From Desulfitobacterium dichloroeliminans LMG P-21439 (GTDB taxonomy: Bacteria > Bacillota > Desulfitobacteriia > Desulfitobacteriales > Desulfitobacteriaceae), in NCBI RefSeq assembly GCF_000243135.2, contig NC_019903.1, forward strand, positions 2,518,001 through 2,582,000: a stretch of DNA of 64,000 nt, written 5' to 3'. The notes below the pieces were generated by a model. The model was not told the origin of the DNA. It saw nothing but the letters and a program-made list of their open reading frames with translations, and ran no database searches. A program made the position numbers and the translations under genes. Below, piece by piece: positions 1-64,000 of this stretch (position 1 is the first letter of the stretch; every line of letters starts with the position of its first letter).

Positions 1-544
1 GGGTTGTTACGGAAGCTTCCTTCAGCTCATTAAGAATAGCGTCAACATCAATCGCTTCGCCGCTACTAGCAGGGGTAATCTTGAATTGATCGTTTTCAAT
101 CTTAAAGGTCGCATCCACTGCAGAACGGGTTAAATCAGAAAGCTTCTCTTGCAAAGTTTGATTAGCTTTTAAATAATCGAGCGTAAGAATGCTGGTACTT
201 CTCTGACCGGTATTCCTCTGAATTTCTTCCCAAGTCTTCTCAAAATCGAGAGTAATTCCTAACTCTACGGGTGTTAAAAGAATCTCCGTCTCATTGTACA
301 CCAAGTAAAGATTTTCTTCCAGCTTGTCCTTAGACCAACTCCGAACCTTCTCCTGGGCCTCTTGGAGCTGTATCCCCCCTAAATCCAAATCCTCCAAAAA
401 GGTACCTGGGGGAAGTTGGTCAAGCGTCTCACGGGAGGAGGTTTCAGGGGCAAGATTTAATAGGCGTGCTTCATTCGTCGTACAACCTAAAAAGGCCATC
501 AAGGTTATTGCTAAACAAAAAATACGTTCCCAACGTCGGCCCAT
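1..544 (-). CDS. VanW/YoaR-like lipoprotein, 3' part outside window
   Basis: The frame is open from an ATG at 544 to the window edge, giving about 181 residues of a longer protein. The start is preceded by a GGGGGAG ribosome binding site. The N-terminus is a short basic stretch, a hydrophobic segment and a Cys at about residue 20 (MAFLGC), so it looks like a lipoprotein signal. The following segment (LEDLDLGG, then LYLVYNETEILLTPVELGI) resembles the putative peptidoglycan-binding repeat found before VanW domains (YoaR type). This suggests an envelope protein; the VanW domain itself would lie outside the window. The family call is from pattern recognition and the function is unknown. Confidence 0.65.
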   Translation of the reverse strand, partial: MGRRWERIFCLAITLMAFLGCTTNEARLLNLAPETSSRETLDQLPPGTFLEDLDLGGIQLQEAQEKVRSWSKDKLEENLYLVYNETEILLTPVELGITLDFEKTWEEIQRNTGQRSTSILTLDYLKANQTLQEKLSDLTRSAVDATFKIENDQFKITPASSGEAIDVDAILNELKEASVTT

Positions 545-641
545 CCTCTTCTCCCCCTTATTACTTATTTGTCTTTTTATTTGTCTTTTTATTTCTCCCT
601 TATAGATTCTGCAATTTCCAGAAAAATATTGAACATAAAAT

Positions 642-684
642 AAAAAAAGCAGTCCAATTCGATATTAAATCGAACTCGACTGCT
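642..684 (-). terminator. Rho-independent terminator after DUF1292 gene
   Basis: Read on the minus strand, AGCAGTC pairs with GGACTGCT, with an inner TTCGAT/ATCGAA stem, followed directly by a run of T residues. It lies just after the stop of the DUF1292 gene at 698. Confidence 0.85.
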
Positions 685-697
685 TTCATGCTTTGTT

Positions 698-1006
698 TTA
701 CTCTTCTTCTTCCATGCTTTCCCAAGCATCAGCGACTTTTTCCCACTCTTCGTCATCCTCGATGTCTAGAAGCATCTCGTTGCCTTCCGCATCTTTGCCA
801 AGCTTGAGGATGATAGCCTCATCGACTTCCTCATCTTCCTCAGCAGCGATGGGCATTAAGACAAAATATGTAGATCCTTCAACTTCTAACGTATCGAGGT
901 GGAGAAATTCATGATCATTTCCTTCATCATCCGTCAGAATGATTGTGTCAAATTCTTCGGTGTCATGATCGTGGTCACAATTTGGACCATGCTTATGTTC
1001 TGTCAT
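698..1006 (-). CDS. DUF1292 (YrzB-like) acidic protein
   Basis: A 102-aa very acidic protein of the DUF1292/YrzB family. It opens with a His-rich stretch (MTEHKHGPNCDHDHD) that could bind metal, then the typical core (DTIILTDDEGN, EFLHLDTLEVEG, YFVLMPI) and a C-terminus of mostly Glu/Asp. In Bacillus and many Clostridia it closes the alaS-yrzL-yrrK-yrzB cluster, and the same order is seen here. Its molecular function is not established. An AAGAGGTG-type ribosome binding site precedes the ATG. Confidence 0.9.
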   Translation of the reverse strand: MTEHKHGPNCDHDHDTEEFDTIILTDDEGNDHEFLHLDTLEVEGSTYFVLMPIAAEEDEEVDEAIILKLGKDAEGNEMLLDIEDDEEWEKVADAWESMEEEE

Positions 1007-1123
1007 ATTGATTCACCTCTTATAAAAAGATATTGTCAAAGATATTGTCATTGTACTCCCCAGGGGGGAGATTGTCAAATGTGATTAACCCTAAGTTCCT
1101 CCAAGGAATAGCTACCCCTTATC

Positions 1124-1540
1124 CTATTCACTTTTTATGCGCAAATGATCCAGATAGCCTTGTAAAATAAAGACCGCGGCCATTTTATCAATCACCTTCT
1201 TTCGTTTAGCCCGAGATAGATCCGCCTCAAGCAAAGAACGCTGCGCCCCTATAGTACTAAGGCGTTCATCCCATAAAAGGACAGGCAAGCCATACTCCCC
1301 TTTAAGGATTTCCGCAAATTCTTCAGTCATTGTGGCACGGGGCCCTAGGGTTCCGTTCATATTCTTTGGATAACCTAGAATCACCTCATCCACTTCATAG
1401 TCATGGATGATTTGTCGCAGTTCTTCTAACTCCTTTTTGGAACGTCGGATGGTCTTAATTCCTTGGGCGGTAAGGAGGAGTGCATCACTAACTGCCACCC
1501 CGATCGTACGCTCCCCAAAATCCAAACCTAAAATCCGCAT
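1124..1540 (-). CDS. ruvX: RuvX/YqgF family Holliday-junction resolvase-like nuclease
   Basis: A 138-aa RNase H-fold protein. It starts RILGLDFGERTIGVAVSD, with the first catalytic Asp in GLDFG. VILGYPKNMNGT is the middle motif and LLWDERLST carries the conserved DER. The C-terminal KKVIDKMAAVFILQGYLD has the last conserved Asp. The family acts in pre-16S rRNA 5'-end maturation (YqgF) or as a resolvase-like enzyme. The start at 1540 is preferred over the ATG two codons upstream, because AGGAGG sits 7 nt before it but is almost fused to the upstream ATG. It belongs to the alaS cluster. Confidence 0.92.
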   Translation of the reverse strand: MRILGLDFGERTIGVAVSDALLLTAQGIKTIRRSKKELEELRQIIHDYEVDEVILGYPKNMNGTLGPRATMTEEFAEILKGEYGLPVLLWDERLSTIGAQRSLLEADLSRAKRKKVIDKMAAVFILQGYLDHLRIKSE

Positions 1541-1565
1541 AGACATACCTCCTATTCAGGCTTTA

Positions 1566-2558
1566 TTAGACAATTTTCAAACAAAAATGAGGACATACTC
1601 TACCACAATACCCGCAGAGAACGCATTGACTGGAGTCGACTATAGCCTGGACTTGCCCACCCTCATCTATCTCCTCAAGAGATAAAGCACCTTGGGGACA
1701 AGTTTCGCAGCAACGACCACAGCCCTGGCACCAATCAGCAATATAGAGTTTCCGTTCTCTATAGGTTACGGCCGCCTTTAGGTCTTCCGAAATCTCTTGC
1801 CCCGCAAGGTACCTCAGATTAAAATCCACTTCCTCCTTACTGGACATGCCTAATGCCATGCCTTGGATGGAAGGAGTATTGCGGATGAAGTCTAAAGCCG
1901 TATGAGGATGACTAGCTAAATGCCCTCCCCCAAAAACCTTCATAGCATAGATGCCGATACCCATTTCGGAGGCGAAGCGGAGGGCGTCAAGCATCTCCTC
2001 TAAGCCTCCATCAATAATTCCTAAGCCTTGATGGTTGACAAGGGGGTGAATAACATCCAAGCCCGGTTGGAGAGCCCCGGCCTTCACTGCATCGATAGCA
2101 TGGGTAGAGATGCCAATATAGCGGACTCGTCCGTCGGCCTTGGCTTTTTGCAATTCCTCCCAAGCCCCTTGGTGCCCTTTAAGGGTCAGAGCACTTTCTT
2201 GCTCATGAAGAAGAAAGAAATCAATCACATCCCGATTTAAGCCAACTCTAGCTCGTTCAAGGCATTTTGCCATCTCTTCTGCAGTCACTGCATAAGATTT
2301 GCTCACTACTTTTACATCGGGGTATCCCTGAAGAGCTTGGGCAATCTGGGGGTAATTATCGTATATCTCCGCAGTATCGATCCAATTAATGCCTTGCTCC
2401 AAAGCATAGCGAAGGACCTGCACTCCTTCAGCAAAGGTCACTCGCCCCTGCAAAGGAGAAATAGCCAAACTCCCAAAACACACCTCGGATACTTCAGGTC
2501 CCCACCAGCCTAGTTTAACCTGTCTCACGTTCGGCTTCACTTCCTTTAACACGATCAT
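1566..2558 (-). CDS. Aldo/keto reductase with C-terminal 2x[4Fe-4S] ferredoxin domain
   Basis: A 330-aa fusion. Residues ~1-265 are an aldo/keto reductase barrel: WIDTAEIYDNY holds the catalytic Asp/Tyr, VVSKSY matches the Lys position, and FLLHEQE holds the His. Residues ~275-330 carry two four-cysteine clusters (CQGCGRCCETCP and CVLCGYCGRVCPH), typical of bacterial ferredoxins. This class probably couples NAD(P)H or ferredoxin electrons to a small carbonyl substrate, which is unknown. It is inserted between ireB and ruvX, which are usually adjacent. The start is uncertain: no clear ribosome binding site precedes the ATG at 2558, and internal GTG codons are possible. Confidence 0.88.
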   Translation of the reverse strand: MIVLKEVKPNVRQVKLGWWGPEVSEVCFGSLAISPLQGRVTFAEGVQVLRYALEQGINWIDTAEIYDNYPQIAQALQGYPDVKVVSKSYAVTAEEMAKCLERARVGLNRDVIDFFLLHEQESALTLKGHQGAWEELQKAKADGRVRYIGISTHAIDAVKAGALQPGLDVIHPLVNHQGLGIIDGGLEEMLDALRFASEMGIGIYAMKVFGGGHLASHPHTALDFIRNTPSIQGMALGMSSKEEVDFNLRYLAGQEISEDLKAAVTYRERKLYIADWCQGCGRCCETCPQGALSLEEIDEGGQVQAIVDSSQCVLCGYCGRVCPHFCLKIV

Positions 2559-2625
2559 CCCGGGAGAGGGGCAGGTCCTTCGGACCTTCTTCCCTTAGGA
2601 TGAAATAAAAAACTGTATAGCCGCA

Positions 2626-2657
2626 CAGAAACCCTCAGCTTGAAGTGAGGGTTTCTG
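2626..2657 (-). terminator. Hairpin between ireB and the aldo/keto reductase
   Basis: CAGAAACCCTCA pairs perfectly with TGAGGGTTTCTG around an 8-nt loop. On the minus strand a TTTTTT run follows only about 10 nt later, so it may be a weak or partial terminator between the two genes. Confidence 0.55.
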
Positions 2658-2662
2658 AGTAA

Positions 2663-2926
2663 TTACTTGTTGTTAACTTCCTTGTTTAAATACGAACGTA
2701 CAAGCTCTTCCAAGAGTTCATAGCGTTCCAGCTTTCGGATCAGGGTTCGCGCTTGATTATGGCTCGTAATATAGACCGGATCCCCCGACATCAAATACCC
2801 TACCAGTTGATTGATCGGGTCATACCCTTTTTCTTCTAAAGCCACATACACTTGTTGTAAAATTTCCTCGGGCGAGGCGTCTCCCCCTTGCGATTTAAAC
2901 ATCATAGTGTGTTCTGAATGATCCAT
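2663..2926 (-). CDS. ireB: IreB family regulatory phosphoprotein (UPF0297/YrzL)
   Basis: An 87-aa protein matching the IreB/DUF965 family over its full length, with the hallmark segments [55 protein letters not shown] (given here as landmarks around residues 20-45 and 49-77). In Enterococcus IreB is phosphorylated by the Ser/Thr kinase IreK and negatively controls cephalosporin resistance; elsewhere its role is unclear. The N-terminal Thr residues near TMMF are the expected phosphosite region. It follows alaS, as in other Firmicutes. Confidence 0.93.
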
Positions 2927-3092
2927 TGGCGTTCCCCCTTGTGCAGTCCGCGTTCAATAGCAGATACAATTAAAGCATTAAGTGAATAATTCTCTCATAC
3001 CGAGCGATTTCCCTTTATTTTTGCAAAGAAAACTTTGCTGGCGCGAAGCACCGCGAAGGCGGCTACTTAGTCTCTCTTAGGCACTCAGAAGC

Positions 3093-5729
3093 TTATCCTT
3101 TAGATGACAAAAAACTTTTCAGGATAGCCGGGACCTGATCGAGGGCCTCGCCGAGCTTAGCGGGATCTTTTCCTCCGGCTTGCGCCATATCAGGACGACC
3201 ACCGCCACCGCCGCCGGTAATTTTGGCCACTTCCTTAATAATCTGCCCCGCATGCAGCCCGCTTAAACCTGTCGGTGTTACAACAGTTACCCAGTTGACC
3301 TTTCCTTCGGAAGCTGCCCCCAGGACGAGAACTCCCGACTTCATCTTATCCTTTAAAAGGTCAGCCGTATTGCGGAGTGCATCCATATCTTGAGCAGATA
3401 CTTTAGTTGCCAGAACCGGGACCCCTTCAACCTCTTTCACTTGTTGCAAAAGGGACTCCACTTCAGATTTGGCCACCTTGGCATTGAGCTGCTGGACTTC
3501 CTTCTCCAAATCCTTTATTTGAGCTAACATGCCTTGGATGCGTTTACTCAGATCGGCCGGTTGGGCTTTGAGAAGTTGAGCAATCTCCAGTAGTTGATCA
3601 TTGAAGGAGCGCATGGTGTTGAGCGCTTCTACTCCGGCTACTGCTTCAATCCGTCTTAAGCCGGCACCGATGCCGCCTTCAGAGACAATCTTAACCAGGC
3701 CAATATCTCCCGACGCGTGGATATGAGTTCCTCCGCATAGCTCTTTAGAGAAATCTCCCATGGAGACCACTCGCACGGTATCTCCATATTTTTCGCCAAA
3801 GAGTGCCGTAGCCCCATCGGCTTTGGCGGCATCCAAGCTCATCTCCACTACAGCAACAGGCAGATTAGCTAGGACAGCTTCATTGAGCAAATCCTCCACC
3901 CTAGTCAATTCCATGGGTGTCAAGGAAGAGAAGTGGGTAAAGTCAAAACGCAAGCGCTCCGGTGTTACGAAGGATCCAGCCTGTTGGACGTGTTCTCCTA
4001 ACACAGTACGGAGAGCGGATTGGAGCAAGTGAGTGGCGCTGTGATGGCGGGCAGTCGCTTGGCGAGCTTTCTCGTCGACGAGTGCTTCTACTTCATCTCC
4101 AAGATTCAATACTCCTTGAGTAACGATGAAATGATGATAGAGGGTCCCCGTGACACCCTTTTTCACTTCGGTGAGCTTGGCCTCAGCGCGCTGAGTCCGA
4201 ATCATCCCTCGATCTGAAGTCTGACCGCCACTTTCCGCGTAGAAGGGGGATTCGGCGAGGAAGACCAAAACTTCGTCTCCTTCAGCAGCATCTTTTACCT
4301 CTTCCCCAGCTTGAAACAACGCTTCAATCTTGGTTTTTATAGTGAGTTCCTGGTATCCACGGAAAGGTGTTGTACCTAAAGCTTTTGCTTTTTCGGAAAT
4401 AGCAGCACTTTCTTGAACCGCTCTCATCTGTTGAGATTGCTCCTTAGCCAGACGGCGATGCTCTTCAGCCGCAAGGTTAAAGCCTTCCATATCCACACTC
4501 ATATCTTGCTCGAGGAGCATTTCTTCAGTCAGTTCTACGGGGAAGCCATAGGTTTCATACAGCGAGAAGGCATCCGCGCCGCTAAGCGCTGTTACTCCTG
4601 CTTCCTGAAGAGACTTAACTTTTTCTTGAAGAATTAGCGTACCCTGCTCCAAGGTGGCCTGAAAATTCTTCTCCTCTAAGCGCAGGTGGTTAAGGATGAA
4701 GTTTTCATTTTCCTTAAGCTCTGGATAATGATGGCTGTAGTCTCTTTGGATAATCACAAAGATTTGCTCTAAGAAAGGTTTGTCGATACCAAGTAGACGA
4801 GCATAACGGATGGCACGACGTAAAATTCGGCGCAACACATAGCCACGACCTTCACTGCCCGGGCGGATACCATCGGACAGCATAAAGGAAACGGCTCGTG
4901 TATGATCGGCAACCACTTTCATGGCTACGTCGCTCTTGTCATTGCTATGATATGGTACTCCCGAAAGCTCGGACACCTTATTGATGATGGGTAGGAATAA
5001 GTCTGTATCGAAGTTAGAGGCAGCTCCTTGCATAACGGAGGCAATTCGCTCTAAACCCATTCCTGTATCAATATTTTGCTTGGGTAGGGGGGTGAGCATG
5101 CCTGATTCATCCCGGTTGTACTGCATAAATACCAGATTCCAGATTTCCAGAAAGCGATCGCAATCACAGCCTATGGCACAATCGAGTTTGCCGCAGCCAC
5201 GGGATTCCCCAAGATCTACATATATCTCTGAGCAATAGCCACAAGGACCAACCGGTCCGGCGGCCCATAAGTTTTCCGGGTCATAGGCAATTCGATCGGG
5301 AGATACTGAGGTTTTTTCAATCCAAAGAGCCTTAGCTTCTTCGTCCTCGGGATGGACGGTAATCCACAGCTGTTCAACCGGTAGCTTGAGGACTTCCGTT
5401 ACAAATTCCCAAGCCCAGGGAATTGCATCTGATTTAAAATAATCGCCGAAGGAAAAATTCCCAAGCATTTCAAAGAAGGTATGATGACGAGCTGTTTTTC
5501 CCACAACCTCTAAATCCGGAGTACGTACACATTTTTGTGATGTGGTGGCTCTTGGAAAGGGAGGTTCGACTTTGCGCATAAAGTACGGTTTGAAGGGAAC
5601 CATCCCAGCTACTGTAAGAAGCAAGGTTGGGTCATCCTTGGGAATCAAAGATGCACTCGGCAGGATGCGATGACCTTTGGATTCAAAGAATTTCAGGAAC
5701 ATTTCTCTTAGCTGATTACCTGTATACAC
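3093..5729 (-). CDS. alaS: Alanyl-tRNA synthetase
   Basis: 878 aa, full length for a class II alanyl-tRNA synthetase. The catalytic domain starts at FFESKGHRILPSASL. The editing domain has the zinc-binding HHSATH near residue 563 and CGGTH near residue 663. The C-Ala domain ends with a Gly-rich GGGGGGRPDMAQ segment. The start is a GTG at 5729 with GGGAGG 7 nt upstream. An in-frame ATG 54 nt further up lies inside the T-box terminator and is not credible. It is the first gene of a cluster running through ireB towards ruvX and is controlled by the upstream T-box leader. Confidence 0.97.
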   Translation of the reverse strand: MYTGNQLREMFLKFFESKGHRILPSASLIPKDDPTLLLTVAGMVPFKPYFMRKVEPPFPRATTSQKCVRTPDLEVVGKTARHHTFFEMLGNFSFGDYFKSDAIPWAWEFVTEVLKLPVEQLWITVHPEDEEAKALWIEKTSVSPDRIAYDPENLWAAGPVGPCGYCSEIYVDLGESRGCGKLDCAIGCDCDRFLEIWNLVFMQYNRDESGMLTPLPKQNIDTGMGLERIASVMQGAASNFDTDLFLPIINKVSELSGVPYHSNDKSDVAMKVVADHTRAVSFMLSDGIRPGSEGRGYVLRRILRRAIRYARLLGIDKPFLEQIFVIIQRDYSHHYPELKENENFILNHLRLEEKNFQATLEQGTLILQEKVKSLQEAGVTALSGADAFSLYETYGFPVELTEEMLLEQDMSVDMEGFNLAAEEHRRLAKEQSQQMRAVQESAAISEKAKALGTTPFRGYQELTIKTKIEALFQAGEEVKDAAEGDEVLVFLAESPFYAESGGQTSDRGMIRTQRAEAKLTEVKKGVTGTLYHHFIVTQGVLNLGDEVEALVDEKARQATARHHSATHLLQSALRTVLGEHVQQAGSFVTPERLRFDFTHFSSLTPMELTRVEDLLNEAVLANLPVAVVEMSLDAAKADGATALFGEKYGDTVRVVSMGDFSKELCGGTHIHASGDIGLVKIVSEGGIGAGLRRIEAVAGVEALNTMRSFNDQLLEIAQLLKAQPADLSKRIQGMLAQIKDLEKEVQQLNAKVAKSEVESLLQQVKEVEGVPVLATKVSAQDMDALRNTADLLKDKMKSGVLVLGAASEGKVNWVTVVTPTGLSGLHAGQIIKEVAKITGGGGGGRPDMAQAGGKDPAKLGEALDQVPAILKSFLSSKG

Positions 5730-5756
5730 GTTATTTCCTCCCTCAAAATAGATAAA

Positions 5757-6093
5757 CCCGCCCCTGAAATCAGGGACGGGCATATTACCGTGGTACCACC
5801 CTGCTTACTCATCCGGACGTTGGAGGTCAAAAGCCAGAGGTCTGATCTAAGGTTTACTCAATATACCTAATCTCAACTCCTCGCCGGCAGCCTCTGTTCA
5901 GAATGAGTCGCTTTGCGACAGTTTACTGTCATCGCACTTAACGCGTGCCTCGTCAAGGTTCTTGCTTGCCCTCGGGAATAGCCTTCATACAAAACTCCTT
6001 AGCTTCTTTTCACCCAGCGAAGCTTCTCTGCAAAGGAATGTGGTATTACTCGTTCCGTCATCAGTTTTAATCCGTATTAAAACTCTGAAATTA
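5757..6093 (-). promoter_or_regulatory. T-box riboswitch leader of alaS
   Basis: The T-box core AGGGTGGTACCACGG lies at 5788-5802 (minus). It is followed by an intrinsic terminator at 5757-5780 (CCCGTCCCTGA/TCAGGGGCGGG, then TTTATCTATTTT) just before the alaS ribosome binding site. The roughly 300 nt upstream are structured and hold no gene. By position the specifier should read alanine codons; I could not assign the specifier loop with confidence. Uncharged tRNA-Ala would promote read-through into alaS. Confidence 0.92.
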
Positions 6094-6099
6094 ATCTCA

Positions 6100-6129
6100 A
6101 GTATATCGGAATTGTCAGGAGCTTGTCAA
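6100..6129 (-). promoter_or_regulatory. Sigma-A promoter of the alaS T-box transcript
   Basis: TTGACA (6124-6129) and TATACT (6100-6105) are separated by 18 nt on the minus strand, placing the start near 6093 at the beginning of the T-box leader. The -35 box overlaps the 3' end of the upstream permease gene. Confidence 0.75.
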
Positions 6130-7169
6130 CTTTCTCTTTTGATTTCCGGAGAAACTAACCAAAAATAAATATGACGAATCAGCACCCGTATAATTGCAGC
6201 GATGGGAACTGAAAAGAGCATTCCCCAAAAGCCGGCAATTTCCCCTCCGGCGAGTAGGGCAAAAATGATCCACAACGGGTGCAATCCCACACTATCCCCC
6301 ATCAGCTTGGGCGAGATAATACTGCCTTCTAGTTGCTGGACAATGAGGATTACAATAGCTACTTTAATCGCCATAAAAGGAGATTCAATAAGTCCTAGCA
6401 GTACCGCCGGGACAGCCCCAATCAGGGGACCAAAGTAAGGAATTAAATCAAATACGCCACATATGACACCAATCAGTAGAGCATAGTCCATACCCATCAG
6501 TTTTACTCCGACCCCACTAAGTATCCCGACAATTATGGCCACCGTGAGATTGCCTCGGATAAAGCTACGCACGACATGGCTTATGTCTTGAATCACTCTT
6601 TGCCAAGCAACTCGTTTACGTTGGGGAACAATCCGCAAAAAACCCACCTGAAGACGCTTCCAGTCAGCCAATAAATAAATTGCGATCACAGGGGATAAGA
6701 CGAGAAAGCTCATCGAAGCCAAGAGCTTGGGTAGATTATCTAAAAATTCCTCAAGCCAATTGACCAGAAATGATTCTCCTTCCCCTAAATGTTCATCTAA
6801 GGCACTGACCACTTGATTCGGCAATCCGGTAGCTCGGAAATTAGTACGAAAATCTTGAATGAGCTGTTCAAGGGTCTGAAGGGTACTAGGAAGCACCAGA
6901 GTGAGCTTGGAAAGCTCGATGTAAAGCATAGGGATAATAAAAAAAACCAGCAAACCTATCGAGCCCAGAATTCCTACGAAGACAATGGCGATTGCTGATT
7001 TGCGTCCGGCCCCTCGTTTGACTAAAGACTCTACCACAGGTTCTAATAGATAAGCCAAAATAAAGGCTAGGATAAAAGGGCTGAGAATAGTACGAACGGA
7101 AAGGATGAATAGGAAGCTCACGACGACTATACTCACCAAAAAAATCCAACGCCATTTTTCCTTCTTCAT
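6126..7169 (-). CDS. AI-2E family (PerM/YrrI-like) membrane transporter
   Basis: 347 aa with the layout of the AI-2E/UPF0118 permease family. There are two or three N-terminal membrane helices (WIFLVSIVVVSFLFIL, LSPFILAFILAYLLEPVV). A soluble middle follows (~85-140), then several C-terminal helices including the conserved DLIPYFGPLIGAVPA and HPLWIIFALLAGGEIAGFWGMLFSVP. Members export small molecules or act in Na+/H+ exchange; the substrate is unknown here. It matches yrrI by position upstream of alaS. ATG 7169 with GGAGGAG is preferred over the GTG four codons upstream. Confidence 0.9.
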   Translation of the reverse strand: MKKEKWRWIFLVSIVVVSFLFILSVRTILSPFILAFILAYLLEPVVESLVKRGAGRKSAIAIVFVGILGSIGLLVFFIIPMLYIELSKLTLVLPSTLQTLEQLIQDFRTNFRATGLPNQVVSALDEHLGEGESFLVNWLEEFLDNLPKLLASMSFLVLSPVIAIYLLADWKRLQVGFLRIVPQRKRVAWQRVIQDISHVVRSFIRGNLTVAIIVGILSGVGVKLMGMDYALLIGVICGVFDLIPYFGPLIGAVPAVLLGLIESPFMAIKVAIVILIVQQLEGSIISPKLMGDSVGLHPLWIIFALLAGGEIAGFWGMLFSVPIAAIIRVLIRHIYFWLVSPEIKRES

Positions 7170-7281
7170 AGTCTCCTCCACCCCTCTTTAGCATTGTAAT
7201 ACCCCATACAGAATTGATTTATACCTAGAAAGAGATGACTGCCCAGAAAAGAGATCTTCCGTTTATCCGTGGTGCGTCTAA

Positions 7282-7326
7282 AAGTAAGAGCGCAAGAAAA
7301 GCACTTAGCTTTCTCACGCTCTTACT
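7282..7326 (-). terminator. Rho-independent terminator of the PRC-barrel operon
   Basis: A long hairpin (AGTAAGAGCG...GCGCTCTTACT with an inner GAGAAAGC/GCTTTTCT stem) is followed on the minus strand by TTTT. It ends the three-gene unit 8202-7362. Confidence 0.85.
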
Positions 7327-7361
7327 GATTAAGGATGTCTTTTACTTGCTTTGGAGAGACT

Positions 7362-7493
7362 TTAGAGTTTCATCCTTTTCATACCCTTACGCATCATAGA
7401 CAGCGTTCTGTTTTTCGGACGCATCATGTAACTAACGGTCATACCCAGAATGCTACCTGCCACGATTCCTCCAATGACTTGTCCTGACTTCAA
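7362..7493 (-). CDS. Small membrane-associated protein, 43 aa
   Basis: This short gene starts at TTG 7493, 8 nt after GGAGGG. The product has one Gly-rich hydrophobic helix (VIGGIVAGSILGMTV) followed by a basic Met/Lys/Arg-rich tail (RKGMKRMKL). It resembles YtxH-like glycine-zipper helices but is too short to assign. It is the last gene of a unit with the zinc-ribbon and PRC-barrel genes and is followed by a strong terminator. Function unknown. Confidence 0.7.
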   Translation of the reverse strand: MKSGQVIGGIVAGSILGMTVSYMMRPKNRTLSMMRKGMKRMKL

Positions 7494-7516
7494 GGTATAT
7501 CCCTCCTTATTTTCTT

Positions 7517-7711
7517 TTACTCCATGGCAGCCTCGCTCACAACTTCATTCATTGCTTGGTCTTGCCAAGCAACTAAGGAGCCGTCTTCGGCTAAGTCATA
7601 CACGACCACTTTATCCATGGCGCTGGTGAATTCTACACAGCAATCCCAACAATAAAACTGGCCTACTCCTACCTTGCCGATAGCACGACCACTACAAACC
7701 GGACAATTCAT
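7517..7711 (-). CDS. Small zinc-ribbon-like protein, 64 aa
   Basis: A 64-aa protein with CPVC near the N-terminus and CWDCC about 17 residues later, a likely four-Cys zinc ribbon, followed by an acidic Ala/Val-rich tail. Its ATG overlaps the stop of the PRC-barrel gene (ATGA), so the two are translationally coupled. By position it corresponds to the small gene between yrrD and yrrI in Bacillus, but I cannot confirm homology. Function unknown. Confidence 0.75.
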   Translation of the reverse strand: MNCPVCSGRAIGKVGVGQFYCWDCCVEFTSAMDKVVVYDLAEDGSLVAWQDQAMNEVVSEAAME

Positions 7712-8202
7712 GATAGTGAACCCCCTTCTTTTCCTTGGTCCCAGGGGGATACCTGGTCTTCAACGATTAAGACATCTTTCCCGTCTACCATAACGTTAGC
7801 CTGTAGTATCGTGCCACGGCCTTCTAATAAATCGGAAAAAAGGCCATCAGAAACTTCGAAACCAACAATATTTTCAGCTGAATCATCAAGAAAGACATCC
7901 TCAATCGTGCCCTTTGCTTCCCCGCCTTGGGTAAAAACTTGATTCCCAACCTTTTGTGACCATTTAACCCCGTGTATCCTTTGAACCACATGGTCACTTA
8001 CCGTTAAGGCATCTTTCCCTACAGTAGCAACAATTTCACGCGGGATGCCTCTTTCAGAGTGGAAAATATGAGCGTTTTCCAAGAGAATGCCGCTAATTTT
8101 CCTGCTGCTTTCATCGAAAACCACATCTTTTACCCAGCCAATCTGGTCTCCGCTTTTTGAACATAAAACAGGTAAACCAACGATTTCTCGTGTTCTACGC
8201 AT
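7708..8202 (-). CDS. PRC-barrel domain protein (YrrD-like)
   Basis: 164 aa containing two PRC-barrel-like halves: residues ~5-80 (VGLPVLCSKSGDQIGWVKDVVFDE) and ~90-155 (GNQVFTQGGEAKGTIEDVFLDD). The repeat of 'G.V.DV..D' is diagnostic of the fold, which mediates RNA or protein contacts (as in RimM and photosynthetic reaction centre H subunit). In Bacillus the paralog yrrD lies between mnmA and alaS, as here. The biological role is unknown. Confidence 0.82.
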   Translation of the reverse strand: MRRTREIVGLPVLCSKSGDQIGWVKDVVFDESSRKISGILLENAHIFHSERGIPREIVATVGKDALTVSDHVVQRIHGVKWSQKVGNQVFTQGGEAKGTIEDVFLDDSAENIVGFEVSDGLFSDLLEGRGTILQANVMVDGKDVLIVEDQVSPWDQGKEGGSLS

Positions 8203-8309
8203 TTTTCCCCTCCCTTCGAAACTTCATGGTTCTATGCTACTATGCCCGTTTTTTATAGTATTCATGCAAATTTTTTTCTGGGAAATACAAGTCCTTTCAC
8301 TAGGTCCCT

Positions 8310-9437
8310 TTATTCACTCCGGGGGTCTGAGATAATCTTTCCACCACCAATGACGAGGTCGTCTTGATAAAAGACCACGGCTTGTCCGGGAGTAATTGCA
8401 CGTTGTGGGGTTGCAAACTCTACCCGGACCACAGAACCGATTGCTCCGGGTATTGACTCAGGATTCTGGACGGTCATGATTTTCGCAGGTGCAAGAGGGG
8501 CTTTGTAGCGGATTTTAGCCTGTACATCCAGTGAATCTTGAAGCTCAGAAATGGCTATCCAATTCATATCCGTAGCCAAAAGAGAAGTCGCATAAACTTC
8601 TTGATCTTCACCTAAAACCACTTCATTACGCTCTACATTAAAACCAATGACGAACATTGGCTTGCCAAAGGTTACTCCCAGTCCTTTGCGTTGACCTACT
8701 GTATAGTTGACCAAGCCTTGATGGAGTCCCAGCACCTTCCCTTGACTGTCAACAAAATTACCGGATCTAATCTTATCTGGAGACCGTTCACGAATGAAGG
8801 ATATATAATCATCATCGGGAATAAAGCATATCTCCTGACTGTCCGGCTTCCGTGAGACACGGATCAATCCTCTCTCTGCAGCCATCTCACGAATATGCTC
8901 TTTCTTATACTCAGCCAATGGGAACAAAGTTCCTTTCAGCTGATCCTGGGTCATGTTATAGAGCATATAGGTTTGGTCCTTCCAGGTGTCCTCAGGTCGG
9001 CTCAAAAGATAGCGTCCACTCTGGGGATCTTGAAGAACTTTAGCATAATGCCCTGTAGCCAAATAATCAGCTCCCAAACTTCGGGCCTTTCTTAAAAACT
9101 CCCCCCAACGGACAACCCGATTGCACATGGTGCAAGGATTCGGTGTTTCCCCGCTTAGGTAAGAATTTGTAAAGTAATCGATGACATTTTCCTCAAAAAT
9201 TGCGCGAAAGTTTAAGACATAATGAGGTATTCCCAATTGATGGGCTACCCGACGGGCATCATCTATGGCTGTAATGGAGCAGCAGCCTCCCACATCGTCC
9301 GGGCCTCCCGAGGGCATGGTTTGCAGGGTTATCCCGATGACATCATAGCCCTTTTCCTTAAGCAAAGCGGCGGCCATGGAACTATCCACACCGCCGCTCA
9401 TGCCCACCACTACCTTCTTCTTTTCGGTAAGTGTCAT
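8310..9437 (-). CDS. mnmA: tRNA 2-thiouridylase MnmA
   Basis: 375 aa, normal for MnmA. The ATP-pyrophosphatase P-loop VVVGMSGGVDSS is near residue 10 and the catalytic Cys motif CTMCNRVVRWGEF near 100. ATGHYAK follows, and the second catalytic Cys is in PDSQEICFIPD near 200. It thiolates U34 of tRNA Lys/Glu/Gln using sulfur relayed from the cysteine desulfurase. The start at 9437 lies 13 nt after the iscU stop; the longer frame to 9503 would overlap iscU. It is the last gene of the isc-type operon. Confidence 0.96.
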   Translation of the reverse strand: MTLTEKKKVVVGMSGGVDSSMAAALLKEKGYDVIGITLQTMPSGGPDDVGGCCSITAIDDARRVAHQLGIPHYVLNFRAIFEENVIDYFTNSYLSGETPNPCTMCNRVVRWGEFLRKARSLGADYLATGHYAKVLQDPQSGRYLLSRPEDTWKDQTYMLYNMTQDQLKGTLFPLAEYKKEHIREMAAERGLIRVSRKPDSQEICFIPDDDYISFIRERSPDKIRSGNFVDSQGKVLGLHQGLVNYTVGQRKGLGVTFGKPMFVIGFNVERNEVVLGEDQEVYATSLLATDMNWIAISELQDSLDVQAKIRYKAPLAPAKIMTVQNPESIPGAIGSVVRVEFATPQRAITPGQAVVFYQDDLVIGGGKIISDPRSE

Positions 9438-9450
9438 TTCATCTTCATCC

Positions 9451-9825
9451 TTATGCCTTTTGATGTTTCTCGTGATAATCTTTAATGGCTTCATGTAGCG
9501 CATCAGCAGCTAAGTTCGAGCAGTGCATCTTCGCCGGAGGAAGTCCATCAAGGGCTTCAGCAACAGCTGCGTTAGTGATTTGCAGAGCTTCTTCAATGGT
9601 TTTACCTTTTACCATTTCGGTCACCATACTACTGGTGGCTACCGCTGCCCCGCAGCCAAAGGTCTTAAATTTCACGTCTTTAATAATATCGCCTTCGACA
9701 TCTAAATAAATACGCATAATGTCGCCACATTTAGCATTACCCACTTCACCGACACCGTCAGCATTTTCTATTTCGCCTACATTACGTGGATTCGTAAAAT
9801 GATCCATTACTTTTTCAGAATACAT
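9451..9825 (-). CDS. iscU: Fe-S cluster assembly scaffold IscU/NifU N-terminal type
   Basis: 124 aa with the three cluster-ligand cysteines in their usual settings: GNAKCGDIM (~33), FKTFGCGAAVATSSM (~59) and AKMHCSNLAADALHEAI (~101). This is the IscU/NifU-N scaffold, not SufU. It receives sulfur from the adjacent IscS-type desulfurase and passes [2Fe-2S]/[4Fe-4S] clusters to apoproteins. AAGGAGTG precedes the ATG; iscS ends 16 nt upstream. Confidence 0.95.
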   Translation of the reverse strand: MYSEKVMDHFTNPRNVGEIENADGVGEVGNAKCGDIMRIYLDVEGDIIKDVKFKTFGCGAAVATSSMVTEMVKGKTIEEALQITNAAVAEALDGLPPAKMHCSNLAADALHEAIKDYHEKHQKA

Positions 9826-9841
9826 ATCTCTTCACTCCTTA

Positions 9842-11041
9842 TTATTGCGCTTGCGCGTGACTACATTGCCCATGTTTGACTTTATCATAAAGGGGGGACA
9901 TCATCCGTAAACGATCGACAATCTTAGGTAACTGCTCGAGGACATAATCCACATCTTCTTCCGTGTTCTGATGTCCAAAGGAAAAACGTAAGGATCCATG
10001 AGCAATTTCGTGAGTTAATCCCATCGCCAATAAAACATGGGAAGGATCCAGAGATCCTGAGGTACAGGCCGAGCCACTCGAAACGGCAATGCCCATCATA
10101 TCAAGACTGAGAAGCAGTGCTTCTCCTTCCACGAATTGAATACTCACATTCAAATTACCGGGAAGACGGTTCTCCCCACGGGGTCCATTCAATTTAACAT
10201 GATCAATCTTTTCCATAATACCTGCAAGAAGCTTATCCCGTAGCTGGCCTTGTCGTATTCCTTCGGCTTCCATCCGCTCGGCAGCCAGATCACAGGCTTT
10301 TCCAAACCCAATGATTCCGGGAGTATTCTCCGTACCCGAACGTCGTTTCTTTTCCTGTCCGCCTCCATAGATTCGAGGTACAACCCTTACTCCTCTGCGA
10401 ATAAAGAGAGCTCCTACCCCTTTGGGTCCATAGATTTTGTGACTGGATACGGTCATAAGGTCAACATTCATTGACTTCACATTAATCGGAATCTTACCAA
10501 AGGATTGGACAGCATCCACATGGAAGATAATGCCCTTTTCTCGAGCGAGCTTACCGATCTCGGCAATCGGTTGAATGGTTCCCACTTCATTATTGGCATG
10601 CATTATTGAAATCAATATTGTATCGGGACGGATAGCCTTTTCAACTTCCGCAACCGAGATTAATCCTTCTTCGTCTACAGGAACGACGGTGAGTTCATAC
10701 CCATTCTTTGCTAAAAATTCACAGGCTTCTAAGACTGCGTGATGTTCTACAGCTGAAGTAATGATGTGTTTTCCTTTTTTACTTTGTGCCTCAGCTGCAC
10801 CGAGGATCGCAAGGTTGTCTGCTTCCGTACCACCGCTAGTGAAGGTGATCTCAGACGGTTCAGCACCGAGGAGCTTGGCTACAGAATCACGTGCGTTTTC
10901 TAAGGCAGCTTTAGTTTCCCGTCCAAAGCTATGAACACTGGAAGGGTTTCCGTATTGTTCAGTGTAATAGATCATCATCAGCTTGGCAACTTCAGGATCG
11001 ACCGGAGTTGTTGCGCTATGGTCAAGATATACTCTCCGCAT
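9842..11041 (-). CDS. iscS: Cysteine desulfurase (IscS/NifS family)
   Basis: 399 aa PLP enzyme. Landmarks are DHSATTPVD at the N-terminus, TSGGTEADN (~70-80), AVEHHAVLE with the cofactor-stacking His, SSHKIYGPKG with the PLP-lysine near 205, and the active Cys loop SGSACTSGSLDPSHVL near 325-340. It supplies persulfide sulfur to IscU and MnmA encoded immediately downstream. It follows iscR in a single apparent operon. Confidence 0.96.
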   Translation of the reverse strand: MRRVYLDHSATTPVDPEVAKLMMIYYTEQYGNPSSVHSFGRETKAALENARDSVAKLLGAEPSEITFTSGGTEADNLAILGAAEAQSKKGKHIITSAVEHHAVLEACEFLAKNGYELTVVPVDEEGLISVAEVEKAIRPDTILISIMHANNEVGTIQPIAEIGKLAREKGIIFHVDAVQSFGKIPINVKSMNVDLMTVSSHKIYGPKGVGALFIRRGVRVVPRIYGGGQEKKRRSGTENTPGIIGFGKACDLAAERMEAEGIRQGQLRDKLLAGIMEKIDHVKLNGPRGENRLPGNLNVSIQFVEGEALLLSLDMMGIAVSSGSACTSGSLDPSHVLLAMGLTHEIAHGSLRFSFGHQNTEEDVDYVLEQLPKIVDRLRMMSPLYDKVKHGQCSHAQAQ

Positions 11042-11107
11042 TGTTGTTCCTCCTAAGTAAACTTGTTTTATTGATTTACTCTGATGAAAGGTATGTTAAA
11101 ATGGATC

Positions 11108-11548
11108 TCAATCAGGATTGGCAATAGAGCTCATTGTTTGAGGATCCTTCACTAGATCAGCTAAGGTGATGGAATCCAAGACATCCTCGATTGGGTCACG
11201 AACCTTCTCCCGAAGGGTTCGAGTCACACAGTAGTCTGACTTCTGACAGCACTCTGAATCTCCACCAGACTCGCACTCTACCGCTGCAATAGGCCCCTCT
11301 AAAACCCTAATGATATCGCCAATTCTAATTTTCTCTGTCTTCTTACCTAAGACATATCCACCCTGTGCTCCTCGAATACTCTTCACCAACCCAGCTTTTC
11401 TAAGCCCTGATATTAGTTGTTCGAGATAGTGTTCAGATAGTCCCTGTCGATCAGCGATACTTTTTAGAGAAATCGGACCTTCTCCTGAATTTAAAGCTAG
11501 ATCAACCATGGCCGTGAGGCCATAGCGGCCTTTTGTAGAAAGCTTCAA
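11108..11548 (-). CDS. iscR: Rrf2-family Fe-S regulator (IscR-like)
   Basis: 146 aa. The Rrf2 winged helix starts MKLSTKGRYGLTAMVDLA, with the recognition region SEHYLEQLISGLRKAGLVKSIRG. The loop near residues 92-107 has CESGGDSECCQKSDYC, four cysteines able to ligate a [2Fe-2S] cluster. That favours an IscR-like sensor over the cluster-free cysteine regulator CymR. It is the first gene upstream of iscS-iscU-mnmA and probably autoregulates the operon. Confidence 0.9.
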   Translation of the reverse strand: MKLSTKGRYGLTAMVDLALNSGEGPISLKSIADRQGLSEHYLEQLISGLRKAGLVKSIRGAQGGYVLGKKTEKIRIGDIIRVLEGPIAAVECESGGDSECCQKSDYCVTRTLREKVRDPIEDVLDSITLADLVKDPQTMSSIANPD

Positions 11549-11620
11549 ATCCCCAACTCCTTTTCAGCGGTTCTTATAGTCCGCTAAGCTCAACTATTGT
11601 CACTTATTCTTTTCATCTAT

Positions 11621-11649
11621 ATCTTATAAAAACACTCGGGATTTGTCAA
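11621..11649 (-). promoter_or_regulatory. Sigma-A promoter of the iscR operon
   Basis: On the minus strand TTGACA (11644-11649) and TAAGAT (11621-11626) are separated by 17 nt, about 65 nt before the iscR ATG. It is the best promoter candidate in the 400-nt divergent region to rarA. Confidence 0.7.
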
Positions 11650-11831
11650 TATAAACCCGACCATTTTGCTGAGGATTTTTTCTAATTTAATCTCTTTTAT
11701 CTCTGGTTATTTCGATTTATCATCGTGTTCATAGGAATAAATTATCAAACAATCTTTGCTCACAATTTCTGAGTGATTAGCATCTTTCATGAATTTTTAG
11801 ATCCTAGCGCTCTTTGGATTAGAAATCTACT

Positions 11832-11859
11832 TTGATTCATTTAAAAATCTAAGTATACT
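11832..11859 (+). promoter_or_regulatory. Probable sigma-A promoter of rarA
   Basis: TTGATT (11832-11837) and TATACT (11854-11859) with 16-nt spacing lie about 100 nt before rarA. A small hairpin (GCCAC...GTGGC, 11878-11895) lies in the leader. I see no gene in the rest of 11549-11956. Confidence 0.55.
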
Positions 11860-11956
11860 AAGATTAGTTCATCTAGCCACAAAAATTCCCGTGGCTCATT
11901 AATAAACCTAATATACAAACCTATTGATTTTCGTTTCAGAAAGGAATTGTTTCCTC

Positions 11957-13246
11957 ATGGATCTATTTTCTGTTTCCTTCAACCCCCATCAAGTGGCACC
12001 TCTAGCTGAGCGAATGCGCCCTCGTTCCCTTGATGAATATATCGGGCAATCCGAGATTATAGGACCGGGCAAACTCCTGCGCCGAGCTATCGAAGCCGAC
12101 CGGGTCACCTCTCTTATTCTTTACGGACCTCCCGGAACAGGGAAGACCTCGCTGGCTCAAGTCATTGCCAACACCACAGCTGCCAGCTTTGTGCGCATCA
12201 ATGCGGTATCCTCCGGAGTCAAGGACATTCGCGAAATCATTCAAGCGGCCACAGAGCAGCTTCATCTTTACGGCAAAAAGACGCTGGTATTTTGTGATGA
12301 GGTCCACCGTTTTAACAAGGGGCAACAAGATGCTCTACTCCCAGCCGTGGAAAACGGAACGATTACCTTTATCGGGGCCACAACAGAAAATCCTTTTTTC
12401 GAATTGAACTCCGCACTTTTAAGTCGCTCGACCTTATTTCGTCTGCAAACACTGACTGAAGAGGAGATACGCTCGGGTTTAAAACAAGCCTTAGAGGATA
12501 AAGAGCGCGGACTGGGAGACTATACTGTCGATATTGCACCGGAGGCCTGGGAGCATTGGCTAAATTATGCAAATGGAGATCTACGCCGAGCCTTGAATGC
12601 TCTAGAGCTTGCCGTGCTGACCACCCCCCCTGAACAAGGAATACGTCATATTTCTCTGGGAGTAGCAGAAGAATCCATTCAACAACGCGCCATGCGCTTC
12701 GATAAGGATGGAGATAATCACTATGATATTATCTCTGCTTTTATCAAGAGCATGCGTGGCTCCGATCCGGATGCTGCCCTCTATTGGTTAGCCGTTCTTC
12801 TGGAATCTGGAGAGGACCCTCGCTTTATTGTCCGCCGCATTCTCATACAAGCCTCTGAGGACGTGGGATTAGCAGACCCCATGGTCATGCTGCAGGCTCA
12901 AGCTGCAGCTAACGCCTTGGAATGGTTGGGGCTCCCTGAAGCTAGAATTCCCATCGCCCAAGCCGTATTAGCCCTAACCACTGCACCGAAAAGCAATAGC
13001 GCCTACACAGCCATCGATTCTGCCTTAAACTATGTACGCACCCATCCTACCGCCCCGGTTCCAGAACATCTCCGCGATGCTCATTATCCTGGTGCAAAAA
13101 AGTTGGGACATGGTAAAGACTATCTTTACCCCCACGCCTACCCTGGCCATTGGGTAGAACAGTCTTATCTACCTGAAGGAATCCAAGGAGAAGCCTTCTT
13201 CACTCCTTCAGGAATCGGCAAAGATATAGGTAATCGAGGGAAATAA
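11957..13246 (+). CDS. rarA: Replication-associated recombination protein RarA (MgsA)
   Basis: 429-aa clamp-loader-like AAA+ ATPase, one of the few plus-strand genes here. Walker A GPPGTGKTSL is near residue 55, Walker B VFCDEVHRFNK near 105, sensor 1 IGATTENPF near 135 and the C-terminal MgsA segment APKSNSAYTAIDSAL near 350. It acts at stalled replication forks. ATG 11957 (MDLFSVSF) is chosen, since the frame upstream to the TTG at 11924 has no ribosome binding site. Confidence 0.95.
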   Translation: MDLFSVSFNPHQVAPLAERMRPRSLDEYIGQSEIIGPGKLLRRAIEADRVTSLILYGPPGTGKTSLAQVIANTTAASFVRINAVSSGVKDIREIIQAATEQLHLYGKKTLVFCDEVHRFNKGQQDALLPAVENGTITFIGATTENPFFELNSALLSRSTLFRLQTLTEEEIRSGLKQALEDKERGLGDYTVDIAPEAWEHWLNYANGDLRRALNALELAVLTTPPEQGIRHISLGVAEESIQQRAMRFDKDGDNHYDIISAFIKSMRGSDPDAALYWLAVLLESGEDPRFIVRRILIQASEDVGLADPMVMLQAQAAANALEWLGLPEARIPIAQAVLALTTAPKSNSAYTAIDSALNYVRTHPTAPVPEHLRDAHYPGAKKLGHGKDYLYPHAYPGHWVEQSYLPEGIQGEAFFTPSGIGKDIGNRGK

Positions 13247-13254
13247 AATCAATA

Positions 13255-13294
13255 GGGAGAGCCGTAAAACTACTTAGTAGTTAACGGCTCTCCC
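13255..13294 (+). terminator. Terminator between convergent rarA and trxA
   Basis: GGGAGAGCCGT pairs with ACGGCTCTCCC around an inner AACTAC/GTAGTT stem, followed by TTGATCTTT on the plus strand. It serves rarA and may also face trxA from the other side. Confidence 0.8.
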
Positions 13295-13343
13295 TTGATC
13301 TTTACTTAGTGTGACGCTGTGTGGTGCTGTATAGTGCTACTTA

Positions 13344-13673
13344 TTAAGCGTGCTTTTCCAGCATTTTTACCAAATCGGCTTTACCACGGAAGCCTACGGA
13401 TTGTTCAACAAGCTCTCCGTTTTTGAAAATCGCTAAGGTTGGGATGCTCATGACCTTATATTGTCCCGAAACTGCCGGTTGCTCATCCACATTCACCTTG
13501 CCAACTGTAACTTTTCCTAAATATTCATTGGCTAATTCTTCAATGACTGGGGCAACCATGCGACAGGGACCACACCAAGCAGCCCAGAAGTCAACTAAGA
13601 CGGGTTCTTTTGATCCCAAAACATCTGAACTCCAATTTTCTGCTGTAAAGGTTTTTACATTTTCGCCTGCCAT
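13344..13673 (-). CDS. trxA: Thioredoxin
   Basis: 109 aa, classical thioredoxin: [14 protein letters not shown] active site near residues 31-36, cis-Pro in SIPTLAIFK near 76, and [12 protein letters not shown] at the C-terminus. It is a cytosolic disulfide reductase. It lies 58 nt downstream of the CsoR-type regulator in the same direction without a strong terminator between, so the two may be co-transcribed. Confidence 0.96.
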
Positions 13674-13731
13674 AAAATGTCCCTCCTCGAAATTTGTTGG
13701 ATTACACAGGGGTTGTATAGAATTTAATGGA

Positions 13732-14010
13732 CTACTTCATGAATTTCGCTAAGACAGAAACGAGCTCTTCGACCGATTCATCCTGACGATTTTCTTCCAC
13801 GGCTCTCATCAGACATTCCCGTGAATGACTTTCGACAATTAACACCCCAACTTTATTGATGGCCGCACGCACAGCTGCGATTTGGATTAAAATATCTACA
13901 CAATATTTATCCTGATCCACCATTCGTTGGAGTCCCTTGACCTGTCCTTCAATTTTCTTCAACCGTCGCAAAACGTCTTCTTTGGGCGCATTATCCGACT
14001 TTACCTGCAC
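13732..14010 (-). CDS. csoR: CsoR/RcnR-family metal-sensing repressor
   Basis: A 92-aa all-helical DUF156 regulator. It has [26 protein letters not shown] with the first ligand Cys, then VESHSREC carrying His and the second Cys in the H-x3-C pattern. The Cys-His-Cys set fits Cu(I)-sensing CsoR; CstR-type sulfide sensors lack that His. GTG 14010, 10 nt after GGAGG, gives the family length. A longer frame to 14079 would begin inside the promoter. No copper exporter lies nearby; the downstream neighbour is trxA. The metal remains an inference. Confidence 0.85.
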
Positions 14011-14029
14011 TACACGTTCCCCTCCTAAA

Positions 14030-14044
14030 TACCCATAGGGGGTA
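14030..14044 (-). promoter_or_regulatory. CsoR-type operator candidate
   Basis: TACCCCCTATGGGTA on the minus strand is a G/C-tract pseudo-palindrome like known CsoR operators. It lies at about +5 to +19 of the predicted csoR transcript, where repressor binding would block initiation. Confidence 0.6.
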
Positions 14045-14055
14045 CCAATAATTCT

Positions 14056-14084
14056 ATTATAATAAGAATCATTTCCCATGTCAA
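14056..14084 (-). promoter_or_regulatory. Consensus sigma-A promoter of csoR
   Basis: Perfect TTGACA (14079-14084), 17-nt spacer and perfect TATAAT (14056-14061) on the minus strand. Such a strong promoter directly upstream of a repressor operator suggests tight regulation. Confidence 0.85.
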
Positions 14085-14137
14085 AGATTTTTCTATTAAT
14101 AATTTAGATGGAGTTCATTACTAAATCTGATGCCTTA

Positions 14138-15916
14138 TTATTTTGCTTTACTCGGGAGAATATCCGTCTTAATATGCAATTCTTTTAATTGCTTGTCATC
14201 CACTGAGGATGGAGCCTGGATCATGAGGTCAGATGCACTTTGGGTCTTAGGGAAAGCGATGACATCACGGATATTATCCTTACCGGTTAAGAGCATGGTC
14301 AACCGATCTAAGCCAAAGGCAATTCCGCCATGGGGTGGTGTTCCATATTCGAAGGCGTCTAACAAGTAACCGAATTTAGCTTTGGCTTCTTCAGGGGTCA
14401 GTCCTAAGAGATCGAACATCTGCTCTTGGACATCTCTTTGATGAATCCGGATGCTTCCTCCACCCAATTCGATCCCGTTTAAGACCATATCATAGGCCTT
14501 AGCTCTAGCCTTACCGGGCTCAGTCTTTAAGAGAGCAATATCCTCTGCCATGGGCGCAGTAAAGGGGTGATGGATAGCCACAAAGCGCTTATCCTCTTCA
14601 TCCCACTCGAGAAGGGGGAATTCTGTAACCCAGAGGAAATTCAAGGCGTCTTCTGCTATGAGACCCAAACGTTTTCCTAATTCCAATCTCAGGTGACCCA
14701 GGGCATCGGCAACCACGTTCTCTTGATCGGCCACAAAGAAGAGGATGTCCCCTGTCTCTCCTTTTAGCTTTGCGATTAGGTCATTGAGTTGTTCTTCTGT
14801 AAAGAATTTAGCGATGGGGGATTTGATACCCTCCTCTCCTAAGACGATATAGGCCAGTCCCTTGGCGCCATAGATGCTCACGTATTGCACTAAGCCATCC
14901 AGTTCCCGACGTGGCATGCCTGCACAGCCTTTAGCGCAGAGACCCTTTACTCGTCCGCCTTTGGCCAAGGTGTCTGTAAAGACCTTAAAGTTAGAATCCT
15001 TAACACACTCGGCCACGTCCACCATTTCCATACCAAAACGGATATCGGGTTTATCGGAGCCATACAGTTCCATAGCTTCTTTATACGTTATCCGTGGGAA
15101 AGGACGGGGCACTTCTCGACCTGTCGTTTCTTTAAAAATGCGAACCATGAGTTCTTCCATCATGGGTAGGATGTCTTCTACTTCGACAAAGGACATTTCT
15201 ACGTCCAGCTGAGTGAATTCCGGTTGACGGTCCGCCCGTAAATCTTCATCGCGGAAGCAACGAGCGATTTGGAAGTACTTCTCCATCCCCGAGACCATGA
15301 GAAGCTGCTTGAAAATCTGGGGAGATTGAGGCAAGGCATAGAATTCCCCCGGGTGAACCCGGCTGGGAACCAGATAATCTCTAGCTCCTTCTGGGGAAGA
15401 TTTTATCAACACCGGCGTCTCGATTTCGTAGAAGCCTTGGCAATCGAAGAAATTTCGCATAATTTGGGTCACCTGATGGCGGATTTTGAACACCTTTTGC
15501 ATTTCCGGACGTCGTAAGTCTAAGTAGCGATACTTGAGACGGACCATTTCGTCTACATCGACATCATCCTGAATATAGAAAGGAGGAGTTTTCGCTCCAT
15601 TTAGTATATCCAGAGATTCTGCGACAACCTCGATTTCTCCTGTCTCTAGATTGGGGTTTGCTGAACCCTCAGGACGCAAGCGAACTTTGCCTTGGATGGA
15701 TACTACATATTCTGAACGTATACGTTCCGCCGCAGCAAATTCAGGCATATCGGGATTGAATACAACTTGGACAAAGCCTGAACGATCCCGGAGGTCCACA
15801 AAGATGACTCCCCCATGGTCACGACGGCGTTGTACCCAGCCTAAAAGATGAATTACCTCTCCTGCATGGGTTCGTCTTAAGCTTCCTGCTTCTGTTCGAT
15901 CAGATAATAAGGTCAT
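14138..15916 (-). CDS. aspS: Aspartyl-tRNA synthetase
   Basis: 592 aa, bacterial type. It has an OB-fold anticodon domain ([22 protein letters not shown]), class II motif 2 ([18 protein letters not shown]) and an inserted GAD domain (~290-420). Motif 3 is near the C-terminus ([15 protein letters not shown]). It charges tRNA-Asp; whether it also charges tRNA-Asn cannot be told here. Its start overlaps the hisS stop by 4 nt, so it is coupled to hisS and shares the hisS T-box leader. Confidence 0.97.
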
Positions 15917-17190
15917 TGGTTGCCATCCTCCTTATATTGCTTCAACACTTGCTCTTCAAATTCTTTGAGGGTGAGTTCTTCCTGCTCTCCTAATCTGAGA
16001 TTGCGCAAAATGATGATTCCTTTACTGAGTTCCTCTTCCCCAAGAATACCCGCATACTTCGCTTGCACTCGGTCCGCAGCCTTCAGCTGAGCTTTGAGAC
16101 TCCGACCTAGAAGGTCGATGCTTACAGGCAGGCCTTTCTTACGCAAACGACTGATGATGGCAAAGCCTTCACTTTGAGCCTTTTCGCCCAGAGCCACAAG
16201 CATTAAAAATTCTTTTTTGTCTTCATCTTGATGTTCTTGCGAGAGCTTCAGAGCAGCAAGAACTCGTTCCATCCCCATGGCGAAACCTATTCCGGGTGTT
16301 TGAGGTCCGCCAACCTCTTGAACTAGCCCATCATAGCGGCCACCGCCGCAGATTGCACTTTGAGCGCCAATATCCTCTACCAAAACCTCAAAAGCCGTCT
16401 TCCGATAATAATCTAGACCTCTTACGAGACGAGGATTCACCTTGTACACAACCTCGGCCGCCGTTAGCAACCTTTTCAGTTCCGCAAAGTGCCCCGCACA
16501 GTCTTCACACAGGACATCCAAAGTGGTTGGGGCTCCCTGGGTAATTTCCTGGCAGGAAGAATTCTTGCAATCTAAAATCCTCAAGGGATTCTTCTCAAAG
16601 CGCGACTGACAATCTTTACAAAGTTGTTCTTTGTGCGGTTCAAGAAATTCTTGGAGCTTCTGCTTATGCTCCGGGCGGCAGGTTGGGCACCCGACAGAAT
16701 TCACATGAACTTCTAGACCCTTTAAGCCTAAGCGGCTATATAGATCCCACACCAAGGTGATGACTTCCGCATCCACCATGGGCTTGTCTGCTCCCAATAC
16801 TTCTACTCCAAACTGATGAAACTGCCGGAAGCGACCCGATTGAGGCCGTTCATAGCGAAACATGGGACCGATATAGTAGAGCTTTACCGGTTGGGGTCCT
16901 CCATAGAGTTTATTCTCTACATAAGCCCGACAGACGGAAGCTGTCCCTTCTGGCCGCAGGGTAATGGACCGATCTCCTTTGTCGAGGAAGGTATACATTT
17001 CCTTATTGACAATATCTGTAGTTTCCCCAACCCCCCGTTGAAAGAGCTCAGTGGCTTCAAACATGGGAGTGCGAATCTCTTGGTATCCATATTCCTTACA
17101 AATCTTGCGTATTTGCTCTTCAAGACCTTGCCATTGTTCCACAACTCCTGGCAGCAAATCTTGAGTTCCTTTCGGACGCTGAATGGCCAT
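15913..17190 (-). CDS. hisS: Histidyl-tRNA synthetase
   Basis: 425 aa class II synthetase. Motif 1 region is [11 protein letters not shown], motif 2 is [21 protein letters not shown] near 110-130, the His-specific [15 protein letters not shown] is near 255-270 and GGRYDGLV follows. Residues ~170-225 hold an inserted Cys-rich stretch (CPTC, CKDC, CKNSSC, CEDC), probably a zinc knuckle. It is the first gene of hisS-aspS, behind a T-box leader. Confidence 0.97.
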
Positions 17191-17300
17191 ATTTCATACT
17201 CCTTTCTAAAATAAACTAATATCTCTCAACAGATTCTTCTATCCTTCGATAGATCGTTCTATAGATCCTTTAGTCACTCTTCCCTCAGGATGATACAAAT

Positions 17301-17560
17301 AAAAAAAGCCCCCTCCCTTGCTATTAAGCAAGGGACGAGAGCTCCCGTGGTGCCACCCTTATTGACGGACTCAAAAAATTCCGCCCACTTTGCAGTCCAT
17401 AACGAGACCAAACGCTGTCTTTTCTGTTCTTGGGGTGTCCTCCTAAGCATCTCCCAGGCTAGTTTCAGTCCAGGCTAGCCTTCCCTGCAGAGAGATTGAT
17501 GCACAGTCTCTTCCCAAAAGTTAATTCAGAAAATCAAGTTCAGTATATTCTAATTGAGAT
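17301..17560 (-). promoter_or_regulatory. T-box riboswitch leader of hisS-aspS
   Basis: The core AGGGTGGCACCACGGGAGC is at 17341-17359 (minus). A terminator follows at 17301-17336 (CCCTTGCTTAATAGCAAGGG, then a T run). A helix near 17490-17512 (AGAGA...TCTCT) encloses TGTGCATCAA, where CAT could be the His specifier codon; this is tentative. I see no gene between here and 17796. Confidence 0.9.
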
Positions 17561-17795
17561 TTTGTTTGGGATTTTGTCATTTTTACAATGATATAAAAAG
17601 TATTATATTACAATATCTTAACGAGTGAAGAGAAATTTGTCAATGTATAGTATACAATTTTTATTATTTACAGTGTATCCAAGGAGGTACAATTGTAGTC
17701 AAGATTACGAGGACCAAAATATATACTCAATTAAAAGGCCTACATGTTTAGCGTGATTCAGGGAAAACTTAAAAGACAAAGATAGGAGGTTAGTA

Positions 17796-17912
17796 ATGAT
17801 GTCAGACAAACAAACAGACAAGACTCGTACTCACGCACCCAATGCCGATGATAAAACTCAAAGCCCCAACAAATCAGATCGTTATATTGATAAAGCAACT
17901 AAACAAAAGTAA
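17796..17912 (+). CDS. Small hydrophilic orphan protein, 38 aa
   Basis: ATG 17796 follows AGGAGG at 7 nt, and an immediate strong terminator follows the stop, so it looks like a complete monocistronic gene. The product is polar and Lys/Asp/Thr/Gln-rich with no hydrophobic segment (SDKQTDKT ... YIDKATKQK). I do not recognise a family; a small acid-soluble spore-type or stress peptide is possible but not shown. Confidence 0.6.
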   Translation: MMSDKQTDKTRTHAPNADDKTQSPNKSDRYIDKATKQK

Positions 17913-17936
17913 GATCGGAGCACCTCCGATCTTTTC
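17911..17936 (+). terminator. Terminator of the 38-aa gene
   Basis: AAGATCGGAG pairs with CTCCGATCTT, followed by TTCTTTT; it overlaps the stop codon. Confidence 0.85.
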
Positions 17937-17962
17937 TTTTACCTTATATCCCATATATATGG

Positions 17963-19807
17963 CTATTGATTTATATCATTGACCTCTATCCCTGCAAGGC
18001 GGATTAGATATAAAGCATTGCGAGTGGTGGATATTCCCTCTCGAAGTTTATAGTCAAAGAATATCTCATTATCCTGATAATGTTCACGAAAGTGGTAATT
18101 TATGATTTTACTGTTACTTTTCTTCTCAAGGTCACCCAGTTCTAAATCGTGGGTGGAAACAAGTCCCATAGCCCCATCTTTTTGCAATTGTTGAATCAGA
18201 GCAATGGCCCCCTGATGGCGGTCGTGGGAGTTGGTCCCTTTAAAAATCTCATCCAGCAAAAAGAATACGGATCTCTCCGTTTTCGCAGCTTCCACAATTT
18301 CCTTGATTCTTAGAATTTCGGCATAGAAAGATGATATACTTTGCTCCAAATTATCGCTAACACGCATACAAGTCCAAAGATGAAAAATAGAGCAGCGGAA
18401 GTGCTCTGCACAGACAGGAGCACCTGTATAGGCTAGAAGTAGGTTCGTGCCAACAGTGCGCAGGAAGGTACTTTTGCCTGACATGTTGGATCCTGTAATC
18501 AAGGCAATTCCTGAGGGCTCCTGAAGGGTAAAGTCGTTGGCTACCCGCTTTACGGTAAGTAAAGGATGTCCTAACTTACGGGCAGACAACCCCTGCCAAG
18601 CAACGTTCCCCGCCTTTTCATTGCTGTTCTCCACAATGTCGGGCATGACCCATTGAGGATTTTCGAAGGAAATAGTAGCAAGACTTGCTAATGCTTCCAT
18701 CTCCGCGATAACCTCCAACCAAGTTTTCAGTAATCTGCCTGACCCACTTTTCCATTCTTCAAGGGCAATCAAACAATGATAGTCCCAAAGGGTAAGGATA
18801 TTAATGGCTATAAACATAGCATTATCGCGATTAGAGATGCGCTCGACAAGCTTAGATAACTTCTGAATTTGGCACTGTGCAGAATGTCCTTCTTTATCAC
18901 GCAAAAGACTCTGTAGTCTATTAAGCTCATCCGAATGAAATTTCTTCTTTTCCAGCAGCTTTAACATTTCGGAGTAGGTTTTCAAACTTGCTTCGTGCTT
19001 ATAAACCATCGATAGCACTTTGGAACGATCCTTGCCATAAAGTTGGAGCAGGAGGATTTGTGTGCCAATCAGCAAAGCCACCATTTGCCAAGGAATCCGT
19101 CCTCCATAAAGATAAAAAGCGGTCGCCACGCAGGTGATCGTCGGCAGTACGGTCACCCCTAGCTTAAGCATAGGCTGCAAATAAGCCTCTTCTCTTTCCT
19201 CTGCCCACTGGATAAACGGTTCGGTAGCCTGGAATTGATCGGCTACAACCGCTCCTTCTGCTTCGAAACGTTGACGCCATCCTAAAGCTTCCCCTAATTC
19301 AGTGATTGCTGCTTGACGCTTGGCAATTTCCCCGTGACTATGCTGAGAGTTTTTTAGTGTACTGCTCAGCGCCTTTCTGCCCAAAGGAGAGCAAGCTGAA
19401 TTAATCCATTGAAAAATAGAAGCCTGGCCAAAAAGATCAAGATCCGAAGCATAGGGATGCATGTCATCCTTGAATTCTGCTCCTACATCTTTGAAATTCA
19501 CCCACTCACCCGCGAGGCGTTCTAGACCCTTTTGATTAAGATTTGCAAGAATCTCTGCATGTCGTAATTGGGCACGAACCTGGCGATGTTGGGATGCAAG
19601 ATATAGGAAAAAACCAAAAGTAAGAACCCCCATTAGGATTCCCAAGACACTACTTACTGTAAGATAGAGAAAAACAGCAAGAGCAAAGCCCACCACGAAT
19701 GAGAATAACCGGTAATTGCTTAACTGATTGGCTGCTCGTTTTTGTTTGGTACTTAAGTTTTCATAAGCTTGTTTTCTATTCGAATATATTCTTTCCGGAA
19801 CGCTCAC
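17963..19807 (-). CDS. Membrane-anchored MutS-like ATPase
   Basis: 614 aa. Hydrophobic helices occur near residues 34-68 (FVVGFALAVFLYLTVSSV, ILMGVLTFGFFLYLAS) and near 215-250. The C-terminal MutS-V ATPase domain has Walker A TGSNMSGKSTFLRT (~435), Walker B FFLLDEIFKGTN (~520) and STHDLEL. No MutS1 mismatch-recognition domain or MutS2 Smr domain is visible. Such 'MutS-like' proteins with transmembrane segments are widespread but uncharacterised; a mismatch-repair role should not be assumed. Confidence 0.85.
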   Translation of the reverse strand: MSVPERIYSNRKQAYENLSTKQKRAANQLSNYRLFSFVVGFALAVFLYLTVSSVLGILMGVLTFGFFLYLASQHRQVRAQLRHAEILANLNQKGLERLAGEWVNFKDVGAEFKDDMHPYASDLDLFGQASIFQWINSACSPLGRKALSSTLKNSQHSHGEIAKRQAAITELGEALGWRQRFEAEGAVVADQFQATEPFIQWAEEREEAYLQPMLKLGVTVLPTITCVATAFYLYGGRIPWQMVALLIGTQILLLQLYGKDRSKVLSMVYKHEASLKTYSEMLKLLEKKKFHSDELNRLQSLLRDKEGHSAQCQIQKLSKLVERISNRDNAMFIAINILTLWDYHCLIALEEWKSGSGRLLKTWLEVIAEMEALASLATISFENPQWVMPDIVENSNEKAGNVAWQGLSARKLGHPLLTVKRVANDFTLQEPSGIALITGSNMSGKSTFLRTVGTNLLLAYTGAPVCAEHFRCSIFHLWTCMRVSDNLEQSISSFYAEILRIKEIVEAAKTERSVFFLLDEIFKGTNSHDRHQGAIALIQQLQKDGAMGLVSTHDLELGDLEKKSNSKIINYHFREHYQDNEIFFDYKLREGISTTRNALYLIRLAGIEVNDINQ

Positions 19808-19856
19808 AGTATACCTCCTGCAGGTTAATGGTGTAATTATACCATAATTTAGAAAG

Positions 19857-19890
19857 AAAAGATCATCCCTTCTATTCGGGATGATCTTTT
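19857..19890 (-). terminator. Bidirectional-looking terminator
   Basis: AAAAGATCATCCC pairs with GGGATGATCTTTT around a 7-nt loop, with a T-rich run on the minus strand after it. It follows the VOC-domain fragment. Confidence 0.8.
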
Positions 19891-19894
19891 GCTT

Positions 19895-20033
19895 TTACTT
19901 CTTGCAATGAAGCTGCCAATGTACTCCGAACTTATCTGTAAACTTCGCATACAAGGGACTGAAAAAGGTTTTCTGCAGATCCATTTCCACAGTTCCCCCC
20001 TGTGATAAGGCAGCAAGGGTATTGCGAGTCTCT
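19895..20033 (-). pseudogene. C-terminal fragment of a PhnB/VOC-family gene
   Basis: The minus-strand translation ending at 19895 gives about 45 residues (TLAALSQGGTVEMDLQKTFF, then YAKFTDKFGVHWQLHCKK). They match the C-terminal end of glyoxalase/VOC proteins of the PhnB type, whose usual pattern is GG.V.M.L....W....G...D.FG..W. No start or N-terminal half exists: the fragment begins right after the stop of the anti-sigma gene. It retains a terminator. It is most likely a deletion remnant, possibly formed with the insertion of the sigma/anti-sigma pair. Confidence 0.75.
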
Positions 20034-20037
20034 TATT

Positions 20038-21351
20038 TTAATCGAGAGGTATATTGATTACTTCATTATAGGTCGACCTGTAGGTCATGGATTTTACATC
20101 CAATTCAAGTCCCTCTCCCATTCCTAGGAAGCGTAAAGTCCTCTGATGCTTGATGATTCCATCTGAGCTTTTATCGTATTGATCATCGATGGTTTCTTCT
20201 AGCGCAATCTGCTTACCATCAGCTACGAGATAAACCTTGGTTAAAATTACGCTTTCTTCACTGGTAAGGGTGATTAGCGTCTCCTCCTCCCTTACTACGA
20301 TTTCATTAATCTCTACATTCTGCCCTAAAACATCTAGGGTTTGATTTTCTTTGCCAGTTTGAAGCTTAAACCTTTGATTTACATCATGATCTGCTCCAAA
20401 ACTTACTAGTTCAAGCTTTAAGTCGTTCAAAGGGGCGGGTAGCGCATTAAAATCTCTATGGAAGGTAATTCCTTTCAGATCAGTGCTCATTCCACCACCC
20501 TGTCTTTCTACTTCGATACTGTTAGCAATTAACCTGAAGGATAAATCTCGCGGTCTAAATCGCTCCCCACTTACCGTATCCAGAGCTAAACCGATTATGC
20601 CTTGAGCCGATCCTCTAATGACCGTCTGGGTAGGCGAAGCCAGGATGGACTCAACCGTAATATTAGTTTCATCCACTTTTATCACCTGATTTAGCTCTTT
20701 CTTTAGGGTGTGTCCCATGGCCGTATTTCTATCCAGGACAAAAGAAATTTCAGCAGGAGTACTTATCACTTGGTTATCGAGGGCAAAATTGAGAGTTAGC
20801 TTTCTGGCTAAAGGAGGCGGGGGTTCAAAGCTGGCAATATATTTTATCTCTGACTCTTCGTCATTGATCAAGCCTTGGGAACCATTAAAGCGACTTTCTC
20901 CTAAGAAGCCTTTCAAGGACACAAACGGTGATAGTGCATCGTCTACGTCCCCGTCAGGATCCTTTACCGTGTAGAAAAGGAGAAGTTGGTTTTCATCCAG
21001 CATCACATAATCGACCGTTAAGGACACTCCATTGGCAAAGGTGTTACTTTTACCAATCAGCTGACCTTTACCCAGATTATTGAGCTCTCTTAGAGTTCCA
21101 TCCATCACTTGGTCATAGCCAAAAAGCTGCTTACCATAGGAAGCAATAGCATCATAATTAAAGCTAACGAGAAGGACGAAGACAAGAGCCACAGCGATCT
21201 TGAGTTGCCGAGTATACCGTTGGTAGAAAGGCATTGGCTTCTGCTCCGCTTCTTCCAGGGCATTTCGCAGCCTTATTTCCAGCTCATCGGGCACTTGGAT
21301 ACGATCCATTTGAGCCTTACTAGTTTCGAACAGATCTTCAATAGTCTTCAT
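20038..21351 (-). CDS. DUF4179-type anti-sigma factor
   Basis: 437 aa: a cytosolic N-terminal ~45 residues (EDLFETSKAQMDRIQVPDELEIRLRNALEEA), one membrane helix near 50-70 (IAVALVFVLLVSFNYDAIA) and a ~360-residue extracytoplasmic part typical of DUF4179 proteins. Its start overlaps the stop of the ECF sigma gene by 4 nt, so it is the likely cognate membrane-bound anti-sigma factor. The signal sensed is unknown. Confidence 0.85.
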   Translation of the reverse strand: MKTIEDLFETSKAQMDRIQVPDELEIRLRNALEEAEQKPMPFYQRYTRQLKIAVALVFVLLVSFNYDAIASYGKQLFGYDQVMDGTLRELNNLGKGQLIGKSNTFANGVSLTVDYVMLDENQLLLFYTVKDPDGDVDDALSPFVSLKGFLGESRFNGSQGLINDEESEIKYIASFEPPPPLARKLTLNFALDNQVISTPAEISFVLDRNTAMGHTLKKELNQVIKVDETNITVESILASPTQTVIRGSAQGIIGLALDTVSGERFRPRDLSFRLIANSIEVERQGGGMSTDLKGITFHRDFNALPAPLNDLKLELVSFGADHDVNQRFKLQTGKENQTLDVLGQNVEINEIVVREEETLITLTSEESVILTKVYLVADGKQIALEETIDDQYDKSSDGIIKHQRTLRFLGMGEGLELDVKSMTYRSTYNEVINIPLD

Positions 21352-21872
21352 CCCTGCTCCACCTCCATCCTGTGCTTAAGCTTTTGTAGTCCAGTGTGTA
21401 TTCGTGATTTTACAGTACCCAGAGGAATTTTCAACAGGTTAGCGATGGTTTCATAATCCATATCCAGAATAAACCGCAGTCTTAGTGCCTCTTGATACTT
21501 CGGATTTAACTCCGCAATATGGGCTTCAAAAGCCATCCTCTCTTCATGTTCACTAATCGGCTCCTCATAGGATTCTTCAGGAAGCTCCTGGAGCAAGATG
21601 ACTTTATTCCTTTTACGCAAGTTCTGCTTACAGCAATTGACTAAAATTATTTTACTCCAGCTAAAGAAAGCTTCTGCATCTTTTAATCCCTTAATATTTT
21701 CAAACACCTTAAGGGTCATATCTTCCATGGCGTCTAAAGCGTCTTCCTGGTCCTTCATGTAGATATAGGCTAGGCGATAAAAGTCTTGTCTCTGACTCAT
21801 GATCAGTTCGATTAAGGCTTCCTTATCTCCCAGCTTAGCCTGTTTCACTCGGTTTAGGATATCTTGCTCCAC
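21348..21872 (-). CDS. ECF-type RNA polymerase sigma factor
   Basis: 174 aa with sigma region 2 (YRLAYIYMKDQEDALDAMEDMTLKVFENI, residues ~32-60, the -10 recognition helix) and region 4 (NPKYQEALRLRFILDMDYETIANLLKIPLGTVKSRIHTGLQKL, ~120-165). It lacks regions 1 and 3, as group 4 sigmas do. It is coupled to a DUF4179 anti-sigma and probably responds to envelope stress. Confidence 0.92.
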   Translation of the reverse strand: MEQDILNRVKQAKLGDKEALIELIMSQRQDFYRLAYIYMKDQEDALDAMEDMTLKVFENIKGLKDAEAFFSWSKIILVNCCKQNLRKRNKVILLQELPEESYEEPISEHEERMAFEAHIAELNPKYQEALRLRFILDMDYETIANLLKIPLGTVKSRIHTGLQKLKHRMEVEQG

Positions 21873-21897
21873 TCTGCCACCACGCTTTCTATAGATA

Positions 21898-21924
21898 AGA
21901 GTATTTAGCCCCTAAAAAAGTTCA
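21898..21924 (-). promoter_or_regulatory. Possible autoregulatory ECF promoter
   Basis: On the minus strand TGAAC followed by a T run lies at 21914-21924, and ATACTC about 16 nt downstream could be the -10. TGAAC-type -35 boxes are usual for ECF sigma autoregulation. The -10 is weakly defined. Confidence 0.35.
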
Positions 21925-22003
21925 TTTTTAAAGATGAAAGATAGAAAACAACCATTCCCATAGATTTGGGGTATGGTTGTCTACTTCACTGCTCTATCTC
22001 TTC

Positions 22004-22264
22004 TCAGTCTTCTACAAACTCTAGGATATCACCCGGTTGGCAATTCAGCGTACTACAAATAGCTTCAAGTGTTGAGAAACGAATCGCCTTTACTTTTCCC
22101 GTCTTCAGGTTTGAAAGATTAACATTAGAAATACCAATACTTTCTGCCAACTCATTAAGCTTCATTTTTCTATCGGCTAGGACTCGATCCAATCTAACTA
22201 CAATGGCCAAGCGTAACACATCCCTATAGCGTTGTGTCGAATTCTTCTTGAAGGTAAACTCCAT
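22004..22264 (-). CDS. YozG-like HTH (Cro/C1) regulator
   Basis: 86 aa in the longest frame. The conserved core VVRLDRVLADRKMKLNELAESIG is followed by ISNVNLSNLKTGKVKAIRFSTLEAICSTLNCQPGDILEF. This is the small Cro/C1-type regulator family that regularly accompanies DUF2975 membrane proteins. The frame overlaps the upstream gene by 41 nt; a GTG start at 22219, five nt after that gene's stop, would give about 71 aa and is closer to family length. No strong ribosome binding site decides it. Confidence 0.85.
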   Translation of the reverse strand: MEFTFKKNSTQRYRDVLRLAIVVRLDRVLADRKMKLNELAESIGISNVNLSNLKTGKVKAIRFSTLEAICSTLNCQPGDILEFVED

Positions 22265-22841
22265 ATCTGAATATATCTGAGATCAAGAGAACAATCACTC
22301 CGATAATTATTCCTTCGAAATGAACACTAGATAAATCAAAAGCAAAAATCTTAGTTGCAAATATAGCACATAAAAGAGTGGCGATCAGTTTGGAAGTGGC
22401 TGAGTAAATAATTATGGAATAAGCCAGTCTATTCAAGCACTTGGAATTCTTCACATTAAAGGGGGTCTCATCCGAATAAGCTGATTTTGAAATAGTAATT
22501 AATTGTTTAATTCCGTAGAGGATTAAAGCAAAGCTAACAAAGAAAGAACCCATGTACGCAAGCATAGCATATTTCGCACTAAACCTACTACTATCAATAG
22601 CTTGAATAATCTTATATGGAATAGTTGTAAAGAACTGAGCTCCGTCACCGAATGTAAAACTGATTGTCCATTCAATATTGTCTTTAACTGCTGTAAATCG
22701 ATCAGGTGAAGTAAATGCAAAAAATACGAACGCGATTAAAGCTGCAATATAAATGATCACTCCAATGATTAGGGCTCCTGAAACAAGCATATGAATCAGC
22801 CCAGCTCTATTCTTAACCCTTAACAAATCATTCTGTACCAC
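22224..22841 (-). CDS. DUF2975 membrane protein
   Basis: 205 aa with four membrane helices: ~15-42, ~88-112, ~140-165 and ~172-195 (SVHFEGIIIGVIVLLISDIFRYG). It matches the DUF2975 family, which pairs with a YozG-like HTH protein encoded directly downstream, as here. The start is a GTG with GGAGGGG 6 nt upstream. Its role is unknown; the pairing suggests the membrane protein may modulate the regulator. Confidence 0.85.
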   Translation of the reverse strand: MVQNDLLRVKNRAGLIHMLVSGALIIGVIIYIAALIAFVFFAFTSPDRFTAVKDNIEWTISFTFGDGAQFFTTIPYKIIQAIDSSRFSAKYAMLAYMGSFFVSFALILYGIKQLITISKSAYSDETPFNVKNSKCLNRLAYSIIIYSATSKLIATLLCAIFATKIFAFDLSSVHFEGIIIGVIVLLISDIFRYGVYLQEEFDTTL

Positions 22842-22862
22842 TATATCCCCTCCATTATCTAC

Positions 22863-22891
22863 AGTATGCGGAGATGATATTCGTTTGTCAA
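22863..22891 (-). promoter_or_regulatory. Promoter of the DUF2975/HTH pair
   Basis: TTGACA (22886-22891) and CATACT (22863-22868) on the minus strand with a 17-nt spacer, giving a leader of about 15 nt before the ribosome binding site. Confidence 0.65.
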
Positions 22892-22946
22892 TATATAATT
22901 AACGATAAACATTAACTTCCATGTAAATGCTATTCAAAGACGCAAA

Positions 22947-22979
22947 AAGCCTGGTCGATATCATAGTATCCCCAGGCTT
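22947..22979 (-). terminator. Terminator at the end of the recJ-hemZ run
   Basis: AAGCCTGG pairs with CCAGGCTT around a 17-nt AT-rich loop, followed on the minus strand by TTTTTGCG, about 55 nt after the hemZ stop. Confidence 0.75.
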
Positions 22980-23033
22980 CATCCCTATAGACTCAACATA
23001 TAGGCATCTTACCACATACAGCCTGATCTCTGA

Positions 23034-24587
23034 CTAATAACCCTTGCTTATGTGCTTCAAGTTTTCCGCTCTTTTCCTTTGTATCTCTCCCCATCGCTTC
23101 AGGTAAACCTGCCAATCGGATGGATGATGAAAGTTGATTAGGGAAAAATCCACAGGATTTACGATCTTACTGGAAGCGCCTGCTCCCATACCAATGACAT
23201 TTTGCTGTTCTTCCATGATTCCGATATTATAGCGGCATTCCAGTCCAGGTTTTGCAAGACCGATATTCTCCAAATTTCCGGCGATATGCTTTTGGCGATA
23301 AAGATAGTAGGGCTGCATTCCCATGGAACGGGCGCTGGTCATGACGACTTCCTGCATAACTTCCAGTTCGCTTCCCAAATTTTGCGGCAAACCTTGTTCA
23401 TGCTCCTTGGAACCCCGTTTAATGGCTAAAGCATGAACTGTTAGATTATCGGGATCTAATATCTTAATCTGCTCAAGAGTCTCTTGTATATCCTTTACCC
23501 CTTCCCCGGGCAGCCCCATAATTAAGTCCATGTTTATAACCCAGTCCGGAATCTTCCTAGCAAGCCTATATACCCTAAGGATATCCTCAACAGTATGGGC
23601 CCGACCAATGCGTTGTAGAGTCCTATTATGCATGGTCTGAGGATTAATGCTGAGCCGGTTGACACCGCTCTCACGGAGAGCCAAAAGCTTCTCCTGAGAG
23701 AGGGTATCTGGTCGACCTGCTTCCACAGTCAATTCTACTTCTATTTTTGCAGGGATAGTATTCATTATTAAAGCTATGAGTTGACTTATCTCTGAAGTGG
23801 TAAGGACCGTCGGCGTGCCTCCACCAAGGTATATAGAATCAGCCACAAGCCCAGTAGCTCCCATCCATTCTCCAGCGGTGCGGATTTCCTCCCCTAATCC
23901 CACTAAATACTGCTCTAACGGCTCCCTTCCTCGCTTTAATGAATAAGCCGGAAAAGAGCAATAAGAGCAGCGTGTCGGGCAAAAAGGTATGCCTACATAA
24001 ATCGCTACATGGTTCGGATGGGACCTCATCATTTTAAGGTAGGGCTGCTGAATTGAGACGACTTCTTGAAGCAAGTGAGCTTTATCCTCACGAACCCCAT
24101 ACAATCGCTGTAAAGATTTTTCCCTTTCCTCAAGAGTATATCCAGCATCATTCAAACGATGGAGAATCTTGCTGGGCCGAATACCGGTCAGAATCCCCCA
24201 AGGCGGGGTATGGCCTGCTATCTGAGGAAGGAGAGCTAAGATCCCTCTTTTTAACAAGAGCTTCCGTAGACTTTCCTTTCCTGCATAAGGGTGGGCTAAA
24301 ATAGCTTGCACATCATCCACATCTAACACCACGATGGCTCCCCTAAAATATCCTTCGATTCGCCAAGGGGTCTCGGGATAATGAATATCTATATGAAGTA
24401 TCTCGATCTCAGGCAGTGCAAAGTCAGTATCACCTTGATTGACATCTATTGAGTTGCGTTCTTCAATAAGAGCTGTGCCTTCCTCTTCAAGTCTCACCAG
24501 AGCTTCTGGGAAAAAAGCTCGGCATAAGGAAAGACCCGCTGCCAATTCGGAGCGGGATAAGGTGTTGCTTTTTAAAATGATGTTCAT
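23034..24587 (-). CDS. hemZ: HemZ-type coproporphyrinogen dehydrogenase-like radical SAM protein
   Basis: 517 aa. Residues ~1-160 form a family-specific N-terminal domain (ILTGIRPSKILHRL). The radical SAM core begins near 200 with CPTRCSYCSFPAY (C-x3-C-x2-C for the [4Fe-4S] cluster), then YLGGGTPT and VEAGRPDT. The tyrosine-rich YYLYRQK.. and GMGAGASSK segments follow. HemZ is an oxygen-independent coproporphyrinogen oxidase homologue; several members lack proven activity. It overlaps the MBL gene by 4 nt. Confidence 0.92.
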   Translation of the reverse strand: MNIILKSNTLSRSELAAGLSLCRAFFPEALVRLEEEGTALIEERNSIDVNQGDTDFALPEIEILHIDIHYPETPWRIEGYFRGAIVVLDVDDVQAILAHPYAGKESLRKLLLKRGILALLPQIAGHTPPWGILTGIRPSKILHRLNDAGYTLEEREKSLQRLYGVREDKAHLLQEVVSIQQPYLKMMRSHPNHVAIYVGIPFCPTRCSYCSFPAYSLKRGREPLEQYLVGLGEEIRTAGEWMGATGLVADSIYLGGGTPTVLTTSEISQLIALIMNTIPAKIEVELTVEAGRPDTLSQEKLLALRESGVNRLSINPQTMHNRTLQRIGRAHTVEDILRVYRLARKIPDWVINMDLIMGLPGEGVKDIQETLEQIKILDPDNLTVHALAIKRGSKEHEQGLPQNLGSELEVMQEVVMTSARSMGMQPYYLYRQKHIAGNLENIGLAKPGLECRYNIGIMEEQQNVIGMGAGASSKIVNPVDFSLINFHHPSDWQVYLKRWGEIQRKRAENLKHISKGY

Positions 24588-25201
24588 TGCAAAAACGGGT
24601 TAGCCCGCTTCTCCCTCCCAATCGTAGTCTCTGGCCCATGGCCTGGATACACCATGGTATCATCAGGTAAAATGAGCAGCTTCTTCATAATAGAGTTAAT
24701 TAATTCTTCCATGGATCCACCTGGAAAGTCAGCCCGACCAACGGAGCCATCAAAAAGGGTATCTCCACTAATCAAGCCCTCGGCAGTCAAAAAGCATACG
24801 CCGCCAAGGGAATGGCCCGGTGTGGCAATGACAGTGAGTCTCAGATTGCCAACTTGGAGCACTTGACCCTCTTCAAGAAAGAAATCTGCTGGCTTAAATT
24901 CGTAGGATTTACCCAACATACGAGACAAGTTGTGTGCTCCACTGGTCAGCATGATGGCATCTTCTTTATGAATCCCTACTTTTGCTTGATAATGCTCACG
25001 CAAGTCGTCTACAGCCCCGATGTGGTCAAAATGACCATGGGTTAACAAGATGTATTCTACCTGAACGCCTTCTTCGGCAATCCATTTCTTAAGGCCGGCA
25101 CTGTTTGCGCCCGGGTCAATGATGGCTGCCTTTTTGGTCTCTGGGCAGCTGACTAAATAACAGTTCGCTCCCAGTGAACCTACGGCACGACATTCTATCA
25201 T
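24584..25201 (-). CDS. Metallo-beta-lactamase-fold hydrolase (glyoxalase II-like)
   Basis: 205 aa with THGHFDHIGAV (H-x-H-x-D-H metal motif) near residue 55, TPGHSLGGVC with the next His, SGDTLFDGSVGRAD with the bridging Asp, and YPGHGPETTIG with the last His. This is the YcbL/glyoxalase II-like branch; substrates are probably thioesters. The start at 25201 with a G-rich ribosome binding site is preferred over the frame to 25231, which overlaps dtd. It lies between dtd and hemZ in one operon. Confidence 0.9.
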   Translation of the reverse strand: MIECRAVGSLGANCYLVSCPETKKAAIIDPGANSAGLKKWIAEEGVQVEYILLTHGHFDHIGAVDDLREHYQAKVGIHKEDAIMLTSGAHNLSRMLGKSYEFKPADFFLEEGQVLQVGNLRLTVIATPGHSLGGVCFLTAEGLISGDTLFDGSVGRADFPGGSMEELINSIMKKLLILPDDTMVYPGHGPETTIGREKRANPFLQ

Positions 25202-25214
25202 TAGCAATCCCCCC

Positions 25215-25664
25215 CTAAAAATTCTTCTCACTATCTAAAAGCATCGTTACCGGTCCATCGTTGACCAGCTCTACCTTCATCTCTGCCTGAAAAACTCCCG
25301 TTTCCACATGGATTCCGTACCCCCGTATTTTTTCAACGGCCTGCTCAAATAAAATTTTAGCTTCCTCAGGAGGTGCTGCGCTTGAAAAGCTTGGACGCCT
25401 ACCCTTGCGGCAATCGCCATAGAGTGTGAATTGGGAAACCATGAGGACTTCTCCGCCCACATCCAGTATTGAGCGATTCATTTTTCCATCCTCATCCTCG
25501 AAAATCCTCAGCCCGACGATCTTATCGACTAACCAATCCAAATCAGACACCCCATCCCTTTGACCCACACCGAAGAAAATCAGCAATCCGGCCCTAATCT
25601 TACCTACAACTTCTCCTTCTACAGATACGGAGGCTTGGGTCACTCTCTGAACTACACTACGCAA
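25215..25664 (-). CDS. dtd: D-aminoacyl-tRNA deacylase
   Basis: 149 aa, full DTD length. Signature [17 protein letters not shown] is near residues 77-95 and the cross-subunit Gly-cisPro motif [10 protein letters not shown] is near 135-145. It removes D-amino acids (and Gly) from tRNA. It starts 2 nt after the rel stop, in the common Firmicute order rel-dtd. Confidence 0.95.
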
Positions 25665-25665
25665 A

Positions 25666-27879
25666 TTAACGTCCCCCTAAATGTACCCGTTCCACAGAAC
25701 TAATATCTTTAATTCGTCGAATCTTCTGGATGACATTATACAAATGCCCCAGGTTTCGGATCTCGATACTCAGTTGGATATGGGTAATTTTATCTTTGCC
25801 GACACGGGCATTAATAGCTAAAATACTGGTTCGCGTCTCTAAAACCGCATTCATCACATCCGTCACTAGCCGTGGTCGATCCAAGGCGAAGATCTCCAAA
25901 TCTACTGGGTAGATTGACTCTACTTCCGTATCCCAAATCACTTCGACCATCCTAGCTTGTTCCTCAGGAGAATGAGATTTGATATTGTCACATTCTCGTC
26001 TATGAATGGAGACGCCTCTACCCCGAGTGATATAACCTACGATATCGTCCCCAGGCAAAGGGTTACAACAACGAGAAAAACGGATCAAAATATTGTCGAC
26101 CCCTTTTACTCTTACTCCCTGACTAGCCTTACCGTAGCTACTGGAATCCCGGGCAGATTTTCCATCTCCCTGTTGCAGAGCTTCTAACTGAATCCTTTCC
26201 CGTTCTTCCTTTGTAAAATCCTCCCGCAGGCGCATGAGGACTTTATTAATCGTAATTGCGCCATCTCCCATGGCAGCGTAGAGATCATCTAAATTCGTGA
26301 TATTATAGGATTTGGCAATCTTGAGAAGTACTTCTGGGAGGAGCACCTGAGTGGGATCTAATCCAAGCTTGCGTACTTCGCGCTCAATCCCCTCGCGCCC
26401 ACGCACAACATTCTCTTCCCGTTTTTCTTTCTTAAACCAGCCACGAATCCGGTTCTTAGCTTGGGAGGTCTTGACAAAGGACAGCCAATCCCTACTTGGT
26501 CCATTGCCCTGCTTTGAGGTAAGAATCTCAACAATATCTCCATTGGTTAACTTTGTCTCCAACGGGACAATACGACTGTTAATCTTAGCACCCACGCAGC
26601 GATGCCCCACATCCGTATGAACCCGATATGCAAAATCCACCGGGCATGATCCTGCCGGTAGCTCGACCACATCCCCTTTTGGGGTAAAGACAAAAACTGT
26701 ATCTGCAAAGAGATCGATCTTCAGGGACTCCATAAATTCGCCGGCATCCCGGGAATCATGCTGCCACTCGAGAAGCTGTCGTAGCCAAGAAAGCTTTTGT
26801 TCAAAATTTCCCCCTGCAGGTCTGCCTGCGCCCTCCTTGTATTTCCAGTGAGCAGCAATACCATATTCAGCAGTACGATGCATTTCCCAAGTTCTGATCT
26901 GAATTTCAAAGGGTTCTCCATGAGCCCCAACTAAGGTGGTATGGAGCGATTGATACATATTGGGTTTAGGCATAGCGATATAATCCTTAAACCGTCCCGG
27001 CAAAGGTTTCCACAAAGTATGAATAATTCCCAAGGCACCATAGCAATCATTGACAGAATCTACAATAACCCTAACGGCAGTTAAATCATAAATCTCACTT
27101 AACTCTTTATGTTGATTAATCATTTTGCGATAAATGCTATAAAAATGTTTCGGACGCCCCGATATATCCGCCCGAATTCCTACTTCCGATAAACGGCTAC
27201 GCAGCTGGGTAATGACCTCATTGATTTGAACTTCCCGTTCTGCTCGTTTCAAAGCGATTCCTTCGGATAAGTCATAGTACTCTTGGGGTTTCAGATAGCG
27301 AAAGGATAAATCCTCAAGCTCCCATTTGATCCGGAAAATCCCCAAGCGATTAGCGAGGGGAGCAAAGATTTCTATGGTCTCTTGAGCAATTTCTTTTTGC
27401 TTTTTCTCGGAATGGAATTTTAACGTACGCATATTGTGCAGGCGATCCGCTAATTTGATCAAGATGACCCGGATATCCTTAGCCATGGCTAAGAACATCT
27501 TACGCAGGTTCTCGACTTGCAGTTCCTCTTTGCTCTTGTACTCGATGCGTCCTAATTTTGTGACCCCATCCACCAACAAGGCCACTTGGGAGCCGAACTC
27601 CTTTTCGATATCTTCGACGGAGTATTTTGTGTCTTCCACCACATCATGGAGAAAAGCCGCTGCAATCGTTGCCTCGTCCATTTCTAGTTCCAATAAAATT
27701 TTGGCCACTTCCAGAGGATGCTGAATATATTCTTCTCCAGAATTACGAAGCTGCCCACGGTGCGCTTCTTCAGCAAAGGAATAAGCCTTCTCCACAAGCT
27801 TAATCCCTTCTGGAGATGCTTTATGCAATTTTTCCATGAGCTCGCCTATCGACATCACTCTGCCCCTCTCTTGTGCCAC
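25666..27879 (-). CDS. rel: Bifunctional (p)ppGpp synthetase/hydrolase Rel
   Basis: 737 aa. The HD hydrolase domain ([31 protein letters not shown] region, residues 50-150) retains the HD and ED residues. The synthetase domain has [13 protein letters not shown] and [12 protein letters not shown]; the RxKD form marks a hydrolysis-competent Rel. TGS (~395-455) and the C-terminal ACT domain (~660-735) follow. It makes and degrades the stringent-response alarmone. The start is GTG 27879 or ATG 27855; GAGAGGGG precedes the latter, so either is possible. Confidence 0.96.
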
Positions 27880-27885
27880 TTCTTC

Positions 27886-28416
27886 CTAATAATTCAGCAA
27901 GGAAAAAATATCATAGCCTTGCAACTTCTTACGACCTTCCAGAAAACTAAGTTCGATTAAGAAACCCATACTGACAACTTGAGCTCCCGTCTTTTCAATT
28001 AGGCGAGCAGTAGCTGATGTCGTCCCGCCGGTAGCTAGCAAATCATCCAAAATGGCCACCCTTTGCCCCGGCCTTAGTGCATCAGCATGAACTTCTAAGG
28101 TATCACAACCATATTCGAGTTCATAAGTTTCACTGACCGTTTGGCCAGGGAGTTTTCCCGGCTTACGCACGGGTACAAAGCCAATTCCTAAGGCATAGGC
28201 TACTGGAGCTCCCAACAAAAATCCGCGGGCTTCCGGTCCCACAATGATATCCGGTTGATATCCCTTAACTTGCTCGACAATGTTATCAATAGCTGCCCGA
28301 TAAGCCTCCCCATCTTTTAAAAGGGTCGTGATGTCTTTAAAGGAAATACCGGGTTTGGGAAAATCCTCAATAACGCGAATATATTGGTCAAAATCCACTA
28401 TTTTCACAACTTTCAC
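27886..28416 (-). CDS. apt: Adenine phosphoribosyltransferase
   Basis: 176 aa with the PRPP motif [13 protein letters not shown] near residues 120-132 and the N-terminal [15 protein letters not shown] typical of [18 protein letters not shown] supplies the substrate loop. It salvages adenine to AMP. It lies between recJ and rel, as in Bacillus. The start is GTG 28416, with another GTG three codons inside. Confidence 0.96.
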
Positions 28417-28423
28417 CTTTCCT

Positions 28424-30844
28424 TTACCCTAGCTTGTTTTGCCCCTTGTCTAGCCGTTGCTTAAACTCAGTCCAAGGTAATGTTCTATAATCTTCGCCGA
28501 AGGCCTTAACATCCTCCCAGCGTCTTTTAGCCGTCCGAAAACGCAAAGATGATTCTAAATCTAGCTTTTGAGTAGCAGGTATCCATTCTAAATCCGCTTT
28601 TTGATCTGTATAACGCAAGCAGCGTAACAAACCTAATTCTTCAAATATTCTCAAGGCCACTCGAGCTTGCCAGAGGGGTAAGTCTTGCATCTGCCAAGAA
28701 AACGGATTTTTCTTAATAGCCAAATCATATAACACTCTGTAGATTTGGACAAGGTTTTCTCTGGATAAATAATCCGTGCGCCTTTTCAGCAGGTCGTCAT
28801 CAACCCTACTTTGAGCAAAAACGAACCCCCCAATCCCCTGTCCTCGTGACTGAGAAATACACTCGTAAACCTCTTGCCAAGACGAAGGAACCCCTAAAAT
28901 CATCATCCACTGAGCTTCTGGATTCAGCCCTCTCCACTCGGGGGTTGTCCCGGTACAATCCCAAAGGTTGACCAGTTTTCCCCAGTCTTCAAGGGCTTGC
29001 ATCCATTCTTCCCGATTCTTCTCTCGCCAATCCATGACTTCAAGGTCCTGAGCCAATGCCCTTTCCTCAGGGTTCTCGGCGGATCCCACGGCAATTTCTT
29101 GAAGAGCTCTTTGCTGTTCATCATTTTCAAGCCAAGTCGCCTTGGGCAGAATGTCTTTTATCATTAATTGAATGCATTGAACCCCTCGGAAGGTATTCCA
29201 TTCCAATCCAAAGGCAACATCCACTGTTGGGGAATTGATAATCTTCTCTATTTCCTCGCCTTTACGAAAGGCAATACCTTCCCATTCCCCACGGGGACCA
29301 AAGCTGCATTTAAGATGGGCCTGATCTTTACCCACTGTGTCTGCCTGATACAGGGTATAATCTTCACCCGCGAGTACTGGGTTGGGGTTACCAAAGCCAA
29401 AGGGCGCAAGATGTTCCAGCTCCCGCATCAATGAGGCGTCAATGGACTCCAAGGGGATGTATTGATCCACCCGAAGGCGCTCGTAAAACAGCTCTTCCGG
29501 CAACTTTTCCGCTGAACGATTCAAGGCCTCGCGCAGTAAGGGTATATTTTCCTTCTTCAGGGAAAAACCAGCCGCTTGACAATGGCCACCGAACTTCTCT
29601 AGGAGTTGATCTTGCTCCCTAAGTTCATTCAACACGTGATAGCCACCGATGCCGCGGGCGGAACCTTTACTCAGCTCTTCTTCCTCGGAAATAATAAAAA
29701 CAGGTCGATAATAGCGCTCGACTATGCGTGAAGCGACAATCCCTATCACTCCATGATGCCAATTCTCCGCCGATAACACGATAACCCTTGGGATGGGGGA
29801 CTTTTCTAGAATCTCCACTGCCTCTGCGACGATTTCCTTTTCTGTGTCTTGACGCAAGGAATTTTCGCGGCTTAAAAATTTCGCCAATTCCTTAGCACGC
29901 TCTTCATGTCCTGTAAGCAGCAGTTCCAATCCAGCACGGGCACTATCCATACGCCCAGCGGCATTGATCCGCGGGGCGACCATAAAGGCTATTTGCCCAG
30001 CCTTCAGTGGTTTATTCCACAACCCACATTCTTCAAGTAAAGTCTGCAAGCCCAGATGGATAGTATGTTCCATCTGGCGTAAGCCAGAGGCTACAATAAT
30101 CCGGTTCTCTCCCACTAAGGGGACAAGGTCGGCAATCGTTCCCAACGCCACCAAATCCATGACTTCAAGAATAGCATACTCTCCCGTCTCACCCTGATCC
30201 AAAGTCTCCAACAGGGCTTGAGCTAATTTAAAAGCCACTCCCACTCCCGCCAAATCCCGAAAAGGATATCCGGAGTCGGGGATTTTCGGATTAAGGATAG
30301 CATAAGCCTGGGGTAGAATAGCGGGGGGTTCATGATGATCGGTTAGGATGATGTCTATTCCTAAGGTCTTCGCATACTCGACCTCTTCCACTGCGGTAAT
30401 ACCGCAATCCACTGTAATAATCACCTTTACATTGGCTTGTGAAGCTTTTAATATAGCCTCCTTATGTAAACCATAGCCTTCGTCCATGCGGCTGGGAATA
30501 TAAGCAACAGCTTTTAACCCGCAATTCGTTAACACTTTATAGAGCAAGGTTGTGCTGGTTACCCCATCCACATCATAATCGCCATAGATGAGGACTTTCT
30601 CCTCTCCGCGCCGTGCGCTCTCCAAACGCTTTAGAGCTTGAGCCATTTCTCGAAAAGCAAAGGGAGAGTGAAGATTTAGTAAAGAGGGTCTTAAAAATTC
30701 AAGAATTTGCTCCTCCGTCTCAACTCCACGTTGTCTTAATATATCTGCAACCACTGTGGATATTCCCAGGCGTTGAGAGATGGAATAGTTTTCCTCTTTC
30801 AGCCCTGGAAGGGGTTGTGGTCTTGTCCATAATTTTTTCGTCAT
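28424..30844 (-). CDS. recJ: Single-stranded-DNA exonuclease RecJ
   Basis: 806 aa. DHH-family motifs are [17 protein letters not shown] (~82-98), [14 protein letters not shown] (~170) and the DHHA1 segment with [11 protein letters not shown] (~420). The OB/ssDNA-binding part follows, and a ~230-residue C-terminal extension is typical of the longer Firmicute RecJ. It is a 5'-3' ssDNA exonuclease in recombination and repair. It is first in the run recJ-apt-rel-dtd-MBL-hemZ. Confidence 0.95.
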
Positions 30845-30864
30845 ACTCTACCTCCATAGGCACC

Positions 30865-30893
30865 ATTATACCTTATCCGTTCCGCTCTGTGCA
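30865..30893 (-). promoter_or_regulatory. Promoter of recJ-apt-rel run
   Basis: TATAAT (30865-30870) and TGCACA (30888-30893) on the minus strand, 17 nt apart, about 20 nt before the recJ ATG. Confidence 0.6.
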
Positions 30894-30938
30894 CGCACCT
30901 ATGGAAGACAAATTGACCTTTTTTGATAAGATACATTT

Positions 30939-31379
30939 TTAGATTAGTATATTGCCAACAACAACACACAACAGTCCCATTACTGCACGCCAGAGAACAG
31001 GAGAGAATCCCCAAGCCACTTCCTTAAATTTTATCTTAGGAATTAATCCGACACCAACAACTAGCGCCCAAGCTAGGATAGCAAGTAGTGGCGTGATAAA
31101 AGCTCCAAAGATAACGAGACTAGCAATACCTCCTGCTAAGCCTGCTACAATATTGCTCTGCCCCGCCTTTCTGAGGAAATAATAGAGAATCCCTATACTT
31201 ATTCCTACTCCGCTTAAGAAGATGAGTTCCCACAACCAAAAATTATCAGGATGCGTATACCAGAGGATTCCACTCATAATGAGTGTCGCAGCTAACGCCC
31301 CTCTAATTCCGCCTATGAAAATCATAGCTGCCGCAAGCAACAACAGCCATTCCAGCAAGACAAGAATTGCAAAAGCCAA
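30939..31379 (-). CDS. Gly-rich multi-helix membrane protein (DUF456-like)
   Basis: 146 aa, almost entirely hydrophobic. Five or six membrane helices are visible, including LLEWLLLLAAAMIFIGG, FWLWELIFLSGVGISIGILYYFL, GLAGGIASLVIFGAFITPLLAILAWALVVG and the C-terminal helix. The alternating Gly-rich helices resemble DUF456 proteins, but I am not certain. It lies upstream of recJ, separated by the recJ promoter. Function unknown. Confidence 0.75.
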   Translation of the reverse strand: MAFAILVLLEWLLLLAAAMIFIGGIRGALAATLIMSGILWYTHPDNFWLWELIFLSGVGISIGILYYFLRKAGQSNIVAGLAGGIASLVIFGAFITPLLAILAWALVVGVGLIPKIKFKEVAWGFSPVLWRAVMGLLCVVVGNILI

Positions 31380-31486
31380 AGCCTATCCCCCTTTCAAGTC
31401 GCATCATGAACTAGTATTTCCTGTAAAAGTCCAAATAAACCAAATTAAAAGCTTCAACCCATTAATTAGCAAATGGATCTCTATTG

Positions 31487-31495
31487 CATAGTATA
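31487..31495 (+). promoter_or_regulatory. Sigma-K-like -10 element
   Basis: CATAGTATA matches the CATAnnnTA form of late mother-cell (sigma-K) -10 boxes, about 50 nt before the Trp-rich micropeptide gene. The -35 region is not convincing, so this is a hint only. Confidence 0.35.
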
Positions 31496-31540
31496 TATTG
31501 GGAATAAAATTAACTATGTATACAAAGGAGGAATTGTACT

Positions 31541-31630
31541 ATGTGGGGTTGGTGGGGTTTCCCCTGGTGGGGCTTTGGATTTGGCTTCCCTTGGTTTGGG
31601 GTACGATATCGTCGCCGTCGGTGGTGGTAA
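31541..31630 (+). CDS. Trp/Gly/Arg-rich micropeptide, 29 aa
   Basis: ATG 31541 is preceded by an excellent AAAGGAGG ribosome binding site and the gene is followed by a strong terminator. The 29 residues include 8 Trp, 5 Phe/Tyr-type aromatics and Gly in the first two thirds (MWGWWGFPWWGFG), then a basic end with RRRRWW. The composition is that of a membrane-interface or spore-surface peptide, and also of Trp/Arg-rich antimicrobial peptides; neither is shown. It is divergent from a cluster of sporulation-type micropeptides. Longer frames overlapping it lack ribosome binding sites. Confidence 0.65.
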   Translation: MWGWWGFPWWGFGFGFPWFGVRYRRRRWW

Positions 31631-31686
31631 TCTATTCTGGTTCTATTTCTTATGGAAACAGCCTTATTATATGTTCTAAACTATCT

Positions 31687-31720
31687 AAACCGTTGGAACG
31701 TTCCAACGGTTTTTACTTTT
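31687..31720 (+). terminator. Terminator of the Trp-rich micropeptide gene
   Basis: AAACCGTTGGAACGTTCCAACGGTTT is a perfect inverted repeat, followed by TTACTTTT, 56 nt after the stop codon. Confidence 0.85.
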
Positions 31721-31783
31721 CCATACCATTTTCATGACATCCATCCATGGAAAGGCTTTCTAATCAGCTTAAAGATAATTAAC

Positions 31784-31813
31784 AAAAAAAAGCCCTCTCA
31801 ATAGAGAAGGCCC
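31784..31813 (-). terminator. Terminator of the micropeptide cluster
   Basis: GGCCTTCTCTATTGAGAGGGCT forms a hairpin on the minus strand followed by a run of seven or more T, 13 nt after the last micropeptide stop. Confidence 0.8.
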
Positions 31814-31825
31814 CGTCGGAGAAAC

Positions 31826-31939
31826 TTAGTTGAAGATTACTCCCAAAGCTAGAAGAATCAGAATTGCAATTGCGATAATCCCTGCACCAATACCACTTCC
31901 AACATGACAACCACTGCCAAAACCACCATAACCGTACAT
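31826..31939 (-). CDS. YjcZ-like tiny membrane peptide, type A, 37 aa
   Basis: Begins MYGYGGFGSGCHVGSG, a Gly/Tyr-rich head with one Cys, followed by a single hydrophobic helix (IIAIAILILLALGVIF) to the C-terminus. It resembles the YjcZ family of sporulation-associated tiny transmembrane peptides of Bacillus. GGGGGTGG precedes the ATG. It is the last of four tandem genes and closely resembles the 50-aa member at 32148-32300. Confidence 0.75.
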   Translation of the reverse strand: MYGYGGFGSGCHVGSGIGAGIIAIAILILLALGVIFN

Positions 31940-31979
31940 GATGCCACCCCCAGACTATTTATTTTCTAGCAAGCTCAGC

Positions 31980-32063
31980 TTAGAATACTATTCCCATAGC
32001 GATGAGCAATAAGATGATTACAACAACGATAGCGATTCCGGCGCCCCAATTAGTTCCATGCAT
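31980..32063 (-). CDS. YjcZ-like tiny membrane peptide, type B, 27 aa
   Basis: 27 residues: a short polar head (MHGTNWGAG) and one helix ending LLLIAMGIVF. It has a perfect AAGGAGGG ribosome binding site. The C-terminal IAMGIVF is identical to that of the 33-aa member at 32331-32432, marking the pair as duplicates. Probably sporulation-associated by family; expression is unknown. Confidence 0.72.
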   Translation of the reverse strand: MHGTNWGAGIAIVVVIILLLIAMGIVF

Positions 32064-32147
32064 AGTATTACCCTCCTTAAAAATTTCGCCCTTGGCCTTA
32101 AGAGACACTCATTATCTATTAGAGGTGATCTGTTGAAGTGTTTTTAT

Positions 32148-32300
32148 TTAGCTGAAGATGACTCCTAAAGCGATAAGAATCAAGACTGCGATAGAGATAA
32201 TTCCGACCCCAACACCCCAGCCCATACCTTGACCACAGCATTGCCCAAAACCTGCACCTGCTCCAAAACCTGCTGTTCCTCCAAAACCTAAACCGTACAT
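32148..32300 (-). CDS. YjcZ-like tiny membrane peptide, type A', 50 aa
   Basis: Gly/Phe-rich head (MYGLGFGGTAGFGAGAGFG), a CC pair (GQCCGQG), then a helix ending VLILIALGVIFS. It is the longer homologue of the 37-aa peptide downstream, with an expanded GxGxGF repeat. AAGGAGGG precedes the ATG. It is second in the four-gene tandem. Confidence 0.75.
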   Translation of the reverse strand: MYGLGFGGTAGFGAGAGFGQCCGQGMGWGVGVGIISIAVLILIALGVIFS

Positions 32301-32330
32301 AAAGTACCCTCCTTATATTTTAAATTTCAA

Positions 32331-32432
32331 TTAGAATACGATACCCATTGCAATCAATAAGAGAACGATGACTACAACTACAGCGATACCTTGTAGATAG
32401 TTAGGTCCGCATCCACCTGCTCCGAATGCCAT
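32331..32432 (-). CDS. YjcZ-like tiny membrane peptide, type B', 33 aa
   Basis: MAFGAGGCGPNYLQG head, then a single helix (IAVVVVIVLLLIAMGIVF). AAAGGAGG lies 9 nt before the ATG. It is the first gene of the tandem and pairs with the 27-aa peptide by its identical C-terminus. Confidence 0.75.
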   Translation of the reverse strand: MAFGAGGCGPNYLQGIAVVVVIVLLLIAMGIVF

Positions 32433-32696
32433 ATTGTTTTCCTCCTTTCGATTGGTAATATCTGGTTATGCTACAAGATATGAGCAAAACGATAAAGTGT
32501 GAGATGTCCACAGGATGTATTGGTTATTTTTTCCTCCCCGCACAAAATAATTGAAGCGTAAAGTCCCCGCTTCGTCAGGACAGCATGGCTTTAGAACTTG
32601 TTTCCTTGAAGTGCATATCCAAAGAACAAGAAGTCGCTGGTTGCCCAATGCAGGAGTAATGCATGTAAGGAAATACACTTTTTGACAGCAAAAAAT
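32433..32696 (-). other. Leader region of the micropeptide cluster, no gene seen
   Basis: About 260 nt upstream of the four-gene cluster. The only frame (32466-32678) has no ribosome binding site and atypical composition. CATATCTT near 32481, with CACA about 15 nt further upstream, loosely resembles a sigma-K promoter. Nothing else could be assigned. Confidence 0.3.
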
Positions 32697-32742
32697 AAGT
32701 CTATCCCAAAATCGACACCAGTGTCGATTTTGGGATAGACTT
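32697..32742 (-). terminator. 46-bp perfect palindrome acting as terminator
   Basis: Two 22-bp arms (starting AAGTCTATCCCAAAATCG) around a CA dinucleotide, with TTATTTTTTG following on the minus strand. It ends the polysaccharide deacetylase gene. The arms are unusually long and perfect for an intrinsic terminator. Confidence 0.8.
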
Positions 32743-32784
32743 TGATTAACTCTTATGGATTACTGCTTCCAAAATGAGTTCGTA

Positions 32785-33777
32785 CTAATAGTAAGGGTTT
32801 TCAATTCTTCTTTTCAATTCAGCCAAGCCCATATTTGCATAGCAATAAATCCTTTGGATGCGAAAAGGGTCCTCTGCAGCGGCCCATCCCCGTTCAATGG
32901 TTAGCCCTAATTTATACCCAGCTTCCTTACACAGTTCAATAATTGTCGGATTATTAATTCCATAGGGATAAGCAAAGACGTTAACAGTGGTGCCCAGAAG
33001 CTTTTCGAGAGCTTTTTTCGAGCTGGAGAGTTCTTCCTTAATCTGCTCGTTGGAAATGCTATTCAAATAGGGATGGGTTTTGGTATGACTTTCTATCTGC
33101 CAACCGGCTTGACTCATTTCCAGTAGTTGTTCCTGCTTTAGATAACCTTTGCCGTCAATCCAGTCGGTTACCATAAAGATCGTGCCATTATAACCAAATT
33201 TATCTGCAATAGGAAAAGCCTGAGTATAATTATCTTCATAACCATCGTCAAATGTGATAACAAAGGGTTTTTTCGGCAACACACCATCCTCATAAAAATA
33301 CAGATAAAGCTCATTTAAGGTAACACTTTCATAGCCATTGTCATAAAGCAGTTGCATATGAGCTTCAAATTCTTGCGGAGGAATGCGCAGCTCATTACCT
33401 GCCTCGTAGGCGATAGAGTGGTAATAAAGAACTGGAATGGCTTCATCAACAACTGCTAGAGTGTTCGGCCTATTTCCACTAGCGTTCGTGCTATCTTCAT
33501 TAGTGTTCATACTATCTTCGCTACTGCTCATGCTTTCTCCACTAGCGCTCATACTATCTTCGCTACTACTCGGATTAACGTTCTGACTTACTGCTTCAGT
33601 TTGGTTTGAAGTATTATTTTGTTCTGGTGTTAAAACCTCATGAGCAACTGATTCTTGTGGTAAGGGGAGTGGATTACTTTGAACCGAAGAACATCCTGAA
33701 CTAATTAATACTGCCAGAAAAGAAACGACTAAGACTAAGCAAAATACACCTTTTCTAACTCTCATTCTTCTACTCAT
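32785..33777 (-). CDS. Polysaccharide deacetylase lipoprotein
   Basis: 330 aa. A lipoprotein signal (VSFLAVLISSGC, Cys at ~29) is followed by a Ser-rich linker, ~70-105, built from imperfect repeats of SSEDSM/TNEDST type. The NodB domain (~115-330) has FVITFDDGYEDN with the catalytic and metal Asp pair and IESHTKTHPYL with the H-x3-H metal site. It probably deacetylates a cell-wall or surface polymer outside the membrane. AAAGGGAG precedes ATG 33777. Confidence 0.92.
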   Translation of the reverse strand: MSRRMRVRKGVFCLVLVVSFLAVLISSGCSSVQSNPLPLPQESVAHEVLTPEQNNTSNQTEAVSQNVNPSSSEDSMSASGESMSSSEDSMNTNEDSTNASGNRPNTLAVVDEAIPVLYYHSIAYEAGNELRIPPQEFEAHMQLLYDNGYESVTLNELYLYFYEDGVLPKKPFVITFDDGYEDNYTQAFPIADKFGYNGTIFMVTDWIDGKGYLKQEQLLEMSQAGWQIESHTKTHPYLNSISNEQIKEELSSSKKALEKLLGTTVNVFAYPYGINNPTIIELCKEAGYKLGLTIERGWAAAEDPFRIQRIYCYANMGLAELKRRIENPYY

Positions 33778-33915
33778 ATCTTCAACTCCCTTTGAAGAAA
33801 AATCTTACGTAAAATTAGGGCAACCCTACCTGCATTAATATTCTCCGTTGTGGTTGATTCCCCCTGCAAAAACTACAAGCTAAACACAACAAGTAGATCG
33901 ATAGTTGGACAAAGC

Positions 33916-33958
33916 AAAGCGGCGTACCCTCGAACCGTAACTTCAAGGGACACCGCTT
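33916..33958 (-). terminator. Terminator after ilvN
   Basis: AAAGCGG-TGT-CCCT pairs with AGGG-TACG-CCGCTT on the minus strand; the following sequence is only moderately T-rich (GCTTTGTCC). Confidence 0.55.
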
Positions 33959-33971
33959 TTTAGATTTAGTA

Positions 33972-34466
33972 TTACACATCTTTTGCTGGGATAGGTCCCC
34001 GGGATAAAGCGATTTTACCGGTTCGCACAATCTCGATGATCCCATAATCCTTAAGAACTTCACAGAGGGCATCAATCTTAGTCTCTTCCCCAGTTAATTC
34101 GATAACCATAGTTTCCCTGTTCACATCCACAATCTTTGCCCGGAAAATATCCACGATATCCACTATATCCGAACGGGTTTCGCTACTGGCTTTGACCTTG
34201 ATCATGGCTAATTCCCTCTGAATGGAATCTGTTTCTGTTAAATTCGTAATCTTAATGACATCCACGAGTTTGGAGAGTTGATTAACAACCTGCTCCAATT
34301 CAAGTTCATCTGCTTGAACCACGACAGTAATACGCGTAGTATCCGGTTCCTCCGTATAACCTGCAGCTATACTTTCGATATTAAACGCCCTTCGGCTGAT
34401 TAATCCGGAGATATGGGTTAATACCCCAGGGCGATTCTCAACCAATACGGCTAAAGTGTGTCTCAT
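33972..34466 (-). CDS. ilvN: Acetolactate synthase small (regulatory) subunit
   Basis: 164 aa. The N-terminal ACT domain (HTLAVLVENRPGVLTHISGLISRRAFNIESIA) binds the feedback inhibitor valine. QRELAMIKVKA opens the C-terminal ALS_ss_C domain. It regulates IlvB, encoded 6 nt upstream. Confidence 0.96.
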   Translation of the reverse strand: MRHTLAVLVENRPGVLTHISGLISRRAFNIESIAAGYTEEPDTTRITVVVQADELELEQVVNQLSKLVDVIKITNLTETDSIQRELAMIKVKASSETRSDIVDIVDIFRAKIVDVNRETMVIELTGEETKIDALCEVLKDYGIIEIVRTGKIALSRGPIPAKDV

Positions 34467-34472
34467 AATCTC

Positions 34473-36164
34473 TTACCCTCCCATAATCATTTGGTCAAGA
34501 CGTCCTCCTGCCGGAACCATGGGCAAAACATTTTCGTCCTCAGGAATTCGAACTTCCACGACTACAGGTCCTTTGATCGCCAAGGCTTTTTGAATTACCG
34601 CGTCAATCTCTTGGGGTTGGGTCACCCGTATCCCCGTAACGCCCATAGCTTCGGCGAGCTTTACATAATCCGTGTGGCCTTTAAGGGTGGAATGAGAATA
34701 ATGTCCATTGTAGAACATCCTTTGCCACTGGGCGACCATACCCAGAACCTGGTTATTAAGAATAAATACCTTGACCGGCAGATCAAGATCCGCCAAGGCC
34801 GATAATTCTTGACAGTTCATCATAAAACCACCATCACCGGTAAATAACAGGATTTGGCGCCCTGGGCATCCCACTTGAGCACCTAAGGCCGCAGGCAGAC
34901 CATACCCCATCGTTCCTAGGCCACCCGATGTAAGAAAGGTTCGTGGTTGCCTAAATTCATAAAATTGGCTTGCCCACATCTGGTGCTGACCTACATCAGT
35001 TACCACAACCGCATCGCTGTCGGCATAATGACTGACACTTTCAATCAGTTGTTGAGGTAATACGACCCCTTCACGTGGTGTATAGGTGAGTGGATTCATT
35101 TCCCGCCACTCATTAAGTTGTGCTTTCCACTCAGGATTCAAGGCTTTCCATGCATCGGCTGTGCGCTCTTCAACCTTTTTTAACATAGCGGGTATGGACC
35201 ACTTTAAGTCTCCTACAACGCGTATATTGGCAATAATATTTTTATTGATTTCCGCCGGGTCGATATCAAAATGAATCACCTTGGCTTTAGAGGCAAAATC
35301 AGCGACCAAACCCGTGACCCGATCATCAAAACGCACTCCCAGGCCAATCAGCAAATCAGCATGTGTGGTAGCCATATTAGCTGCGTAAGTCCCGTGCATG
35401 CCAACCATGCCGTAATTCTGGGGATGTCGATCTGGAATACACCCTAACCCCATCAGACTTGTAATTACAGGAAGATTCGTATACTCCACGAATTCACTTA
35501 AAGCCGGCGAAATATCGGCTAGATTTACCCCTCCACCCACGAAAACCAGCGGCCTTTGTGCCTTAGCTAACTCCTCTGCCACTTGATCAATCACCCGAGA
35601 ATCTCCCTCAAATAGGGGTTTGTATCCTCTTAGAAGGACCGTTTCAGGATAATGGAAATCTATTTCTTTAGCAAAAACATCCTTGGCAATATCTATGAGC
35701 ACAGGACCAGGTCGACCTGTCTGGGCTATATGAAAAGCCTCTTTGAATACCCTCGGCAAATCCTGGACATCCTTCACCAAGTAGTTGTGTTTGGTAATCG
35801 GTGTGGTAATCCCAGTGACATCAGCTTCCTGAAATGAATCGCGACCAATATAAGAAACTGCCACCTGGCCCGTGATTGCCACCATGGGAATCGAATCCAT
35901 ATAGGCTGTAGCAATCCCTGTTATTAAGTTTGTTGCCCCCGGCCCTGAGGTAGCAATACATACCCCCACTTTCCCAGTGGATCGTGCATATCCATCGGCA
36001 GCATGCACTGCATCTTGCTCATGTCGAGTAAGGATGTGAGGAAATTGGGTCTCATAAAGCGCATCATAAAGCGTCAAGACCGCCCCTCCCGGATATCCAA
36101 ATACTATATCCACATCTTCTTGCTTCAAGCATTCAATCAATGCTCGAGCTCCTGACATCCTCAT
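34473..36164 (-). CDS. ilvB: Acetolactate synthase large subunit
   Basis: 563 aa ThDP enzyme. Catalytic Glu is in LTRHEQDAVHAADGYAR (~45-60), the ATSGPGATN segment is near 75, and the ThDP-Mg motif GDGGFMMNCQELS is near 430-445. QWQRMFY near 470 is typical of biosynthetic ALS. It makes acetolactate or acetohydroxybutyrate for valine, leucine and isoleucine. No T-box or other attenuator is visible before it. Confidence 0.96.
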   Translation of the reverse strand: MRMSGARALIECLKQEDVDIVFGYPGGAVLTLYDALYETQFPHILTRHEQDAVHAADGYARSTGKVGVCIATSGPGATNLITGIATAYMDSIPMVAITGQVAVSYIGRDSFQEADVTGITTPITKHNYLVKDVQDLPRVFKEAFHIAQTGRPGPVLIDIAKDVFAKEIDFHYPETVLLRGYKPLFEGDSRVIDQVAEELAKAQRPLVFVGGGVNLADISPALSEFVEYTNLPVITSLMGLGCIPDRHPQNYGMVGMHGTYAANMATTHADLLIGLGVRFDDRVTGLVADFASKAKVIHFDIDPAEINKNIIANIRVVGDLKWSIPAMLKKVEERTADAWKALNPEWKAQLNEWREMNPLTYTPREGVVLPQQLIESVSHYADSDAVVVTDVGQHQMWASQFYEFRQPRTFLTSGGLGTMGYGLPAALGAQVGCPGRQILLFTGDGGFMMNCQELSALADLDLPVKVFILNNQVLGMVAQWQRMFYNGHYSHSTLKGHTDYVKLAEAMGVTGIRVTQPQEIDAVIQKALAIKGPVVVEVRIPEDENVLPMVPAGGRLDQMIMGG

Positions 36165-36198
36165 ACGCCCACTCCTCCTTTATCTCTGTTTAAAATGT

Positions 36199-36227
36199 AT
36201 TATAGTACAGAACCGAAAAAATTGCAC
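36199..36227 (-). promoter_or_regulatory. Probable promoter of ilvBN
   Basis: Perfect TATAAT (36199-36204) on the minus strand about 35 nt before ilvB; the -35 (GTGCAA at about 17 nt) is weak. Confidence 0.55.
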
Positions 36228-36271
36228 CTATAATATTAAAAAAAAGTAAATTCTATGGAAAATTACTTAAA

Positions 36272-36300
36272 AGAAATTCCGGGACGAGCCCGGAATTTCT
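36272..36300 (-). terminator. Terminator after secDF
   Basis: AGAAATTCCGG pairs with CCGGAATTTCT around a 7-nt loop; TTTTAAG follows on the minus strand. Confidence 0.75.
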
Positions 36301-36350
36301 AAAGTTACATTATATATTAGTTTTATGAATTATTGATATCCATTCATAGC

Positions 36351-38555
36351 TTATCCTTTGGCGCGAGACGGATTGCCACCGCGGTTGGATTGTATTCTCT
36401 TCTTAATTTCAACCAAAATCTGGCTGGCATTAAAGATTGAGGAGTAAGCTCCTGCTAAACAACCGATTAGCATAGCTAAAGCGAACCCTTGAGTCGACTC
36501 TCCGCCAAAAATCAGTAAAGCAAGGAGTGAAATAATGACGGTTAAAGCTGTCTTAATAGAACGTCCCATCATCTGCCAGATGGATTTATCCACCATATCC
36601 TCGTAGCTATCGTTGCGTTTCAGACGAGGTTCATTTTCTCTGATTCGGTCAAAAATAACCACGGTATCATTAATAGAATAACCGAAGATCGTCAAGATGG
36701 CGGCCACAAAGGTGGAGTCTACTTCCCATTGGAAGAGGGAGAATACCCCCACGGTGATTATGACGTCGTGCAGCAAGGCCAAAATTCCTGATACTGCATA
36801 AGCAAATTGGAAACGGAAAGCGATATAAATCAACATTAGGACCGCAGCGACAGCCAGGGATAAAAAGGCGTTATTGGTTAACTCTTCACCGATAGCTGGT
36901 CCGACAAGGTCTTCCTTTAGGGTTTCTTTATTAAAATCGCCAACATTCGTTTGCAGCGCCGAAAGCAGTTCATTGCGTTGGTTGTCTTCTAAGGCCGGTA
37001 TACGAATCAACGCAGTGGTATCATTATTGGAGAGTTGGACGATTCCTTCCAGACCTACTGAGCCCATAGCCTCAGTAACATCCTCTTGAGTAACCTGTTG
37101 ATTAAATTTCACATCCATCATGGTACCGCCTGTGAAATCCACGCCCAAATTCAACTTATTGATAAACAAGGAACCGATACTGATCGAAATCAAAATGAGC
37201 GAGATGGCAAACCATATATTACGCCGCTTAACTACATTAAAGTAGAAGGGTATGGAATTCTTGACTTCTTCATAGGTTGCCGCATGAGTGACAGGACCTG
37301 AGGCCTTAATCTTCGTCTCAGAATCATTCTTCTCAGGCTTGACACCAAACCAAGCCGTATTCATACGGGGATTCACACCCACGATCCAACGCAAAATCAT
37401 GCGGGTAAAGGTGATTGCCGTAAATAAGCTGGCAAAAATACCAATCGCCAGAGTAATGGCAAAGCCCTTGATGGAGCTTGTTCCTAGGAAAAATAGGGTA
37501 GCAGCTGCAAATAAGGTGGTGATGTTCGAGTCAAAGACTGTCAGGAAAGCACGACTGAAGCCTGCTTCCACTGCTGCACGCAAGGATTTTCCCAACTGAA
37601 GCTCTTCTTTGATTCTTTCATAAATGATAATGTTTAAATCCACTGTCATTCCTATGGAAAGAATCATCCCCGCGATTCCCGGTAAGGTGAGCACCGCTCC
37701 AAATCCTTTTAATGCCCAGAGCACAATCAGAGTGAAGACAACGAGCGAGATATTAGCCACCAATCCCGGCAAGCGGTATAAGACCAGCATAAATAGAATA
37801 ATAAAGCCAATAGCAACCATACCGGCATCAATGCTTTTATTGAGGGAATCCACCCCAAGAGTAGCTCCCACGGTGCGTTTCTCTTCAATCGTTAAACTCA
37901 CTGGCAACGCGCCGGAACGAAGTAAAACTGCATATCCCGCTGCTTCTTCTAGAGAGCTGTATCCAGTAATCTCAGCTTGTCCAGTCGTTATAGCACTTTC
38001 GACTCTGGGATTTTGCAAAAGCTGATCATCCAAGTAGATTCCAATCTGCTGACCGAGACTTCTTGTGGTTGCCTCGGCAAACTTTTTGGTCCCTTCTGGA
38101 GTGAAGGTAAGGTGAACTACATAACCCGTTTGACTCTGCCCGGCGCGGGCATCCTTCAAATCGGCTCCTTCAATCACAACATTACCCTGAGGGTCTTTGA
38201 ATGTCAGTTTAGCAGTGGTTTTCAAGGTTTCCACAGCTTTATCAGGATCTTGGACTCCAGCTAAGTCAACAATGATACGTTTCTTACCTAAATCAGCCTG
38301 TACGACTGGCTCGGAAAGACCCATCTCATTGACACGTTTTTCAATGATACTTTTGGCCTTGTCCATGTCCTCAGCAGTAATTTCTGCACCGTCCGGACCT
38401 GCTTCTGCTTGCAAGACGAGATGAACTCCCCCACGCAAGTCAAGTCCCAACGAAATCCCTTGTTCCGGATCTGTAAGGGGTTTGACTGAGAATACGACGG
38501 CGATGATGATCAGCAACATAGTTGCTGTTAGCTTCAGGATACTTCCCCTTTTCAT
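36351..38555 (-). CDS. secDF: Fused protein-export membrane protein SecDF
   Basis: 734 aa. The SecD half has GISLGLDLRGGVHLVLQ near residue 35, the periplasmic P1 region, then helices with SIGMTVDLNIIIYERI near 300. The SecF half (from ~430) has NLGVDFTGGTMMDV and TIFGYSINDTVVIFDRIREN. SecD and SecF are fused as in Bacillus. It uses the ion gradient to help SecYEG translocation. ATG 38555 with GGGAGG is chosen; the upstream frame to 38594 lacks support. YajC is encoded nearby. Confidence 0.95.
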   Translation of the reverse strand: MKRGSILKLTATMLLIIIAVVFSVKPLTDPEQGISLGLDLRGGVHLVLQAEAGPDGAEITAEDMDKAKSIIEKRVNEMGLSEPVVQADLGKKRIIVDLAGVQDPDKAVETLKTTAKLTFKDPQGNVVIEGADLKDARAGQSQTGYVVHLTFTPEGTKKFAEATTRSLGQQIGIYLDDQLLQNPRVESAITTGQAEITGYSSLEEAAGYAVLLRSGALPVSLTIEEKRTVGATLGVDSLNKSIDAGMVAIGFIILFMLVLYRLPGLVANISLVVFTLIVLWALKGFGAVLTLPGIAGMILSIGMTVDLNIIIYERIKEELQLGKSLRAAVEAGFSRAFLTVFDSNITTLFAAATLFFLGTSSIKGFAITLAIGIFASLFTAITFTRMILRWIVGVNPRMNTAWFGVKPEKNDSETKIKASGPVTHAATYEEVKNSIPFYFNVVKRRNIWFAISLILISISIGSLFINKLNLGVDFTGGTMMDVKFNQQVTQEDVTEAMGSVGLEGIVQLSNNDTTALIRIPALEDNQRNELLSALQTNVGDFNKETLKEDLVGPAIGEELTNNAFLSLAVAAVLMLIYIAFRFQFAYAVSGILALLHDVIITVGVFSLFQWEVDSTFVAAILTIFGYSINDTVVIFDRIRENEPRLKRNDSYEDMVDKSIWQMMGRSIKTALTVIISLLALLIFGGESTQGFALAMLIGCLAGAYSSIFNASQILVEIKKRIQSNRGGNPSRAKG

Positions 38556-38641
38556 TATTTTTCCTCCCTTAAAATTGTCCTGGGACTTGCCCATGCCAAA
38601 CTATATTATAGTCCTCGTTCCTTAATGGTGTCAATTAGTGG

Positions 38642-39379
38642 TTAATATAACCCCTTCTCTTGTAGAATCCTCATGCGGTAGCAATTCATGCCTACCTTTC
38701 CTAAATCCTCCAGCAATCCGTAATTAGCGATCAACCCGACCACAGCACCGATTCCCGGTAACATTTGGAGCATCTTCCTTAAATCAATCGCATCCCGATA
38801 TTCAACCTGGAATTGTTCCCAGTCGAATTTTTCCATAGCCTGGCTTTGGGGATAATCCTTCACAGTGTCTTCCCAATGGACTAGTTTATGGTAGACAAGG
38901 GGGCGCTTTTGTTGGCTGGAAAATGCTAGTTGGAAAACAAAGAGAATATATAAGCGCTCTTTATAGTCTTCAGTAGAATAACCATAGATATGAGCAAGCT
39001 CAAATAGGAATTTCAGCTTAATCGCAATTAAGGCCGGGAAATCGGCAATCCCCAATACAAATCCGCCAGCCCCTGTCCCGGCACCTTCAGCTGCAGCTAC
39101 CCGCTTATAGGTTTTAAGCACTTCTAAGGCCCGCAGATCCCTTACACTCAGATCCATGTTTTTTAGAGGTTTCCCTTTAGGAATATATTCAAGTCCAAAA
39201 AGAACTCCTCTAACCAACCTTTTAATGGTCCCAGTCAGGGCATCAAGAAATTTCTGAGGGTAAAGATTATTGATTTTGCCCTGAATTGCTTTTGATCCCT
39301 TCTCCAACAAACCAGGGGTTTTTAGCATTTTCTTTCGCCAATGCAACAATTCTTTGCGAATATGCTCTTCGTAAGTCAT
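38642..39379 (-). CDS. EcsC family protein
   Basis: 245 aa matching the EcsC family: YEEHIRKELLHWRKKML start, ...AEGAGTGAGGFVLGIADFPALIAIKLKFLFELAHIYGYS in the centre (~95-135), and LPGIGAVVGLIANYGLLEDLG near the end. EcsC accompanies the EcsAB ABC transporter in Bacillus, but no ecsAB is here. It is probably membrane-associated through Gly/Ala-rich helices. Role unknown. Confidence 0.85.
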   Translation of the reverse strand: MTYEEHIRKELLHWRKKMLKTPGLLEKGSKAIQGKINNLYPQKFLDALTGTIKRLVRGVLFGLEYIPKGKPLKNMDLSVRDLRALEVLKTYKRVAAAEGAGTGAGGFVLGIADFPALIAIKLKFLFELAHIYGYSTEDYKERLYILFVFQLAFSSQQKRPLVYHKLVHWEDTVKDYPQSQAMEKFDWEQFQVEYRDAIDLRKMLQMLPGIGAVVGLIANYGLLEDLGKVGMNCYRMRILQEKGLY

Positions 39380-39437
39380 AGTACCCCCCCTTGTTCATGG
39401 GTAATTATCACCCAGAAGTGTTGGCTTTTCCCAATGA

Positions 39438-39469
39438 AATAAGCAAGTAGATTCTTCCACTTGCTTATT
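39438..39469 (-). terminator. Hairpin between yajC and ecsC
   Basis: AATAAGCAAGT pairs with ACTTGCTTATT around a 10-nt loop, followed by TCATTGGG; a probable but not U-rich terminator. Confidence 0.55.
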
Positions 39470-39520
39470 CTAGCTTACCTATTGTACCCGAGATTGGCTG
39501 CAGCATTCTAAGCATACTGC

Positions 39521-39892
39521 TTACTCAGCAGAGTCCTCTTGGGTTTCGCTTTCCTCATCATTATCTACTTCTTTTGTCTTCTCGTTATCCTTTTTGCCAA
39601 AGAACTTTCTCTTTTCAACAGTGATTTCGCGATTCAATATCGTACCGACACCGGATTTGTTTAATTCGATCTCTACTTTATCGGCGATAAGAACTATAAC
39701 GGAGTCTTCTTTAACTTTTTTGATTTTACCATGTATCCCACCAGCGGTAATAATCTTATCGTTGACTTTAAGGCTAGTGAGCATTGCTTGTCTTTGTTTT
39801 TGCTGCTTCTGCTGTGGTCTGATCATAAAGAAATACATAATTGCAAAGAAAACAGCCATGTAAAGAAGAAGAGTCGTTGTACCTGAATCCAT
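39521..39892 (-). CDS. yajC: Preprotein translocase subunit YajC
   Basis: 123 aa with one N-terminal membrane helix (TTLLLYMAVFFAIMYFFMIRPQQKQQKQR), the KVNDKIITAGGIHGKIKKV core and a long, acidic Lys/Glu/Asp tail. It associates with SecDF. It is in the order queA-tgt-yajC with secDF downstream. Confidence 0.93.
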   Translation of the reverse strand: MDSGTTTLLLYMAVFFAIMYFFMIRPQQKQQKQRQAMLTSLKVNDKIITAGGIHGKIKKVKEDSVIVLIADKVEIELNKSGVGTILNREITVEKRKFFGKKDNEKTKEVDNDEESETQEDSAE

Positions 39893-39978
39893 AGATTGGT
39901 TAGCCCCCTTTAGTTTTGTCTAATTTACCTTAGTATAATTCCCTACGGCAACGAAGAAATCCTGCTTATTGCCTCGAT

Positions 39979-41103
<1,125 letters not shown>

Positions 41104-41115
41104 TCACTTCCTTTT

Positions 41116-42141
41116 TTACAAAATAAGCATGGCGTCGCCAAAGCTATAAAAGCGATAGCGTTCTTGGACCGCCAGATGATAAGCATCAAGAATTCGTTCT
41201 CTACCGGCTAAGGCACTTACCAGCATAATTAAGGTTGACTTGGGGAAATGGAAGTTGGTAATTAACCCATCAAGGACTTTAAAGGTATAACCTGGATAGA
41301 TAAAAATATCTGTCCAACCTTCTTGGGCGGTAATCAGTCCGTTTTCTTTAGCCACTGATTCTAGAGTCCGAGCGGCTGTCGTACCAACAGCGATGACTCT
41401 GCGCCCCTGAGCCTTAGCTTGATTGATCTGTTCGGCGGCTACCCCAGATACTCGGTAGTATTCCGAATGCATCTCATGTTCTTCTAGGACATCTGCTTTA
41501 ACCGGGCGAAAGGTTCCAAGCCCTACGTGGAGCAGGATCTCGACAATTTCTACTCCTTTAGCCCGCAACTGCTCTATCAGCTCCGGAGTGAAATGCAGGC
41601 CCGCTGTGGGGGCAGCGGCCGAGCCACTTTCCTTGGCATACACTGTTTGGTAGCGATCTTTATCTTCCAGTTGTTCCGTAATATAAGGGGGCAAGGGCAT
41701 ATTCCCTAATGCGTCCAAAACCGCTTCAAAAACTCCTTCATAACTGAACTGCATGACTCGATTTCCATCAGGCAAAATCTCCAAGAGTTTTCCCCGCAGG
41801 AGCCCATTGCCAAAAACAACGGTCTGTCCCATTTTCAAGCGTTTGCCCGGCTTAATAAGCGTCTCCCAGATATCCTTCTCACGACGCGTAAGTAGCAGAC
41901 ATTCTATTTTAGCCTGGGTATCCTCTTTTTCACCAATCAATCGAGCAGGAATGACCTTAGTATTGTTGACCACAAGGACATCTCCCGCTCGAAGCAAGTC
42001 TGGCAGATCATGAAACACCAGATGATCAATACCTCCACTAGAACGGTTTACCCTCATCAACCGGGAAGCATCTCGAGGCTCCAACGGGTGCTGGGCAATG
42101 AGTTCTTCAGGAAGATCGAAATCAAAATCGTCTACTTTCAA
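41116..42141 (-). CDS. queA: S-adenosylmethionine:tRNA ribosyltransferase-isomerase QueA
   Basis: 341 aa with [25 protein letters not shown] at the N-terminus, [27 protein letters not shown] and the C-terminal [21 protein letters not shown]. It converts preQ1-tRNA to epoxyqueuosine-tRNA, the step after Tgt encoded next to it. Confidence 0.97.
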
Positions 42142-42208
42142 AATGATTCTCCTTTTATGTAAAAGATCGGTAGCCTAATATCCCTATCCTAAAGCTAATA
42201 TCCCTCGC

Positions 42209-43597
42209 CTAAAGATAGAACTTTATTAAATCCGTTTGTTGGTAATAAAAATCGAGGATTTCGCGGTAGGTGTAGCCTCGCTGGGCCATGTGATATGCAC
42301 CCCATTGGGACATGCCGACCCCATGACCCCAACCCCGACCATTAAAGATAAAGACATCATAAGTCGCAGGAAAGTCCCGAATTCCTTGGGAAGAGCTTAA
42401 AATGCGACTTAAGCGAGGTCCGGAATATCTCGTCTTAATTTTTTGAGAATCTATGGTGGCATTCAAAGGGATGGGCATTCCCTTTACCCTTTGGTCAAGA
42501 GAGAATACCGCTTCATGGTTAGGGATACGTTGCGCACTAAACATGTTGCCGAGAAAGGCTTGCGACGTAATCGGTTGTCCATAAGGATAAAACTTTTGGA
42601 CCAAAGCCCTGCCACTAACACTGACTAGTTTACCATATATGTCCTGCATACTTACTTTTTTTATCCTACCTGAGGGGAGTTTGTCAAGCTCAATCTTTGC
42701 AATCGGGCCTAATTCAAAGGCCTTTCCTAAAACATCTGCTCCAACGATAAATCTCCAGCGATCGGCAGGACCGCCGATTCCTGCCGAAAAAGGATCTGGC
42801 TGCGAAGCAAAATGAGGGTCTGGATTGTTCCAAACATTTTCAGCCAACTCCATATAGCCGCCATTATGAGAAGAGTAAAGGGCATCAATAGCTTGGTAAG
42901 TGATGGAGTCCACCAGGATTTCACCCCGTGTACTCTCAACCGCTCGACCGGCACTCCCCTCTACATTCCTTCCCAAATACGCCTGATCATAATCGGGTGA
43001 ATCGGTGATACGAGTAGTATTTTGAGTTTTTCTCACCATATAAGTTCTGGCGGCAACAGCTTGAGCCTTGAGAGCCTCTAAACCATCCCCTGCCCAGGAA
43101 TTGCTCATCTCAATCGGTACTACCCCTTTGAGATAATCTTCTTGGTCGACGCGGTTGATTAATTTACAGTTGCCGTCTTCCCAGCGGAGACTCAAGCTGC
43201 CCCGGTAACTTACTCGTTGACCGTCTGGAGTTTGGACCAAAAAGCTTCCATATTCTCCTTGCCGCATGAGCTTAATTTCTTTTCCGTTCCAAATCATAAA
43301 CGCGTCATAATTCTTTTTGAAGGCAGGCGACCATCCCCCCCAAGTGAGTTCGAGGGAAGATCCTGCCGGAAAGGCTGTTGAGGTACTGGCATCCTTATTG
43401 ACTTCTTTGAGCAGATAATTTCCTTGCTCGATTTGAATCTTAACCCACCCTGCGCCCTTAAACTTCCAAACCAACTCAACTTCTATCTCTTTAGCTTGAC
43501 AGGGTGACACCTGAATCATTAGGGTAGCTATGAAAAAAAAAGCAAAAACCAGACCACGAAAAGGCCATCTGCTTGAGAAAGGTAGCAAATCAACCAC
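42209..43597 (-). CDS. SpoIID/LytB-domain protein
   Basis: 462 aa with an N-terminal signal or anchor (~14-33). The SpoIID domain (~150-460) contains DQEDYLKGVVPIEMSNSW, EALKAQAVAARTYMV, SSHNGGYMELAENVW and FNGRGWGHGVGMSQWGAYHMA. Relatives are lytic transglycosylases or amidase modifiers of the forespore septal wall. Its place between ruvB and queA is conserved in Clostridia, so it is a paralogue rather than the canonical spoIID gene. The start is a GTG. Confidence 0.88.
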   Translation of the reverse strand: MVDLLPFSSRWPFRGLVFAFFFIATLMIQVSPCQAKEIEVELVWKFKGAGWVKIQIEQGNYLLKEVNKDASTSTAFPAGSSLELTWGGWSPAFKKNYDAFMIWNGKEIKLMRQGEYGSFLVQTPDGQRVSYRGSLSLRWEDGNCKLINRVDQEDYLKGVVPIEMSNSWAGDGLEALKAQAVAARTYMVRKTQNTTRITDSPDYDQAYLGRNVEGSAGRAVESTRGEILVDSITYQAIDALYSSHNGGYMELAENVWNNPDPHFASQPDPFSAGIGGPADRWRFIVGADVLGKAFELGPIAKIELDKLPSGRIKKVSMQDIYGKLVSVSGRALVQKFYPYGQPITSQAFLGNMFSAQRIPNHEAVFSLDQRVKGMPIPLNATIDSQKIKTRYSGPRLSRILSSSQGIRDFPATYDVFIFNGRGWGHGVGMSQWGAYHMAQRGYTYREILDFYYQQTDLIKFYL

Positions 43598-43638
43598 CCC
43601 ACTTCTCTTTTCCTCAGATTGCCCGTTTGCGGTTTTAT

Positions 43639-44682
43639 CTATTCCTCGTCTTCGAACAAACTGTCCTCAGGTAAGTTATCCTTGGGCACTGTTGTTAGCG
43701 GAATATTGAGATGCTGGTATGCGCGAACTGTTGCCACTCTGCCGCGAGGTGTTCTCTGCAAAAATCCCTGTTGAAGGAGGTAGGGTTCCACCACATCCTC
43801 GATGGTTTCGGATTCTTCACCGATGGTCGCGGAAAGGGTCTCCAAACCGACGGGTCCACCGGAAAACATCTGAATAATGGTGAGAAGGCACTTTTGGTCA
43901 ATTCGATCCAATCCAGCCGGGTCAACTTCAAGACGATCTAATGATTTACTTGCCAATTCTTGACTGACAAGTCCGTCTTCCCAGACTTGGGCATAATCTC
44001 GCACTCGCTTTAAGAGGCGATTGGCAATTCGTGGAGTCCCACGAGATCTCCTGGCTATTTCCGTCGCTCCTTCAAGCGTTATGTTTAGGCTTAATATCCC
44101 TGCCGCCCGAGAAATAATCTTGATTAAATCGTCAACCTCGTAGAACTCCAATCGGCTGATGACCCCAAAGCGATCTCTTAAGGGTGAGGCCAACTGCCCG
44201 GCCCGGGTGGTTGCCCCAACCAGAGTAAAGGGTGATAAAGATAAACGAATGGAACGGGCGCTAGGGCCTTTGCCAATCATGATATCCAAGCACCCATCCT
44301 CCATGGCAGAATAGAGTATTTCTTCAGTGGTCCGGCTGAGCCGATGAATTTCATCAATAAAGAGGACATCACGCGGCTCCAAAGAGGTCAGAATAGCCGC
44401 CAAATCCCCGGGTCGTTCGATTGCCGGCCCCGAGGTAGTTCGGATATTAACCTCCATCTCCGTGGCGATGATATTAGCCAACGTAGTTTTTCCCAAGCCG
44501 GGAGGGCCATAGAGGAGCACATGGTCGAGAGCCTCTCCTCTAGCTAAAGCTGCCTGAATAAAAATATGTAGATTTTCCTTAACTTTCGTCTGGCCTATAT
44601 AATCCGCCAGCCGGTGGGGTCGAAGGACTTCACCTTCCTGATCACCCGGAAGCTGCTGGGGTGCTATCATCCGTTCTTCCAT
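43639..44682 (-). CDS. ruvB: Holliday junction branch-migration helicase RuvB
   Basis: 347 aa AAA+ motor: Walker [13 protein letters not shown] near 60-70, Walker [11 protein letters not shown] near 110, sensor 1 VGATTRAG near 160, Arg finger SPLRDRFG near 173, and the C-terminal winged helix ending [11 protein letters not shown]. It drives branch migration with RuvA, encoded immediately upstream. Confidence 0.97.
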
Positions 44683-44703
44683 AGTCTTTTTTCTCCTCTG
44701 TGA

Positions 44704-45315
44704 TTATGCTGGCTTGATTGCCGCTAGGGAGCGAAGAGCCAGACGCACTTGCTCCTCGGTACTCATCCCCTGTTCAGTAGCGGGAAGGGATTGGAGAGCC
44801 TTCTTCGCTTCCTCTTGGCTGAATCCGAGAGCGAGCAACGTCTCCATTGCCTCCGATCCACTAGCTAATAAAGGCATAGATACTGAAGAATCTTCCCCAT
44901 CTACCGAAATCACTCTATCTTTAAATTTCTCCTTCAGCTCAAGAATCAATCGCTGAGCAGTCTTTTTCCCTATACCAGGGACCTTCGTCAAGAGGGTAAC
45001 ATTTTCGCTAGCAATAGCACTTTCTGTCTGTCCCGTACCCAAGGTTGACAAGATAGCTAAAGCTGCCTTGGGTCCAATGCCTGATACAGTGAGGAGCATC
45101 AAAAAAATTTCTTTCTCTGTGATTGAAGAAAAACCATAGAGCGCCAGTTCATCCTCTCGTAGAATCACATGAGTATAGATGGTGACTTCTTGGCCGGGAT
45201 GTACCTTGGTTAATAATCCATACGGGGTAGCGATCAAATATCCTACGCCCTGCACATCGACAATCAGTTTATCGGTTTGAATCTCCCAAACCTTCCCCCT
45301 CAGCATTCCAATCAA
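44704..45315 (-). CDS. ruvA: Holliday junction-binding protein RuvA
   Basis: 203 aa: the OB fold ([26 protein letters not shown]), two helix-hairpin-helix motifs ([16 protein letters not shown] and [22 protein letters not shown]) and the RuvB-binding domain III ([24 protein letters not shown]). It overlaps ruvC by 4 nt. Confidence 0.97.
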
Positions 45316-45809
45316 AGAGATCCCCCCATTCTATTGAGCAAATTCACACTATGGGCATGACAGATAGCGATGGCTAAAGCATCTGCCGTATCATCGGGCT
45401 TCGGTATCTCCGGTAGGCCGAGCAGGGCTTTGACCATCTGTTGTATCTGTTGTTTATCCGCTCTTCCGTAACCGGTTACGGATTGCTTAACCTGTAAGGG
45501 CGTGTATTCAGACACCGGAATCCCCGCTTGGGCAGCAGCTAGTAAAATGACTCCCCTAGCCTGTCCGACAGAGATAGCAGTAGTGGTGTTACGATTAAAA
45601 AAAAGTTCCTCAACAGCCACAAAGTTAGGCTGGTGGTTCTTGATGCAGGCTGCAATATCATTATAGAGCATTAGCAACCGCTCAGTCATGGGTGTATGAG
45701 CTGGAGTACGCCAACAGCCATAATCTACAGCAAGCAAACGGCTACCCTTCTTTTCAATCAATCCATACCCCATAATTGCAGTTCCTGGGTCAATTCCGAG
45801 TATTAGCAT
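45312..45809 (-). CDS. ruvC: Holliday junction resolvase RuvC
   Basis: 165 aa with catalytic acids in [13 protein letters not shown] (D7), VAVEELFF (E67) and [12 protein letters not shown] (D near 140/143). It cuts junctions symmetrically. Gram-positive lineages of the Clostridia keep RuvC, whereas Bacillus uses RecU. It is the first gene of ruvCAB. Confidence 0.96.
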
Positions 45810-45864
45810 AAACGACTTCCTTTCTATCCATTAAGGATTCGACAGGAAGTTGATTGATTCCTTG

Positions 45865-46860
45865 TTAGACAACATAGAGAATCGGAATGCCTCCTAATTT
45901 CTTGGTCAATTCCGCTCGTAAAAATTCTTCCCCACTTATACGAACATGCTCCTTGTACCAATACTTTCCTCGGCCTCTCCCGGTCATTAAAGGCTGATTA
46001 TAGAGATTCACTGCTTTAGGAAAAGCCTCCCGATTAATGGCACGGTGAATAAAGCTATAGGTCATAAAAATGATCTCGATAAATAGCTGCTTCTTTGCCT
46101 TGGATGAGAGCTCCTCGGCAAGTTGCTCAATCAGCTGTGCATAAAGTTCCTGCCAATTATCCAGCAGCACCACAGGTGCAATGAGGATACCGACTCTAAA
46201 TCCTGCTTCAGCCATTTGGTTAAGTGACCTAAGCCTCGCCTTTAATGAGGACGTTCCGAACTCTACTTTTTGAATAATTTCTTCAGGATTAACACTCATC
46301 CGAAAAATTATTCTACCCCGGTGGTTTAACGGTAAGAGCGGTTCTACATGATCAAATTTCGTAGGGAAGGTGAGATATCCTCTTTCATTCTTACTGAAAT
46401 TTTCTATAGTCCACTCTAGGTTCCCTGTAATGATATTTTCCAAAATAAGATCGCTGTTACTACCGATTTCAAAAACTAATTCTTTCTCTGATTTATTTGC
46501 CGTCTTAATCAACCTGTCCATCATTTGCTCACGATTCACAAATAACCGAAGGTATGAACATTTATTATAATTGCACACTAAGTAACAATAGAGACACATA
46601 GCACTGCAGCCTGAGGATGTATAAGGGACGAGGAAGTCCGAGACTTTGTGATTAGGAGTATATTTTAGAGATTTTCTTACACCAAGAATTAGGAGTCGTT
46701 TCATACGTGGAAATTCCTGGTTGGGATTTTTGCGCAAAGCTTCTATATTGTTATGGCTCTCAATCGGTTCCCAAGGAACAGTCGCAAAGTGTTCTTTGAG
46801 CTGTAATCCTAATGTGTAGTCTAATACTGCAGGCTCATAATAGATTTTTTCTGGTTGCAA
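45865..46860 (-). CDS. splB: Spore photoproduct lyase family radical SAM protein
   Basis: 331 aa. The radical SAM cluster motif SGCSAMCLYCYL (C-x3-C-x2-C) is near residue 88-97, followed by CNYNKCSYLRLFVN, which should include the H-donor Cys region. GSNSDLILEN and MSVNPEEIIQK follow. It repairs the spore thymine dimer during germination. TTG 46860 with AAAGGAG 8 nt upstream gives a start that aligns with known SPL (QPEKIYYEPAVLDYTLG); the frame to 46905 adds an unlikely extension. Confidence 0.9.
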   Translation of the reverse strand: MQPEKIYYEPAVLDYTLGLQLKEHFATVPWEPIESHNNIEALRKNPNQEFPRMKRLLILGVRKSLKYTPNHKVSDFLVPYTSSGCSAMCLYCYLVCNYNKCSYLRLFVNREQMMDRLIKTANKSEKELVFEIGSNSDLILENIITGNLEWTIENFSKNERGYLTFPTKFDHVEPLLPLNHRGRIIFRMSVNPEEIIQKVEFGTSSLKARLRSLNQMAEAGFRVGILIAPVVLLDNWQELYAQLIEQLAEELSSKAKKQLFIEIIFMTYSFIHRAINREAFPKAVNLYNQPLMTGRGRGKYWYKEHVRISGEEFLRAELTKKLGGIPILYVV

Positions 46861-46974
46861 GGAATCATCTCCTTTTACTTTGTCTAAAGACTTCGTTAAT
46901 GACAACCTTTCCAGAAACCTTCTTTAGCATGTCCCTATTGGCTAGAGGATGTTCAGGGGAAGTTTGGAAAAAAC

Positions 46975-47013
46975 AAAGAGTCCTATGCTGAACTTGACAG
47001 CATAGAACTCTTC
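46975..47013 (-). terminator. Terminator after yebC
   Basis: AAGAGTTCTATGCTG pairs with CAGCATAGGACTCTT on the minus strand, followed by TGTTTTTTCC. Confidence 0.8.
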
Positions 47014-47046
47014 TATAAAAAACTAAAATTACCCACAACCACCAAA

Positions 47047-47805
47047 TCAGTCCAAATCCTCTTCATTGATCGAGTCAGCTAATTCAAAATTTGCGTATAC
47101 TCCCTGGGAATCGTCATGATCCTCTAGGAGCTCCATCATACGAAAGAGCTTTTTAGCTTGATCCACATCGGTGATTTCAATAGAATTTTGCGGAACTTGG
47201 TTCTTTATTGCTTCCTCGATGGCTATTCCCTGGTCAATCAGAGCCTGCCGAACCGCTTCAATATCGCCTGGAGCTGTATAAACGATAAAGCTTTCCTCAT
47301 CTTGCTGCAGGTCCTCAGCACCCGCTTCAAGGGCAATCAGCATAAGTTCATCTTCATCAAATGGTAAATCCTCTTTAAGAATCGTCAACTGACCTTTTTC
47401 ATCGAACATCCAATTGACACTGCCTGTCTCACCGAGGTTTCCCCCATGCTTGGAGAATATATGGCGCACTTCACCGGCAGTCCGGTTCCGATTATCGGTC
47501 ATGATATCCACCATGATCGCCACTCCGCCTGGGCCATAGCCTTCATAGCGAAGTTCTTCATAACTTTCTCCTTCGGCACCGCCTGCTCCTTTTTGAATAG
47601 CCCTTTGGATATTGTCATTGGGCATATTCGCTACCTTGGCATTATCAATGGCAATTTTTAAACGGAAGTTATTATTAGGGTCTCCACCGCCTGACCTTGC
47701 AGCCACAATAAGTTCCCGGCCCAGCTTGGTGAAAACTTTCCCCTTTTGTGCATCAGCTTTTGCCTTTTTATGTTTAATATTCGCCCACTTAGAATGTCCA
47801 GACAC
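47047..47805 (-). CDS. yebC: YebC/PmpR family transcriptional/translation regulator
   Basis: 252 aa: [22 protein letters not shown] at the start, [16 protein letters not shown] near 80-100, [27 protein letters not shown] near 107-135. Members bind DNA or assist translation of proline-rich sequences. GTG 47805 with AAAGGAGG is the family start; the 30-codon upstream extension is spurious. Confidence 0.95.
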
Positions 47806-48028
47806 AGTGACTCCTCCTTTGCTTAGTCCATCGTTAATTGTACCATAGAGATTTTTAGCCTGTAAAGCAGTTGATGTCGCCAATGACACGCCCATGGGTC
47901 ACAATTTTTCCGGGGTAGTAATTTAAGAATGAAAATCCATCGTGCAAATCATACTAAGACAAAGGAAACTTGCTCCTCTGAAGATCGACTTATCCACAGT
48001 AGGAAGAAAGTAGAAAGGAGGTTTGATT

Positions 48029-48654
48029 TTGGCACCCATACCACGCAAATATAAAAAATTCTTAGCTATCAGTATACCTGTTCTAGCAATCTTTATCGGT
48101 TTCATAGCCTACATATACGAGTATACTTCTACCACTAATTATTGCGGTACGACCTGTCACATTATGGATGAAGCCTATGAAACTCAACTCCATAGTGCTC
48201 ACCGAGAAGAGCTTGTCGGGTGCAGCGATTGTCATCTCTATCATGGGAATAATATCGTTTATTCCTTAGTTTACAAGGGTTATTCAGGCATGAAAGATGT
48301 TTATAAAAATGCCTTTGATCAGCCGGTCGTTTTACATACTACAGAATGGAGCCAAGCTGTGATTCAAAAAAATTGCCTCAGTGGCGCTGGGATTACATAG
48401 CCGCTGAAAACAGCATGGGCTTCCACAGTCCTAATGAAGCTCTTCGTGTCCTCGGCGAAGGAATTGATTTTGCTCGGCAGGCTCAACTTCAAGCTAACCT
48501 AGCCATCGGAACCGCGGCCAGTGGCGCAGCTAATCCAAATGCAGGTGAAACTCCAGGGATAGGAACAGCCAATGAGGCCGCTGGTGGGGCCACTCCTCTG
48601 CAAGACAATAAGAATAATGAACAGAAGCCTACAGATGGTGATAAATCTCCATAA
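48029..48654 (+). pseudogene. Broken nrfHA: NrfH 5' part joined to NrfA 3' end
   Basis: A TTG at 48029 after AAAGGAGG starts an NrfH-like quinol dehydrogenase: a membrane anchor (FLAISIPVLAIFIGFIAYIYEY) and heme motifs CGTTCH (48143-48160) and CSDCH (48221-48235). After the first Cys of the expected third heme site (48374) the frame runs out at 48402. From about 48375, in another frame, the sequence matches the C-terminal end of the NrfA nitrite reductase (QWRWDYIAAENSMGFHSPNEALRVLG), then an Ala/Gly/Pro-rich tail to 48654. So the end of nrfH and most of nrfA appear deleted, with a frame change at the joint. It should be inactive for nitrite ammonification. Confidence 0.8.
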
Positions 48655-48717
48655 ACTGTTGAAAATCGCCCGAATGATGAAACAACCATTGGAACAAACA
48701 AAACCGTAAAAACGATA

Positions 48718-48792
48718 TAAAAGCAACCCGTTCTGATATTCGATCTGCTTAAAGTCAAACAGATTATATGCTGAATAGGCTGCTTTTTCTTT
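48718..48792 (+). terminator. Possible terminator after the nrf remnant
   Basis: AAAGCA...TGCTTTTTC brackets an inner GATCTG/ACAGAT stem on the plus strand; long and imperfect. Confidence 0.35.
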
Positions 48793-48825
48793 ATTCCTAT
48801 TAATCAACTCTTTTATCTCATCTCT

Positions 48826-49230
48826 TTAAAGCCTTTTTTCAACCTCATCCACTAATTGCTCGACATGATGGGGCAAAGGCATTCGGGTTATTCCGGTAAC
48901 AACCATATTGCTTCTTTGGATGGGAATAAGTAGTTTAAGAGCTGAGCTTGAGGATATTGCTCCAGCAATGTTTGGGGTAATCTCACCTAATAGACCGTGG
49001 ACTGTGGCAATGGCTAAGGATCCGGCAATGATATCAACTCGATTAGCATTATAGCAAATAGCAGCTTCACCGGATGCTCCTTCCGTAGCACCGGCCTTGA
49101 GCATCGCCCCGGTGGCTAGAGCATTGGTGCCAAGAGCTAAAATCTCTAAATCAGGCACCCGCTTGCGCAATTGGTCGACGATATGCTTCCCTATTCCCCC
49201 GCCTTGTCCGTCAATGACTGCAACTCTCAT
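48826..49230 (-). CDS. DUF3842 family protein
   Basis: 134 aa with a Rossmann-like start (MRVAVIDGQGGGIGKHIVDQL) and ILALGTNALATGAMLKAGA, then VDIIAGSLAIATVHGLLGEITP. These match DUF3842, an uncharacterised anaerobe-rich family. ATG 49230, 6 nt after GGAGG, is preferred to 49257. It is downstream of hypE on the same strand. Confidence 0.82.
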   Translation of the reverse strand: MRVAVIDGQGGGIGKHIVDQLRKRVPDLEILALGTNALATGAMLKAGATEGASGEAAICYNANRVDIIAGSLAIATVHGLLGEITPNIAGAISSSSALKLLIPIQRSNMVVTGITRMPLPHHVEQLVDEVEKRL

Positions 49231-49295
49231 CTCTAGCCTCCATCTTATCAGTGGCAATGTTATTAATAACTATACCATGTACATACCAAGAGTCT

Positions 49296-50288
49296 TTAGC
49301 AAATCCGTGGCAAATGTTCTCCTTCAAGCATACCCACGATTCGTTTCCCTCCTAAAGGGGTCTTAAGTAAAACCAGTCCCGGATCAGCCGCCTCTACCCT
49401 ACCGATAATAGCTGCCTCTTGACCTAGGGGATGATTCCTCATCCGAGTTAAGACCTCGTCCACCGCTTCGGGGGCAACGATAACCAAAACTTTTCCTTCA
49501 TTAGCGAGATAAAGAGGTTCCAAGCCTAGCATTCCGCAAGCTCCGGCAACACTCGGATGGAGAGGTAGTTTTTCTTCTTCAAGGATAATACTCACCCGGC
49601 CTTGCTTGGCAAGTTCATTTAAGGTTGTACCTACTCCGCCACGAGTCGGATCGCGCATGCAATGAATCCCCGGCATATAAAATTCATCGATTAAATGATT
49701 TAAAGGCGCACAATCACTGGTGACCGGAGTCTCAAATTCCAGTCCTTCACGGTCTGCGAGGATAGCCACCCCATGGTCGCCAATCGTACCACTAATCAGG
49801 ACATAATCTCCCGGTCTTATGTACTGAGGTCCTACTGCGCACTCTTTCAATGCACCAATGCCCGTCGTGTTAATAAATATTTTATCTGCGCTGCCCCGCT
49901 CTACAACCTTGGTATCACCGCAGACAATGGGTACCCCCGCCATTTGGGAAGTGGCGGCGATGCTTTGCACTATTTTTTCGAGATCTGCAAGCAATAACCC
50001 TTCTTCCAAAATCACAGCGAGAGTAAGATAACGAGGTTGGGCTCCTGATACAGCTAGGTCATTAATCGTGCCACATACTGCTAGTTTACCAATATCACCT
50101 CCTCGAAAAAAAAGAGGAGAAACCACAAAGGAGTCCGTGGTTATCGCAATCTTTTCACTGCCGGGTAGCCAAGTGGCATCATTCATTTGGTTGAGATAGG
50201 AGTTACTGAGATGCTTTTGAAAAATCTCCTGCACCAACTGATGACTCAACCTTCCCCCGCTCCCATGGGCCATAATAATCCGTTCCAC
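49296..50288 (-). CDS. hypE: Hydrogenase maturation protein HypE
   Basis: 330 aa, PurM/ThiL-like ATPase: AHGSGGRLSHQLVQEIF start, TTDSFVVSPLFFRGGDIGKLAVCGTINDLA (~50-80), DPTRGGVGTTLNELA. It ends with the conserved C-terminal PRIC, whose terminal Cys carries the carbamoyl/cyano group. It makes the CN ligands of [NiFe]-hydrogenase with HypF. It starts immediately after hypD. Confidence 0.97.
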   Translation of the reverse strand: MERIIMAHGSGGRLSHQLVQEIFQKHLSNSYLNQMNDATWLPGSEKIAITTDSFVVSPLFFRGGDIGKLAVCGTINDLAVSGAQPRYLTLAVILEEGLLLADLEKIVQSIAATSQMAGVPIVCGDTKVVERGSADKIFINTTGIGALKECAVGPQYIRPGDYVLISGTIGDHGVAILADREGLEFETPVTSDCAPLNHLIDEFYMPGIHCMRDPTRGGVGTTLNELAKQGRVSIILEEEKLPLHPSVAGACGMLGLEPLYLANEGKVLVIVAPEAVDEVLTRMRNHPLGQEAAIIGRVEAADPGLVLLKTPLGGKRIVGMLEGEHLPRIC

Positions 50289-51392
50289 TTATAACTCACT
50301 CCTTTGCGCATAACGATAATAGGCTGCACAGGATCCCTCCGACGAGACCATGCAGGGTCCCACTGGTGCTAAAGGTGTGCACTTCCGTCCAAATAACGGA
50401 CATTGGGGCGGAGCAATCTGTCCCTTGAGAACTTGCCCACAACGGCAGCCAGGGATTTCAACTGTTTCAAATACAGGAAGATCAAACTTTTTCTCAGCAT
50501 CCCAATCCTCATATCCCTTGCGGATGCCCAGTCCCCCTTGCTCGATGGTGCCTAGTCCGCGGAATGCCGCATCAACAGGTTCAAAAACTTTATCAATGAA
50601 AGACTGTGCCACGGGATTGCCTTCAGGCTTGACCATTCGCTGATACTGAATCTCGATTTCCGAACGACCTTGGGCTCTTTGTCTCAGTAACATCACTAGC
50701 CCTTCTAACACATCAACGCCCTCGAAGCCGGTAACCACTCCCGGTTTATTATAATCCTTAGCCATAAATTCTATAGGTTTAGTACCGATAATGGCACACA
50801 CATGCCCGGGATCCAAAAAACCATCCACTTTGGTCTCTGGATCTTCGGCTAACGCCCGTAATACGGGAGGAACAAGCTTATGCATGGATAAGACACTATA
50901 ATTCTTTAGCCCTTCGTTTTTGGCGCTTTCAATGCTTACGGCAACAGTCGGAACCGTGGTTTCAAAGCCTACCCCTAAAAACACAACTTCTTTAGTGGGG
51001 TTCTTTCGGGCAAGCTCTAAGGCATCCAGAGTCGAATAAACAATTCTAATATCGGCACCCTCACCACGCAGCATCTGCAAGCTTTTCTTCGATCCGGGAA
51101 CCCGAATCATATCACCAAAGGTTGCCGTAATAACATTGGGTTGGGCAGCAAGATATAAGAAACGGTCAATATCACTGCTGTCCGTAACACAGACGGGACA
51201 CCCCGGTCCGGAAACCAAGCGAATCTGAGACGGAAGGATATCACGCAAAGCATTTTTGGCAATAGCTACCGTATGGGTCCCACAAACCTCCATAACCGTA
51301 TAGGGTGTTGTCGCCAGTTCATAGATCTCTTGAAGGTAGCGCTCGGCAGCTGTTTTTATTCCTTGCTCAATATTATAATTCTTCACGGGCAT
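50289..51392 (-). CDS. hypD: Hydrogenase maturation protein HypD
   Basis: 367 aa with all hallmark cysteines: CGTHTVAI, GPGCPVCVTDSSDIDR (~70), PGHVCAIIG and the C-terminal [4Fe-4S] set (PGCRCGQVLKG ... CPLFGRKC ... GPCMVSSEGSCAAYYRY). With HypC it builds the Fe(CN)2CO unit. Its start overlaps the end of hypC by 20 nt. Confidence 0.97.
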   Translation of the reverse strand: MPVKNYNIEQGIKTAAERYLQEIYELATTPYTVMEVCGTHTVAIAKNALRDILPSQIRLVSGPGCPVCVTDSSDIDRFLYLAAQPNVITATFGDMIRVPGSKKSLQMLRGEGADIRIVYSTLDALELARKNPTKEVVFLGVGFETTVPTVAVSIESAKNEGLKNYSVLSMHKLVPPVLRALAEDPETKVDGFLDPGHVCAIIGTKPIEFMAKDYNKPGVVTGFEGVDVLEGLVMLLRQRAQGRSEIEIQYQRMVKPEGNPVAQSFIDKVFEPVDAAFRGLGTIEQGGLGIRKGYEDWDAEKKFDLPVFETVEIPGCRCGQVLKGQIAPPQCPLFGRKCTPLAPVGPCMVSSEGSCAAYYRYAQRSEL

Positions 51393-51600
51393 TCGCTTCC
51401 TCTATCAATAATTCTACCGTTTCTTCAGCATAGCGTTGATCCACGACCTCGATGGCAAAACCAGCGTGAACTAAGACATAATCACCGACTTGAGCATCAG
51501 GAACCAAATGGGTTCCTACAACACGCTCATTTCCCATCATATCGACTTTGGCCAAAAAGTCCTCAATCGAGACGATTCGAGCAGGAATAGCTAAACACAT
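51373..51600 (-). CDS. hypC: Hydrogenase maturation chaperone HypC
   Basis: 75 aa starting MCLAIPARI, where Cys2 binds the Fe ligand complex, and continuing VGDYVLVHAGFAIEVVD. The start must be the ATG at 51600 to place Cys at position 2; it overlaps the hypF 3' end by 10 nt. Confidence 0.95.
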   Translation of the reverse strand: MCLAIPARIVSIEDFLAKVDMMGNERVVGTHLVPDAQVGDYVLVHAGFAIEVVDQRYAEETVELLIEEANAREEL

Positions 51601-53906
51601 GATGAACACCTCTCATTTGCTATGATAACTTGCCCATAAGCAAGCCCCCCATCACCCGGTGGTAGTTCCTTGGCACGAAGGACTGGAATATCATGAATTT
51701 TACAGAGCTCTAATACTCTTTCCGTCAAAAGTTTATTTTGAAAGACTCCACCCGTCAAAGCTACAGGCCCTTGGTCTGCCTGGAGCCTAAGCACCGTTTG
51801 TACGATACCATGAGCTATGGAATCATGAAAATAGGTGGCAATAAAGCCATTTTCTTTTCCCTCAAGCAGGTCTTGCATAATCCTTGCAAAGATTCCCTTA
51901 ATTCTTAGGACTAACCCTTCTTCATCCTCATCCCACTCCATGGGATAACGCGGGGAAAGGCCTAAAAGCTCTTCAGATGCTCCGGAGCCAGAGATATCCC
52001 ACACGTTATGTAGCCAGGTTGTGGCCTTGCTCTCTAATTCAATGGCTGCCTGCCCTTCATATGTGACCTTTGTGCAAATACCCAGCACTGCGCTCACAGC
52101 ATCGAATAATCTGCCACAGCTTGAGGTTTTAAAAACATTAATCCTTTTTTCAAGCTGTTGGTCGAGAATTTTTTGTTCGGACGCGGCCAGACCCTCCCAG
52201 AGCTCTTGTGTTTTTGCCCATTCATGCGGAGAGAGCAGAGTTTTTCCATAGGCATAGGCAATACGCAAAGGGTGCTTCGCACCCGCATCGCCCCCGGGTA
52301 GCGGGAGATATTCAAGATGAGCCAAACGCTCATACCCAGCGGAACTCCCCTTTAGAAACTCAAACCCCCAGATCGTTTGATCCTCACCCCAACCTGTCCC
52401 ATCACAAACCACCCCTAATGTAGGTGCAGTGATACCATGCTCGCCCAAAACACTAACTAAATGGGCATGATGGTGCTGGACTTTGATCTTTGACAGCCAT
52501 GGTCCCTCTTGAGCAAAACGTGTCGTTTGGTAATTGGGATGGGCATCAAAGGCCACTACCTCCGGCACAATCTTTACGACCTTTTGGAAGGAAGTAAACT
52601 CTTGACGAAAGCGTTGAAAATTCTCATACCCTTCCATGTCCCCAATATACTGACTGGTAAAAGCCCTGCCTTCCGCCGCTAGACAGAAAGCATTTTTTAA
52701 TTCTCCACCCACCCCTAAGATGGGGGTAAGCTGACCCTTAGGGCCTGCTTGAGGTAAAGGAACATAGCCACGGGCTCGCCGATGCCATACAGTTTCTTCC
52801 CCAATGACCTGAAGCACCGAGTCATCACAAGGATGATAGATATCCCGATTATGAATCAGAAAATAATCAGCAATTCCCCCAAGCTCGCTCAAAGCTTCTT
52901 CATTTCTGTAGATTAATGGACGACCGCTTAGGTTGGCACTGGTCATCACCAAGAAATCGTAAGGACCATCAAAAAGCATCGCGTGCAAGGGCGTATAGGG
53001 CAGCATCACCCCTAAGGTATGGATTCCAGGCGCAATCTCCTGAGGAAGATAGTCCTTACTTTCCTTTTTCCTTTCTAGGATAACGATAGGCGCTGCAGGA
53101 CTTCTTAGAAGCGCCTCCTCCTGTGCAGAAAGTCGAAAAAATTTACGGATAACTTCTAAATTCCTAGCCATTAAAGCAAATGGCTTAGCTCCTCTTTCCT
53201 TACGCTGGCGCAAATGCTGAATAGCGGCAGAATCTCTGGCATCACAAACTAAATGAAATCCACCCAACCCCTTAACAGCGAGAATAGCTCCTTGAACTAT
53301 TTGCATTATACCCAATCCCTCTAATGCGCCACCTTGAGCATCCAAAAGCTGAATCGTGGGCCCACACTGGGTGCAAGCCACAGGCTGTGCATGAAAACGA
53401 CGGTCAGCCGGATTCTCATATTCATGGGCACAGTCCTCGCACATCGGGAAATCTTTCATGGTTGTCTGGATACGATCATAAGGAACATCCTCAATGATGG
53501 TGTAACGAGGTCCACAATTTGTACAATTGGTAAACGGGTAGTTATGACGTCTGTTTTTGAGATCCCTAAGATCACTAAAGCAATCGGCACAGGTCGCAAT
53601 GTCCGGTGAAATTAAAACATCAGCCAGACCATCATCCTCACTCTGAAGAATTTCAAAAGTCTCATAATAACAAAACACTGCTTCTTCACATTCGGCTTGA
53701 GTGATTTTCGCTACAGGAGGAGTTTCACTGAGTAGACGGGTATAGAAAATATCAACTTGTAATCCCTCGGCATGTATCCCTACCCCATGACTAGAATTAT
53801 TAACCCACCCCTTAATCCCCATCTCTAGTGCTAAACGATAGACATAGGGCCTAAACCCAACGCCTTGGACGATGCCATTGAGATGGATAGAATAAGCTCT
53901 TTTCAT
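51591..53906 (-). CDS. hypF: Carbamoyltransferase HypF
   Basis: 771 aa, complete multidomain HypF. It has an N-terminal acylphosphatase (GIVQGVGFRPYVYRL), two zinc fingers (CADC...CTNC, CEDC...CTQC; ~108-185), a YrdC-like domain (~200-380) and a Kae1-like C-terminal domain with HHHAHLVSVLGEHG near 480 and VALTGGVFQNKLL near 725. It prepares the cyanide ligand from carbamoyl phosphate. It is the first gene of hypFCDE; hypA and hypB are not in the window. Confidence 0.97.
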   Translation of the reverse strand: MKRAYSIHLNGIVQGVGFRPYVYRLALEMGIKGWVNNSSHGVGIHAEGLQVDIFYTRLLSETPPVAKITQAECEEAVFCYYETFEILQSEDDGLADVLISPDIATCADCFSDLRDLKNRRHNYPFTNCTNCGPRYTIIEDVPYDRIQTTMKDFPMCEDCAHEYENPADRRFHAQPVACTQCGPTIQLLDAQGGALEGLGIMQIVQGAILAVKGLGGFHLVCDARDSAAIQHLRQRKERGAKPFALMARNLEVIRKFFRLSAQEEALLRSPAAPIVILERKKESKDYLPQEIAPGIHTLGVMLPYTPLHAMLFDGPYDFLVMTSANLSGRPLIYRNEEALSELGGIADYFLIHNRDIYHPCDDSVLQVIGEETVWHRRARGYVPLPQAGPKGQLTPILGVGGELKNAFCLAAEGRAFTSQYIGDMEGYENFQRFRQEFTSFQKVVKIVPEVVAFDAHPNYQTTRFAQEGPWLSKIKVQHHHAHLVSVLGEHGITAPTLGVVCDGTGWGEDQTIWGFEFLKGSSAGYERLAHLEYLPLPGGDAGAKHPLRIAYAYGKTLLSPHEWAKTQELWEGLAASEQKILDQQLEKRINVFKTSSCGRLFDAVSAVLGICTKVTYEGQAAIELESKATTWLHNVWDISGSGASEELLGLSPRYPMEWDEDEEGLVLRIKGIFARIMQDLLEGKENGFIATYFHDSIAHGIVQTVLRLQADQGPVALTGGVFQNKLLTERVLELCKIHDIPVLRAKELPPGDGGLAYGQVIIANERCSSCV

Positions 53907-54132
53907 AACGAATTACCCGCTTTCTTTCGAGCCCAACCATGTAAATACATTCTACACTCGGAAGTGGTATTAAGTAAATAATTTTAATATTCAAAAATTT
54001 TAAAAAGGACTGGTAAACACTTGCGTAATAGGTTACAATCTAATTGTGGAATGCACTTACTATCACAATTAAGTGAAACTTAATAGTTTAAGTTTATCAT
54101 TTCACTCCTCCTCAATCTAACCCCTCTGCTCT

Positions 54133-54161
54133 ATGCCCAGCAACTTGTTGGGCTTTTTTTA
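54133..54161 (+). terminator. Orphan plus-strand terminator
   Basis: GCCCAGCAAC/GTTGGGC hairpin followed by a run of seven T; no plus-strand gene precedes it, hinting at a small RNA in the preceding ~120 nt. Confidence 0.65.
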
Positions 54162-54252
54162 TTTAGAATTTTCTAAGATCTTTACGAATAGAACTTCTAC
54201 ATTCGGTTATGTTAATAATGAATCTTGAATATTTCCCAGATAGTTGATCTGC

Positions 54253-54284
54253 ATGACAATCATGACGGCCATCATGATTATCAT
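54253..54284. repeat. 32-bp near-perfect palindrome with nested CATGA repeats
   Basis: ATGACAATCATGAC, then GGCC-centred, then the near-complement ATCATGATTATCAT; only two mismatched pairs in the 14-bp arms. It could be a regulator binding site or part of a His/Asp-rich coding remnant. Confidence 0.6.
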
Positions 54285-54324
54285 GGCAATGAAGTGACTT
54301 TCAAATGAGAGCACTTACCTAGAA

Positions 54325-54366
54325 GAGGCTGATGCAAAGCGTTTGTGGACTATGCATCGGCCCCTT
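54325..54366 (+). terminator. Second orphan plus-strand terminator
   Basis: GGCTGATGCA pairs (one G-T) with TGCATCGGCC around an 18-nt loop, followed by CCTTTTTG on the plus strand. Confidence 0.55.
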
Positions 54367-54395
54367 TTTGTGAGTACCGGATATGCGACAAAAAT

Positions 54396-54435
54396 AATCT
54401 CCCTACTGAAGAATTATCCTTCAATAGGGAGATAT
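54396..54435 (-). terminator. Terminator of the multiheme cytochrome gene
   Basis: ATCTCCCTA..TGAAGGA/TTCTTCA..TAGGGAGAT hairpin, followed by TATTTTTG on the minus strand. Confidence 0.8.
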
Positions 54436-54467
54436 TTATATTCTTCTTATGCTTTTACTTTAGCTCT

Positions 54468-55529
54468 TTACTTTGCTGCATCCGGCAGTAGCTTGGTAAT
54501 CAGATCGATAGCCTCTTGATTGGTAATCTCAATCTCTGGTGTCTTAGGTTTATCACCTAGCTTATCATAAGGGAGAGCGCCAAAGCTGTGATCCTTAGTA
54601 AAGTGTCCTCGAGCATCTGTGGGATTCTTCCACATCATCTTGTCAAGATCAAAGGATTTCCCTTCATGGCACTGAGCACAGATAGCTTGGGGTTTATCAG
54701 CTTTGAGTAATTGACCGCTGGCATTCGCCTTATGGGATTCGTGACAGGTCAAACAGGTCATCGAAGTACTTTGCCCATGCTTGCTGGCAAAATAATTTCG
54801 TGTTCCATAGTGGGTGTTAGCTGTCCATACCCCATCCTTATTCTTACTTGGATTGCTTTCATGACAGGTATTACATGCGTTGACAGCAGTCTTTGGATCC
54901 ATGGTTCCTTTCTTGGTAGTGGCACTTACGTGATTTCCACCGGGGCCATGACAGGACTCACAGGATACCCCATAGTCTTTAGAATTCACTTCAATACCTG
55001 GGGCGTGACAATTGCCGCAGGTGAAGCTTTCAGCTGTATAATCAGGCTTACCATCCTTATCCACATCAGTACCTTTAGCCGGCTTGATGACATATTTTTC
55101 TCCTGACTTCTCCAGGGCAGCTACACGGTAAACCTTCTCACTAAACCCTTCGGGAGCTTTAGCAATGACGTAATGATCCATCATTACCCCATAGACCAGA
55201 TCCTTATTGGCTAGATCAAGGTTCCCAGTCTTATCCGTAGCCTTCGGATCAAAGAGCTTTATTTCTCCTGCTGGCTGGGTTAAAGAATAATCTGTGAGGG
55301 GCGTAAAGGCTTTCGCGTGTTGCGATTTAGCAAAGTTGCCATGGTATTCCGAGTGACAGCCTTTGCAGCTTTCGCTACCCACATATTGAGCTTCAGCTGG
55401 TGGTTTCACAGGCTGATCTGTGGCAGTACCTGTGGGTGGCGGGGTTTGATTCTGCGTTTTGCAACCAACGAGTACCGTGATAACCAGTGCAATCAATGCT
55501 AGTCCGAGTATTATTTTCTTGGATTTCAA
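54468..55529 (-). CDS. Six-heme c-type cytochrome lipoprotein
   Basis: 353 aa. Lipoprotein signal LVITVLVGC (Cys ~23) with a Pro-rich linker. Six C-x2-C-H heme sites follow: CKGCH (~54), CGNCH (~170), CESCH (~187), CNTCH (~215), CLTCH (~253), CAQCH (~280). The layout recalls cytochrome c-554 or decaheme-type electron carriers with CESCHGPGGNH. It is probably a surface-anchored electron carrier in anaerobic respiration. The start is TTG with GGAGGAAGG. Partner reductase unknown. Confidence 0.9.
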   Translation of the reverse strand: MKSKKIILGLALIALVITVLVGCKTQNQTPPPTGTATDQPVKPPAEAQYVGSESCKGCHSEYHGNFAKSQHAKAFTPLTDYSLTQPAGEIKLFDPKATDKTGNLDLANKDLVYGVMMDHYVIAKAPEGFSEKVYRVAALEKSGEKYVIKPAKGTDVDKDGKPDYTAESFTCGNCHAPGIEVNSKDYGVSCESCHGPGGNHVSATTKKGTMDPKTAVNACNTCHESNPSKNKDGVWTANTHYGTRNYFASKHGQSTSMTCLTCHESHKANASGQLLKADKPQAICAQCHEGKSFDLDKMMWKNPTDARGHFTKDHSFGALPYDKLGDKPKTPEIEITNQEAIDLITKLLPDAAK

Positions 55530-55627
55530 ACTACCTTCCTCCTTTAAACGTATTCCTTTTCCTAAAATATAGTTTGATTAAGCATTGTGGTTAGTTTGTG
55601 CGTTTTACGTAATCTTATAAATATTTT

Positions 55628-55666
55628 TTAAAAAAAATAATACCCACACCAACTTTAGGCATGAGT
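55628..55666 (-). terminator. Terminator upstream of the cytochrome gene
   Basis: ATACTCATGCC pairs with GGTGTGGGTAT on the minus strand, followed by ATTTTTTTT; it lies ~100 nt before the cytochrome start, so it may be an attenuator or the end of the 61-aa gene transcript. Confidence 0.65.
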
Positions 55667-55675
55667 ATCGAAATA

Positions 55676-55732
55676 AAAAATCCCCCCTTCGTGACCAGTT
55701 ATCTTGTAATACAACCAGTTCACCTAAAAGCG
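55676..55732 (-). terminator. Second structured element with T-run
   Basis: TCCC.CTT..GGTGA pairs with TCAC.AAG.GGGGA around a second small stem (CTGGTT/AACTGG), followed by TTTTTTATTT on the minus strand. Together with the next hairpin it forms tandem terminators downstream of the 61-aa gene. Confidence 0.55.
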
Positions 55733-55804
55733 GGAGATTAAGAGCTCCAAGGAGCATAGTTTGTTTCGCTTATTATTCAATTTCATTATCATACAATAGC
55801 TGAT

Positions 55805-55990
55805 TTAATAGGCTAAGCTACTTTGGCTGACATCGTTAAATACTTGGTATTCAGAGACCAAAAAAGTTACAAATTTATATTTTTCATTCTGCAAAACGGC
55901 ATACCTTTCAGCTTCTTGCTTACTGATAAATATTCTGTCCACCGAACTAACAAAGTTAGTATCCATGCTCTTAACTACATAAACCTTCAT
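55805..55990 (-). CDS. Small protein of unknown function, 61 aa
   Basis: MKVYVVKSMDTNFVSSVDRIF, then ISKQEAERYAVLQNEKYKFVTFLVSEY. It has an alternating beta/alpha pattern without membrane segments. ATG 55990 follows GAGGAG at about 9 nt; a GTG three codons upstream is less likely. It is followed by tandem terminator structures. I do not recognise a family, but composition and the ribosome binding site support a real gene. Confidence 0.65.
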   Translation of the reverse strand: MKVYVVKSMDTNFVSSVDRIFISKQEAERYAVLQNEKYKFVTFLVSEYQVFNDVSQSSLAY

Positions 55991-56119
55991 ACCTATCACT
56001 CCTCTTCTCTATTTCTTACCCATATTATATTACACATTTTTTCAATACTATGAATATTTCCTCAAACGGATGAAATTTGAGCTTTTCAGGTTCGAAATGA
56101 GGGGTGAACGGTTAGTATT

Positions 56120-56149
56120 AGGGGAACTCCTACTTTACGGAGTTCCCCT
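56120..56149 (-). terminator. Hairpin after the glutaredoxin-like gene
   Basis: AGGGGAACTCC pairs perfectly with GGAGTTCCCCT around an 8-nt loop; no T-run on the minus strand, so possibly an mRNA-end stabiliser rather than a terminator. Confidence 0.5.
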
Positions 56150-56153
56150 AAGC

Positions 56154-56426
56154 TCAAGGTTCCAAGGCTTTTTCAAATACATTGCGGACGATATCCTTTG
56201 TAGCAGCTCCCTCATGAACCTTTATTCCATTAACAAAATATGTTGGAACATAATAGTAGGAATACTGCCTTGATATCTCCGGGTGAAGTTGTTCGTCAAC
56301 GATAGTAAACGCTACCCTATCATAATGGACATTTTCAGCCTTGAGCTCTTCCATCCAACGAAGCGCTTCTTTGCAATACGGACAGGATTCCAAAACAAAC
56401 ATCGTAACTGGTTTCATCGACTTCAC
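56154..56426 (-). CDS. Glutaredoxin-like thiol-disulfide protein
   Basis: 90 aa thioredoxin-fold protein: FVLESCPYCKEALRWMEEL with CPYC near residue 15-18 and the cis-Pro motif YVPTYFVNGIKVHEGAA near 60-75. This fits a small glutaredoxin or NrdH-like protein. The start is GTG 56426 (AAGGG 5 nt upstream) or the ATG three codons inside. It lies downstream of no obvious partner. Confidence 0.85.
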   Translation of the reverse strand: MKSMKPVTMFVLESCPYCKEALRWMEELKAENVHYDRVAFTIVDEQLHPEISRQYSYYYVPTYFVNGIKVHEGAATKDIVRNVFEKALEP

Positions 56427-56509
56427 GGCCCTTCACTTTCAAATGAATTGTGGATTATTAGATACCTCAACCTCATCATTATCTATAGCCAATATTCCCT
56501 CATCAAGGA

Positions 56510-57496
56510 TTAATTATGATATCGTTCGGCAAGAGCACGAAGATCATCCATCTCGTCTGCACTCATCTCCCTAGGAAGAACAATGGAGATTTGCGCATAA
56601 AGATCCCCGGCTTGATCAGGATTCTCTAAGCGAGGCATTCCTTTCCCTTTAAGGCGCAATTTTGCCTTCGCTTGAATTTTTGGAGGGATTTTCATAAGCA
56701 CTTCTCCAGCCAAAGTTATGATACTCACCTCGCCTCCCAACGCTGCTTTGTAGAAATCAACAGGAACCTCAGTTGTTAAGTCATCTCCTTCGCGGTCGAA
56801 GAAAGAATTCTTTTCCACAGTAATCAGAAGATAAAGATCGCCATTGGCTCCACCACCATACCCGGCTCCGCCCTGCCCTGCTAATCTCACTTTCGACCCT
56901 GTACGCACTCCTTTGGGTATCTTCGCCTGAATTCGTTTATCGTCAAAGTCAATAAGCCGAGTCGTCCCTTGATACGCCTCCTCAAGGGTTACACTAACTT
57001 CCAATTCCAAGTCTCGACCTACTTGTGCACGGGCTGCGCGGTTGCTTCGTGATTGACCAAAAGGATCTCCCCCACCAAAGATCGTTGAGAAAAAATCCGA
57101 AAAATCTCCAGCACCTGAGAAACCACCACTAAATCCCCGATCACCAAATCCCCTGTCTCCAAAGATTTCGGCAAATTCTTCAGGAGTCATCGTCCTAGTC
57201 TGAGTTCCCTCACCAGGTCGAGCTTGCCAGCGATTCCAATCAAATTCGCCCCTACCCCCACGCTTCTTCCAAGCATCATAGTTTTGTTTTAACTCATCGT
57301 ATTTACTGCGTTTTTCAGGATCGCTGATGGCCTGATATGCCTCAGTGACTTCTTTGAACTTTTCTTCTGCCTCTTTATTGTCTGGGTTGACATCCGGATG
57401 ATATTTTTTAGCCAATTTTTGATAGGCCTTTTTAATAACCTTGTCCTCCGCATCGCTGGATACACCAAGAATAGCATAATAATCTTTAAAATCCAT
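56510..57496 (-). CDS. DnaJ-class co-chaperone without zinc finger (CbpA-like)
   Basis: 328 aa. The J domain (~1-70) has DYYAILGV and [10 protein letters not shown] with the HPD motif. A Gly/Phe-rich linker (~115-150: [24 protein letters not shown]) follows, then the two DnaJ_C beta domains (~170-320). The four CxxCxGxG zinc repeats of DnaJ are absent, so it is the CbpA/type II class. It stimulates DnaK. Its promoter carries a CtsR-like repeat. Confidence 0.93.
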
Positions 57497-57536
57497 AAGT
57501 CACCCCTCATCTCCATAATTGAAAAATAATTTGTTA

Positions 57537-57570
57537 GATACGTTTGCGCTTACTCAATTCGCAACGTATC
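57537..57570. repeat. Inverted repeat in the dnaJ-like leader
   Basis: GATACGTTTGCG and GCAACGTATC are inverted around a ~12-nt spacer (one extra base in one arm). It lies between the -10 and the ribosome binding site, so it could be an operator or an mRNA hairpin. Confidence 0.6.
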
Positions 57571-57579
57571 ATTGGTTAT

Positions 57580-57608
57580 ATTATAGATTTTTTTCTCACA
57601 AAGGTCAA
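57580..57608 (-). promoter_or_regulatory. Sigma-A promoter of the dnaJ-like gene
   Basis: TTGACC (57603-57608), 17-nt spacer, TATAAT (57580-57585) on the minus strand. Confidence 0.75.
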
Positions 57609-57619
57609 TAATGGTCAGA
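57603..57619 (+). promoter_or_regulatory. CtsR-like operator over the -35
   Basis: GGTCAAT-AAT-GGTCAGA is a direct heptad repeat with 3-nt spacing, close to the CtsR consensus (RGTCAAANANRGTCAAA). It overlaps the -35 box of the dnaJ-like promoter, where CtsR would repress class III heat-shock genes. Confidence 0.5.
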
Positions 57620-57693
57620 TTTTTCCCCAAACTGTGTGCGAGCCTTGACGGTCTCCACAGAATTCCACAAAAAGTTTTCACCAGTGAAAAAAA

Positions 57694-57764
57694 TAGAGTA
57701 GGGAAACCACTTTCATGGCTCCCCCCTCATCAAACCGCACGTGCCCTACTATGGCATACGGCTT
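57694..57764 (-). mobile_element. Group II intron domains V and VI (3' end remnant)
   Basis: On the minus strand AAGCCGTATGCC-ATAGTA-GGGCACGTGCGGTTT (57732-57764) folds as a domain V: the AGC triad at the base, a 2-nt bulge and a short loop. Next to it a second hairpin (57696-57729, GGGGGGAGCCATgaaagTGGTTTCCCT) fits domain VI. Domains I-III and a reverse transcriptase are not found upstream, where the methyltransferase gene begins 340 nt away, so this is a truncated intron. Confidence 0.65.
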
Positions 57765-58071
57765 ACCAATTAACTTTTGTCGTTGATTTAGGTATATGAT
57801 GCAATACGCCAAGCATAGTGCATTTTGCGAACAAGGTCAAGAGTGTAACATCTTGACCTCTTTCTTTTGCTCGTTGGACTGTTCTATCTTGATTCTCCTT
57901 AGCTTTTCGGGTCATCTTTTGAATATACTGTTCAATGGTATACCCGAATTGCATGCTGTAATGCAGCCAATGTGCTGGTACTAATCCTATACGAGCAAAG
58001 AATTCGTTATTCCATTTAACCTTCATGACGTGACCTTTTCTCTGGTTTGGATGGTGATGCAACATTGCCAC
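57763..58071 (-). CDS. Unidentified ORF adjoining the intron remnant, 102 aa
   Basis: A basic protein (LHHHPNQRKGHVMKVKWNNEFFARIGL, then HWLHYSMQFGYTIEQYIQKMTRKAKENQD). Its stop touches the domain V hairpin, the position of an intron-encoded protein end, but no reverse transcriptase or maturase motif is visible. The frame stays open upstream to near 58100. No clear ribosome binding site. It may be an intron-associated remnant, or noncoding. Confidence 0.35.
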   Translation of the reverse strand: MAMLHHHPNQRKGHVMKVKWNNEFFARIGLVPAHWLHYSMQFGYTIEQYIQKMTRKAKENQDRTVQRAKERGQDVTLLTLFAKCTMLGVLHHIPKSTTKVNW

Positions 58072-58103
58072 TCTTGTTCTTTGGCGTGTGTAGTCATCTT
58101 TAT

Positions 58104-58898
58104 CTAGGCTTTAATTCTACCGGCCCTAACACCCGAAATATAGTCCATGCAAAAATCATCTTGACCGGCTAAGGCCTCTGTTGCAGCCAATAAGGACATC
58201 ATATTTTGATCTAAAGGATCAAGAATATAAGTGTCCGCTCCCTTTATTGCGCTCACAACAGCAAAGACACGATTTATCAGCTTTCGTTCTGGGAGACCAT
58301 GAGATATGTTGGACAATCCAGCAATGATGTGGATATCCGGATATTTTAAATGGAGTTGCTCTGTGCTTTGCAAAACCTCCAACCCATATTGATTATTTAC
58401 ACAGATGGGTTTGACGACAGGATCCAAATAGATATCACTATCAGCAACCCCGGCTTCGCGCAGACCGCTAACAAGTTTTTCTGCTACGGCAAGCCTCTTT
58501 TCAACGGTATTGGGCATTCCCGAATTATCCATGCATAGAGCCACTACTTTGGGTTTGTACTTAATAATGAGAGGAAGGACTGCTTCCCATCTTTTTTTCT
58601 CTGCGGAAATTGAATTAATCATCCCTTGTTGACGGAAACGTGATAATCCTGCTTCAAGCGCTTGAGGATTAGGACTGTCGATACAAAGAGGGATGTCTAC
58701 AACCTCTTGAATTAGATCGACAAGCCAAATCATATCGGCTACTTCGTCTCCACCGTGGGCAGTGATTATGTAAATGAAGTTCGCCCCCGCCTCAGCTTGA
58801 CGTCTGGCAATGTCTTGTAAATACCCTTGATCTCTTTGTTCAATAGCAAGAGCGATCGCCTTCCGTGTGGAGTTGATGAGTTCTCCCACAATAATCAA
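58104..58898 (-). CDS. Methyltetrahydrofolate:corrinoid methyltransferase-like protein
   Basis: 264 aa, pterin-binding TIM barrel of the AcsE/MtgA/MtrH type. Start IIVGELINSTRKAI matches the family; CIDSPNPQALEAGL and MINSISAEKKRWE keep the conserved Asp and Asn, and IYLDPVVKPICVN the later Asp. However, the usual DVNAG-type segment after AGA is FIYIITAHGGDE, a notable deviation. It probably moves a methyl group between a corrinoid protein and tetrahydrofolate, but no corrinoid protein or MttB is adjacent. The start is TTG with AAAGGAGG about 11 nt upstream. Confidence 0.82.
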   Translation of the reverse strand: MIIVGELINSTRKAIALAIEQRDQGYLQDIARRQAEAGANFIYIITAHGGDEVADMIWLVDLIQEVVDIPLCIDSPNPQALEAGLSRFRQQGMINSISAEKKRWEAVLPLIIKYKPKVVALCMDNSGMPNTVEKRLAVAEKLVSGLREAGVADSDIYLDPVVKPICVNNQYGLEVLQSTEQLHLKYPDIHIIAGLSNISHGLPERKLINRVFAVVSAIKGADTYILDPLDQNMMSLLAATEALAGQDDFCMDYISGVRAGRIKA

Positions 58899-59009
58899 AA
58901 GCCACTAACCTCCTTTCCCTTCCAACCCAAATCTTTTATCTTTAAATTGTATTTGAATTATGAGATTCGACTTACCACAGTTTCCCTTGCTGATTCCTAG
59001 TAGTTAGAA

Positions 59010-59039
59010 GGGACATCCCAAGTATACTAGGGATGCCCC
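59010..59039 (-). terminator. Hairpin between dctM and the methyltransferase gene
   Basis: GGGGCATCCC pairs with GGGATGTCCC around TAGTATACTT, itself partly self-complementary; followed by TTCTAACT, so termination may be partial. Confidence 0.5.
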
Positions 59040-59057
59040 ATTTTATTTAGATCCCAA

Positions 59058-60380
59058 TTAGTACATTATACTTGGTAAATAAGTGATTATTTGAGGGAAG
59101 ATACAGAGGAGAATGATTGCCAAGATTTGCAGCCCTAAGAAGGGGAAAGTAGCGCTATACACTTCTGAGATATTGATATTCTCTTTGGCAACTCCCTTTA
59201 GGTAAAAGGCCGCATAGGCAAAGGGCGGTGACAAGTAGGAAGCTTGAATAAGCACTGCAAACATAATGGCAAACCATATCGGATCAAAGCCAAGAGCATA
59301 AACAATCGGGGTAAAGACGGGAATGCCGATCAACAACACGCCGTAGGAATCGATAAACATACCCATAATGAGTAGAATAATAGCAACTACAGCAAAGATT
59401 ACCCATCTACTTACATCTAAGCTGGTGACGAAGTTGGTAATTACTTGTGCTCCGCCTAAGCCGAGGAATACTGCTGTGAACATGGAAGCAGCGAGAATAA
59501 TCCACATGATCATGGCGTTGGTCTTCATGGTCTCAAAGCATGCCTCTTGGATCATCTTCCAGTTTAAACGTTTATAGGCAAGAGCAATGAACATAGATCC
59601 TACACAACCCAAGGCTGCCGCCTCTGTCGGAGTAGCTACTCCTTTTAAAATTGAGCCAAGCACCAAGACGATCAAGCCTAGGGTAGGTACAATAGTTTTA
59701 AGGATTAAGATAAGCTTATCGCGAGTGGAATATTTATCTGCCTCCTCTTTAGAAATCGGCGGCCCCATCTCGGGATTAATTAAGGTACGGATAACGATAT
59801 AGGCCAAGTACAATCCTGACAAGAGAAGTCCTGCTCCTATGCCCCCTGCAAAAAGTTTGCCGATAGAAATCTGAGCTTGAGCTCCATAGATGACGAGGAT
59901 AATACTTGGAGGAATGATTGTTCCCAAACAACCAGCCGCCATAATCGTTCCAAAGGAGAGCTTGCGGTTGTATTTATACCGCATCATGGTCGGTAAAGCC
60001 AGCATGGTCATCATGGTGATGGAGGCACCGATAATTCCGGTAGCCGCCGCTAACAGGGTACAAATAACAACAGTTCCAATGGCTAATCCCCCACGAATCC
60101 GGCCAAAGATAATATACATAGATTCAAACATATCATCGGCGGCACCGGACCGTTCGAGGATACAACCCATGAAGATAAAGAGAATACAGCTTACATAGCT
60201 AACATTAGAACCAACATTTAAAATGGTACGATTAAACAAGTTCAAGACACCTGGATTATCCCACATAGTAAATCCGAAGATAACTGCAAGACCCCCAAGA
60301 GTAAAGGTGAGGGGATAACCCAGCAACAATACGACTAAGAACCCCATGGCAACGATAATTAATGCTGTTTCTGGCGTCAT
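59058..60380 (-). CDS. dctM: TRAP transporter large permease (DctM)
   Basis: 440 aa with about 12 membrane helices, e.g. LIIVAMGFLVVLLLGYPLTFTLGGLAVIFG. DctM signatures are GIIGASITMMTMLALPTMMRYKYN and GCLGTIIPPSIILVIYG near 150-165, with a second inverted-repeat half near 310-430. It overlaps dctQ by 4 nt (ATGA). It imports an organic acid with Na+; the substrate is unknown. Confidence 0.96.
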   Translation of the reverse strand: MTPETALIIVAMGFLVVLLLGYPLTFTLGGLAVIFGFTMWDNPGVLNLFNRTILNVGSNVSYVSCILFIFMGCILERSGAADDMFESMYIIFGRIRGGLAIGTVVICTLLAAATGIIGASITMMTMLALPTMMRYKYNRKLSFGTIMAAGCLGTIIPPSIILVIYGAQAQISIGKLFAGGIGAGLLLSGLYLAYIVIRTLINPEMGPPISKEEADKYSTRDKLILILKTIVPTLGLIVLVLGSILKGVATPTEAAALGCVGSMFIALAYKRLNWKMIQEACFETMKTNAMIMWIILAASMFTAVFLGLGGAQVITNFVTSLDVSRWVIFAVVAIILLIMGMFIDSYGVLLIGIPVFTPIVYALGFDPIWFAIMFAVLIQASYLSPPFAYAAFYLKGVAKENINISEVYSATFPFLGLQILAIILLCIFPQIITYLPSIMY

Positions 60381-60892
60381 ACCTCTTCTCCTTTCACCAC
60401 ATAGATGATATCCCTAAGCAGTTTGGCTATACCTTGGAGAGCCAGGAGAAAAAAACTCAGTGCAAATATTGTCTTTGATGGGGCGATAGGAGGTCCCCAC
60501 ATGGAGAAAGTTCTTTCATCAATCGACCAGGCAAAAAATGCATTCTGGGTAGTTTTCCATAAAAGCACTCCCACAAACGGAGTAAAAATAAAACCGAAGA
60601 AAACGATGTCAATAATAGCTTGCCACTTCTTTGAGAGTCTGCCATAGATAATATCTGTACGTACATGCTTGCCTTCTTTTAAAACCCAAGCTACCCCAAC
60701 CATCCAGCTTACGCCGGTAAGCATGGTCGCTAATTCCCAACTCCAGTCGGTGGGGGATTTTAAGATATATCTGCGAACAACTTCGAAAGCCTGAAGAGCA
60801 ACAATTAGCAAAACAATGTAGCTAAAGGATTTTGCTGTAAATTCGCTAATTTTATCAATGCCCTTCAAGACTTTGGCTAGTTTTTGTACCAT
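60377..60892 (-). CDS. dctQ: TRAP transporter small permease (DctQ)
   Basis: 171 aa, four membrane helices with the conserved VVRRYILKSPTDWSWELATMLTG region (~40-65) and VAWVLKEGKHVRTDIIYGRL. ATG 60892 has GAGGAGGGG upstream; a TTG ten codons earlier would begin inside the intercistronic hairpin. It is coupled to dctM. Confidence 0.94.
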   Translation of the reverse strand: MVQKLAKVLKGIDKISEFTAKSFSYIVLLIVALQAFEVVRRYILKSPTDWSWELATMLTGVSWMVGVAWVLKEGKHVRTDIIYGRLSKKWQAIIDIVFFGFIFTPFVGVLLWKTTQNAFFAWSIDERTFSMWGPPIAPSKTIFALSFFLLALQGIAKLLRDIIYVVKGEEV

Positions 60893-60911
60893 AACTTTCC
60901 CCTCCTCATAC

Positions 60912-60953
60912 GGTGTATACAAAGGCTACCGGAGGGCAGCCTTTGTATACACC
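60912..60953. repeat. Perfect 16-bp inverted repeat between dctP and dctQ
   Basis: GGTGTATACAAAGGCT and its exact complement AGCCTTTGTATACACC flank a 10-nt loop, just after the dctP stop and before the dctQ ribosome binding site. No T-run follows. It is likely to fold in the mRNA and set the ratio of binding protein to permease. Confidence 0.85.
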
Positions 60954-60965
60954 AGTCTTGAATTG

Positions 60966-62099
60966 CTATTTTTCCAGTGGGTAACCAAGCTGTTGCTCTG
61001 GAGTTAAGCCTGCTCCCCACCATGAGGACATGTCTTTATAGGGATACCACATTTCTTGGAATTCATTGATGGAGTCATAGACTTCCGCAGTTAAGCCGCC
61101 ATATTTCGCAGCATCTTCTTGTTCGATCTTAACCATTTCTTCTCTAGCTTTGATAAAGTCTTCTTTATTCATCCGGATGAACTCCATGTCACCGGATTCT
61201 TGCAGCTTCTTCATGGTTTGAGCACTTTCATATTGGCTCTTGGTCCAGTGTTGTAGCTCACGAGCTTTGAAGGCCATTTCTACAATCAGCTGTAGATCGG
61301 GTGGTAATGAGTTCCAAGCATCTTTGTTAACAACAACGGTGGTTGCGAAATGGACATTCCAGAAGTCAGGATAAATCCCGTATTTGGAAATATCTACAAG
61401 GCCTAGACTCTCATCGTATTTAAGGTGACCAAATTCCGCGGACTCCACGGCGCCTTGAGACATGGCTGTAAAGACTTCTTCAAGGGGCATGGAAATACCG
61501 GCAACGCCATACTTAGCGATCATGCGGGGGTCAGAGGTCCTCATCTTGTTCCCTGCCATATCAGAAAGACCCTTGTAGGGCTTCTTCGACATCATCACTT
61601 CACTACCCCAGATCTCCAAGCCAACTAATTGCAGGTTCAGCTTATCAAAGGCTTTTTGACTTAGATCCCAACCACCATGCTCATACATCCAGGTCCATTT
61701 ATCCATGGCATCCATACTCATACTTCCCGTGCTGAGAGGAAGCAGTGCATATTCAATCCCTTTGGCGTAGATAGGCCAGCTGGAGTGCATCTCGAATACT
61801 CCATCACCGGCGGCTTGGAAGCCTTCTGAACTGCTGGCAAAGGTTCCATTAGGAACCACTTCGATTTTCAAGCGACCATTGGACATCTTATAGATATCTT
61901 CAGCGGTTTGTTTATTCTGTTCAAAGTCACTTTGACCGGTAGTATGAATTACTTGCATCTTCCAGTTAAACTCCGGGGTAGCTTGCATTCCGCTTGAAGC
62001 TGAACCAGACGCTGGAGCAGTTTGAACTTTAGCACATCCGGTTAGCATGAGGGCTGCAATAACTGCGATACCCAATGCCTTTTTAAAAACCTTTTTCAT
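60966..62099 (-). CDS. dctP: TRAP transporter substrate-binding lipoprotein (DctP)
   Basis: 377 aa. Lipoprotein signal ALGIAVIAALMLTGC, then the DctP fold: FNWKMQVIHTTGQSDFEQNKQTAEDIYKMSNGRLKIEVVPNG (landmarks ~48-90), MRTSDPRMIAKYG with the family Arg, GAVESAEFG and VVNKDAWNSLPPDLQ. It captures the substrate outside the membrane. ATG 62099 with GAGGAGG is chosen over 62114. Confidence 0.94.
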   Translation of the reverse strand: MKKVFKKALGIAVIAALMLTGCAKVQTAPASGSASSGMQATPEFNWKMQVIHTTGQSDFEQNKQTAEDIYKMSNGRLKIEVVPNGTFASSSEGFQAAGDGVFEMHSSWPIYAKGIEYALLPLSTGSMSMDAMDKWTWMYEHGGWDLSQKAFDKLNLQLVGLEIWGSEVMMSKKPYKGLSDMAGNKMRTSDPRMIAKYGVAGISMPLEEVFTAMSQGAVESAEFGHLKYDESLGLVDISKYGIYPDFWNVHFATTVVVNKDAWNSLPPDLQLIVEMAFKARELQHWTKSQYESAQTMKKLQESGDMEFIRMNKEDFIKAREEMVKIEQEDAAKYGGLTAEVYDSINEFQEMWYPYKDMSSWWGAGLTPEQQLGYPLEK

Positions 62100-62155
62100 T
62101 CTAATCCTCCTCATATTAATTCTAAAAATATTATTTTATTGAACATAAACCGTTT

Positions 62156-62827
62156 TTACAAATTCGGCGACGCGAACCTCTCATCGGTTAGTGCCTCACC
62201 TTTGACGACAATAAAATCTTTATCCCAGGGCCCAAAAATGAGCTTCTGCAGATAATCCAAGGAACCCGTCATCTCCTCGTACCGTAAGTTAAAGAATCGT
62301 GCAAATTCCTTGATGTAATCCACTGCGAGCTTGTCATCTAATTCTGAGGTTTTAATATACACTGTTCGTACATAGTTCGCTAAGAGAGATCTGATGGTCC
62401 ATTCAGCAGTCTCCTCGTCATACTTTTCCACTGTCCTTTTATACTCTTTTAAAGGATCTTCTCCCACCTCTGTCCAGCCCTTGGTAAAATAGTAAGTGCC
62501 GGGATAAAGTTTAAATTGTTCAAAATACTTAGCACGCTCACCTAGACTTAAACCTATGCAATCATCAATTCGGGGAATAATCATCGTTTGATGAGGTCGT
62601 GCTCGAAGTCCAATAACTGCTCTGCTGCATAGCCCATAACCCAAAATGATTAGATTGTAGTGGGGGTTCTTGTCGATAACTCCTTGAATTTCTTCAGTAA
62701 GTAACTTAGGAGTTCTATGCAAACCCTGCTCAAGATAAATCGTTTCATAAGGAAGATCTCCGAGCACCTCCAGCTGGTCTTTTAGTACCTTACAAGCAAT
62801 GACTAACCCGTTGGGGTTTGTATGCAA
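62156..62827 (-). CDS. DUF1638 family protein
   Basis: 223 aa with LVIACKVLKDQLEVLG, YETIYLEQGLHRTPKLL, LIILGYGLCSRAVIGLRA, IPRIDDCIGLSLG and TYYFTKGWTEVG, the standard DUF1638 landmarks. The family often accompanies corrinoid methyltransferase systems; its function is unproven. TTG start with AAAGGAGGG. It is the first gene after the sigma-54 promoter. Confidence 0.88.
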   Translation of the reverse strand: MHTNPNGLVIACKVLKDQLEVLGDLPYETIYLEQGLHRTPKLLTEEIQGVIDKNPHYNLIILGYGLCSRAVIGLRARPHQTMIIPRIDDCIGLSLGERAKYFEQFKLYPGTYYFTKGWTEVGEDPLKEYKRTVEKYDEETAEWTIRSLLANYVRTVYIKTSELDDKLAVDYIKEFARFFNLRYEEMTGSLDYLQKLIFGPWDKDFIVVKGEALTDERFASPNL

Positions 62828-62890
62828 AATAGCCCTCCTTTCGTTAAGAATACAAAGTATTATAATAACTTTCTCCTTCCTTATAACTAA

Positions 62891-62908
62891 TGCAATTTTT
62901 ATGCCAAT
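62891..62908 (-). promoter_or_regulatory. Sigma-54 (-24/-12) promoter
   Basis: TTGGCATAAAAATTGCA on the minus strand: GG (62904-62905) and GC (62892-62893) are separated by 10 nt, as sigma-54 requires. Transcription would begin near 62880 and run into DUF1638-dctPQM. The adjacent gene encodes a sigma-54 activator. Confidence 0.85.
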
Positions 62909-62947
62909 TCTAAATTCTCAGATTATTTGGGATTCGGAAATCTCCTT

Positions 62948-62963
62948 GATTCTATTTAGAATC
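62948..62963. promoter_or_regulatory. Palindrome, candidate activator binding site
   Basis: GATTCTATTTAGAATC is a perfect 16-bp palindrome about 70-80 nt upstream of the predicted sigma-54 start, the usual position for enhancer binding. A second palindrome CGATTAATAATCG lies at 63034-63046. Confidence 0.55.
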
Positions 62964-63002
62964 ACTGATCTGGTAATCAAATCGTGTTCGACATCCCCAA
63001 AT

Positions 63003-63017
63003 CGCTCATAAAGAGCG
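63003..63017. repeat. Small hairpin downstream of the activator gene
   Basis: CGCTC-ATAAA-GAGCG is a perfect 5-bp stem. Without a T-run its role, if any, is unclear; it could help end the activator transcript. Confidence 0.35.
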
Positions 63018-63070
63018 CAACCGGAGGGTGATTCGATTAATAATCGCTAAGATTCCACTGATAATCGTTT

Positions 63071-64000
63071 TTAAGACTGTGTTGTGCTAGCTTTTATAGC
63101 ATACTTTTTCATCTTCTTAACTAAGGCAGATTGGCTGATTCCAAGAAGTTTAGCCGCCCGACGAGTGCTATTTGTCATTTGGTAGGCTTCCGTAATCATC
63201 TTTTTTTCTTCATATTCCAGATATTCATTCAGTAAAGCGGGCTTCCTGCCACTTTGTCTCAAATTTGCCAAAGAAAGTTGGTCGATATTTTCTTCGCCGA
63301 TACAATCTGCCCGACTTGTTACAATAAGTCTTTCGATCATATTCTCGAGTTCACGAATATTTCCGGGCCAATCATATTCCAGTAATAGACCGATAACATC
63401 CGGATGAATCCACTTTTGCAGACTATAATTTTTATTAAAATGATTAAGGAATTCTGTCACCAAAGGTAGGATATCATCTTTGCGTTGTCTTAAAGGGGGA
63501 ATAAGTATCGGAACCACCTTTAACCGGTAATAAAGATCTTCACGAAACAGCTTTTCTTTGATCATTTCCTCAAGATCGCGGTTTGTAGCCGAAACGATAC
63601 GAACATCCAGCTTAATCGCCTTTTTGCCTCCTAGTCGAACAATTTCTTTATCTTGAATAGATCTCAGAATCTTAACCTGTAAATCAAGGGGTAGCTCCCC
63701 CACTTCATCTAAAAATAAGGTACCGCCATTGGCCAATTCGAATAGACCAGGTTTTCCATCTTTTAATGCCCCTGTAAAAGCGCCGGAATCATACCCAAAA
63801 AATTCCGACTCGATAAGACTAGGGGGAACAGCCCCACAATTGATTTTTATGAAAGGGCCTTTAGAGCGTTTACTGGCTCGATGAATGAGCTGAGCAAAAA
63901 GCTCTTTCCCAACACCCGATTCCCCCAAAATTAAGACTGTAGAATCGACTTTGGCCACATAGTGCGCCATATCAATTTTCTCTTGCATTTGGGGATTTCT
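63071..64000 (-). CDS. Sigma-54-dependent transcriptional activator, 5' part outside window
   Basis: The C-terminal ~310 residues of an enhancer-binding protein. The AAA+ domain has Walker A LILGESGVGKELFAQ, the sigma-54 contact loop GAFTGALKDG, Walker B GGTLFLDEVGELP, sensor VSATNRDLEEM and Arg finger FREDLYYRL. WPGNIRELENMIERL follows, and a Fis-type HTH (STRRAAKLLGISQSALVKKMKKY) ends it. The frame stays open to the window edge, so the ATG at 63988 is internal and the sensory domain is missing. It most likely activates the adjacent DUF1638-TRAP operon. Confidence 0.95.
   Translation of the reverse strand, partial: RNPQMQEKIDMAHYVAKVDSTVLILGESGVGKELFAQLIHRASKRSKGPFIKINCGAVPPSLIESEFFGYDSGAFTGALKDGKPGLFELANGGTLFLDEVGELPLDLQVKILRSIQDKEIVRLGGKKAIKLDVRIVSATNRDLEEMIKEKLFREDLYYRLKVVPILIPPLRQRKDDILPLVTEFLNHFNKNYSLQKWIHPDVIGLLLEYDWPGNIRELENMIERLIVTSRADCIGEENIDQLSLANLRQSGRKPALLNEYLEYEEKKMITEAYQMTNSTRRAAKLLGISQSALVKKMKKYAIKASTTQS

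Follow-up and report, generated by a model that had tools for sequence, protein, structure and literature searches.

The window that we analyzed, a 64,000-nucleotide stretch of the Desulfitobacterium dichloroeliminans LMG P-21439 genome, contains four consecutive genes for membrane micropeptides that belong to two families, designated here A and B, which are encoded as B-A pairs and which, by profile searches, are specific to the order Desulfitobacteriales. The predicted sigma-K-type promoters of these pairs, together with the absence of the peptides from exactly those genomes of the order that lack sigma-E/sigma-K and SpoIVA, indicate that A and B very probably act late in sporulation, as peptides of the mother cell. 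Small YjcZ-like sporulation proteins are abundant and, to our knowledge, have no known role. The entire order seems to use in place of YjcZ a two-family, fixed-pair version with an almost letter-invariant membrane segment, and this paired version yields testable predictions: two partners, one sigma factor, and one membrane. Our literature search found no paper describing B-A micropeptide pairs.

The quartet locus

The quartet occupies positions 32432 to 31826 of the minus strand and consists of open reading frames (ORFs) of 33, 50, 27, and 37 aa in reading order, that is, two B-A pairs. All four ORFs called by the initial annotation are present, as are the sequence features on which it paired them: the IAMGIVF tail of the 33- and 27-aa peptides and the ALGVIF tail and MYG.G head of the 50- and 37-aa peptides. 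The features of the locus are as follows.

32697..32742, minus strand: 20-pair palindromic terminator with a loop of 4 to 6 nt, lying between the quartet and the polysaccharide deacetylase gene upstream of it
32499..32500, minus strand: predicted -35 core AC of the quartet, sigma-K form, 16 nt upstream of CATA
32475..32482, minus strand: predicted -10 element CATATCTT of the quartet (CATANNNT, mother-cell type), its first base 50 nt before the B1 start
32331..32432, minus strand: B1 micropeptide, 33 aa, MAFGAGGCGPNYLQGIAVVVVIVLLLIAMGIVF; ORF with AAAGGAGG ribosome site
32148..32300, minus strand: A1 micropeptide, 50 aa, Gly/Cys head and C-terminal membrane helix; ORF with AAGGAGG ribosome site
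31980..32063, minus strand: B2 micropeptide, 27 aa, MHGTNWGAGIAIVVVIILLLIAMGIVF; ORF with AAGGAGG ribosome site
31826..31939, minus strand: A2 micropeptide, 37 aa; ORF with GGGGGTGG ribosome site
31789..31814, minus strand: intrinsic terminator 3' of A2, 11-pair stem and T run

Judged by its own predicted promoter and terminator, the quartet probably forms a single transcription unit. It is flanked on one side by genes for polysaccharide deacetylase, ilvH, ilvB, secDF, and yajC and on the other by genes for a 146-aa membrane protein, recJ, apt, and relA. The near-perfect ribosome sites previously claimed for every gene hold for three of the ORFs (AAGGAGG or AAAGGAGG), and the fourth site, GGGGGTGG, is good but short of near-perfect. 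The palindrome that terminates the deacetylase gene attracts spurious Rfam microRNA matches.

Two related families encoded as fixed pairs

The B family, comprising the 33- and 27-aa type, has the core GIA.VVVIILLLIA[ML]GIVF, and the A family, comprising the 50- and 37-aa type, has the core G[VA]GIIAIA[IV]LILIALGVIF. B1 and B2 match the B profile (E values of 4.8e-18 and 2.8e-16) and A1 and A2 the A profile (1.6e-13 and 6.7e-14), each of the four being a seed of the profile concerned. Comparison of the two profiles with each other scored 40.2, with no shuffle above 35.4; on this evidence, A and B are distinct but related families. Profile searches, by which we identified the paralogues in the window genome, recovered exactly six B and six A genes there, every copy in a B-A pair, at five places.

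The two-pair layout noted earlier for the quartet is borne out and proves far more general than the window shows: an A gene directly follows 98 of the 107 B genes that we collected (94 distinct clusters), with a median B-to-A gap of 33.5 nt. The longest array comprises four pairs in succession (L104), and the B copy number reaches about 20 in the genome of one relative. Some pairs of Dehalobacter-like genomes (family f3; L017, L086, and L094) stand in A-B order. One pair of the window genome, at 527107-527358 (L109, 5712-6059), looks decayed: its A gene lacks the GVIF tail and continues into an unrelated one, the pair lacks the promoter form described below, and a transposase-like ORF lies close by. 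Searches of a plasmid collection returned no match for a window peptide and none for a YjcZ-like query.

The initial annotation explained the quartet by duplication of a two-gene unit with expansion of the Gly-rich head, and a recent event of this kind is not supported. A tree built from concatenated pair cores, weak because the sequences are short, places pair 1 beside the first pairs of Desulfitobacterium relatives and pair 2 beside the second pairs of other genera. Since each pair type clusters with its counterparts in other genera, the two pairs are probably old subtypes rather than the product of a recent local duplication. Relatives, too, have an A1 that exceeds A2 in length, so that the head may have changed in either direction.

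Distribution and co-absence with sporulation genes

Homologues of the quartet (relatives of the 50-aa A1) occur in 38 of 41 Desulfitobacteriales genomes; the B profile matches 32 of these 38, and A-type matches cover the remaining six. The B profile, run against 299 genomes of the phylum, found its family in the window's order only; the three weak matches outside it are partial, and two of them lie in frames of 286 to 295 aa. The named loci belong to Desulfitobacteriaceae, Desulfosporosinus, and one Peptococcaceae metagenome-assembled genome.

Among the 41 genomes of the order, sigma-E/sigma-K (by a TIGR02846 search) and SpoIVA are absent from three, G015, G036, and G040, and the A and B peptides are absent from exactly these three, which yield no B gene at an E value of ≤0.1. 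Within the order, the peptides are thus confined to endospore formers. The probability of such a co-absence by chance is 9e-5 on the assumption that the genomes are independent. G015, however, is congeneric with G007, which has the peptides, and another genus holds both G036 and G040, so that the co-absence amounts to about two independent joint losses.

Predicted sigma-K-type promoters

Sigma-E and sigma-K share a common -10 element and differ in the -35 element, which is ATA for sigma-E and AC for sigma-K (PMC3789822; see also PMC517825). The shared element, CATANNNT, occurs upstream of 70 of 81 B-first clusters (shuffles, 19.5; standard deviation, 3.6), and the complete form AC-N15-17-CATANNNT occurs upstream of 40 (shuffles, 2.8; maximum, 7). 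Upstream regions of 171 ordinary ORFs at the same loci, taken as controls, contain CATANNNT in 24 cases and AC-N15-17-CATANNNT in 1. In two orthologues of the quartet (L110 and L119), CATATCTTGTA stands 51 nt before the start.

When the -10 element was required to lie 30 to 62 nt before the start codon, 66 upstream regions remained, and these fell into two classes. The long-leader class (n = 31), which includes the window, has AC-N15-17 in 23 members and AC or CA at such a spacing in 28; the short-leader class (n = 35) resembles CCATATTGTKSCA-N16-CATANNNTGTACTATCT and has CA-N14-16 in 29. The sigma-E form, ATA at -35, appeared once in the 66. Because sigma-E and sigma-K promoters differ in the -35 element, the promoter sequence points to sigma-K and suggests that the B-A pairs carry sigma-K-type promoters. 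Sigma-70 and forespore (sigma-F/G) promoter forms were not convincingly enriched. The upstream regions of sigK and spoIVA were uninformative as promoter controls, because both genes fall short of being pure sigma-K targets and the start codon was uncertain in some cases. The main unexplained exception is the Dehalobacter-like family, in which the promoter form is mostly missing (e.g., L017, L086, and L094) even though sigK is present.

CCATATTGTKSCA is conserved over the -35 region of short-leader pairs (e.g., L013, L107, and L115), and CATATTGT occurs in 22 of the 81 upstream regions (shuffles, 0.3). The CCATATTGTKSCA element is perhaps a site for an activator. The (N)CA -35 and the extra conserved element of the short-leader class could possibly reflect a further regulator or a different sigma factor.

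A nearly invariant predicted membrane helix and a variable head

The initial annotation had staked the genes on conservation of their reading frames in relatives, and on this point the finding survives, with pN far below pS. For genes picked by profile, pS was 0.73 and pN 0.12 over 130 B cores, and pS was 0.76 and pN 0.13 over 126 A cores, values that pool orthologues and paralogues at saturated synonymous sites and are therefore a coarse measure of strong constraint. Core positions are mostly fixed in these two sets of genes, where I, L, and V seldom replace one another at most sites; for this tabulation, profile-picked ORFs replaced a partly circular selection by core pattern. As judged by these comparisons, the membrane segments at the C terminus hardly vary and are under strong purifying selection.

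The apolar segment runs without interruption for 17 to 19 residues, and the chain terminates at F or, rarely, one residue later. AlphaFold modeled a helix at residues 13 to 29 of B1 (block pLDDT of 95), with a low-confidence head, and a helix at residues 29 to 49 of A1 (block pLDDT of 94), with a disordered, low-confidence head. Each peptide is thus predicted to consist of a flexible Gly/Cys/aromatic head and one C-terminal membrane helix that reaches the last residue. Head length is unconstrained, whole peptides in pairs measuring 26 to 43 aa for B and 29 to 68 aa for A. Among genes picked by core pattern, the heads are Gly rich, with Ala/Phe added in B and Tyr/Ala/Pro/Cys in A, and 77 of 99 B and 74 of 106 A peptides contain neither Lys nor Arg; with most peptides devoid of these residues, tryptic proteomics would hardly detect them. 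Across 98 pairs, the net charge of B is negative in 47 and positive in 1, and that of A is negative in 0 and positive in 28. Half of the heads in B, and most of those in A, have no net charge. One A-head module, H[FY]P[NH]ISPVGAPPH[IV]GP, recurs across genera (L046, L051, L055, L058, L067, L077, and L116); two examples of it found no match in Pfam, and it is possibly a coat-binding motif.

Relation to YjcZ and other readings of the peptides

A and B resemble the YjcZ, or tiny_TM_bacill, peptides (TIGR01732; PF09680, YjcZ_2) in their small size, their several copies per genome, their single C-terminal apolar membrane segment, and their Gly-rich head, which often begins M(Y)GYG and contains Cys, and yjcZ of B. 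subtilis is a member of the sigma-K regulon (PMC517825). They might accordingly be read as divergent YjcZ members whose pairing is an incidental tandem duplication, and YjcZ genes are indeed sometimes adjacent to each other (L140). In profile-profile alignment (hhalign), B scored 27.4 against YjcZ, above all 200 column shuffles (maximum, 26.0), and the B core aligned with the YjcZ core (FALIVVLFILLIIVG) colinearly and without gaps. The score of A against YjcZ, however, was reached by 100 of 200 shuffles, and the comparison with TIGR01732 that the initial annotation had proposed failed: neither this model nor PF09680 matched the four window peptides at an E value of up to 1 (10 within their own genome). 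YjcZ controls from G177, G230, and G301 did match TIGR01732, two of them also matching PF09680 at 45 to 47 bits; by these models, the window peptides are not YjcZ members. TIGR01732 had no match in the sampled genomes of the window's order; genuine YjcZ peptides are present elsewhere in the phylum. The YjcZ core, F[AV]LIVVLFILLIIVG, also differs from the distinct A and B cores, and A and B are found in the window's order only. Two distinct families held in a B-A arrangement at 98 of 107 B genes are not expected of random tandem copies. We therefore consider divergent YjcZ membership unlikely. Of the proposal in the initial annotation that these are YjcZ-type sporulation peptides, the sporulation part is upheld by the sigma-K-type promoters and the co-occurrence with sigK and spoIVA, and the filing under YjcZ stands as an analogy only: A and B probably function like YjcZ and may be remotely akin to it through B, without being members.

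Two further readings concern the nature of the peptides themselves. Cores of alternating I-A-I-A-I-L-I-L-I and of V/I-rich sequence, with beta-branched residues alternating with small ones or leucine in the A core, and the silk-like, coat-like Gly/Cys heads would also suit beta-sheet or amyloid-like fibers of the coat or exosporium, and the strict distinction of I from L that most core positions keep, although synonymous change is saturated, suggests tight packing. Yet both peptides are confidently modeled as helices, and an unbroken run of apolar residues of this length is the usual pattern of a membrane helix, which makes fibers improbable. Hydrophobic type I toxins (Ibs, Ldr, TxpA, and BsrG) are likewise short, apolar, single-helix peptides, and those of the Ibs/Ldr type come in tandem copies, as do the four consecutive genes of the window; tandem leaderless bacteriocins would fit the same description. 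We regard such a role as very improbable. The charged or aromatic tail that follows the membrane helix of type I toxins is missing from A and B, whose chains stop at the apolar segment or one residue past it, and A and B differ further in their Gly-rich heads, their sporulation-type promoters, and their co-occurrence with sporulation genes. Nor did searches reveal a credible antisense RNA candidate at the quartet, where no Rfam family reached its gathering score (the sole weak matches being the terminator palindrome) and no sigma-70 promoter signal rose above shuffles.

A proposed model for paired peptides of the spore envelope

The reading that we favor, and think somewhat better than even, is that of order-specific paired families expressed late in the mother cell under sigma-K, with A and B coassembling in a spore-enclosing membrane. 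Sigma-K would transcribe the B-A pairs late in sporulation, so that A and B would be made in step. Both helices are predicted to insert into a membrane, presumably the one facing the spore, whether the outer forespore membrane or the membrane/coat boundary, where A might pack with B, their helices fitting closely and their heads biased in opposite directions. The negative bias of B and the positive bias of A hint at coassembly. The variable Gly/Cys heads could then assemble into a shell or connect with layers of the coat, and the many near-redundant copies would raise both dose and head variety. A more specific version, in which A and B are obligate partners in a repeating, stereospecifically packed hetero-oligomeric layer or pore of that membrane, an endospore component found in this order only and with variable heads that tune coat attachment or permeability, is tentative.

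A third micropeptide convergent with the quartet

A further micropeptide gene, designated C, converges on the quartet, with the following features.

31487..31494, plus strand: predicted -10 element CATAGTAT of the C gene, with CA at 31470-31471 and a 15-nt spacer
31541..31630, plus strand: C micropeptide, 29 aa, aromatic/arginine, MWGWWGFPWWGFGFGFPWFGVRYRRRRWW; ORF with perfect AAAGGAGG ribosome site
31687..31712, plus strand: intrinsic terminator 3' of the C gene

Relatives of C occur in 8 of the 41 genomes of the order (E value of ≤0.01) and lie near counterparts of the quartet in several genera. Nearly all of them have CA or ACA followed by CATANNNT upstream, the window gene having CA-N15-CATAGTAT, and the C gene is predicted to have a promoter similar to that of the quartet, of sigma-K type. 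At one further locus (L059), a similar aromatic/arginine peptide is encoded directly 3' of a B-A pair on the same strand.
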